Shown here in pieces: positions 1 through 37,878 of a DNA stretch of 37,878 nucleotides (position 1 is the stretch's first letter; every line of letters starts with the position of its first letter). Origin of the DNA: Pseudolactococcus plantarum. GTDB taxonomy: Bacteria > Bacillota > Bacilli > Lactobacillales > Streptococcaceae. Where the stretch lies: positions 1-37,878 of the forward strand of contig JAKDQI010000003.1 in NCBI GenBank assembly GCA_030454995.1, in the 5' to 3' direction. The position numbers were made by a program, and so were the translations under genes. The notes beneath the pieces are model-generated. The model did no database searches. It saw nothing but the letters and a program-made list of their open reading frames with translations, and was not told the DNA's origin.

Positions 1-42
1 TTGGGTCATTCCCACTTTTTTCCCTAAGATTCCTTTTGTCAT
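1..42 (-). CDS. rplC: 50S ribosomal protein L3, N-terminal fragment cut by window edge
   Basis: The last 42 bases of this minus-strand reading frame encode [14 protein letters not shown], which is the conserved N-terminus of ribosomal protein L3. A good ribosome binding site (GAAAGGA) lies just upstream, and only 13 bases separate the start codon from the rpsJ stop, as in the S10 operon (rpsJ-rplC-rplD...). The gene runs off the left edge, so only 14 codons are visible. L3 binds 23S rRNA near the peptidyl transferase centre. Identification rests on the 14 residues plus the operon position. Confidence 0.9.
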
Positions 43-55
43 TAGAGTTCCTTTC

Positions 56-364
56 TTATAGTTTGATTTCGATGTTTACACCACTTGGTAAATCGAGTTT
101 CATCAAGCCATCAACAGTTTTTTGCGTTGGGTTAATGATGTCGATCAAGCGTTTGTGTGTACGCATTTCGAATTGTTCGCGTGAATCTTTGTATTTATGA
201 GTCGCACGGATGATAGTGTAAACTGAACGGTCAGTCGGTAGTGGGATTGGACCTGCTACAGATGCCTCAGTACGTTTCGCAGTTTCTACGATTTTTTCAG
301 CCGCTTGATCAAGGATACCATGTTCGTATGCTTTCAAACGAATGCGGATTTTTTTGTTTGCCAT
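56..364 (-). CDS. rpsJ: 30S ribosomal protein S10
   Basis: This 102-residue protein matches ribosomal protein S10 (NusE) in length and sequence: it begins [20 protein letters not shown] and contains the conserved [13 protein letters not shown] segment near residues 68-80. S10 is part of the 30S subunit head and, as NusE, bridges NusG and transcribing RNA polymerase in antitermination. The start has a strong ribosome binding site (GAGGAGAAATA before ATG). It is the first gene of the S10 operon, reading left into rplC 13 bases downstream, and is driven by the promoter at 501-529 through a leader of about 130 nt. Confidence 0.98.
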
Positions 365-495
365 TATTTCTCCTCTCGTCTATTTCTTAGAATAGGCTAG
401 CTCCACGGGAAAACTAATACATGATGCGTGGCAACGCATCCGGGTGTATCACAACCTCTCGCTTCATCGCTACATACTACGCTTTACGCAGTACT
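365..495 (-). promoter_or_regulatory. Structured 5' leader of the S10 ribosomal protein operon
   Basis: About 130 nt separate the predicted transcription start from rpsJ. The leader contains a perfect hairpin, GATGCG (423-428) and CGCATC (435-440) with a 6-base loop, nested in a second helix ATACA (417-421) and TGTAT (445-449). Leader-mediated autoregulation of S10 operons (by L4) is known in other bacteria; whether this structure does it here is inference. No small gene with a ribosome binding site is apparent in the leader. Confidence 0.5.
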
Positions 496-500
496 TTCCT

Positions 501-529
501 ATGATACCAAAATATTTACAGTTGTGCAA
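501..529 (-). promoter_or_regulatory. Promoter of the S10 operon (rpsJ)
   Basis: On the minus strand TTGCAC (524-529) and TATCAT (501-506) are separated by 17 bases, a good sigma-A type promoter. It is back-to-back with the mscL promoter, whose -35 box begins five bases away. Confidence 0.7.
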
Positions 530-534
530 GTCTT

Positions 535-563
535 TTCACATTTATTATTTTTTATGTTATAAT
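535..563 (+). promoter_or_regulatory. Promoter of mscL
   Basis: TTCACA (535-540), a 17-base spacer, and a consensus TATAAT (558-563) with an upstream TGt extension lie 27 bases before the mscL start codon. Together with the S10 promoter this forms a compact divergent promoter pair. Confidence 0.8.
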
Positions 564-590
564 GTCCCTATATTATATGGGAGGTTTTTA

Positions 591-974
591 ATGTTAAACG
601 AATTTAAAGCATTTATTTTAAGAGGAAATGTGCTTGACTTGGCAGTCGGTGTAATTATCGGTGGTGCCTTCACAGCAATCGTCAAATCTTTGGTTGATAA
701 CTTAATCAATCCACTAATTGGTATCTTTGTTCAAAATGGTGCGCTTGCTAAACTTACTTTCAAGTTAGGTAACGCAACTTTTGCTTATGGTAGTTTTCTA
801 AACGATGTATTAAACTTTTTAATTACAGCATTTATTGTTTTCATTTTAGTTAAATCAGTTAACAAACTTTTTGTCTCAACTAAAAAAGCTGATGAAGAAG
901 TTGTTCAAGAAGATCCATTGGATATCCAAAACAAAACTTTACTTGAAATTCGTGATTTGTTAAAACAAAAATAA
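591..974 (+). CDS. mscL: Large-conductance mechanosensitive channel MscL
   Basis: The 127-residue product begins [20 protein letters not shown] and continues with [19 protein letters not shown], the conserved N-terminal amphipathic helix and first transmembrane helix of MscL. A second membrane helix is at about residues 67-90 ([20 protein letters not shown]), followed by a charged C-terminal helix. MscL forms a homopentameric pore that opens under membrane tension to release solutes during hypo-osmotic shock. An in-frame extension upstream to 444 exists, but the family N-terminus, the ribosome binding site (GGGAGG) and the promoter all favour the ATG at 591. It is monocistronic, closed by the hairpin at 1001-1034. 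Confidence 0.96.
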
Positions 975-1000
975 ATCGTACTTATTATAGTATAGTAAAC

Positions 1001-1034
1001 AAAAAACTTGTTTAGTCGACTAAACAAGTTTTTT
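1001..1034. terminator. Bidirectional terminator between mscL and thrC
   Basis: A perfect inverted repeat with CTTGTTTAG (1007-1015) and CTAAACAAG (1020-1028), loop TCGA, is flanked by six A residues on the left and six T residues on the right. It can terminate both the rightward mscL transcript and the leftward thrC transcript. Confidence 0.9.
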
Positions 1035-1054
1035 TATTTTCGGTTAGTTACTCA

Positions 1055-2566
1055 TTAATCATCTTTAGTATCTTTATCAAACCCTAAATATGTTTCCACT
1101 GCTGATTGCATATCTGCACAAGCCACAACTGTTTCGTGTAAGACTGGTGCACCAAACAAATCTGATACAGCTTTGGGCAATGTTACCTTAGATAAGTCTG
1201 CTAATTTCTCAACCAACTCGAAATCATCTTCTTGACCTGTCAGCTCAGTTAAACTACCAACCACTGCTTTCGGAAATTTATAAGGACTAGCAGTTGACGC
1301 AATTACGGTAGGCGTTTTATCATCACCAGTTGCTGCGACATACTTTTGATAAACCGCACTCGCTACAGCTGTATGCGGATCTTCAATATAATGGTCTTTT
1401 TCATATGCTGATAATATCCGCTCTGAAATTTCTGTTTCATCAGCAAAATCAGCATAAAAACCGTCTAGCTGGGCTAGCATATCAGGAGAAATTTCATATT
1501 CACCAGTAGTTTGCAAATCTTTCATTAATTTCGCTGTCTTCACATCATCATCATGTGTCAAATGGAAAATTAAGCGCTCTAAATTTGACGATACAAGAAT
1601 ATCCATAGATGGAGAACTTGTCACAAAGAACTCACGATTTTTATCATAGGTACCAGAGTGGAAGAAATCAGTTAATACATTATTTTCATTAGAGGCGCAG
1701 ATTAGCTTGTTAATCGGTAAGCCAATTTGTTTAGCATAGTAGGCTGCTAAAATATTACCAAAATTCCCTGTAGGGACTGTGATATTTATTTTGTCGCCAC
1801 TTTTAATCACCTGTTTTTTAACTAATTGCGCATAAGCATATATATAGTAGGTGATCTGTGGTACTAAACGTCCAATATTCATAGAGTTAGCACTTGAAAA
1901 TTGTTTGTGATGTGCAAACATCTCCTCACGTAGTGATGTGTCATTGAACATCGCTTTTACATTCGTTTGCGCTTCATCAAAGTTACCATCGATAGCAATA
2001 ACTTTGACATTATCACCGACTTGCGTCGTCATTTGTCGCTCTTGAATTTTAGAAACGCCATCTTTTGGATAAAAGACAATGATTTTAGTCCCAGGTACGT
2101 TAGCAAACCCTGCCATAGCAGCTTTTCCTGTATCACCAGAAGTGGCCGTTAAAATAACGATTTCACGATCCACACCATGCTTTTTAGCTGCAGTTGTCAT
2201 TAAGTATGGCAAAATAGACAAAGCCATATCTTTAAAAGCGATTGTATTCCCGTGAAACAGCTCTAAATTATACTGACCATCTAGTGCTACTATTGGTGCT
2301 ATCGCAACATCATCAAATTTTTCATCGTAAGCATGTTCAACACAGTAAGCAATTTCTTCTTTAGTATAATCATCTAAAAATGCTGATAATACACGTGTTG
2401 CAATTTCTTGATAGGTCGCATTTTTTAGCGTACCAAAATCAAGTGTCACACTTGGTATTTGACTAGGTACATAGAGTCCCCCATCAGTAGCTAAGCCTTG
2501 AAGAATAGCTTGACTAGCCGTTACTTGATTATTTTTATCACGCGTAGATTGGTATATTAACGTCAT
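1055..2566 (-). CDS. thrC: Threonine synthase
   Basis: This 503-residue PLP enzyme converts O-phosphohomoserine to threonine, the last step of threonine synthesis. It shows the ThrC N-terminus (YQSTRDKNN), the PLP-lysine motif FHGNTIAFKDMALS with the lysine near residue 112, and the glycine-rich phosphate-binding stretches TATSGDTGKAAM and VPTGNFGN. Length fits the long bacterial ThrC class. I take the ATG at 2566, not the one 12 bases upstream, because the upstream ATG overlaps the ribosome binding site (GAGGTG) that serves the 2566 start. No hom or thrB is adjacent. Its promoter lies at 2600-2628. Confidence 0.96.
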   Translation of the reverse strand: MTLIYQSTRDKNNQVTASQAILQGLATDGGLYVPSQIPSVTLDFGTLKNATYQEIATRVLSAFLDDYTKEEIAYCVEHAYDEKFDDVAIAPIVALDGQYNLELFHGNTIAFKDMALSILPYLMTTAAKKHGVDREIVILTATSGDTGKAAMAGFANVPGTKIIVFYPKDGVSKIQERQMTTQVGDNVKVIAIDGNFDEAQTNVKAMFNDTSLREEMFAHHKQFSSANSMNIGRLVPQITYYIYAYAQLVKKQVIKSGDKINITVPTGNFGNILAAYYAKQIGLPINKLICASNENNVLTDFFHSGTYDKNREFFVTSSPSMDILVSSNLERLIFHLTHDDDVKTAKLMKDLQTTGEYEISPDMLAQLDGFYADFADETEISERILSAYEKDHYIEDPHTAVASAVYQKYVAATGDDKTPTVIASTASPYKFPKAVVGSLTELTGQEDDFELVEKLADLSKVTLPKAVSDLFGAPVLHETVVACADMQSAVETYLGFDKDTKDD

Positions 2567-2599
2567 TTTGCACCTCATATTTGTTTTGTTGTTTAACTC

Positions 2600-2628
2600 A
2601 TTGTAGCATAGCTGTCAGAATATTTCAA
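2600..2628 (-). promoter_or_regulatory. Promoter of thrC
   Basis: TTGAAA (2623-2628), a 17-base spacer and TACAAT (2600-2605) with a TGc extension precede thrC on the minus strand. The -35 box overlaps the T-tract end of the nusG terminator, so the two units are packed with no spare sequence. Confidence 0.8.
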
Positions 2629-2658
2629 AAAACCTTCATATATAAATGAAGGTTTTTT
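2627..2658 (-). terminator. Terminator downstream of nusG
   Basis: CCTTCAT (2633-2639) and ATGAAGG (2646-2652) form a hairpin with a 6-base loop, flanked by A6 and T6 runs. It follows the nusG stop by about 20 bases and should end the rpmG-secE-nusG transcript. Confidence 0.88.
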
Positions 2659-2679
2659 GGTAAATTTTTACTATATAAA

Positions 2680-3273
2680 TTAACTATCTAACTCATCAAT
2701 TTGTTGCATCTCAAGCTCAACAGGCGTTTCACGACCAAACATGTCTACGATAACTTTTAGTTTATCGCCTTGTATTTCAGTAATAGGCCCTTCAAAACCA
2801 GAGAATGCGCCGTCTATAATTTTGACACGTTTGCCAACATAGACATCAAAAGTAATTTCTCTAACCACTTTGCCCATGCCTTGAAGAATTTCTTGAATTT
2901 CTTCTTCAAATAACGGTGTTGGTTTCGAGCGGTTACCATGGGAGCCCACAAATCCTGTTACGTTGGGTGTGTTACGCACGACAAACCAAGCTTCATCAGT
3001 CATGTTCATCTCAACTAATACATAACCTGGAAATAGATTTTCTTCAACTTCTTTGCGTTTACCATTAACTTCTTTATCCACAGTTTCTGTTGGGATTTCA
3101 ATACGCAAAATATTATCAGTCATATTGTAGGTTTGCGCACGCTCAAGTAAGTTTTCTTTAACTTTGTTTTCATAACCAGAATAAGTCTGGATAACAAACC
3201 AACCTTGATCGAAATTCACAGTCTGTTCTTGAGCTGCTTTTTCCTCAATATTTTCTTCAAATGCTTCTGACAT
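2680..3273 (-). CDS. nusG: Transcription termination/antitermination factor NusG
   Basis: The 197-residue product has an acidic N-terminal extension followed by the NGN domain (WFVIQTYSGYENKVKENL at about residues 25-42, then LFPGYVLVEM) and a C-terminal KOW domain (GKRVKIIDGAFSGFEGPI). NusG binds the RNA polymerase clamp and modulates pausing and termination. An ATG 17 codons upstream is in frame, but the ribosome binding site AAAGGAG sits directly before the 3273 start, which is therefore chosen. It follows secE by 124 bases that carry a possible separate promoter and two hairpins. Confidence 0.97.
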   Translation of the reverse strand: MSEAFEENIEEKAAQEQTVNFDQGWFVIQTYSGYENKVKENLLERAQTYNMTDNILRIEIPTETVDKEVNGKRKEVEENLFPGYVLVEMNMTDEAWFVVRNTPNVTGFVGSHGNRSKPTPLFEEEIQEILQGMGKVVREITFDVYVGKRVKIIDGAFSGFEGPITEIQGDKLKVIVDMFGRETPVELEMQQIDELDS

Positions 3274-3334
3274 CTCTTCTCCTTTAATGTATACAGTTTT
3301 AAATTTTTGTACTTTAGTTAGCAATTTTATGGGG

Positions 3335-3377
3335 CTTATACTGCATTATTTTAGTATAAGAAAAAGGCTTATCGCCT
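3335..3377 (-). promoter_or_regulatory. Two hairpins in the nusG leader
   Basis: In the secE-nusG gap the minus strand carries a short helix AGGC/GCCT (3365-3377) followed by five T residues, then a perfect 8-bp inverted repeat, CTTATACT (3335-3342) and AGTATAAG (3353-3360). The first looks like a weak attenuator, the second like a leader structure. Function is inferred. Confidence 0.4.
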
Positions 3378-3386
3378 GTTTCCATT

Positions 3387-3395
3387 ATTATAACA
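3387..3395 (-). promoter_or_regulatory. Possible internal promoter for nusG
   Basis: A consensus TATAAT (minus strand, 3387-3392) with a TGt extension lies just upstream of the two leader hairpins, right after the secE stop. No good -35 box at 16-18 bases is visible, so it would rely on the extended -10. Confidence 0.45.
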
Positions 3396-3397
3396 TA

Positions 3398-3592
3398 TTA
3401 TTTGATCATTGGTACCAACATTTTAACGATTTGTGTGACACCACTTTTAACCAACCAGTCAAATATGACAATAAACACCATAAAGAAAGCTGAGTACTGA
3501 AGTACCATACCAAAATCTTTAAATGCTTCTGAGCGTGTAGGCCACGTCACTAGACGCATTTCAGCAATAATTGAATTGATAAATTTAAACAT
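3398..3592 (-). CDS. secE: Preprotein translocase subunit SecE
   Basis: This 64-residue protein has the SecE layout: a short amphipathic helix (FINSIIAEMRLVTWPTRSEAFKD, residues 4-26, with the conserved TWP) and one C-terminal transmembrane helix (about residues 30-48). SecE clamps SecY in the Sec translocon. Single-membrane-span SecE of this size is usual in Gram-positive bacteria. Its start codon overlaps the rpmG stop by one base and nusG lies downstream, the standard rpmG-secE-nusG order. Confidence 0.95.
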   Translation of the reverse strand: MFKFINSIIAEMRLVTWPTRSEAFKDFGMVLQYSAFFMVFIVIFDWLVKSGVTQIVKMLVPMIK

Positions 3593-3741
3593 TATCTCGT
3601 CTCCTTGTGCAGGCTATATTTTCCACAAACCTTACAGAATTTATTAACTTCAAGACGTTTATCACGTCCGTTAGAACTAACAGTAATCGAATAGTTCCTC
3701 GATCCACAGACCGTACAAGCTAGGCTTGCTTTTTTTATCAT
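3592..3741 (-). CDS. rpmG: 50S ribosomal protein L33 (zinc-ribbon type)
   Basis: The 49-residue product starts [19 protein letters not shown] and contains two CxxC pairs (CTVC, CKVC), so it is the zinc-binding form of L33. A longer in-frame start at 3795 is rejected because AAAGGAG immediately precedes the ATG at 3741 and the family N-terminus begins there. It is the first gene of the rpmG-secE-nusG unit, behind a leader of about 180 nt from the promoter at 3930-3958. Confidence 0.95.
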
Positions 3742-3929
3742 GGCTACTCCTTTAGGCAATTCAGCGACACAGTTGTAAAGAAAAGCAAACAACATCTTAC
3801 TCTTAATGGCTGATACTAACTACCAAACCATTCCTTACATACCGCTTACAATAGTTACGATGTATCATATGTCACTGACTAGTCTTAGTACTTTATGCCA
3901 TACGTTATCTCCGTTATCTCTAATGTATA

Positions 3930-3958
3930 ATTCTAACAAAAATTGATGCACTAGTCAA
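3930..3958 (-). promoter_or_regulatory. Promoter of rpmG-secE-nusG
   Basis: TTGACT (3953-3958), a 17-base spacer and TAGAAT (3930-3935) with a TGt extension form a strong promoter on the minus strand. Its -35 box overlaps the last bases of pbp2A. No clear terminator separates pbp2A from this promoter. Confidence 0.8.
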
Positions 3959-6098
3959 ATAACGATTTAACTCTATCCCAAACACTGCCACCTACTTCTT
4001 TAACTCTCTTACTTGCTTTGTCACTAAAATCTTTAGCTTTATCAGTGATTGCTTTCGTTTTGTTTTTAGCTTCTTCCACGACATCGTTGACTGCTGGATC
4101 ATTTGATGGTACGGCTGCAGCCTCTACCCCATCTAAGCTATAGGCATTTTCTTCTTTAAATTGCGTATTATCTGTATAGGGTAGGATCGAACTCGACATA
4201 GTTCTAAATACTGCAGAGGCTGTACCAGCTGAGGTGTCATCTAAACGGTGTAAGTCACTTTGTGGATTTTCATATCCTAACCATAGTGTCATAACGACAT
4301 CAGGTGTATAGCCAATAACCCATTGGTCAATGTCTTCATTAGTACCTGTTTTACCTGCAAGTGTATAGCCATAAGGTGCTGCATAAATACCTGTCCCATT
4401 TGTATAAGTGCCTAGCATCATACTTGTCATTTTTTGAGCTGTGTTACTATCAATCACACGTTTTGATGTCACTTTAGCTGTCGCGATTGTTTGTCCGCTT
4501 GCATTTACAATTTTTTTGATTAAATGTGCATCATTCATGATACCATCATTAGCAAATGTTGCATACGCTTGTGCCATTTGCCAAGGGTTGGTCCCAACTC
4601 CTGCACCAAGAGCAGTTGTTAAATTATCATTCTTGCTCGTCAAATTCAACCCAAATTGTTTACCTTTTTCGATGCCAGTTTTAATCCCGATTGACTTAAA
4701 TGTATTAATAGCTGGGATATTATAAGAATTAGCAAGCGCTTGATACATTGGCATGTCCCCATGCCACTGCCGATCCGCATTTAGTGGGGCCCATCCATTA
4801 TAATCTGTAGGTTTATCATGGACTGTTTTATTAATTGACCAACCTGCTTCGATCGCTGGTGTATAAACAATTAACGGTTTAATGGTTGACCCTGGACTAC
4901 GCTCAGATTGTGTAGCAAAGTTAAAGCCTCTAAAACTATTGTGTTCAGCTGTTGGCACGCGGCCAATCAAGGCCTCAACCTCTCCTGTTTTTGGATCTAG
5001 TGCAACAGAGGCAGACTGTGCACTCACACCATCTGCTGCAACTGGAAACTGAGCACTAGTAGCATAAGTTGTCTGCATACCTGTTTGCATATTTTGATTT
5101 AAACCGGTATAGATTTTGTAGCCGTTATTTAAAATATCTTGTTCTGTCAGACCATAGGTATTAATGGCTTCTTGAATGACCGCATCAAAATAACTTGGAT
5201 AAGTATAGTCATCATCTTTACCAACATAAGCATCGTTTAGATTACTGGTAATACCTACCTGCATCGCAGTATTAGCAACATCTTGCGTGATCACCTTTGT
5301 ATTTGCCATATTCTGTAGCACAGTATTTCTGCGATCTTTAGCAAATTGACCATTTTTATAAAGAGGATTATAGACTTCTGGCCACTTCAAGATACCAACC
5401 AACGTCGCCGCTTCTTCTACAGATAAATCTTTAGCGGATTTACCATAGTACTTAAGACTAGCATCTTGTATGCCCCAGATACCATTACCAAAATATGAGT
5501 TATTTAAGTACATGGTCATGATATCTTTTTTCTCATATTTTTTATTGATTTCAAGTGCTAAAAATAACTCTTTAGCTTTTCGATCAACTGTTTGCTTTTG
5601 TGTTAGATAAGCATTTTTCGCCAATTGCTGTGTGATAGTAGAACCACCACCAAATTTACCTAAGGTCAAAACAGCCAATATAGTACGTTTTATATTAATA
5701 CCACTATTTGTATAGAACGTTCTATCTTCTGTCGCAATCACCGCTTGCTTGACATTATCAGAGATATCATCAAACTTAACTGTCGTCCCTTTTTGACCAT
5801 ACATAGCACCTGCTGACTTACCATCTTTATCGATAATTTCTGTCCGTGCTTCCATCGATTGTTTCAGCGTTTTTACATCTGCTGTTTTAGCCAAAAACAA
5901 CAAGTAACTTGCTGTCGCCAACACAATAAAAAGAACCAAGGCAATCATAATTTTGGTTAAGTTATACTTATTCCAAATCCTTTTGATGGGTGCTGGAATG
6001 ATTTGTCGTTTCTTAGCTTTTATTTTTCTATCTAATCCTGGATCACTATTTTTTTCTGATCGACTGAGACTCGATTTTTTTTCTTCATTTTCTATCAT
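3951..6098 (-). CDS. pbp2A: Class A penicillin-binding protein (PBP2a type), bifunctional transglycosylase/transpeptidase
   Basis: This 715-residue protein polymerises and cross-links peptidoglycan outside the membrane. It has a basic cytoplasmic tail (residues 1-48), one membrane anchor (about 49-70), a GT51 glycosyltransferase domain with the catalytic EDRTFY motif (Glu124) and GGGSTITQQLAKNAYL, and a C-terminal transpeptidase with SPGSTIKP (active serine), SYN and KTGT motifs in order. A lysine- and aspartate-rich tail follows. The gene sits directly upstream of rpmG-secE-nusG, the arrangement seen in streptococci for pbp2A. There is no Shine-Dalgarno before the ATG, and an extended -10 (TGCTAAAAT) ends six bases upstream, so the mRNA may be leaderless. 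Confidence 0.93.
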   Translation of the reverse strand: MIENEEKKSSLSRSEKNSDPGLDRKIKAKKRQIIPAPIKRIWNKYNLTKIMIALVLFIVLATASYLLFLAKTADVKTLKQSMEARTEIIDKDGKSAGAMYGQKGTTVKFDDISDNVKQAVIATEDRTFYTNSGINIKRTILAVLTLGKFGGGSTITQQLAKNAYLTQKQTVDRKAKELFLALEINKKYEKKDIMTMYLNNSYFGNGIWGIQDASLKYYGKSAKDLSVEEAATLVGILKWPEVYNPLYKNGQFAKDRRNTVLQNMANTKVITQDVANTAMQVGITSNLNDAYVGKDDDYTYPSYFDAVIQEAINTYGLTEQDILNNGYKIYTGLNQNMQTGMQTTYATSAQFPVAADGVSAQSASVALDPKTGEVEALIGRVPTAEHNSFRGFNFATQSERSPGSTIKPLIVYTPAIEAGWSINKTVHDKPTDYNGWAPLNADRQWHGDMPMYQALANSYNIPAINTFKSIGIKTGIEKGKQFGLNLTSKNDNLTTALGAGVGTNPWQMAQAYATFANDGIMNDAHLIKKIVNASGQTIATAKVTSKRVIDSNTAQKMTSMMLGTYTNGTGIYAAPYGYTLAGKTGTNEDIDQWVIGYTPDVVMTLWLGYENPQSDLHRLDDTSAGTASAVFRTMSSSILPYTDNTQFKEENAYSLDGVEAAAVPSNDPAVNDVVEEAKNKTKAITDKAKDFSDKASKRVKEVGGSVWDRVKSLFD

Positions 6099-6104
6099 AA
6101 TCTT

Positions 6105-6113
6105 ATTTTAGCA
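6105..6113 (-). promoter_or_regulatory. Extended -10 promoter of pbp2A, possibly leaderless
   Basis: TGCTAAAAT on the minus strand ends six bases before the pbp2A ATG. No convincing -35 box is present at 16-18 bases. If transcription starts at the usual distance from the -10, the mRNA begins at or within a base of the start codon. Confidence 0.5.
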
Positions 6114-6167
6114 TATTTTAGTATCTCTACCTTAAAACAATGTCTTTACACCAGTCAATCAAATTAG

Positions 6168-6207
6168 TTTACAATCAACACATCTTCATTTATAATTGAC
6201 TAGTCAA
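6168..6207 (+). promoter_or_regulatory. Promoter and palindromic operator of the marR-nitroreductase operon
   Basis: TTTACA (6168-6173), a 17-base spacer and TATAAT (6191-6196) form a near-consensus promoter. The perfect 12-bp palindrome TTGACTAGTCAA (6196-6207) abuts the -10 and covers the expected transcription start, a typical position for a MarR-family autorepressor. Binding by the adjacent MarR protein is inferred. Confidence 0.7.
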
Positions 6208-6238
6208 CTATTGATAAATCAAAAGAAAGAGGTATTAT

Positions 6239-6646
6239 TTGGATATCAGACAGCTCAGTAAACTGTTTTACCAAATCAAGTTGGTTAACCAAGAAACCAC
6301 GACAAAGTTTGAAAAACAAACAGGCATTAGTATTACACGCTATGAACTGATGATGTTTTTAAAAGCGCATGGTAGATGTTCCCAAACAACATTACAAAAC
6401 CAGTTACACATAGATAGCGCAGCAGTCACCAGACACTTAAAAGTACTCGAGAGTAAGCACTATGTCACGCGAGAGAGAAATAAAGACAATAACCGCGAGG
6501 TATTTGTCAATTTAACAGCTGAAGCAGATAAAGCAATCACAGACTGTGAAACCAACTGCGAGACACCTCCCCAACAAGCAAATTTACCCTTAACACATGA
6601 TGAAGTAGAGACACTACTTCACTTGTTAGGTAAACTAGTAAAATGA
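6239..6646 (+). CDS. MarR-family transcriptional regulator
   Basis: The 135-residue protein has the MarR winged-helix fold: an N-terminal dimerisation helix (LSKLFYQIKLVNQETTTKF), a helix-turn-helix around residues 55-75 (TTLQNQLHIDSAAVTRHLKVLE), and the wing (YVTRERNKDNNREVFVNLT, about 80-98). The start is TTG at 6239, six bases after AGAGG; no in-frame ATG with a binding site is closer. Its stop overlaps the ATG of the nitroreductase gene by four bases (ATGA), so the two are translationally coupled. The palindrome over its promoter suggests autorepression and control of the downstream nitroreductase. The ligand cannot be told from sequence. Confidence 0.9.
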   Translation: MDIRQLSKLFYQIKLVNQETTTKFEKQTGISITRYELMMFLKAHGRCSQTTLQNQLHIDSAAVTRHLKVLESKHYVTRERNKDNNREVFVNLTAEADKAITDCETNCETPPQQANLPLTHDEVETLLHLLGKLVK

Positions 6647-7299
6647 AAGTAGAAAAAATAATGACACATCAATTACTAAACAACGATTTTTCAGATATCA
6701 CCTTTGGCAGAAAATCAATTCGTGCTTATGACGAAACAGTAAAAATTTCGCATGAAGAAATGTTAGCCATAATTCAAGAAGCCACTACCGCACCTTCTTC
6801 AGTCAACTTTCAACCATGGCGTTTTGTGGTCGTTGAAAGTGCTGAACAAAAAGAGTTATTAAAACCTTTAGTAAAGTTTAATGCATTACAAAATGATACA
6901 TCAGCAGCAATGGTATTGTGCTTTGGCGATTTAGCCTGCTATGAACTAGGGGAAACTATATATGATCAAGCAGTATCAGAGGGTAAAATGCCACAAGACG
7001 TGAGAGATCGACAACTTGCTTCAATCGTGCCAATGTACCAATCTTTAAGCACAGCACAAATGAATGATATCGTAAAAATCGATACAAGTTTGGCAGCTAT
7101 GCAATTTATGTTAGTTGCTAGAGCTCACGGTTATGATACTAACCCTATTGGTGGTTTCGACAGCGATAAGCTAGCAGAAACATTTGGATTAGATAAAAAT
7201 CGTTATGTACCTGTCATGATCATCTCAATCGGTAAAGCAGCAGAAGCTGGTTATCAATCTGTGCGATTGCCAGCAGAAACAATTACTGAATTCAAATAA
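6643..7299 (+). CDS. Nitroreductase-family FMN-dependent oxidoreductase
   Basis: This 218-residue protein shows the nitroreductase FMN-binding signatures: GRKSIRAYDE near the N-terminus, EATTAPSSVNFQPWRFVVV (about 46-64) and a C-terminal glycine-rich segment (YDTNPIGGFDSDKLAETFGL) with VPVMIISIGK. The family reduces nitroaromatics, quinones or flavins with NAD(P)H. The ATG at 6643 overlaps the marR stop; a second ATG at 6661 (MTHQLLNN) is an alternative because neither has a strong ribosome binding site. Co-transcription with a MarR regulator suggests induction by a toxic electrophile or quinone, which is inference. Confidence 0.9.
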   Translation: MKVEKIMTHQLLNNDFSDITFGRKSIRAYDETVKISHEEMLAIIQEATTAPSSVNFQPWRFVVVESAEQKELLKPLVKFNALQNDTSAAMVLCFGDLACYELGETIYDQAVSEGKMPQDVRDRQLASIVPMYQSLSTAQMNDIVKIDTSLAAMQFMLVARAHGYDTNPIGGFDSDKLAETFGLDKNRYVPVMIISIGKAAEAGYQSVRLPAETITEFK

Positions 7300-7356
7300 T
7301 TAAAATAGCAGATTTTTTCTGTCACAATTATGCTAGTGTTTTTACAAGGAGAACCT

Positions 7357-7716
7357 ATGTCCATCATCACAATACTCTTAAACAGCTTAGTTGCACTAGA
7401 GTTTTTCTATATTATGTATTTAGAAACTTTTTCAACACCTTCAGCTACAACCGCAAAAGTATTTAATCTGTCTCAAGAAGAGTTAAAAAGAGATAGTGTG
7501 ACTGTACTATTTAAAAATCAAGGTGTTTATAATGGTCTGATCGCTGTCGGCTTACTATACGCCACTTTTATGGCTAATGCATCACTTGAAATCAGTAGGT
7601 TGATACTCATCTACATCATTCTAGTTGCTTTATATGGTAGCCTAACAAGTAATAAAAAAATCATCTTAACACAAGGCGGTCTGGCAATACTCGCATTAGT
7701 CTCTACTTTCTTCTAA
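7357..7716 (+). CDS. DUF1304 family small integral membrane protein
   Basis: The 119-residue product is almost entirely hydrophobic, with about four membrane helices. It carries the DUF1304 hallmarks: an early MYLE(T) in the first helix (FFYIMYLETF) and NQGVYNGLIAVGLLYA in the middle. The function of the family is unknown. The ATG at 7357 follows AAGGAGAACCT and is preferred over an in-frame ATG at 7330. It lies 57 bases after the nitroreductase with no clear terminator between, so it probably belongs to the MarR-controlled operon; the hairpin at 7738-7775 ends the unit. Confidence 0.85.
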   Translation: MSIITILLNSLVALEFFYIMYLETFSTPSATTAKVFNLSQEELKRDSVTVLFKNQGVYNGLIAVGLLYATFMANASLEISRLILIYIILVALYGSLTSNKKIILTQGGLAILALVSTFF

Positions 7717-7737
7717 ATCACTATCTACTATACAAAT

Positions 7738-7775
7738 AAAACGCCCCGGCATTTAAATAGATGCCAGGGCGTTTT
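7738..7775. terminator. Bidirectional terminator between DUF1304 gene and zitP
   Basis: AAAACGCCC-C-GGCAT (7738-7752) pairs with ATGCC-A-GGGCGTTTT (7761-7775) around an 8-base loop with one C/A mismatch. A and T runs on the two sides allow termination in both directions for these convergent units. Confidence 0.88.
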
Positions 7776-7821
7776 ATTGTTGCACTTAACTTAACTAGTC
7801 TACCACTATAAATTATTTCAC

Positions 7822-8637
7822 TTATCTTTTTAGGACTTGTACCATTTTTTGACCCAGTAAAGTGACAATAAACACTGCGACAAAAACAAGCGTGATCGTG
7901 GCACTAGCTGGTGCACCACTCTCATAAGAAATAACAAGACCAGACAGCATACCGATAAACCCGATTACAACGGCTAAAACAAGTACTTGTTTAAAAGTCA
8001 AACCAATTCGCATCGCAATAGATGCTGGCATAACCATAATCGCTGACACTAATAAGGCACCAGCAACTGGAATCATCAAAGCAATTGCAATCCCTGTAAC
8101 AATATTAAATAATACTGACATCGCCCTCACTGGCAATCCATCGACAAATGCTGTATCTTCATCAAAGGTCATCACGTACATTGGTCTCATAAATAATATA
8201 AATGCGATTAACACAACAACTGCAAGAATACTCAACAAGGTAACTTGCGTTGGAGAAACTGTTACGATAGAACCAAACAAATACTGGTCTAGATTGACAC
8301 CTTTACCTCTGCCTGCACTAGAGAATATTAAGGCAAGAGATAGACCTAAACTCATCAAGATGGCTGTCGCAACCTCCAAAAAGTTTCGGTAAAGTCTTCT
8401 TAAATACTCTAGGAGTACCGCTGCTAGGATGACGATAATAATCGTTGAAAGATTAGGTGAAATCCCAATAAATAAACCGAACGCAACACCCGCCAACGAC
8501 ACATGACTCAAAGTATCACTCATGAGACTTTGACGACGTAATACCAAAAATACCCCTAATAACGGCGCAAATAAGGCCATCGCAACAATAGCAAAAAATG
8601 CACGTTGCATAAATTCATACTGAAAAAGACTAAACAC
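7822..8637 (-). CDS. zitP: Zinc ABC transporter permease (ZnuB/AdcB/ZitP family)
   Basis: This 271-residue polytopic membrane protein belongs to the ABC-3 metal permease family. It shows seven to eight hydrophobic segments and the family stretches [22 protein letters not shown] (about 28-49) and [19 protein letters not shown] (about 190-208). It would form the membrane channel for zinc import with the ATPase encoded just upstream, whose reading frame it overlaps by 8 bases. The gene ends the operon zitR-zitQ-zitP (adcR-adcC-adcB in streptococcal naming). Manganese or another divalent metal is possible for the family, but the MarR-type ZitR/AdcR partner argues for zinc. Confidence 0.9.
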
Positions 8638-9373
8638 CTAACACCTCCTTGTTCTTCATATGAGTTAAGTGATCATCAAGCAATTCATCTGATGATTCAT
8701 GAACACTAAAACAACGCCAAGGTGTATTTTGTTTGCGCACCAAGTGAATATTACGATCCGCAAATGCTTTGACATCTGCAGCATCATGTGTAATCATCAG
8801 CACTGCTTTACCATGCTTATGCGCGGCATGATGCATTAATCTATAAAATTCCGAACGGCTGACATCATCCATTCCCGTTGTAGGTTCATCTAAAATGAAC
8901 AGATCTGGATCACTGGCAAACATTCTAGCAATCGCAACTCTTTGTTTTTGCCCCCCGGATAGTGCCCCCATCCGTCTATTGCGTTGTTCCCACATCCCCA
9001 CTGAACGAAGAGATTTTTCAACGTGCTCTAAATCATGGGAAGTCACACGTTTAAACCACCCATTTCTAGGAAACCGACCACTGGTAACAAATTCTTTTAC
9101 TGTGCTAGGAAAACCTGCATTAAAACTCGCAATTTGCTGAGGTAAATATGATATTCTTAGTTTTTTGCCTTTTGTATTTTTCTTGGCAATCACAATCTCA
9201 CCAGTTTTTGGCTTGATAATACCTAAGCTAGCCTTAACTAATGTCGATTTTGCTGCCCCATTTTCACCAGTTAACGTTACAAATTCACCTGCTTCAATCT
9301 GGAATGAAACACCTGCTAATACTGGTTCTGCGTCATATACAAAACTTAAATCTTTAACCTTGATATATGGCAT
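8630..9373 (-). CDS. zitQ: Zinc ABC transporter ATP-binding protein (AdcC/ZitQ family)
   Basis: This ABC ATPase of 247 residues (from the ATG at 9373) has a Walker [10 protein letters not shown] near residue 38, the signature [14 protein letters not shown], and a Walker [13 protein letters not shown], followed by the switch histidine in MITHDAAD. The Walker A has alanine where most ABC proteins have the glycine before the lysine. It energises the permease ZitP. The start ATG overlaps the zitR stop (TGATG) and follows GAGGAAG; a TTG three bases earlier is an alternative. The C-terminal tail after residue 210 is histidine-containing but not a clear metal-binding domain. Confidence 0.92.
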
Positions 9374-9822
9374 CAAAACTTCCTCTCCATTTTATTTAGA
9401 AATGTCATGATCGTATGCTGTTCTTGTGCTGAGAATTCCGAAATAACTTCTGAATATGCTGCCAATGTTGCCTCATGGTGGTGACCATGTTCTTTGGCTA
9501 TCGGCATACCTTCTGCTGATAAACACCAAAGCACAACTCGCTCATCTGAGCTGGATTTTTCCGAGACAATCAAGTTCATTTCCCGCAATTTTTTTAGTGC
9601 TTTCGTTACTGCTGCTGGAGAAATATTCAGCATCTCTGCCATTTTTGCATTTGTTAACTTACCTGCTAATAGTAACATCAAAATATGCTCTTGTGTATTA
9701 GTTAAATCTGCACCAGATTCACACTTGCCAAGCAAAATTTCTTGTTTGTTTTCAGCCAATTGCATGATTTTTGTAAAAAATAAATCGATGCTTTGACTCA
9801 ACTTTTGTGTTGTTTTTTCCAT
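9373..9822 (-). CDS. zitR: MarR-family zinc-responsive repressor (AdcR/ZitR)
   Basis: The 149-residue protein has a MarR fold with a helix-turn-helix near residues 55-80 ([30 protein letters not shown]), a wing ([16 protein letters not shown]) and a histidine cluster EHGHHHEA at about residues 115-122. The early Glu24 and Cys42 region plus the distal histidines agree with the zinc sites known in AdcR/ZitR. It is the first gene of the zinc operon, and a close match to the AdcR box overlaps its promoter, so zinc-dependent autorepression is expected. Its stop codon overlaps the ATPase start. Confidence 0.93.
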
Positions 9823-9836
9823 ATTACCACGTTTCC

Positions 9837-9875
9837 TTTACCAGTTAAGTATATCATCCTCTAAAAAATTGTCAA
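9837..9875 (-). promoter_or_regulatory. zit promoter with AdcR/ZitR-type operator
   Basis: On the minus strand TTGACA (9870-9875), a 16-base spacer and TATACT (9848-9853) precede zitR. The operator TTAACTGGTAAA (9837-9848) directly follows and shares a base with the -10; it matches the published AdcR/ZitR consensus TTAACYRGTTAA with one mismatch. Repression by blocking promoter clearance is inferred. Confidence 0.8.
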
Positions 9876-9891
9876 GAAAAACAGATAATCT

Positions 9892-10740
9892 TTATAGACT
9901 ATCCGTTTCTTTGTAAAAATCTTCATAGACTGCATCTTGAAGCTGACGTAATCTTTCAGGATCCTTACCACCGACTGCTTTGCCATCAATCTCTGAAACT
10001 ACCATACATATTGAGGCCGAACTGGAGATAATCACCTCATCTGCCAAAAGCATCTCAGCAACCGTAAAAGGTGTCTCAGAAGTGCCAAAACCTAGCGCTT
10101 CACTGGCAAGTAACAGGTATTTCCTAGCAATTCCAGGTAGAATCCAATTATCTAGCGGTGCTGTTTGAAATACACCATTAACTAATATACTAACATTACT
10201 GTGCGCACATTCAGTGACACGCTGATCTCTGTGAAATACAACCTCATCTAGTCCTTTTAAAGTTGCTTCTTGTGATGCAATAACGTTTGGTAAAAGATTT
10301 AAGGTCTTGATATGACAAAATTCAAATCGTTTATCTTGGGCGGTCATTACTTTTAGGCGTACATCTTTATCTGTATCAATCGGCCAAGGGCTCATATAAA
10401 TCGATAAGTTAGGGATAATGTCTGGTGAATAACTGTGATCCCTAGGTGCTGTGCCACGACTGACTTGGAAATAGATAAAGTAATCGCCCTCATCTAGTTT
10501 GCCGACTAAGGTTTTCAATAACTGTTCAAGCTCCGTTATGGTAAAGTCTGGATTAATCCCAACAAGTGCCATACTTGAGAAAAAGCGTTCTAGATGATCA
10601 GTTAGCTTAAAGATGATACCATTTCGGGAAACTGTCGCATCATAAATACCATCTCCAAAAAAATGTGAGCGGTCATTAAAAGGGACCATCATCTCAGATA
10701 TACTTGAAATTTTACCGTTATAATATGCTAAATCTTTCAT
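9892..10740 (-). CDS. dat: D-amino-acid transaminase (class IV PLP aminotransferase)
   Basis: This 282-residue protein begins YYNGKISSISEMMVPFNDRSHFFGDGIYD, the typical N-terminus of D-alanine aminotransferases, and has the PLP lysine at residue 145 in CHIKTLNLLPN, the same position as in the Bacillus enzyme. The DERVTECAHSNV-like segment (DQRVTECAHSNVSIL) and LPGIARKYLL complete the fold. It interconverts D-alanine and D-glutamate with their keto acids, feeding peptidoglycan synthesis. A branched-chain aminotransferase is less likely from the motifs. A strong ribosome binding site (GGAGG) precedes the ATG. It lies 95 bases downstream of ispE with no clear terminator between, so read-through is likely. 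Confidence 0.92.
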   Translation of the reverse strand: MKDLAYYNGKISSISEMMVPFNDRSHFFGDGIYDATVSRNGIIFKLTDHLERFFSSMALVGINPDFTITELEQLLKTLVGKLDEGDYFIYFQVSRGTAPRDHSYSPDIIPNLSIYMSPWPIDTDKDVRLKVMTAQDKRFEFCHIKTLNLLPNVIASQEATLKGLDEVVFHRDQRVTECAHSNVSILVNGVFQTAPLDNWILPGIARKYLLLASEALGFGTSETPFTVAEMLLADEVIISSSASICMVVSEIDGKAVGGKDPERLRQLQDAVYEDFYKETDSL

Positions 10741-10835
10741 TTTTTGCCTCCATCTTTCTTAACCAAACATCCCAAAGAACCACTAATACCGTAGGCTATC
10801 TCTCACAACATACGCTGACCAAAGTTACCTTTCGA

Positions 10836-11687
10836 TTACAGCATCCGAACTAGATAGACTTCATCACAGAATCCCTTGATACTATTACAAAGACGACGTG
10901 CCTTCTTTTCATGATAGCAAAGTGCAAAAACAGTAGGACCACTACCACTCATCAACACGCCATCAGCACCACTTGATAATAACCGATTTTTAATCTTCAA
11001 AATCAAAGGGTGTTTGTCAATTGTAACATCCTCTAATGAATTTCCCATATAAGTTAACACATTGTCTATGTCGCCATTAATCACGGCTGCTTCTAAACTA
11101 CTTATATCTGGATGACTGATTGTCTCACTATTCACATGTCGGAAAATTTCAGGTGTTGATACGCCAAAATCGGGCTTAACAAGTATTACCCAAGGCTTTT
11201 TCGTATTAGCGATTGGTTTAACGTATTCACCACGACCCGTCACACGAGCTGTCTGTCCATAAACACAATAGGGGACATCTGAGCCTATCTGTTCACCTAA
11301 TTTCGCCAACGCTTCTTGGCTTAAGTTAAGTTGCCAAAGTTTGTTCAAAGCACGTAGCGTTGCTGCAGCATCAGAAGATCCGCCAGCTAAACCAGCTGCA
11401 ATCGGTATTTTTTTATCAATAAAAATTTCAACACCTTTTTGGATATGAAATGTTTGCTTAATGAGTACCGCAGCTTTATATGCATGGTTTTTTTTGTTTA
11501 AAGGTACAAAGCTAGAATTTGATTGTAATCTAATACCAGTCTCGTCCGGCATCTCCTTCACTGTAATACGATCTGACAAATCGACACTTGCCATAATCAT
11601 ATCTAGCTCATGATACCCATCTTCACGCTTACCTTTGACATCCAAACCCAAATTTATCTTAGCTGGTGCTTTTTCTATAATCTCCAT
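10836..11687 (-). CDS. ispE: 4-diphosphocytidyl-2-C-methyl-D-erythritol kinase (IspE)
   Basis: This GHMP kinase of 283 residues begins EKAPAKINLGLDVKGKREDGYHELDMIM, the IspE substrate-binding N-terminus, and carries the ATP-binding loop PIAAGLAGGSSDAAATLRALN (about 90-110) and the C-terminal MSGSGPTVFAL. IspE phosphorylates CDP-methylerythritol in the MEP isoprenoid pathway. Lactococci and streptococci mainly use the mevalonate pathway, so an ispE without visible MEP partners may be an orphan with another role; the window cannot settle this. No Shine-Dalgarno precedes the ATG, and an extended -10 ends six bases upstream. Confidence 0.92.
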   Translation of the reverse strand: MEIIEKAPAKINLGLDVKGKREDGYHELDMIMASVDLSDRITVKEMPDETGIRLQSNSSFVPLNKKNHAYKAAVLIKQTFHIQKGVEIFIDKKIPIAAGLAGGSSDAAATLRALNKLWQLNLSQEALAKLGEQIGSDVPYCVYGQTARVTGRGEYVKPIANTKKPWVILVKPDFGVSTPEIFRHVNSETISHPDISSLEAAVINGDIDNVLTYMGNSLEDVTIDKHPLILKIKNRLLSSGADGVLMSGSGPTVFALCYHEKKARRLCNSIKGFCDEVYLVRML

Positions 11688-11693
11688 AACAAT

Positions 11694-11722
11694 ATTCTAT
11701 CATATTATCAGAAGACAGTTAA
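11694..11722 (-). promoter_or_regulatory. ispE promoter, possibly leaderless
   Basis: TTAACT (11717-11722), a 17-base spacer and TAGAAT (11694-11699) with a TGa extension lie immediately before ispE. Six bases separate the -10 from the ATG and no ribosome binding site is present, so transcription would start at about the start codon. Confidence 0.6.
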
Positions 11723-11733
11723 GAGGTTGATGA

Positions 11734-12066
11734 TCAGTTAGTCTTTCCACTAAACGGCACCTTGAACCGATAGTCACCGCCCGCTTTCAAAGACACACTG
11801 ATGACCAAGCTTTCTCCTGTTTTTTGATACTGAACCTGACCATGATTAAACACAATTTCACCATCTGTTTGGTTATCAATCACACTCACTGTCATCTTTG
11901 CCATCAGTTGCGCAGTTAAAAATGATTTTTGGCTATGTAGATTTTTTTGATTGTCGACTATCGATGTCAAATAAAAACTTAAAGTCATACTAAAAATGAC
12001 GGAAATCGACAATGCCGAAAGTAGAATTCCGCCTTTTACTTGACGCTTGAAAGTGCATAGATAAAT
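11734..12066 (-). CDS. comGG: Competence pilus minor pseudopilin ComGG
   Basis: This is the last gene of the comG operon. Its frame is open from 12072 and encodes FKRQVKGGILLSALSISVIF and then SMTLSFYLTS, the basic segment plus membrane helix expected for ComGG. The first common start codon (TTG at 12012) would delete this segment, so I place the start at ATT 12066, 10 bases after AAAGGAG, giving 110 residues. ATT starts are rare but known (infC). It overlaps the end of comGF by 31 bases. ComGG lacks a classical prepilin site in the family. The weak point is the start codon; the frame itself is secure. Confidence 0.75.
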   Translation of the reverse strand: MYLCTFKRQVKGGILLSALSISVIFSMTLSFYLTSIVDNQKNLHSQKSFLTAQLMAKMTVSVIDNQTDGEIVFNHGQVQYQKTGESLVISVSLKAGGDYRFKVPFSGKTN

Positions 12067-12479
12067 AGTCGCTCATCTCCTTTTCTAAATATTAAACGGA
12101 TAACTAAGATATTTTTCTGCACTGAAATGACACTAGATGAAATGCCAAAAATCAACGGATGATAACCTTGACCACCTGCATTAGTTTTTCGAAAATCATC
12201 ACTACCTGCTTTAACACCATATCGTCTTATACCATTATCTGTCATGAGATACAAAAAATTATCTTGCACGTTATCTAACTTAGCACCTTCAAATTCTTGT
12301 CTCAATAGATTACAAAAATTTTGCCACTCTCTTTCATCTGATTTCCTGATATTTTTAAACTCTTGTGAGATTAGCGTAGTCATTGCTTGCATTACTAAAA
12401 CAGATAATGAAATCACAAAAAGTGCTACCAACGTTTCTAATAAAGTAAAGGCTTTAAGGTTTCTCTTGTAGCATTTCAA
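12036..12479 (-). CDS. comGF: Competence pilus minor pseudopilin ComGF
   Basis: The product has a short basic leader, a type IV pilin-like signal (KAFTLLETLVALFVISLSVLVM) with the conserved phenylalanine and Glu at position +5, and a C-terminal domain of the ComGF family (CNLLRQEFEGAKL, GISSSVISVQ). The start is taken as TTG at 12479, nine bases after GGGGAGG, which gives 147 residues; the ATG at 12509 would put that binding site inside the gene. It overlaps the end of comGE by 26 bases. ComGF is needed for assembly of the transformation pilus. Confidence 0.85.
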   Translation of the reverse strand: MKCYKRNLKAFTLLETLVALFVISLSVLVMQAMTTLISQEFKNIRKSDEREWQNFCNLLRQEFEGAKLDNVQDNFLYLMTDNGIRRYGVKAGSDDFRKTNAGGQGYHPLIFGISSSVISVQKNILVIRLIFRKGDERLFIYALSSVK

Positions 12480-12759
12480 GACGCAACACCTCCCCACTAT
12501 CATTTGCAATCGTAAGCAGTTTATCTGTTTTGGTCAAGTGAATGATTACACCGTTTGCATTTAAGTTTGTTTGCTCGCTATCATATGCCATAAGAGCTAC
12601 GTTAAGTTCCTCTATTTCCTTATTTTGTTGATAAAGTAATAATCGATTAGCTGAAATTTCTCTTAGCACAACTAGTGTGATAACACCTAATAAGGCCATG
12701 GTAATGAGACTTTCTAACAGGATATACGCATTAACTTGTCGTTTTTTTATATAATCCAC
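12454..12759 (-). CDS. comGE: Competence pilus minor pseudopilin ComGE
   Basis: This 101-residue protein has a basic start (MDYIKKRQV) and a prepilin-like hydrophobic segment NAYILLESLITMALLGVITLVV with Glu17 at the conserved place. The remainder is a short polar domain. The start codon is GTG at 12759, with an in-frame TAG just upstream, so initiation must be here or later; the purine-rich AGGGA abuts it, and coupling to comGD, whose end overlaps by 29 bases, is likely. Identification relies on the fold signature and its place between comGD and comGF. Confidence 0.82.
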   Translation of the reverse strand: MDYIKKRQVNAYILLESLITMALLGVITLVVLREISANRLLLYQQNKEIEELNVALMAYDSEQTNLNANGVIIHLTKTDKLLTIANDSGEVLRLEMLQEKP

Positions 12760-13189
12760 TCCCTAACTGTAACTGATATGTAATTGTTTTATTATTGTGA
12801 TAAGGTAGCTGAACTACGATCTTCGCCCGTTTAATGGATTGAATATTACCGTTTGCTTTGAAAGTAATATTAAAATCAGAGAAGATAGTTTCCAGCGGTA
12901 CAATCAGTAATTCTCCATTTAAGCTAATCACGTTATCTGTGGCAGAAATTGTTCTCACTTCTGCTCTAGTAAGCGCCTGCGATTGTTGGTGCTTTAATTT
13001 ATTTTCAAACTCAAGCACAAACAGTTCTCCTCGAATGAGATGGACTGTTTGCCGGAAACTAGTCTCAAACAAGATGATAAACGAGCAGGTGATTGTCAAG
13101 ACCAGTAAAGTCTCCAAAACTGTAAATCCTCTAATCTGTCGGAATCTCTGGAGCCTCTCCCTTATTTTTAGCTGTTTCATAATACGCAT
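12731..13189 (-). CDS. comGD: Competence pilus minor pseudopilin ComGD
   Basis: The 152-residue product carries a long basic leader and the prepilin motif RGFTVLETLLVLTITCSFIILF (membrane helix at about residues 21-40), followed by a soluble domain with GELFVLEFENKLKHQQSQAL, as in ComGD/GspH-like pseudopilins. I chose the ATG at 13189, nine bases after AGGTGG; ATGs at 13180 and 13198 are alternatives. It overlaps the 3' end of comGC by 59 bases, the usual tight packing of this operon. Confidence 0.87.
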   Translation of the reverse strand: MRIMKQLKIRERLQRFRQIRGFTVLETLLVLTITCSFIILFETSFRQTVHLIRGELFVLEFENKLKHQQSQALTRAEVRTISATDNVISLNGELLIVPLETIFSDFNITFKANGNIQSIKRAKIVVQLPYHNNKTITYQLQLGSGLYKKTTS

Positions 13190-13466
13190 GATAAGCATCC
13201 ACCTGTTGTTGTGTGATATTGCCATTCTTCAGCAATATAGTCAAAGAAACTTTTCCTGAATGGTTCATGCGGTATAATTCTGCTTGCGCAGTGACAACTT
13301 TTACCACTGCTGCATTATCTGTATCATTAACCGTCTGTTTTTGTTTAGATAAATTAGGTGCAAAAAGCATGATCAGCACACTTATAATAATGAGAACTAT
13401 CAACATTTCGATAAGCGTAAATGCTCTGACTCTCTTTTCATGTATATTTATCTTCTTTTTCTTCAT
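13131..13466 (-). CDS. comGC: Competence pilus major pseudopilin ComGC
   Basis: This 111-residue protein is the main subunit of the transformation pilus. It has a basic leader, a prepilin peptidase site RAFTLIEMLIVLIIISVLIML with cleavage expected after Ala15 and Glu20 at mature position +5, and a compact C-terminal domain (VVKVVTAQAELYRMNH). It would be cleaved by ComC/PilD peptidase and assembled by ComGA and ComGB. The gene starts one base after comGB ends and runs into comGD. Confidence 0.94.
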   Translation of the reverse strand: MKKKKINIHEKRVRAFTLIEMLIVLIIISVLIMLFAPNLSKQKQTVNDTDNAAVVKVVTAQAELYRMNHSGKVSLTILLKNGNITQQQVDAYHAYYETAKNKGEAPEIPTD

Positions 13467-13467
13467 A

Positions 13468-14421
13468 TCATAGTCCTATATCCATCTGAGCATAGATAGG
13501 CAGTAACATCGCTGCATAGATTAACACAATCATTAAGGCCACCAGTAGAAAAATGAAAGGCTGTATTAAATTTAGCGACGTATCTATCCTACGAAAAAAA
13601 GACTGCCATGATAGCTCTGAATAAAGTAATAACTCATCACCTAGTTTTGCTTTCATTTCTCCATATTCAATAATCAATGCAAGTTCTGGTGTAAAAAATC
13701 TATAAGTTGTTATTGGCTTATGAAAAGGCTCTCCTGATTGCATAGTTGTCAACAAGTCTTGCCCCACTTCACGAAATAACCTATCTTCTTGCGTCACCAT
13801 CAACGTAACTATTTGACTTAACGGCAGTCCGTGCTTGATCAAGTTTCCCCATTCTCTTGCATAAAAAGCAGTTAGATAGAGTTTCACGAATTTACCAATA
13901 CAAGGCAAAGTGCCTATTTTTTGAAAATTACGCAAGGCAGATGTTTTTCTAAAATAATGCCTAAACAACAAGATAGCAATGATTAAGATACCACTTGCAG
14001 ACAAAATGCCTGTAGGCAGATAATGTAATATGATACTAGCAGTATTTTCTTTTCCAACTTGTGGCAACAGGTAATTTTTCATCCCTACCACCATCACAAT
14101 CAAAGTGACAACTAATATCAAAGGATAGGTACTCACCGCAATTAACTTATGCCGGACCTGTGCTTTGCTTGTTAAGTTATTGGTAATCAAGGCTAGTGTT
14201 TGAGAGAGGTCACCGTGGTGGTCTGACAGTGCTATCTGCGTGACAACTGACTCTGAAAACTGTAAGGTCGCCAAAATTTGTGACAAACTTTGACCATCTG
14301 ACAGACAGGTACGCATGGTTGTGACAAATTTTTGATCAACCAGTTTTGATCGTTCAAGAAAATGTATCATCTCTGATAAATTAAAGCCACTACTCAATAA
14401 ATTATGCATCAAAGTCATCAA
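13468..14421 (-). CDS. comGB: Competence pilus assembly membrane protein ComGB, short N-terminus
   Basis: This GspF-type platform protein of 317 residues has the two repeated T2SSF domains and three membrane helices (about 108-128, 155-175 and 290-311), including LPLSQIVTLM and the C-terminal LIQPFIFLLVALMIVLIYAAMLLPIY. It anchors the ComGA motor to the pilus. The frame opens only at a TTG (14421) and ATG (14418), with no ribosome binding site. In the same frame, just upstream of a TAA at 14431-14433, the sequence reads MIWHHQKKISVK, which resembles the usual ComGB N-terminal region, so the protein may have lost its first 20 or so residues through a stop codon or may restart after it. Confidence 0.85.
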   Translation of the reverse strand: MMTLMHNLLSSGFNLSEMIHFLERSKLVDQKFVTTMRTCLSDGQSLSQILATLQFSESVVTQIALSDHHGDLSQTLALITNNLTSKAQVRHKLIAVSTYPLILVVTLIVMVVGMKNYLLPQVGKENTASIILHYLPTGILSASGILIIAILLFRHYFRKTSALRNFQKIGTLPCIGKFVKLYLTAFYAREWGNLIKHGLPLSQIVTLMVTQEDRLFREVGQDLLTTMQSGEPFHKPITTYRFFTPELALIIEYGEMKAKLGDELLLYSELSWQSFFRRIDTSLNLIQPFIFLLVALMIVLIYAAMLLPIYAQMDIGL

Positions 14422-15376
14422 TTTGACTTGTTATTTGACTGATATTTTTTTCTGATGATGCCATATCATCACTAATAAATCCTGATTTAACAAGCCACTC
14501 AATTTTGTTACGCCAAGTTTGATCTGTGTGAGTATGAAAGTTTTTATCGGCATAAGTTAGTACCCCTTTTCCACCTATAAGACGCTGATAAACAATCCCC
14601 GATAAGGCGCTTGTCATCTCACTCGAGTTAATACCAAGCTCTAACAACCTTGCATAAACACCACTGATCGATCTAGCATGAACAGTCGAAAATACTGTAT
14701 ATCCCGTCAAGTTAGCGCGAATCACTGCCCGAGCAGTTGCTTGATCTCGTATCTCCCCTACTATCACCAGATCAGGCATATGACGAAGTGAGAGTTTAAT
14801 CAGATTATCATAGGTATTACCAATCGTTTCATTTAGCTGTAGCTGTAAAAATTCTGGACTGACAAGCTCCACCGGATCCTCAATGGTAATCACCTGTCTC
14901 TCAAAAAACTTTTCCTTTGCAATATGGTTCATCAATGTTGTTTTCCCAGACCCCACTGGACCTGAAAATAGATAAAGGCCTCGTCTATCTATCAGCGATA
15001 AAACGTCTAGCAAATCTGTTTCAATCCAAAACAACAAGGGTTGGTCCTCTTTAGGTAATATCCGCAACACTAAGCTCTCATTGTTTTGAAAATCACCCAC
15101 CGTTGATAACCTTATTCTTAACCTTTTCTTGGCTATCACATAAGTACATGAGCCTAGTTGTGCACGTCTTTTTTCACCAACGTTCATACCTGCAATAAAT
15201 TTGAAATGAGAAATTAAACTTTGCCCAACTGACTCTGAGAAGACCGCATAGTGTTTGCGAGATGCTGAGTGTCGAAAACCAATCGAGAAAGTCCCCTCAG
15301 TTGGTAAAATATAGACATCACTTGCCCCAAAATCAAGCGCACTGAGTAAGAGTTTGGTTGCTATCTTTTGTACCAT
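14402..15376 (-). CDS. comGA: Competence pilus assembly ATPase ComGA
   Basis: This 324-residue GspE/PilB-type ATPase powers assembly of the DNA-uptake pilus at the inner face of the membrane. It shows the Walker A GPVGSGKT (139-146), the Asp box TIEDPVEL, the Walker B MPDLVIVGEIRD and the His box GYTVFSTVHA. Family length is about 310-350. It is the first gene of comGA-comGG; its 3' end overlaps comGB. A candidate competence (ComX) promoter element lies 15-31 bases upstream, behind the polC terminator. Confidence 0.96.
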   Translation of the reverse strand: MVQKIATKLLLSALDFGASDVYILPTEGTFSIGFRHSASRKHYAVFSESVGQSLISHFKFIAGMNVGEKRRAQLGSCTYVIAKKRLRIRLSTVGDFQNNESLVLRILPKEDQPLLFWIETDLLDVLSLIDRRGLYLFSGPVGSGKTTLMNHIAKEKFFERQVITIEDPVELVSPEFLQLQLNETIGNTYDNLIKLSLRHMPDLVIVGEIRDQATARAVIRANLTGYTVFSTVHARSISGVYARLLELGINSSEMTSALSGIVYQRLIGGKGVLTYADKNFHTHTDQTWRNKIEWLVKSGFISDDMASSEKNISQITSQIDDFDA

Positions 15377-15390
15377 TTTTATACCTCTAT

Positions 15391-15407
15391 TTTATGTACG
15401 CAAAAAA
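15391..15407 (-). promoter_or_regulatory. Candidate ComX (cin-box type) promoter of comG
   Basis: On the minus strand a T6 run (15402-15407) precedes GCG and TACATAAA (15391-15398), 14 bases before the comGA start. The streptococcal/lactococcal competence box is TACGAATA with an upstream T-rich stretch; this is only a partial match (TAC and the A-rich end). The T run is also the tract of the polC terminator. Confidence 0.35.
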
Positions 15408-15431
15408 TCTGTCAGCATCGCTAACAGATTT
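15402..15431 (-). terminator. Terminator downstream of polC
   Basis: AAATCTGT-T-AGC and GCT-G-ACAGATTT (minus strand, 15431 to 15405) form a 12-position stem with one mismatch and a 3-base loop, followed by a run of T residues (A15402-15407 on the plus strand). It separates polC from the comG operon. Confidence 0.8.
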
Positions 15432-15501
15432 CTAATATAGCTATCAATAGTTGAAAACAACTGATGCCCAACCTTACCCTAAGTAGATAAGATCGCAATC
15501 A

Positions 15502-18500
15502 CTAAAACAAATCATCGAATAAGCTTAATTGGTTGTCTTCAGGCATATTACCTAAAATGCCCATCTCATCCATCTTATCCACTAAAGTTTGAGAAACGCC
15601 TGCACGTTTTCTGAGTTCAGTTTTACTTAGAAACTCTCCATCTGCGCGTGCCTTTACAATCTGTCTGGCTACATTACCTCCTAGACCATCCATGGCAGAA
15701 AAAGGCGGAATCAACGTATCACCATCGATAATAAACTCATCAGCTTCACTACGATATAAATCTAACTTGCCAAACTTAAACCCACGTTCCAACATCTCAT
15801 TACAAAGTTCTAAAGTGCTAAACAGTGCATTTTCAACATTTGTAGCTTCAAACCCTTTGCTTTTAATTTCTGTCATTCTTGTTTTGACAGCGGCTAAGCC
15901 ATCTCCCATTACTTTCAAACCAAAAGCATTAGCACGAATAGAAAACCACGCACAATAGTAATAAATTGGCATATGCACTTTAAAATAAGCAACACGTAAC
16001 GCCATCATGATATAAGCTGCTGCATGGGCTTTGGGAAACATATATTTAATTTTACTACACGAATCAATGTACCACTCAGGTACATTATTGTCTCGCATAG
16101 CAGCAATATAGGTCTCACGCTCTTCATCGTCTATCTTGTTCCATAACCCTTTTCGCACACGTTCCATAATCGTAAAGGCCATAGACTCATCTAAACCAGC
16201 ATGAATTAAATAAACCATGATGTCATCTCGACACCCGATAACGTTGGCTAAGTTGGCAATACCTTGCTTAATTAATTCCTGTGCATTGCCTAACCATACA
16301 TCGGTACCATGAGACAAACCTGAAATCTGCAATAATTCTGCAAAGGTACTAGGTTTCGTCTCTTCCAACATGCCACGAACAAATGCTGTCCCCATTTCCG
16401 GAACACCTAGAGTACCAGTCTTAGAAAAAATCTGTTCTGGTGTAACTCCTAAGACCTCTGTTCCAGCAAAAATTTTCATGACATCTGGATCATCCATCGG
16501 GATAGTTGAGGCATCCATACCAGATAAATCTTGAAGTTTACGAATCATGGTCGGATCATCATGTCCTAGAATATCAAGTTTCAGTATGTTATCGTGGATG
16601 GCATGGAAATCAAAATGTGTTGTCTTCCATTCGGCATTGATATCCTCAGCAGGATAAGCAACCGGACTAAAATCATAAACATCCATATAGCCTGGAATAA
16701 CAATGATCCCACCCGGATGCTGCCCAGTTGTCCGTTTCACGCCGGTACTACCTGCAGCTAAACGCTCTATCTCTGCCCCCCGGTAGTAATGACCATAATC
16801 TCGTTCATAGCCTTTAACAAATCCGAAAGCCGTTTTCTCAGCTACCGTACCAATCGTTCCCGCACGAAAGGCATAGTCTTCTCCGAAAATATCTCGAACA
16901 TCTAAATGCGCACTAGGCTGATCTGCTCCAGAAAAGTTAAGGTCTATATCGGGTACCTTATCCCCTTTAAATCCTAAAAATGTTTCAAAAGGAATATCAT
17001 GCCCATCTTTTTTCAAGCGCTCGCCACAATTTGGACAAGCTTTCTCAGGCATATCAAATCCCGACCCATATTGACCTTCTGTAAAGAACTCCGAAAATTG
17101 ACATCCAGGACAAACATAATGTGGTGGTAAGGGGTTAACCTCTGTAATCCCTGTCATGGTTGCCACAAAGGACGACCCAACTGATCCACGAGACCCTACA
17201 AGATAGCCTCGGTTATTAGAACGTTCAACAAGAATCTGAGAAATAAGATAAATAACGGAGAATCCATTACCGATAATGGAATTCAACTCTTTCTCAATTC
17301 TTAAATCGACAATATCAGGTAACGGATTGCCATAAATGGCGTGAGCCTTCTCATAAGTCAACTTAGCCATTTTTTCCTCAGATTCAGGAATATAAGGTGT
17401 GTAAAGATCTTGTCTGACTGGTGTTAACACATCAAATGACTCTGCCATTTTTTGGGTATTTTCAATGACAATTTCTCTTGCCACTTCCTCTCCTAAAAAG
17501 GCAAACGCATCAAGCATTTCATTTGTCGTTCTAAAGTGAACTTCTGGTAAGGGCGCTGGCATAGCATGTTCACCGCGTCCAATAGGCCGGTTGATCATAG
17601 CACCTGCCCCAAGAGAACGGACAATGATTTCACGATAAACTGCATCTTCTGGATTTATATAATGTACATTTCCCGTTGCAAGAACAGGTTTACCAAGCTG
17701 ATTTGCAATCTTTAACATATCTTTTAAAATACGTTGCAGCTCAATCTCATCTTTAACCGTTTCTTTGACAATCAAAGGACGATAGACAGCAGGTGGCATA
17801 ATTTCTATAAAATCGTAGTAATCAGCAATTTTTAATGCATCATCAAACGATTTATTCGTCACCGCCTCAAATACTTCCCCCTCAGAACATGCTGACCCTA
17901 CAATAAGCCCTTCACGATATGTTTCAAGTACTGACTTAGGGATCCTAGGTACCCCGGCAAAATAGTTAACATTTGAGAAAGAAATTAGCTTAAATAAATT
18001 TTTCAGCCCTGTCTGTGTTTTCGCATAAATCGTTGCATGTTTGACGCGTGCTCTTTTATACGAATTTTCATCGACAACTTTTGTATTTAGATCACTCAGT
18101 TTTTCAATATTGAATTTTTGTTTGGCATCGTTGAGAAAAATAAATAAGAGTCGACCAGTTGCCTCAGCATCAAAGTTAGCCAAATGGTGATTTTCCAAAG
18201 AAACTTGAAAACGTTTCGTCAAAGGTCCTAGACCATGACGTTTAATTTCTGGATAAAGATTACGAGCAAATTCGAGTGTATCAATCACCGGCTGACTAAT
18301 CACCGGTAAGTCAAAGCGCTGATAGTTCATGTTCATAAAGCCGACATCAAATGTGGCATTATGGGCGACAAGAATACTGCCTTCACAAAACGTTTGAAAA
18401 GATTTTAGGACCTCTTCTAAAGGCTTTGAGCCTTTGAGCATATCATCGGTAATACCTGTCAACTGAGTTGTAAACTCACTGACCGGATGACCTGGATCGA

Positions 18501-19896
18501 TGAACTCATCAAATTGTTCGATGACATTACCTTTGTGCATTTTTGATGCTGCAACCTGAATTAATTGATTGTAAACAGCTGAAAGCCCTGTTGTTTCCAC
18601 ATCAAATACAACATAAGTTGAGTCAGATAAACTACTATCGTCTTCATTATACGTAATAGGGACTCTATCTTCTACTAGGTTGGCTTCGATACCATAAAGA
18701 ATTTTGACGCCATTTTTCTTACCTGCTGAGTGAGCATGTGGAAAACTTTGCGCGCCTGCATGATCCGTAATCGCAATCGCTTTGTGGCCCCAACGTGCAG
18801 CTTGTGCAACCAAATCAGAGACATCTGCAATCGCATCCATCGTCGACATATTGGTGTGGGCATGAAATTCGACACGTTTTTCACCATCTGGCATTAAATC
18901 TTTTCGGATATTTTTAGCCTTGATTTCGATCATATCACGGACACTCATGACCAGTTCATGCTTATACTGGTCCATCTGAACGCTACCCTTAACTTTGAGC
19001 CACATGCCTTTTTTGACCAAATCAAACATCGCCTGCTCTTGAGGCTTTCGACCCCATTTTTGGATAATAAAAGAGCTGCTATAGTCTGTCATCTTCACTT
19101 CAAGCATATGGCTTTCTTTTCCTGTCGTGCGATTTTTAAATACCTTATGTTCAGCTGCAAACACATAGCCCTCAAACGTGACATTTGCTTCCTCGTTGAC
19201 GATATCTTTCATCTGGGCAACAGGATCAGTTGCCTTAATTTCTTTACCTAAAGCAAGATGAGTCGGTGATGGTTGTTGGTCTTTTTGTGGCACGGATGCT
19301 TGGTCTTCAAAATATTCGGGTTCAGGCTGGTTAGCAAGAATTTCAGCCAAAGCTGCTTCGGATTTTTTTTCGTACTCAGCAACTAACTTATCCGTTAACT
19401 CATAATCAATTTTAGGTAGAATATGTAAATCTGTAAACCCAAAATCATGAAAATGTTTTTCCATAACCGGAAAATAATGTTTCACAAAATATTCTAAATT
19501 TGATAATTCGCCTACTAGGAGTTGCGCATCTGAGGACTGATCATCTGCGATAAATTGATATTTCTTAAAAATCGCTGTGAAACTGGGCGTATCACACCCT
19601 TTTTTTTCGAAAATTTCTGGTAGATAAGCATTTAACAATACTTCATCAAAGCTGCCATCTATTGTTTTGATACTTAGCTCTGTTTTAGCAATATTTGAAA
19701 AAGCCATCTCTAATCGATAGACAAGCTCTTTATAGATAGTAATTGGTAAAATACTAGGAAAAGTCAAATAAAAATGCCAAATTTTACTAACAGCGTGTAC
19801 TTCTACTTTATCAATATGACCCTGAAATACTGGATTGTTTCTAATGTCAACCGGCATTTCCAGTTGATCCATTAGTTTCTCAAATAACTCGTTCAT
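15502..19896 (-). CDS. polC: DNA polymerase III alpha subunit, Gram-positive PolC type
   Basis: This 1464-residue protein is the replicative polymerase of low-GC Gram-positive bacteria. In order it has an N-terminal domain, an OB fold ([13 protein letters not shown], about 236-320), a split PHP domain beginning [20 protein letters not shown], an inserted DEDDh proofreading exonuclease ([18 protein letters not shown] near residue 430), the second PHP part, a zinc-binding CPGC...CPNC pair near residues 925-960, the polymerase palm with PDIDLNFSG, and a C-terminal helix-hairpin-helix region. Length agrees with streptococcal PolC. A GAAAGAAG ribosome binding site precedes the ATG, and an extended -10 lies 40 bases upstream. 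Confidence 0.98.
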
Positions 19897-19935
19897 TAGA
19901 CTTCTTTCTTAATTTCATGAATTGATGTTACTTTT

Positions 19936-19944
19936 ATTATAGCA
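19936..19944 (-). promoter_or_regulatory. Extended -10 promoter of polC
   Basis: TGCTATAAT on the minus strand (19936-19944) is a consensus extended -10 about 40 bases before polC. No good -35 box is visible at 16-18 bases. Confidence 0.6.
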
Positions 19945-20026
19945 CATCGCCAGATATCCATATACTGATAAAATAGAGACAACACTCATGATAATAAGAG
20001 ATAAAAATAGACGATAAGTGATAATG

Positions 20027-20055
20027 AAAAAGACCGCTTAATCAAGCAGTCTTTT
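20027..20055 (-). terminator. Terminator downstream of cfa
   Basis: AAAGAC-C-GCTT (20029-20039) pairs with AAGC-A-GTCTTT (20044-20054), one mismatch, 4-base loop, with a T-run on the minus strand. It follows the cfa stop by about 10 bases. Confidence 0.8.
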
Positions 20056-20064
20056 AGTCATAAG

Positions 20065-21267
20065 TTAATTTAATTTAATACCATGTGCTACATCAGCATG
20101 ATAAATATAGGCGCGTGTCATTGGTAAATTTTTACAAGAAGCACCTTTAGTCAAAAGATATTGCATCACATCAATATTTCCTGATTCAAATGATGCTGCA
20201 CAAGATTGTAGATATAAGTCCCACATTCTGTAAAAACGCATGCCATAAGTGCCGACCACATCTTCTTTTACCTTGTGGAAATTCTCTGTCCATATCTCTA
20301 ACGTACGTTGATAATGACGACGTAGTGGTTCAAGATCATCTAATTGCATTGGTGTATGTAAAATGTGTGTGATATTTTCTGCAACATTTGGAATATACCC
20401 ACCTGGGAAGATATATTTATTAATCCATGCATCCACACCAGCACCATCGTGCTGTCCAGTGATACCATGAATCAACGCAGTCCCTTCATCAGTTAAGCGG
20501 TTGCTAACTTGTTCGAAATATTCTTGCAAGTTTTCCTTACCAACATGCTCAAACATGCCGACAGAAGTCACATGATCATAAGTTTGTACCAGCTCACGAT
20601 AGTCTTTTAAATAAACATGAACTCGGCCTTCTAAACCTTCTGCTTTTATTTTAGCCTTTACAAAGTCATATTGTTCTTGACTAAGTGTCACACCAGTCGC
20701 TTCAAGATTATACTCTTTTGCAGCAGTGAAGATCAAAGTTCCCCACCCACAGCCGATGTCCAATAAAGTTTCACCTGGTTTAGCATGCAGTTTATTGATA
20801 ATATGACGCACTTTATTCCATTGTGCATCTTCTAAAGAATCCTGTTCATTAGCAAAATAAGCACATGAATAAGTCATCGTTGGATCTAACCACATCTTAT
20901 AAAACTCATTACCGATATCATAATGACTTTGTACATCTGCTTTACTGGCTTTTTCAGAGTGTGAACGCTTTGGAATGAACTTTGAAAACTTTGAGTTGTT
21001 CATAAAGCTATCTTTAGATTGGTAAATAACTGTGATTAATTGTTGTAAATCTCCAGTAATTTCGATTTTACCGTCCATGTAAGCCTCACCAAATGTGAGT
21101 GATGCATGAGCCATAATATCTTTGATTGGGATGACTTCATTTAATTTAATTTTGGCAATAGGTGTTCCTTCACCATAACTTACCTCTTCACCATCCCAGA
21201 ATTCAACGTCGATTGGGGCGTCAAAACTTGCTTTAAAAATTTGTTTGTATATCGTTTTGTCTAACAT
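20065..21267 (-). CDS. cfa: Cyclopropane-fatty-acyl-phospholipid synthase
   Basis: This 400-residue enzyme adds a methylene group from S-adenosylmethionine to unsaturated acyl chains of membrane phospholipids, a response to acid and stationary phase. It has an N-terminal lipid-binding domain, then [25 protein letters not shown] (around residues 135-160) and the SAM-binding [19 protein letters not shown] (about 187-206), and the C-terminal substrate region ([28 protein letters not shown]). Length is close to the usual 380-400. A very strong ribosome binding site (AAGGGGGGAAAG) and the promoter at 21292-21320 indicate a monocistronic unit. Confidence 0.95.
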
Positions 21268-21291
21268 CTTTCCCCCCTTAAGTACAATTGT

Positions 21292-21320
21292 ATTTTAGAC
21301 AAAATATTTTGGAATGTCAA
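21292..21320 (-). promoter_or_regulatory. Promoter of cfa
   Basis: A consensus TTGACA (21315-21320), 17-base spacer and TAAAAT (21292-21297) precede cfa on the minus strand, leaving a short leader of about 20 bases. Confidence 0.85.
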
Positions 21321-21461
21321 TTATTTACAGCGAAAGTTTGATTATTTTAAAAATTTCCCATATTTTTTTCATATTCAAACCTATTAAATATTGATTACAG
21401 GCGGTGTATTTGTATTTTGAATAGTAGTATGATCAACATTATGATTTGCATGAACATTTAC

Positions 21462-21499
21462 AAAAAGTGTAACAAACAGAATTGTTTGTTACACTTTTT
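21462..21499 (-). terminator. Terminator of the ula operon
   Basis: A perfect 16-bp inverted repeat, AAAAAGTGTAACAAAC (21462-21477) and GTTTGTTACACTTTTT (21484-21499), loop 6, begins at the ulaF stop codon. The A and T flanks make it functional on either strand. Confidence 0.92.
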
Positions 21500-22230
21500 T
21501 AACCTTGACCATAATAAGCATGCTTACCATGTTTTCTGAAATAGTGTTTATCTAATAAATAACTTGGCAGTACATCATGATGTTCATTTAATACCTCAGT
21601 AAATAAGGCCATATGAGCTACTTCATCTAATACCACCGCATTTTCAACAGCTTTTTCAACTGTATGCCCCCAAGTAAAAGGCCCATGCCCAATCGTTAAA
21701 ACGCCTGGCACAGCAAGCGGATCTATTTGAGAATTTATAAATCTCTCTACAATTACCTTACCAGTATCTCGCTCATAAGCTGTGACAACTTCATCTTCTG
21801 TCAGTTGACGGGTACAAGGAATTGGCCCGTAAAATGTGTCGGCGTGTGTGGTCCCATATGGCGGGATATCTCGGCCAGATTGGGCCCACATTACCGCATA
21901 TTTGGAATGCGTATGGACAATGCCGTTAACTCCTTTAAATTGTTGATAAAGATAAACATGTGTCGGTAAATCAGATGAGGGGTTTAGAGACCCTTCCTCC
22001 AAAAGAGTGCCTGATAAATTTGTCACAACCATTTGATCAGCTGTCATCGTTTCATATGGGACACCACTTGGTTTTATGACAATAATCCCAAGATCACGAT
22101 TGATTTCGCTCGCATTGCCCCAAGTTAAGACAACTAGATTAGCTTTAGCCAAAGCAAGATTAGCTTGCCAAACCCGATATTTCATGTCAGTTAATACTTT
22201 TGAATCAATCTCATGTAACGTTTTAAGCAT
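21499..22230 (-). CDS. ulaF: L-ribulose-5-phosphate 4-epimerase (UlaF)
   Basis: This 243-residue class II aldolase-family enzyme converts L-ribulose 5-phosphate to D-xylulose 5-phosphate, the exit of ascorbate catabolism into the pentose phosphate pathway. It shows WGNASEINRD (substrate loop), KPSGVPYETM, SSDLPTHVYLYQ and the zinc-binding HTHSKYA (His106 and His108), with IGHGPFTWG near the C-terminus. AraD, the arabinose isozyme, has the same fold; the ula context decides. The ATG at 22230 follows a strong AAAGGAGG and overlaps the ulaE stop by 8 bases. Confidence 0.95.
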   Translation of the reverse strand: MLKTLHEIDSKVLTDMKYRVWQANLALAKANLVVLTWGNASEINRDLGIIVIKPSGVPYETMTADQMVVTNLSGTLLEEGSLNPSSDLPTHVYLYQQFKGVNGIVHTHSKYAVMWAQSGRDIPPYGTTHADTFYGPIPCTRQLTEDEVVTAYERDTGKVIVERFINSQIDPLAVPGVLTIGHGPFTWGHTVEKAVENAVVLDEVAHMALFTEVLNEHHDVLPSYLLDKHYFRKHGKHAYYGQG

Positions 22231-23071
22231 AGCCAGCCTCCTTTAAAAATGGTAAGACAATCGCCTTTGCATTTTCTATTTCCACTTCTGGAGAAGGACT
22301 CGTTTCACTCCACATCTCCATCACAAAAGAACCAGAGTAATTCAGACGCTTCAAAGTCTTTAAACAGCCTAGAAAATCAACACACCCTTCGCCAAACTTA
22401 ACGTTCTTAAATTTACCTTCAAAGTCTGATGTCACAGCAAGTGTATCTTTTAAATGAATCTGACTAATTTCTGAGATACCTTTTTCTAATTCATGGCCTA
22501 CATCATTTTCAGGCCATGCGGATAAATTACCTAGATCAGGGTAAACCTGTAAATAAGGGGACGGAATTTGTGATTTAATCGCTAAAAATTTAGTAATTGA
22601 ATTGATAAATGGATCATCCATAATTTCGATAGCCAGTACGACACCTTTGTTTGCAGCAATTGCGACACATTTGGCTAAATTTTTAATGAACGTATGTCGG
22701 CTGACTATCGTTTTAGGCTCATAATAAACATCATAACCCGCAAGTTGAATCGTACGAATCCCTAAGTCACTGGCTAACTCAACCGCTTTTTTGAGTAGAC
22801 CAATAGCCATCTCTTGTTTTTGAATATCTGCCGATCCCAATGGATAGCGTCTATGAGCTGATAAACACATGGATAAAATTGGAATTTCTGTGTCCATAAT
22901 AGCAGACAAGATTTCCTGACGTTGCGCTTTTGTCCACTCCAAACGCGCAATCCGTTCATCTGTTTCGTCTATTGATAACTCTATAAAATCAAATCCTAAG
23001 ACCTTGGTTAGTGCCAATCTCTCAGGCCATGAGATTGATTTAGGTAAAGCTTTTTCATAGATGCCTAACAT
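22223..23071 (-). CDS. ulaE: L-ribulose-5-phosphate 3-epimerase (UlaE)
   Basis: This 282-residue TIM-barrel protein of the AP endonuclease 2 / xylose isomerase-like superfamily begins LGIYEKALPKSISWPERLALTKVLG, typical of UlaE/SgbU. Metal-ligand residues are seen in AIEIMDDPF, YPDLGNLSAW, QIHLKD and FVMEMWSE. It converts L-xylulose 5-phosphate to L-ribulose 5-phosphate. It lies between ulaD (two bases apart) and ulaF (8-base overlap). Confidence 0.94.
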   Translation of the reverse strand: MLGIYEKALPKSISWPERLALTKVLGFDFIELSIDETDERIARLEWTKAQRQEILSAIMDTEIPILSMCLSAHRRYPLGSADIQKQEMAIGLLKKAVELASDLGIRTIQLAGYDVYYEPKTIVSRHTFIKNLAKCVAIAANKGVVLAIEIMDDPFINSITKFLAIKSQIPSPYLQVYPDLGNLSAWPENDVGHELEKGISEISQIHLKDTLAVTSDFEGKFKNVKFGEGCVDFLGCLKTLKRLNYSGSFVMEMWSETSPSPEVEIENAKAIVLPFLKEAGYA

Positions 23072-23072
23072 C

Positions 23073-23714
23073 TTACGCCCTCCAAATTCTGTTCAACTCA
23101 TTTAGAAATTCAGTTGCCGCTTGCTCTGGATTTTTTGCAGCTGTAATCCCACGTCCTGTGATAAATGTATATATAGACATCCCTTTAAATAACGCCAAAG
23201 TTTCAACAGTTAAGCCACCTGTAACAGAAACACGAAATCCCATATCAATCAATTTCTGAACTTTAGTCAAGTCTTTGTCACCCCAAGTTTCTCCTGCTAA
23301 AAGTGCATCTCTACTTTGATGATAGATCACTTGTGTAATACCTGCTGCTAACCAAAGTTCTGCTTGTTCATATGTCCAATCACCATAGAGTTCGACTTGT
23401 ACGTCATCAATTTTATCAGCAGCGGCTTTCATTGTAGGTATTGTGGCACAACAGATAACTGTCGTCCAATCTGCACCTGCTTTTTGAACATTCTCAGCAA
23501 CCGTGCCTCCTGCATCAGCACATTTTGTATCTGCAACAATTGTTTTATTCGGATACATGGCCCGGATACATTTCACAGCCTGATCACCTGCTTGCAAAAT
23601 CAAAATCGTGCCGACTTCGATGATATCTACAATATCCCCAACTGCTTTGACAGCCTCAATCGCGCTTGGTAAATCCGAATGATCCAAAGCAACTTGTAAA
23701 TTTGGTCTTGTCAT
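23073..23714 (-). CDS. ulaD: 3-keto-L-gulonate-6-phosphate decarboxylase (UlaD)
   Basis: This 213-residue OMP-decarboxylase superfamily protein has all known active-site positions of KGPDC: Asp11, Glu33, Asp62, Lys64 (ADTKCADAGG) and Asp67. It decarboxylates 3-keto-L-gulonate 6-phosphate to L-xylulose 5-phosphate. Hexulose-6-phosphate synthase is a close relative, but the ula context makes KGPDC the clear call. It is followed after two bases by ulaE. Confidence 0.95.
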   Translation of the reverse strand: MTRPNLQVALDHSDLPSAIEAVKAVGDIVDIIEVGTILILQAGDQAVKCIRAMYPNKTIVADTKCADAGGTVAENVQKAGADWTTVICCATIPTMKAAADKIDDVQVELYGDWTYEQAELWLAAGITQVIYHQSRDALLAGETWGDKDLTKVQKLIDMGFRVSVTGGLTVETLALFKGMSIYTFITGRGITAAKNPEQAATEFLNELNRIWRA

Positions 23715-23722
23715 ATCCTCTC

Positions 23723-24022
23723 CTAAACTCGCGAAATTAAATCTGTTTCAGATTCAATTCGCTCTTGAATTTCTTTAGCGCTCATCACATTTTTTACACC
23801 CACTACAGTGACACCCTTAGCTTTGGCGCCATCAAACATCTCCACGAAGTTCAAAGGTGTAAAGACCACATCATAATTTCCTGCTTGACCTTTTCCTTCT
23901 GAAATTGAGCAATGGTGAATATTAGTGATTTTAATCCCTAATGTCTTCATCGCATTCTCAACACTTCGCTTCATCATCAAACTTGTTCCAGATCCATTCG
24001 CACATGATACTAATACTCTCAT
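23723..24022 (-). CDS. ulaB: PTS ascorbate transporter subunit IIB (UlaB)
   Basis: This 99-residue protein begins MRVLVSCANGSGTSLMMK, the phosphocysteine loop of lactose/ascorbate-type IIB domains with Cys7 as phosphorylation site. It accepts phosphate from the IIA protein UlaC and passes it to ascorbate imported by UlaA. It lies between ulaA and ulaD in the operon. Confidence 0.95.
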   Translation of the reverse strand: MRVLVSCANGSGTSLMMKRSVENAMKTLGIKITNIHHCSISEGKGQAGNYDVVFTPLNFVEMFDGAKAKGVTVVGVKNVMSAKEIQERIESETDLISRV

Positions 24023-24052
24023 GTTATTACCTCTTTTCTATTTTTGTTAAAC

Positions 24053-25522
24053 TCATAATTTTACTTTACGTGCTGCATACGCATCATAATCCTCGACGAC
24101 TAAGAAATACCCTTCTGGATCTTTCCGATATTGTAATTGGGGAATGATCGCTAAGATGACGACAACGACAACGATACCAGCATAACCCAATAACTTCATA
24201 ATCAGCGTGAACCCTGGCCAAACCGTCGCCCAGTCAAACATGCCGATATAACCACCATACTTAGATAGCCCAACCCATGACGCAATTAAAGCAGAGCCTC
24301 CAACTTGAATGACTCCTGAAAGAAATGGTAAAATACAAGCCGCTTTAATCCCACCGCGATTATTGGCGTATACAGCAAACGCCGCATTATCGAAAAAGAG
24401 AGGAATAAAGCCTGCAATAATGATAACAGGTGATTTTAACAAAATTAATAACCCAATCATCAAGAACTGGCCTAAGGCACCAAACAAGAACCCAACAGTC
24501 ACTGCATTAGGTGAGCCAAATGCAAAGGTTGCTGCAACATCAATCCCAGGTACTGCACCCGGTAATAAGGTGTTTGAAATACCAGTGAAACTCTCTGTTA
24601 ACTCTGATACGAAGGTTCTTACACCCAGTTGTAAAATAGCTAAGTTAACAGCAAACTGGAGCGATGTTGTCATGATATAGAAAAAGAAATTTTGTGTTGA
24701 GGGAATGATTTTTTGATCTATAAAATAACCTTTACCAAGCACTGTCATGATGACACCAAAGAACCCTAACATCAAAATCGCAGTTGCCACCATGTTCTCA
24801 TTAAACATAGATAGAAATCCAGGAAGCTCTATATCTTCTATTTTTTTAGACTTCTTAGACTTAAACTTCTCTGCAATAGCAGAGACAATCGCAATACCAA
24901 ACACTTGTTGATGTGCAACGGCAAATCCCGCTCCTTCTGTTAATTCTTGTGTATAACCAACAGTTAAATTTGAACCAACAGCCCAATACAACCCTAAAAT
25001 CAATCCCATTACGGCAAGAATTTCAACGCGTCCTAAATTTGGGAAACAAAATAGAATCAGCCAAAAAGCGGTCGCAGCTTGTTGTACCTGAACATTACCT
25101 GTTGTAAAGACAGCACGCATTTTAGTATATTTTTGAAAGCGAACTAAAATGATATTGGCGATAAAGGCAATTAATAGTAGGACCATGACGTCACCAAACG
25201 TCCGACCAAAAGTCTTCATAATTCCAGCATCAATTGCATTTTGACCAAAATAAGGATCAATAACCGTTGCATCCAAATTAAATCGGTCTTTTAAACCTGA
25301 CAGAATCGGTCTAAAATTATTGACTAATCCTCCCGATCCCACAGACAAAATAAAGTAGCCAACCGTCGCTTTCAAAAAGCCTGCTAAACACTCAAACCAT
25401 GGTTTTTTTAATAAGATATATCCAATTAAAACGATAAATCCTATAAAATATGCCGGCTGTGTTAAGATATTTTTTGCAAAAAAATCCCATACGACCATGA
25501 TTGCATCAAAGATATTTCCCAT
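24053..25522 (-). CDS. ulaA: PTS ascorbate transporter subunit IIC (UlaA)
   Basis: This 489-residue polytopic membrane permease, with about 11 hydrophobic segments, has the UlaA signatures LTQPAYFIGFIVLIGYILL (about 19-37), LKATVGYFILSVGSGGLV (about 49-66) and FAFGSPNAVTVGFLFGALGQF. It imports L-ascorbate with concomitant phosphorylation by UlaB. Length is slightly above the E. coli protein because of a linker with a lysine-rich cytoplasmic loop (KFKSKKSKKIED, near residue 230). Confidence 0.95.
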   Translation of the reverse strand: MGNIFDAIMVVWDFFAKNILTQPAYFIGFIVLIGYILLKKPWFECLAGFLKATVGYFILSVGSGGLVNNFRPILSGLKDRFNLDATVIDPYFGQNAIDAGIMKTFGRTFGDVMVLLLIAFIANIILVRFQKYTKMRAVFTTGNVQVQQAATAFWLILFCFPNLGRVEILAVMGLILGLYWAVGSNLTVGYTQELTEGAGFAVAHQQVFGIAIVSAIAEKFKSKKSKKIEDIELPGFLSMFNENMVATAILMLGFFGVIMTVLGKGYFIDQKIIPSTQNFFFYIMTTSLQFAVNLAILQLGVRTFVSELTESFTGISNTLLPGAVPGIDVAATFAFGSPNAVTVGFLFGALGQFLMIGLLILLKSPVIIIAGFIPLFFDNAAFAVYANNRGGIKAACILPFLSGVIQVGGSALIASWVGLSKYGGYIGMFDWATVWPGFTLIMKLLGYAGIVVVVVILAIIPQLQYRKDPEGYFLVVEDYDAYAARKVKL

Positions 25523-25579
25523 GTTATGTTTCTCCTCAATAGACTAGATGTCGTGTAACGTTCTAGCCCGAAATTAAGC

Positions 25580-26044
25580 TTATGTTTGAAGTAAAGTTTC
25601 AAAATCAAGCATCGTCTCTATATTTTCTAGTGCATCAATCACACCTTCAGTCATCAGTAAATCCGATAAGTTGGCGATATTCGTCATATGCTCATCCGGA
25701 TTTTTAGCAGCTAAGGTAAAAAATAATTTTGCTTGTTTTTCTTCGTTTCCTGCTTCAAAATAGACTTTATCTTTAAATTTTGTAAACGCAATTGCTGTCC
25801 CAAATACCCCATCACTTTTATCAGTTGAATGTGGCATTGCAACACCAGGTACAATGACAATATAAGGTCCGTAAGTCTGTACTGCTGTGATAACCTCCTC
25901 GACGTAAGTATCATCTATGATTGATTTTTCGATCAGATTTTCACAAGACATGCGGATGGCTTCTTCCCAGTTACTAGGCTGTTGATCACAAATTCTGACC
26001 AGATCATTGTCATAAAAATAACTTAACATCTCTATTTTTGCCAT
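25580..26044 (-). CDS. ulaC: PTS ascorbate transporter subunit IIA (UlaC)
   Basis: This 154-residue PTS EIIA type 2 (fructose/mannitol-like) domain has the phosphohistidine His72 in VPGVAMPHSTDK. It transfers phosphate from HPr to UlaB. It sits 17 bases after ulaG and 57 bases before ulaA in the same operon. Confidence 0.94.
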   Translation of the reverse strand: MAKIEMLSYFYDNDLVRICDQQPSNWEEAIRMSCENLIEKSIIDDTYVEEVITAVQTYGPYIVIVPGVAMPHSTDKSDGVFGTAIAFTKFKDKVYFEAGNEEKQAKLFFTLAAKNPDEHMTNIANLSDLLMTEGVIDALENIETMLDFETLLQT

Positions 26045-26061
26045 ACGAGTACCTCTTTCTA

Positions 26062-27129
26062 TTACAAAAATGATGGGAAAGGTGTGTCGTTGTCCACAGC
26101 AAAGACATCATCAAAACCACGATCAAAATTAAACTCTAAGCGATCTTTGTCGTCTGGAAAAGTAAACTTCCCACCTACTTGCCAAATATATGGTTTAAAT
26201 TGATAATTCAAACGATCTTTTTTAAATTTCCAAATTTCTGTAATTTCTTTAGGATCTGCCATAAAGTTTGCCCAAATATCGTAGTGAACCGGAATGACTA
26301 CTTTTGCATTTAAAGACTCAGCCATACGAAGCATATCTACAGAGGTCACTTTATCCGTTATCCCACGTGGATTTTCCCCATATGCGCCTAAGCAAACATC
26401 TATTTTATGCTCATTTCCGTGTTTTGCAAACATATTCGAATAGTGTGAATCTCCGGCATGATAAACGTTTCCGCCACTAGTTTTAAATAGATAGTTAACA
26501 GCCAGTTCATTCATATCTTGCGGTAGTTTATCTTTTAGGGTGATATCAGGATTCGGTTCGGTCACAAGGACTGTTCTATCAAACGCTTCAAGCGCAAGCA
26601 ATGTCACATCCCCAATTTCAACCTCATCTCCTGGGTGTACAACGATTGTTTTTTCTGCTGGCACACCCCAGGTTAGCCAGATGTTAACAACTTCTTGCGG
26701 TCCGATAAACTTTGCGTCAGGACAATTGCTGTGAACCGCTGCAGCGGTATTAATATCTAGGTGATCAGAATGAATATGTGTGACAACTAATGCATCAACA
26801 TCTTTAATTTCAAACGGATCAATGACAAAAGGTTGTGTCCTTAGATTTGGTTGTTGTTTAAGTGCACCACTCATGCGCATCATTTGATGACCTTTTACCA
26901 TCTTGCCAGTTCCATGTGTTCGTTTTCCAGTCCCACACCACAGATCACAAAGAATATTAGTCCCACCTTCTGATTTCAACCAAATGCCAGTACATCCTAG
27001 CCACCATAATGAAACCGTACCAGGTTTAACTACCGTAGCTTCAATCTCTTCATTCAGATAAGTCCCCCACTCAGGAAATGTTGAAAGAACCCACGATTCT
27101 TTTGTTACCTCTGAAATTTTGTTAACCAT
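26062..27129 (-). CDS. ulaG: L-ascorbate-6-phosphate lactonase (UlaG)
   Basis: This 355-residue metallo-beta-lactamase-fold hydrolase opens the lactone ring of L-ascorbate 6-phosphate, the first step after uptake. It has the metal motif [11 protein letters not shown] (about 117-127), [10 protein letters not shown] and the C-terminal [10 protein letters not shown]. The start is the ATG at 27129, served by ATGGAGG; an ATG 15 bases upstream overlaps that site and is rejected. It is the first gene of ulaGCABDEF and is driven by the promoter at 27180-27207. Confidence 0.95.
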
Positions 27130-27179
27130 TTTTTCTGCCTCCATCTTAAATAAATAATCTATAATTCCTTTACAAAATA

Positions 27180-27207
27180 ATCATAACAGAAAAGAAAGCG
27201 GTTTCAA
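27180..27207 (-). promoter_or_regulatory. ula operon promoter with overlapping CcpA cre site
   Basis: On the minus strand TTGAAA (27202-27207), a 16-base spacer and TATGAT (27180-27185) with TGt extension precede ulaG. The cre consensus WTGNAANCGNWNNCW is matched at every position by TTGAAACCGCTTTCT (27193-27207), so the site covers the -35 box. Catabolite repression of ascorbate use by CcpA is expected. Confidence 0.85.
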
Positions 27208-27215
27208 AGCTCGTT

Positions 27216-27246
27216 ATATGATCGTATCTGTATTTTACGCTCATAT
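27216..27246. promoter_or_regulatory. Inverted repeat, likely UlaR operator
   Basis: ATATGATCGTA (27216-27226) and TACGCTCATAT (27236-27246) form an 11-bp inverted repeat with one mismatch and a 9-base spacer. It lies between the divergent ulaG and ulaR genes, just upstream of the ulaG -35 box, suitable for a regulator acting on both. Assignment to UlaR is inference from position. Confidence 0.6.
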
Positions 27247-27290
27247 ATCCTAATAAGTAAGATTTATAGCTATTAAAGCATTCATAATTG

Positions 27291-27300
27291 CAGTATACTG
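27291..27300 (+). promoter_or_regulatory. Palindrome overlapping the probable ulaR -10
   Basis: The perfect palindrome CAGTATACTG includes TATACT (27294-27299), the best -10 candidate for ulaR, 60 bases before its start codon. No good -35 is visible. It may be a second operator for autoregulation. Confidence 0.4.
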
Positions 27301-27359
27301 TATTTAAAAGAGAAGAAGATTCTTGTGACAAATACTAATACATGATAAGGGAGGCGTAT

Positions 27360-28133
27360 ATGAAAAATGCTGTCGTGAACATTCAAGCAAGACAAAAAGC
27401 ATTACTAAACGTATTGAAAGATGATCTTATGCATACTGTAAAAGCATTAAGTCAACAACTAAATGTGTCTGAAACGACAATTAGAAGAGACTTATCTAGC
27501 CTTGCTCGGATGGGGAAGGTTATCCGAAGTCATGGTAAAGCCAAACGGTTAAACACTGGCACGGTCATCGATAACTGTGATAATCAAAATATCGAAATAC
27601 TTAAAGAAATCTTAGCTAAAACTGCAGCATCTTTTGTCAAAAATGGTCAAACTGTTTTTATCAATTCTTCTTCTGCTGCACTTGATGCAGTAAAATACCT
27701 CATCAATAAAAAAGTAACAATCATCACTAACAATGTGAAAGTTGCTGCACTTGACCATCATTCCGAATCCTCTGTCTTTCTCTCGGGAGGTGAAGTCCGT
27801 TTTCCTAAGGAAGCTTTAATTGGTCAAGCTGCACAAGCATTCTTTGAGACCATCCAGGCAGATATTGCCATTATTGGATGCTATGGTATTTCAGTAGCCC
27901 GCGGCTTAACAACACCTGTTATTCACGAAGCAAAAATTAATGAAGTCATTGTCAGACAAACAAAGGGCATCGTGATTTGTATTGCTGACTACAGAAAAAT
28001 TGGTGAATCTGCTAATTTTAAATCCTGTGACCTCACCAATATTGATTATCTAATTACAGATACTTTTTCAGATCCTGAACGGTTAAAACAAATTGAAGAC
28101 TGTGGTGTTAATGTCATACAAATTCAAATTTAA
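27360..28133 (+). CDS. ulaR: DeoR-family regulator of ascorbate utilisation (UlaR-like)
   Basis: This 257-residue protein has a DeoR N-terminal helix-turn-helix (ALLNVLKDDLMHTVKALSQQ, then LNVSETTIRRDLSSLARMGKV, about residues 12-55) and a C-terminal sugar-phosphate sensor domain with TIITNNVKVA, FLSGGEVR and ADIAIIGCYGIS. The start ATG at 27360 follows GGGAGGCG; an in-frame ATG at 27342 overlaps no binding site. It is divergent from ulaG, which points to control of ascorbate genes. The ligand and whether it represses (as E. coli UlaR) or activates cannot be seen. Confidence 0.85.
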   Translation: MKNAVVNIQARQKALLNVLKDDLMHTVKALSQQLNVSETTIRRDLSSLARMGKVIRSHGKAKRLNTGTVIDNCDNQNIEILKEILAKTAASFVKNGQTVFINSSSAALDAVKYLINKKVTIITNNVKVAALDHHSESSVFLSGGEVRFPKEALIGQAAQAFFETIQADIAIIGCYGISVARGLTTPVIHEAKINEVIVRQTKGIVICIADYRKIGESANFKSCDLTNIDYLITDTFSDPERLKQIEDCGVNVIQIQI

Positions 28134-28190
28134 TCTCTATCTAAGACCTTTTTAACAGATTATTTTAGCTCAATATCTTTTAAAGTGTAG

Positions 28191-28196
28191 TACAAT
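28191..28196 (+). promoter_or_regulatory. Probable -10 box of the DUF4430 lipoprotein gene
   Basis: TACAAT lies 23 bases before the start codon, upstream of GAAGGAG. The hexamer 17 bases upstream (GCTCAA) is a poor -35. Confidence 0.4.
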
Positions 28197-28219
28197 GGGA
28201 TGAAGGAGATAAATAAATC

Positions 28220-28624
28220 ATGACAGTATTGACATTAAAAAAAACCGCAACAATGATTGTGGCTTTAGGGTTAACGATGAGCTTAACTGCTTGTACAACT
28301 CAAGGTAAAGCTGAAAAAACTAACACTAGTTCGTCATCAAAAGATACAGCAACTATTACTTTGGATTTTGAAAATGATAAAAAAATAGATGAAACAAAAA
28401 AAGTAACCATCAACAAAGACCAGACTTTACTAGACGCTTTAAAAGAAAACTTTAAGGTGGATGAAAAAGGCGGATTTATCACAGCTATCGATGGTAAAAA
28501 ACAAGATGAAGCTGCTAAAAAGTACTGGATGTTTGATATTAACGGTAAAATGGCAGATAAAGGGGCAGCAGACATTCAGCTCAAAAAAGGAGATAAAGTT
28601 GCTTTTTATCTCGGTAGTTTTTAA
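28220..28624 (+). CDS. DUF4430 domain lipoprotein
   Basis: The 134-residue product has a lipoprotein signal (MTVLTLKKTATMIVALGLTM then SLTAC, lipid-attached Cys25), a serine/lysine-rich linker, and a DUF4430 domain from about residue 45 (TITLDFENDKKID... TLLDALKENFKV... YWMFDINGKMADKGA... KKGDKVAFYLG). The fold is related to the C-terminal domain of transcobalamin. In other Gram-positive bacteria such lipoproteins accompany uptake systems, but no transporter is adjacent here. It is monocistronic with its own -10 and ends at a strong terminator. Function is unknown. Confidence 0.88.
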   Translation: MTVLTLKKTATMIVALGLTMSLTACTTQGKAEKTNTSSSSKDTATITLDFENDKKIDETKKVTINKDQTLLDALKENFKVDEKGGFITAIDGKKQDEAAKKYWMFDINGKMADKGAADIQLKKGDKVAFYLGSF

Positions 28625-28659
28625 CATAAAAAAAAGCCATATCGGCTTTTTTTTATGTT
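28623..28659. terminator. Bidirectional terminator, DUF4430 gene and CoA-binding gene
   Basis: A perfect 16-bp stem, AACATAAAAAAAAGCC (28623-28638) with GGCTTTTTTTTATGTT (28644-28659), 5-base loop. It serves two convergent genes. Confidence 0.92.
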
Positions 28660-29102
28660 TATTTTTCATCTCTTAAGCCACTATAGGCATAAGCTACTTT
28701 AATACACATATCCATGACGATTTTATTTCTATCATGTTCTTGTAAAAGCTGGGCAGCTGCTTCGCTTTTCAATCCCAGTTGTGCCCAAAAAACATCAGCG
28801 TCAGTCTCAATAAAGTCACGTGCCACATCAGGCAAAAACTCCGAACGACGAAAAACATCTACAATATCGATATGTACTGGTACATCTTTAATACTAGCAT
28901 ATACTTTTTCACCTAGTATCTCTTGTCCAGCTAAACGTGGATTAATCGGAATGATTTGGTAACCATCATCTTGTAGTGCTTTTGCAACCATAAAGCTTGT
29001 TGCTTCTTGTTTATCCGATAAGCCTAAGACTGCAATCGTTTTGGCTTGACGTAGATAATCTGTGATGACTGCTTTTGTCTCATTATCAAATGTCGTTATC
29101 AT
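28659..29102 (-). CDS. CoA-binding domain protein (YccU family)
   Basis: This 147-residue single-domain Rossmann protein matches the CoA-binding family: TIAVLGLSDKQEATSFMVAKAL (about 25-46), GYQIIPINPRLAGQEILGEKVYAS (about 52-75), VDIVDVFRRSEF and VFWAQLGL, with a conserved C-terminal MDMCIKVAY. The role of YccU-like proteins is not established. AAGGAGTTACC precedes the ATG and a TATAAT box sits at 29130-29135 on the minus strand without a clear -35. Confidence 0.9.
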   Translation of the reverse strand: MITTFDNETKAVITDYLRQAKTIAVLGLSDKQEATSFMVAKALQDDGYQIIPINPRLAGQEILGEKVYASIKDVPVHIDIVDVFRRSEFLPDVARDFIETDADVFWAQLGLKSEAAAQLLQEHDRNKIVMDMCIKVAYAYSGLRDEK

Positions 29103-29176
29103 GGTAACTCCTTATCTAGTTATATAAAGATTATAGAACGGTTTTTATTGCCATTAGTTAACTCAATACACCAAGA

Positions 29177-29785
29177 CTATATCACATCAGTGATATCATT
29201 TACAGGTAAGCGGTATGATGCAGTACCCTCTTGCTCTGAGTACCCCATCGTAATGATAAGCTCAGGTCTAAAACGTGATTCAATAGCAAGTACTTCCTTT
29301 GCTTTGGCTTTATCAAAACCTAAAATCATGTTAGTTTTCAACCCCTTATCATGCGCTGCAAGCACAATATTTTGAGAGACTAGACCAATATTTAAAGCCA
29401 GATAATCCGATAATTCAGCATCAGAAAACTTCTCAAACATACCTGGAAGCCTTGATAATAACATCTCTTTAGCCTCATCAGGTAAAAAATCATCGCCAAT
29501 TGCTACCAAATCATGAACTCGTGCAGTCAAATCTGTATCTGAATACACGACAACCGTAGCTCCTGCGCCTTCATGTTGTGCAGCATTTTTAGCATGCATG
29601 GTAGTCGATAATGCATAGCGCTTTTCATCAGAGACAACAATGGCAAAATGCCAAGGTTGAATATTATGAGCTGAAGGTGCAAGGACAGCTTCTGATAAAA
29701 TAGCTTTTACATCAGCAATCGTTAGTTTACGACCATCAAATTCAGTTACTTTATGACGGTTATGATTTAATGTTGAAAATTCCAT
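29177..29785 (-). CDS. Nitroreductase-family protein
   Basis: This 202-residue protein has the FMN-binding LTIADVKAILSEAVLAPSAH then NIQPWHFAIV (about 21-52) and the C-terminal GLKTNMILGFDKAKAKEVLAIE typical of NAD(P)H nitroreductases. It starts with HNRHKVTEFDGR, the RHSVRxF-like FMN-phosphate motif with lysine in place of the usual serine. It is the second nitroreductase in the window and is not close to the first. Its start overlaps the stop of the VanZ-like gene by one base, so the two are co-transcribed. Substrate unknown. Confidence 0.9.
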   Translation of the reverse strand: MEFSTLNHNRHKVTEFDGRKLTIADVKAILSEAVLAPSAHNIQPWHFAIVVSDEKRYALSTTMHAKNAAQHEGAGATVVVYSDTDLTARVHDLVAIGDDFLPDEAKEMLLSRLPGMFEKFSDAELSDYLALNIGLVSQNIVLAAHDKGLKTNMILGFDKAKAKEVLAIESRFRPELIITMGYSEQEGTASYRLPVNDITDVI

Positions 29786-30291
29786 TATCCCTTAATTCTC
29801 CTTAACACTTTATACAGTAAGTAAGCAAGTACACCCCCAACGGTGTTGGTTATCAAATCATCAACTTCAAAGACACGATTGAAGTTGAATAGTAAATCTA
29901 GTAGTGCTTGGGTGCTTTCGATCGTTAAACTCATCAAAAAACTGATTAACAAAATCTTTTTAAACTGTCGAACACTTGGTTTTAATAGACAGATTGCAAA
30001 GACCAGTGGTAAAAGCAAAAATATATTTGCGACATTTTGCAACACAATCACAAATAGGTCTTGTATACTTGGTATTTTACCAAGATGGACTAGTGTATTA
30101 AATGGCGTTAATATCGTTACAATCTGACCGAAATGTACGATCCCTGGTGTTTCTATCTGTTTGATACTCGGATAGAAAGATTGGGGTAGAAAACACATCA
30201 TACAGATAGCAATAGTGTAGCATACAGCACCTATTTTTACAATTTTTTGAAACGGTTGGGTTAGGTGTTCAGTTTTATCAAATAAACGCAT
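29785..30291 (-). CDS. VanZ-like family membrane protein
   Basis: This 168-residue protein has about four membrane helices and the VanZ-like signature in its C-terminal half: LLISFLMSLTIESTQALLDL, then FEVDDLITNTVGGVLAYLLYK (about 120-163). VanZ confers low-level teicoplanin resistance in enterococci; most chromosomal homologues are of unknown function. It lacks a Shine-Dalgarno, and the -10 box TACAAT (with TGt) ends five bases before its ATG, so the mRNA may be leaderless. It leads a two-gene unit with the nitroreductase. Confidence 0.9.
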   Translation of the reverse strand: MRLFDKTEHLTQPFQKIVKIGAVCYTIAICMMCFLPQSFYPSIKQIETPGIVHFGQIVTILTPFNTLVHLGKIPSIQDLFVIVLQNVANIFLLLPLVFAICLLKPSVRQFKKILLISFLMSLTIESTQALLDLLFNFNRVFEVDDLITNTVGGVLAYLLYKVLRRIKG

Positions 30292-30296
30292 AATTT

Positions 30297-30325
30297 ATTG
30301 TAACATAAAACACCAGCAGACTTAA
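30297..30325 (-). promoter_or_regulatory. Promoter of the vanZ-like/nitroreductase unit, possibly leaderless
   Basis: TTAAGT (30320-30325), a 17-base spacer and TACAAT (30297-30302) with TGt extension, five bases from the ATG at 30291. The -35 and spacer are inside the rlmN terminator hairpin. Confidence 0.6.
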
Positions 30326-30341
30326 TAAAGTCAACTAGTGT
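30306..30341 (-). terminator. Terminator downstream of rlmN
   Basis: ACACTAG (minus strand, 30341-30335) pairs with CTGGTGT (30316-30310) and an inner GACTT/AAGTC helix closes a TATT loop, followed by a T4 run. The hairpin overlaps the next promoter. Confidence 0.65.
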
Positions 30342-30364
30342 TTATATCAATAGCTAGTTATCAC

Positions 30365-31456
30365 TTAAACTGTAACGGATTCAACCGCAGTTTTTGATGT
30401 CTTATCTTTTTTCATCGTCTTACTTCTTAACTGACCACATGCGGCATCAATGTCAGTCCCATGTTCTTGTCTAATGACACAGTTTATGCCGTTTTTCTTG
30501 AGAATATCATAGAATTTAAGGACATCCTCTTTTGATGAACGACTATATTGATCATGCTCACTAACTGGATTATAAGGAATCAGATTAACATAAGCTAACT
30601 TCTTCATATCTTTCAACAAAGTTGCCAACTCACGCGCATGCTCTGGTCTATCATTGACCCCGCTGAGCATAATATATTCAAAAGTAACGCGCCTATTTGT
30701 CTTGTCAAGATAATAGTTAATCGCTTCGAACAAGGTTTCGATTGGAAATTGGCGGTTAATCCGCATAATACTCGTTCTTACCTCATTATTTGGGGCATGT
30801 AGCGATATTGCTAGATTAATCTGCAAGCCGGTTCCTGCAAATTCTTTGATTTTATGTGCTAATCCCGACGTTGAAACTGTGATATGACGGGCACCAATAG
30901 CTAGTCCATGATCATCATTAACTGTTCTGATGAAATTAATCAGATTGTTATAATTGTCAAATGGTTCACCAATCCCCATCACCACAATATGGCTAACACG
31001 TTCATCAAGACCACGTTCATCGAAATACTTTTGCACTAACATAATCTGTGCTGTGATTTCACCAGCTGTCAGATCACGCTGTTTTTTAATCAATCCAGAT
31101 GCACAAAATGTACAGCCGATATTACACCCTACTTGAGTCGTCACACATACTGACAAGCCATATTTTTGGCGCATCAAAACGGTCTCAACTAACATATTAT
31201 CTGGTAATTCAAATAAATACTTAACTGTACCGTCCTTAGACTCTTGCACCAAACGTTGTGTCAAGGGGTTGATTACAAACTGATCCTTTAATTTCTCGAT
31301 AAAGTCTTTAGAGATATTTGTCATATCATCAAACGATGTGACACGCTTTTTATAAAGCCAATCCCAGATTTGTGTCGCACGAAATTTTTTGGCACCATTT
31401 TCAATCGCCCACTCGATTAATTGGTCACGTGTTAAGCCATATATAGAGGGTTTCAT
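30365..31456 (-). CDS. rlmN: 23S rRNA (adenine2503-C2)-methyltransferase RlmN
   Basis: This radical SAM enzyme methylates A2503 of 23S rRNA and A37 of some tRNAs. With the start at 31456 it is 363 residues and begins [16 protein letters not shown], the streptococcal-type N-terminus. It has the 4Fe-4S cysteines Cys111, Cys115 and Cys118 (CNIGCTFC), the SAM motif [11 protein letters not shown] and the C-terminal catalytic cysteine in AACGQL. An ATG nine codons upstream (31483) is in frame; the promoter -10 ends six bases before it, so that start would give a leaderless mRNA, while 31456 would have a leader of about 27 nt and a weak AAAGAAC site. Confidence 0.95.
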
Positions 31457-31489
31457 TTGTTCTTTTTGAATAGTTTTAGTCATGTTAAT

Positions 31490-31519
31490 AGTATAGCATG
31501 TAACCGCATAGCACCGCAA
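31490..31519 (-). promoter_or_regulatory. Promoter of rlmN
   Basis: TTGCGG (31514-31519), an 18-base spacer and TATACT (31490-31495) with TGc extension. The -10 ends six bases before the upstream in-frame ATG at 31483. Confidence 0.6.
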
Positions 31520-31696
31520 TAGAGAATATCTCATGCTATGTTAATCCTACTTTAAATGATAAGTCAATAATTCATCACCTATAACGTATTTCTCTAACTT
31601 GATTATAAAAAAAGACATCGCCCAACAGATTAGCAATATCTCAAAAACACGATACCAAATGGTCATAATTACAACACAATAAGGACAATGCGATGA

Positions 31697-32356
31697 TCAC
31701 TTATTACGCGTTCTCACCACAAACGCTGGTCGTTTAGTGGTTGTTTTTTGTTTAGAAACTTGTTTATCTTCTTGTTTATCAAAAGATGGTCGTTTGGCTG
31801 ACGATTTTTCTTTTTGATCAAATGTACCTTTAGTTGACTGGCGTTGTTTTTGAGTACCTTGACGTTTGACAGGTTTAGTCTGTTTTTGAGTCGCTGCAGT
31901 TTTCTTGTTTTTATCTTTTTTGCTAGTCAATAATGTAGTTGATATTTCAGGCGTATCTACTTCATAGACTTTCTCTGATAAAAATGGCTCATTGCGTTTG
32001 ATATCTTTACTTCTCATCCGTTTCAAGACAAAAAATGCTGCACCATAATTCATATATTCTTTGATATACTCTTCCAAGTGTGAAATTTTCAACTCATCAG
32101 CAATTTTTTTACGAGAACTTGAAAAAAATCCCTTAAGTCGCAGTTGTTCATGTCCCCAATCACCGACAATATAATCATACTTTACAAAAATATCTGAGTA
32201 ACGTTGTGCTAACTTATCTTTATCAAAACCATCTTGATAATTATGGACGAGATGATATACTTTATCGCCAATTGTCACCACGTCATCTACAACAATGACA
32301 CGCTCACCAGGAAACTTATTATAATTTTTCTCTTCTTCTGGAACTACTTTTGCCAT
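31697..32356 (-). CDS. yutD: YutD family protein (DUF1027) with a long basic tail
   Basis: The first 115 residues match the YutD/DUF1027 domain: YHLVHNYQDGFDKDKLAQRY then SDIFVKYDYIVGDWGHEQLRLKG and FFVLKRM. The remaining 100 residues are low-complexity, rich in Lys, Gln, Thr and Ser, with two copies of a KRP(S/A)F motif. The tail is predicted disordered and may bind nucleic acid, which is inference. The neighbour rlmN downstream is the usual partner of yutD in Firmicutes. The 240 bases between the two hold the rlmN promoter and no other gene that I can see. Function is unknown. Confidence 0.88.
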   Translation of the reverse strand: MAKVVPEEEKNYNKFPGERVIVVDDVVTIGDKVYHLVHNYQDGFDKDKLAQRYSDIFVKYDYIVGDWGHEQLRLKGFFSSSRKKIADELKISHLEEYIKEYMNYGAAFFVLKRMRSKDIKRNEPFLSEKVYEVDTPEISTTLLTSKKDKNKKTAATQKQTKPVKRQGTQKQRQSTKGTFDQKEKSSAKRPSFDKQEDKQVSKQKTTTKRPAFVVRTRNK

Positions 32357-32407
32357 ATTTTATTATTTCTTTCCTTGTTTTAACTACTATAACTTTTATC
32401 ATACCTA

Positions 32408-33769
32408 TTAAGCTTCAGGATGACTATCTGTTCTCAAATAATCAGCAACTATCTCTCTCATAAATTTAGGAAACTGAATTTCTGCAGTACCTGAGGCCTT
32501 CAAAATAGGAAAATAAGACGCAAATATATACTGATCTGGTACCAGTACAGTATAATATACAGCTTCATCAATCACTTCGCCTTGATAAAAAAGTTGTCCT
32601 TGATGTTCAGATAACCCTACTGTAATGATATCACCAAAAACTTTTCCTCTAAAGCCCATTCCGACGATCTTCTGGGTTTTTAAGTAATTACCAACTTGGT
32701 GTAATTCTTGCATGATCTCTTTTAGTTCTCGACCTGTTACGGTTAATTTCACCATTCTGATACTGTGAGGTAAAATATCATGTAAGGCATCCATCGTAAG
32801 CACTTGCGGTATATCTTGAACGATCATCCCACTGTTCATAACAACTGTCGACACCTGATAATAAGCACCCAATATTTCAGCTACAACGTGTGCCGCAGTA
32901 TAATCTGGCGCTTGATTGATGAACGGATGAGATAAATCGGTAATTTGTTGCGCTTGTAACAACTCATGTCCCTCCATCTCTAACCCGTCTATAACTGTTT
33001 TATCTGCAGGTAATGAAGGCAGGTGGCGAACTTCCTCAGCAATAATATCTGATTGAATACACTGGAAATGTTCATCAAAGATAAGTGTAATATCACCTAC
33101 ATGTTCACCGTAACGACCTGCTGCAGCTAGCATTGTCCCATCTATATATTTGCCATATTCGTAAATATGATGGGTATGCGATCCTAAAATCAAATCTAAA
33201 TTAGTAAACTGCGATGCCGCTTGCTCATCAAAACGCCACCCTAAATGACTTAATAATATCGTAAAATCTGCTGTTGATGTTGACAACTGCTGTGCCAATA
33301 TGTCTTGTGGATCTAAAATATCCCACCCCATGTGTGGATAGGCTAGAGGGTATGGTGCTGTCAAACCAAAAATATCGATGGTCATGCCAAAAGAGGTCAT
33401 AACAGTTTTTTTCTCAATAGCCCAACTAGGCTGTTTGGCTTTATCTTTGAGATTCGCTAACACAACATCAAAATTAGCCGACTGATAAAGACTATCTAAC
33501 CTCTCCTTAGGTAAGCCTAGCCCCTCGTTATTACCAATTGTTGCAGCAGTTAGCTGCAATTCATTCATTAAACTGATATTTGCCTGCCCATAGGTTGCTT
33601 CTGTCAAAGCATGGGAGCGGTCAACATTATCCCCAATATCAAAACGTAAGACATCAGTATAGCCAACAGCCTGATCAGTAAAAAAGCGTTTTATTTTTGG
33701 ATAATTTTCGAAATGGGAGTGCAAATCGTTTAAATGTAAGATTTTTAACACATTTCCTTGATTAGTCAT
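32408..33769 (-). CDS. Bifunctional metallophosphoesterase/5'-nucleotidase family protein (YunD-like)
   Basis: This 453-residue protein has the two-domain 5'-nucleotidase architecture. The N-terminal calcineurin-like domain shows the metal motifs LHLNDLHSHFE (about 9-19), DIGDNVDRS, TIGNNEGL, LLSHLGW and LGSHTHHIY; the C-terminal nucleotide-binding domain begins near residue 300 (MNSGMIVQDI). No signal peptide or membrane anchor is seen, so it is probably cytoplasmic like Bacillus YunD. The ATG at 33769 begins 8 codons before the first conserved residue; it has no Shine-Dalgarno and a consensus TATAAT ends six bases upstream, suggesting a leaderless mRNA. A longer frame to 33829 would contain the promoter. 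Confidence 0.9.
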   Translation of the reverse strand: MTNQGNVLKILHLNDLHSHFENYPKIKRFFTDQAVGYTDVLRFDIGDNVDRSHALTEATYGQANISLMNELQLTAATIGNNEGLGLPKERLDSLYQSANFDVVLANLKDKAKQPSWAIEKKTVMTSFGMTIDIFGLTAPYPLAYPHMGWDILDPQDILAQQLSTSTADFTILLSHLGWRFDEQAASQFTNLDLILGSHTHHIYEYGKYIDGTMLAAAGRYGEHVGDITLIFDEHFQCIQSDIIAEEVRHLPSLPADKTVIDGLEMEGHELLQAQQITDLSHPFINQAPDYTAAHVVAEILGAYYQVSTVVMNSGMIVQDIPQVLTMDALHDILPHSIRMVKLTVTGRELKEIMQELHQVGNYLKTQKIVGMGFRGKVFGDIITVGLSEHQGQLFYQGEVIDEAVYYTVLVPDQYIFASYFPILKASGTAEIQFPKFMREIVADYLRTDSHPEA

Positions 33770-33775
33770 AGCATC

Positions 33776-33784
33776 ATTATAGCA
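33776..33784 (-). promoter_or_regulatory. Extended -10 promoter of the metallophosphoesterase gene, possibly leaderless
   Basis: TGCTATAAT on the minus strand ends six bases before the ATG at 33769. No -35 of quality is seen at 16-18 bases. Confidence 0.6.
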
Positions 33785-34001
33785 CAGATCTATCCTTCTA
33801 TGTTCCCTTATATCTTGTAATTCCCCCATTTGAAAGCCTTAAACAATCACTATATACTTTCATATACCTTGGTATTATCTCGTTAGACAGACTTATAGAT
33901 TGGTTATCATCTTTCAAGATTTGATTCATGCTGTATTTTTTGGATGCAAACTTAAAAAAGACGACATCACCAGATTTTCTGTATAGCTGAGTCAACACAT
34001 C
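33785..34001 (-). other. Region without a recognised gene; contains a 66-codon open frame
   Basis: Between the metallophosphoesterase promoter and the exporter terminator there is no gene I recognise. The minus strand holds a 66-codon open frame (33998-33798, starting MLTQLYRKSGDVVFFKF and ending GGITRYKGT) without a convincing ribosome binding site; it may be a chance frame or a gene remnant. Beyond the terminator, 34042-34125 holds nothing I can name. Confidence 0.3.
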
Positions 34002-34041
34002 AAAAAAGAAATTGAACTAGAAAAGGCCGGTTCAATTTCTT
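34002..34041 (-). terminator. Terminator of the MacAB-like exporter operon
   Basis: AAGAAATTGAAC and GTTCAATTTCTT (34006-34017 and 34030-34041) form a perfect 12-bp stem with a 12-base loop, followed on the minus strand by TTTTTT. It lies about 85 bases after the permease gene. Confidence 0.85.
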
Positions 34042-34125
34042 GATTAACTTATTTAACCTAGCAACAAAATCTTTTGAATAAAATTTTTGCCTGAATGCTT
34101 AGAGCAAGTTATCTATATTAATGCT

Positions 34126-35322
34126 TTATCTTAATATCTCAACCAGATCTTTTCGTGCAGCCATATTGGCTGGCGTGATCGAAAAGACTAGGCCAATCAC
34201 GATTGTAATGATTAGCGTTAGAGAAATTGTAAATAAGTCAGGTGAGACTTTAAATGGTAAAAAGGCAGATACCAGCAGAGCAATTAAATACCCAATGATA
34301 TAACCGATTACACCAGCAGATATCGTTAGCATTAGACCCTCAGCCAGGAATTGATTCCGGATGTCACGTCTTCTTGCACCAACACTACGACGAACCCCAA
34401 TTTCTTGTGTCCGTTCAGAAACAGATGTATACATCATATTCATAACACCCACACCTGCAATAAAGAGAGAAATACCCGCTATAGCTGAAATAAAGTAAGT
34501 CAACATCTTTAAAACTTTGCCAATCCCGTCTGTTAACGAACTCATATCAAAAGTCGAATAGTCTCCAAAATTACGACTCACACCTACTGTTTCAAGTTTC
34601 TTGATGACTTTTTGTGCGATTTTACTTGGCTTATAATCACTCGCAACGGTGATTTTTATCTGCGTAGGATTCCCTTCATTATTAGTATAATACTGATAGG
34701 AGTTTTTAGGAATCTTAACATCAGGGTTCATGTCAAATAGACCTGATGAACCACTTTCATAAATCCCAACAATCTGATACAACTCACCTTTTATCTCAAT
34801 CCCTGTTCCTAATACCCTATCTTGGTTAGCATTAATATCTTTTGCTGTTTCTCGACTAATGATAGCGACTCTTTGGTGCGTTTCATTTTCCTCGGGCGTA
34901 ATCGAGCGACCAATCACAACTCTTTCTTTATCAAATTTAACAAAGCCTAGATGTCTAGTTATCTTTTTTGCTGCTACCTGTAACTCAACCGTCAAAAAAT
35001 CTTCATCTGATTTAACATAGTCGACTTTTTCCACGCCCTCAATGTCACGCACAACTCTCAAATCTTCATCAGAAAAATAACGCATTTTATTAGTACTGAA
35101 TTGCTCATAGTCTGTCGGCGAATAGTTAATATTAACTGCTACATTTTTCTCATTAGAAGCTGTCAGATTTTTGATTGTATACGCTTCAAATCCGCGTCCT
35201 AATGACAAAATTGTAATCACACTAGCAATACCAATGACAATCCCGATCATTGTTAAAATACTTCGCCGCATATTTTGGCGAAGTGCTTGATAGGCATTTT
35301 TGATAATCGTAATCACATTCAC
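34126..35322 (-). CDS. ABC transporter permease, MacB/FtsX family
   Basis: This 398-residue protein has the MacB layout: an N-terminal membrane helix (SILTMIGIVIGIASVITILSLG, about 21-42), a large extracytoplasmic domain, and three C-terminal helices with VMNMMYTSVSERTQEIGVRRS before the second (about residue 290-310) typical of FtsX-like permeases. It has no fused ATPase, as in Gram-positive systems. It starts with GTG at 35322, overlapping the ATPase stop (GTGA), with GAGGTG upstream. With the ATPase and the damaged fusion protein it forms a tripartite-type exporter used for peptides, bacteriocins or antibiotics. Confidence 0.9.
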   Translation of the reverse strand: MNVITIIKNAYQALRQNMRRSILTMIGIVIGIASVITILSLGRGFEAYTIKNLTASNEKNVAVNINYSPTDYEQFSTNKMRYFSDEDLRVVRDIEGVEKVDYVKSDEDFLTVELQVAAKKITRHLGFVKFDKERVVIGRSITPEENETHQRVAIISRETAKDINANQDRVLGTGIEIKGELYQIVGIYESGSSGLFDMNPDVKIPKNSYQYYTNNEGNPTQIKITVASDYKPSKIAQKVIKKLETVGVSRNFGDYSTFDMSSLTDGIGKVLKMLTYFISAIAGISLFIAGVGVMNMMYTSVSERTQEIGVRRSVGARRRDIRNQFLAEGLMLTISAGVIGYIIGYLIALLVSAFLPFKVSPDLFTISLTLIITIVIGLVFSITPANMAARKDLVEILR

Positions 35323-35987
35323 ATTATCACCTCACCATCAGCCACCTTAATCTCACGAGTACAATACGACATCAAATTGGCATCATGCGTGACTAAAATA
35401 ATTGTCACACCACTAAGTTGATTTAATTCCGTAAATAATTGCATGATTTCAAGAGATGTCTTACTATCCAGTGCACCAGTTGGTTCATCTGCGATAATAA
35501 ATTTAGGTGATTTGACAATCGCACGGGCAATGGCGACGCGCTGTCTTTGACCACCAGATAAAAGTTTGACAGACTGATTCACAAAATCAGCTAACCCAAC
35601 TTTTTCTAAACTTTCCAAAACTAAACGCGTTTTTTCCTGATGAGAAACACCAGCGTACAACAAAGGCAGTTCGACATTTTGCCCAACTGTCATCTTTTCA
35701 ATCAATCCAAAATTTTGAAAGACAAATCCAACATTTTCATTTCTGATTTTAGATAAATCATCATCTGTATATTGTTCGACTAATTTATCTTCAAAATAGT
35801 AGGTGCCCTTAAATTTCGTATCTAGAAAGCCTATTAGATTAACCAACGTGGACTTTCCAGACCCACTACGCCCCATAATGCCAACAAAATCACCCTCAGA
35901 AATGGTTAATGAGATATCATTTAAAACGGTAAATTCTTGTCTCGCGAGCGCATAGGTTTTTGTAATATTCTCAAGGCGTATCAACAT
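35319..35987 (-). CDS. ABC transporter ATP-binding protein, MacB/LolD type
   Basis: This 222-residue ATPase has Walker A GRSGSGKST (about 38-46), the signature LSGGQRQRVAIARAIV, Walker B FIIADEPTGALDSK and a switch histidine in ILVTHD. It drives the adjacent permease. AAGGAGG stands nine bases before the ATG at 35987. The start lies inside the 3' end of the (frame-restored) membrane fusion gene, a 17-base overlap that indicates an intact ancestral operon. Confidence 0.93.
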   Translation of the reverse strand: MLIRLENITKTYALARQEFTVLNDISLTISEGDFVGIMGRSGSGKSTLVNLIGFLDTKFKGTYYFEDKLVEQYTDDDLSKIRNENVGFVFQNFGLIEKMTVGQNVELPLLYAGVSHQEKTRLVLESLEKVGLADFVNQSVKLLSGGQRQRVAIARAIVKSPKFIIADEPTGALDSKTSLEIMQLFTELNQLSGVTIILVTHDANLMSYCTREIKVADGEVIM

Positions 35988-37043
35988 AATCTGATGCCTC
36001 CTTGATGAGCTTACCGCCTATCTTTAGACCAGAGACAACTTGTAAGCCACTAGTCGTTTCCTTAGTTTCAACGGCTACACGATCAAATTTTTTCCCATTT
36101 TGCAGGTAAACTTTTCCATTTTTAACAGCAGACTTAGGAATATAAAGTGTCTCATTTTTTTATGAATCTGAACTGTATAGCCATTTTGCAAGTGTTCATC
36201 TAAGTTAACCTTAAACGCATACTGACTCGCTGCTGTTTCAGAGCTTGCTTTTTCTGGAACTGGCGAGATATAGGTAATTTTTCCTGTGATTTTTTTTGCT
36301 AAATCAATCGTTTCGACCGTTACCACATCGTTCACCTTGAGCTTATCGTAATCATATTCTGACACCTTACCATTAACGAGCGTATCACGACTAACAACAC
36401 TAAGTAAAGGTGACGTTTCTGACTTGTTACCCATAATCACAAAACCGTCCGTTTTAGCAGTTACAGTAGCTGTTTGTTTTGCCTTTTGACCATCCAGTGC
36501 AGCCTTTGCTTGATCACGTGCTAGCACACTAGTAGTTATCGCACGTTGTGCAGCTTTCCAAGACTCATGATTCGTTTCAATCTGAGCATTAATGACTTGT
36601 CTTTCGCTATCATCTTTCGACTTGTTAAAGTCATTACGCAGTTTAACATCTTTTTTCTCTGCCTCAGCTAAATCGGCTTGAGCATTTGCTAAATCGTTTT
36701 CAGCTCCTTTGATCGCAAACTCTTGGCTTGATAAATCATCAGTAGGTTTTGTATAGGTCAACAAAACATCGCCAGCCTTCACTTCCTGTCCATCTGAAAC
36801 ATTAACTTGAGAAAGTTCACCAAGGGCTGCATCATCTCTATAGTTTGTTGATGTTTTTGCGATCACACTACCTTTAAAAATATCATCTGCCTGAGCCTTT
36901 ACGGTGTAAAGCGAATAATCTTTCGTCTTACTAGAATTTCCTTTAGGTAACACAGTTGATAAAACCACTATACCGATAATCATTATGCTAATAATGCTCG
37001 TTAATACAACAACTACCGGATGTTTCTTATACATTTTTTTCAT
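35971..37043 (-). pseudogene. Membrane fusion protein (MacA/HlyD family) with a single-base frameshift
   Basis: The gene reads normally from ATG 37043: a membrane helix (about residues 11-33), a lipoyl/barrel segment (NVSDGQEVKAGDVLLTYT), a coiled coil (about 108-185) and the second lipoyl half (TATVTAKTDGFVIMGN). At a run of seven T (plus strand 36155-36161) the frame breaks and would end at 36075 with an unrelated tail (MRHFIFLSLL). With one more A in the run the protein continues NETLYIPKSAVKNGKVYLQN and on through LQVVSGLKIGGKLIKE to a TGA at 35971, giving about 357 residues with the usual MacA C-terminus. The cause may be a real deletion, a homopolymer sequencing error, or slippage. Confidence 0.88.
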
Positions 37044-37144
37044 TTCTAATCCTCAATCAACGCCTCTCTAACTTTATCGCTGTGCTGCTAGCAAATAAAA
37101 AATTTGATCCGCTAACTATAACAGCTCTTAGCATTATAATAGTA

Positions 37145-37345
37145 TCATTGACCATATTTTTTTATTGCACGAAACACAACGATTAATTCAGGTAAATTAA
37201 CTAAAAGTAGCAATATCAAAACAAACCATGCTTTGTAATGAACAGCACCCGAAATGGTTGCAATAAACAAAAATATCTCAATAAAACTTGGTAATGTTGC
37301 CTCTTTCTTATATAGCAATCGTTTCATCTCCTTTTTATTTATCAT
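37145..37345 (-). CDS. Small cationic membrane protein, immunity-like
   Basis: The 66-residue product has a strongly basic N-terminus (MINKKEMKRLLYKK) and two hydrophobic helices (about 19-35 and 39-58), then RAIKKYGQ; it has ten Lys/Arg and four Glu. I do not recognise a named family. Its ATG overlaps the stop of the SpoIIM-family gene (ATGA), so both are made together. Small, basic, two-helix membrane proteins next to a SpoIIM/DUF95 protein and a MacAB exporter are typical immunity proteins of circular bacteriocins; that is an analogy from context. Confidence 0.65.
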   Translation of the reverse strand: MINKKEMKRLLYKKEATLPSFIEIFLFIATISGAVHYKAWFVLILLLLVNLPELIVVFRAIKKYGQ

Positions 37346-37833
37346 AAATAGACCTCAATAAAACCCGCAATAGCTAATAAAAAGAAGGTAACAGCCAACA
37401 GCAGACGAACATATGGCCAGTCATTAATTAAACTGCTAAATTTTTTTCCTTTCCTAAATTCCCTTATATTTTTAGCAATAGCTATACCTGCTAAAGCAAT
37501 ACAAACAAATGACAATAATTCAAATACGGTATAAGGTAACAGTAGCAATATTATTTGTTCTAGAGACAAACTGCCACTTGCTATTCCCATTGTGACACCG
37601 TTAAGAAACAAAATCACTAGACCTCCAACACCGAATGTCAGCGCCCCAATAGTTAAAATTAATAAAGCGACTCCTGCATTATGATTAAATATATCATGGA
37701 ATGCAATTTTTTTAAGAGCATGCGTTATCCCTACACCCGATAATTTAGTTATACATATGCCAACCACTAAGCCTATCATCGAAAGCGAAAAAGTTAGCCA
37801 AAAATCTTTTTTTACATCAGTCTTGTTTATCAA
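37342..37833 (-). CDS. SpoIIM/DUF95 family membrane protein
   Basis: This 163-residue protein has about five membrane segments and the SpoIIM-family hallmark FNHNAGVALLILTIGALTFG then GGLVILFLNGVTMGIAS (about 48-85). The TTG at 37833 is taken as start, six bases after AAAGGAGG; the ATG at 37839 abuts that site. Stand-alone SpoIIM/DUF95 proteins of about 160-180 residues accompany circular bacteriocins (for example the C proteins of AS-48 type loci) and other export loci; a sporulation role is excluded in a non-sporulating coccus. The upstream gene is outside the window. Confidence 0.8.
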   Translation of the reverse strand: MINKTDVKKDFWLTFSLSMIGLVVGICITKLSGVGITHALKKIAFHDIFNHNAGVALLILTIGALTFGVGGLVILFLNGVTMGIASGSLSLEQIILLLLPYTVFELLSFVCIALAGIAIAKNIREFRKGKKFSSLINDWPYVRLLLAVTFFLLAIAGFIEVYL

Positions 37834-37878
37834 ACACATCCTCCTTTATATTACGTGCGTTCTGTAAAAGAGTTTAAT

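Follow-up and report, generated by a model that had tools for sequence, protein, structure and literature searches.

An ATT start codon for comGG in lactococci and its probable origin in the phase of the overlap with comGF

Where does translation of comGG begin in Pseudolactococcus plantarum, and why should it begin at an ATT codon? E. coli infC and pcnB are AUU-initiated genes. To our knowledge few bacterial genes start in this way, and such starts are usually read as regulatory. The gene discussed here lies on the minus strand of the window, by which we mean the whole stretch of 37,878 nucleotides that was analysed (contig JAKDQI010000003.1, positions 1 to 37,878). Read from the ATT codon to TGA (11734..12066, minus strand), comGG codes for a minor pilin of the competence pilus of 110 amino acids. 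It is the last pseudopilin gene of the comGA-GG operon and is followed by an ispE-like gene. The initial annotation had taken it for the comGG of a lactococcus, and this identity was confirmed both by the NCBIfam profile NF041014 and by the presence of comGF and comGE before it. The ATT-initiated product scores 85.9 bits with this profile, well in excess of the curated cut-off of 40 bits, and its residues 9-103 fall on model positions 2-100. comGE and comGF were identified by profile, the latter with NF041002 and PF15980, while comGA, comGB, comGC and comGD were read from the open reading frames in order. comGF extends from a probable TTG start at 12479 to a TAA stop at 12038-12036 (12036..12479, minus strand) and shares 31 nt with comGG in phase 2.

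Alignment of ComGG proteins revealed an N-terminus made of a basic leader, whose cleavage is predicted, a small residue before the helix and a hydrophobic N-terminal helix. The leader, the K-[AG]-G segment and the helix are kept in all of the 11 comGG-bearing genomes of the window genus. As compared to L. plantarum, comGG outside the overlap has a dN of 0.11 and a dS of 0.29 (dN/dS about 0.39), and the ratio is 0.13-0.21 in three other pairs. These substitution rates show purifying selection on the gene.

Further unusual starts may be present nearby and elsewhere in this genome. At the start of comGE (12750-12759, minus strand) a GTG at 12759 directly abuts GGGA, and an ATA at 12750 is situated 8 nt after GGGAG. 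The column of this ATA holds ATA in most relatives and TTA or ATC in some, and two genomes (L074, L075) carry GCG in place of the GTG. The infC gene of this genome (L133, C135:11-424) has no ATG, GTG or TTG at the expected N-terminus; its sequence there, AGTAAGGAG-aaca-ATC-ATA-GCA, suggests an ATC or ATA start.

The reading frame of comGG opens after an in-frame TGA at 12075-12073 (12073..12075, minus strand), which bounds it, and continues as GCG ACT ATT (12066-12064) TAT CTA TGC ACT TTC AAG CGT and then as CAA GTA AAA GGC GGA ATT CTA CTT TCG GCA TTG (12012-12010). Direct reading of the minus strand from 12500 to 11500 verified what had been reported for this frame, namely that ATG, GTG, TTG and CTG are all absent until the TTG at 12012 is reached. 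The ATT at 12066 is placed 10 nt after the motif AAAGGAG (12083-12077), again as reported. It had also been claimed that the true start is upstream of this TTG, and here too the data agree. The TTG (12010..12012, minus strand) is the first canonical start in frame, but by sequence and profile match it is inside the membrane helix. Since it codes for residue 19 of the product, it cannot start a working pilin, and its use would remove the basic leader, the K-G-G segment and a part of the helix. It was thus rejected as a start. Two other candidates were set aside as well. A start further upstream is opposed by a stop, TGA or TAA, two codons before the ATT in 13/27 of the copies compared below, which prevents the ATT of these copies from being internal to a longer gene. 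A second ATT four codons on is found in 17/27 copies only and is ACT in this strain. RNA structure around the comGG start revealed nothing unusual (z = -0.42). Taken as a whole, the sequence comparison makes the ATT at 12064..12066 (minus strand) almost certainly the start codon of comGG.

A search of the family found comGG in 293/296 genomes. It was present in 11 of the 12 genomes of the window genus (the twelfth is 70% complete), the named members being L. plantarum, laudensis, insecticola, chungangensis, reticulitermitis, piscium, hodotermopsidis and raffinolactis, i.e. the Lactococcus_A/Pseudolactococcus group. All 11 share the ATT, at an identical place in the alignment. Beyond the genus, the comparison covered 17 genomes from a second genus of lactococci (g8), one from a third (g2) and 49 streptococci in which the ComGF site is clear. 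In the second genus, which includes L. nasutitermitis and is probably Lactococcus in the strict sense, ATT stands at the aligned site in 15/17 genomes, and it is there also in the single genome of the third (L068). ATT is thus found in 27 genomes, which is 27/27 of the lactococcal copies that overlap comGF in phase 2, and the only exceptions among the lactococci examined are two genomes, G049 and G053. From column -8 to column +13, the ATT column alone holds a possible start codon in all of the 27 copies. The comparison of ComGG N-termini and upstream codons proposed in the initial annotation therefore came out in its favour, with the basic leader and K-[AG]-G kept together with ATT, and no replacement of the start by ATG along with a leader segment that is not conserved was seen in the relatives examined. 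One of the 15 copies of the second genus (G041, L059) is broken, with a TGA six codons downstream of the ATT and then a TAG. Six lactococcal genomes (L073-L078) have a short comGG frame of 66-74 amino acids.

The ATT lies within the coding region of comGF, and its three bases are not equivalent with respect to that gene. The TT forms the first two bases of a Phe codon, TTT (12063..12065, minus strand), in the ComGF segment E-R-L-F-I-Y. This Phe is present in 26/27 lactococcal ComGF proteins, the genome of the third genus having Leu instead, and in 46/49 streptococcal ones. As the Phe is conserved also in streptococci, where it is outside any start, ComGF itself demands the TT. The A is the third base of the preceding comGF codon, which is CTA in this strain (12066..12068, minus strand). 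This base is A in 27/27 lactococcal copies but in 2/49 streptococcal copies (Fisher p = 1.4e-18, to be taken as a guide because the rows are related by descent). The codon itself varies among lactococci (ACA, CTA, AAA, GTA, AGA, GAA and ATA, coding for T, L, K, V, R, E and I). With codon usage from PolC, the product of the probabilities of an A at this wobble position is 10^-14.6 over all rows and 10^-5.4 when each codon is counted once per genus, again a guide as the rows are related. The ATT codon is thus kept across relatives beyond other coding needs.

A similar pattern was found at the Shine-Dalgarno motif, which is also inside comGF (AAAGGAG, 12077..12083, minus strand). In relatives it is a GGAGG-type motif reaching up to AAAGGAGGTGA. 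The Gly codon of ComGF at position -5 is GGA in 25/27 lactococci as compared to 13/49 streptococci, and position -4 is mostly Gly in lactococci and Glu, Leu, Trp or Met in streptococci. GGA at -5 together with Gly at -4 places GGAGG at a distance of about 9 nt upstream of the ATT. This strain has a slightly long spacer of 10 nt, and its match of 7 nt is shorter than in some relatives. The weakest lactococcal cases are L055 and L068, the latter with an unusual arrangement in which GGAGG is 6-13 nt away. Streptococcal ribosome-binding motifs are different, often weaker, and nearer to their own comGG starts.

What could hold comGG to such a codon becomes apparent from the phase of the overlap. 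An NTG start in a phase-2 overlap requires TGN, a codon for Cys or Trp or a TGA stop, in the upstream gene, and this rule explains why bacteria have so few long overlaps in phase 2 (Sabath et al. 2008, PMC2542354). In lactococci the overlap of comGG with comGF is of this kind, and because ComGF has its conserved Phe (TTT or TTC) there, only NTT is possible at a workable site. The relation between NTG and TGN is common to that study and to ours; theirs counts canonical starts only, and lactococcal comGG is a phase-2 gene that escapes the rule by way of ATT. Within the operon of the window it is the overlap of comGF and comGG alone that is in phase 2, those of comGC with comGD, comGD with comGE and comGE with comGF being in phase 1 (automatic phase labels of all four overlaps were used for the window, L008 and L011 only).

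Streptococcal comGG belongs to the same family (NF041014), has the same position in the operon and likewise has an overlap with comGF, a leader and a membrane helix. It differs in overlapping comGF in phase 1, with candidate starts of ATG, GTG or TTG at an offset of +2 to +17 from the ATT site, downstream of it. In that phase an ATG forms readily at Tyr-Ala (TAT GCT, offset +8). The two lactococcal exceptions, G049 and G053 (L057, L058), have comGG back in phase 1 and use TTG starts. They are nested among lactococci with ATT in a midpoint-rooted PolC tree with one streptococcal outgroup, and the wobble A that is still present in both looks like a relic. In addition, ATG, GTG or TTG candidates are present in every one of 22 ComGG copies that belong to other families of the order. 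The two of these that are in phase 2 use an ATGA stop-start overlap, which is the one exit left by the phase-2 constraint. The TTG starts of G049 and G053 in phase 1 and the 22 copies of other families are thus two independent observations that fit an overlap constraint.

From this pattern we infer initiation by the ribosome at the ATT, cleavage of the leader and a slip of one base, with its direction and the order of the steps. The 30S subunit would bind AAAGGAG inside the coding region of comGF, with the AUU at 12066 at the right distance and in the comGG frame. The product would be a prepilin with a basic leader of 13 residues (fM-YLCTFKRQVKGG), which the prepilin peptidase should cut before ILLSALS; as the removed leader contains the start residue, the latter should be absent from mature ComGG. 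In a lactococcal ancestor the comGG frame could have slid by one base relative to comGF, passing from phase 1 into phase 2. There, every NTG start would require comGF to have a codon for Cys or Trp or a TGA stop. The Phe at a workable distance would leave NTT, and ATT is the NTT codon known to serve as a start. Selection would then have maintained the strong Shine-Dalgarno motif and the A, whose site in comGF is synonymous. Why the lineages kept the Phe and did not change it to Cys or Trp is argued from its conservation. We give this explanation as a whole, the ATT start together with the overlap constraint, a probability of roughly 70%.

It could also be possible that the ATT persists because its weakness as a start keeps the tip pilin at a low, IF3-sensitive dose, as the initial annotation had suggested. 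ComGG has been described as the pilin that caps the tip (PMC12040237), and if it is so, few copies should be needed. In S. aureus the non-AUG starts of cvfC1 (AUU) and ccpN (AUA) are conserved, have extended Shine-Dalgarno motifs and in a reporter give about 10% of the AUG level in poor medium (PMC13009471, in which pcnB and cvfC1 are cited as AUU-start genes). The apparent lack of a canonical start in infC of this genome would also go with such a reading. However, the starts of streptococcal comGG are ATG, GTG or TTG, with no weak start conserved among them, and G049 and G053 have moved to TTG. ComGD, ComGE and ComGF adjoin ComGG in the modelled tip (PMC12040237), so that a tenfold cut in ComGG alone is not obviously useful. 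A strong Shine-Dalgarno motif also opposes a low dose. A regulatory reason is thus unlikely, and a lower rate of initiation at the ATT may be a consequence of the codon and not the reason for it. Overlap geometry appears to be the better-supported cause of AUU in place of AUG.

A much smaller chance is left for the ATT being an artefact of assembly or a product of the coding needs of comGF alone. The latter accounts for the TT, which is dictated by Phe. It does not account for the A, a free wobble base for most of the residues found and one that is rare in streptococci, and independent genomes agree on the ATT in 27/27 copies. Still less probable is that ComGG arises through a ribosomal frameshift in comGF, or by initiation at an ATG at 12058 that is out of frame. 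This ATG (12056..12058, minus strand; comGF Tyr-Ala, TAT GCA) does occupy the place of the streptococcal start in this strain and in L. plantarum, but it is absent in 9/11 genomes of the genus, which mostly have TAC GCA. A shift by -1 occurring upstream of codon -3 would hit a stop in 13/27 copies, inspection by eye revealed no conserved slippery heptamer, and frameshifting leaves the kept ATT and its Shine-Dalgarno motif unexplained. Equally improbable is a decayed or truncated gene starting at the internal TTG, for although the broken copy of G041 indicates that comGG is not always kept and many L. lactis strains are without intact late com genes (PMC11244767), the N-terminal features are kept in all 11 genomes of the genus, the substitution rates show purifying selection, the TTG is not conserved, and its column in the helix differs among relatives.

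The start codon of comGG and its origin in the overlap can be compared with the AUU-initiated genes described earlier. E. coli infC and pcnB and S. aureus cvfC1 resemble comGG in having a near-cognate AUU that is conserved among relatives and a strong Shine-Dalgarno motif. They are read as regulatory with no overlap cause reported, whereas the comGG start is 28 nt inside the coding part of the upstream gene. No mention of a comGG with an ATT or AUU start was found in the open-access papers searched, the subscription literature being largely outside that search, and these papers yielded no profiling, peptide or reporter evidence of initiation at this codon in lactococcal comGG. AUU starts as such are known in bacteria, and the case of comGG would be an addition whose cause is unusual and open to a direct test, because the A of the ATT can be exchanged without altering ComGF.

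If this reading is true, the N-termini of lactococcal ComGG proteins predicted with standard starts would be wrong, which matters for work on transformation in lactococci. In a wider sense, at least three lactococcal genera would have kept an obligatory AUU start after a one-base slip into a phase that forbids every standard start, and near-cognate starts, beyond their role in regulation, would then give long overlaps in phase 2 a general escape that is under-annotated; we hold this broader proposition to be evenly balanced. Long phase-2 overlaps would, if the explanation holds, be a place to seek hidden near-cognate starts.
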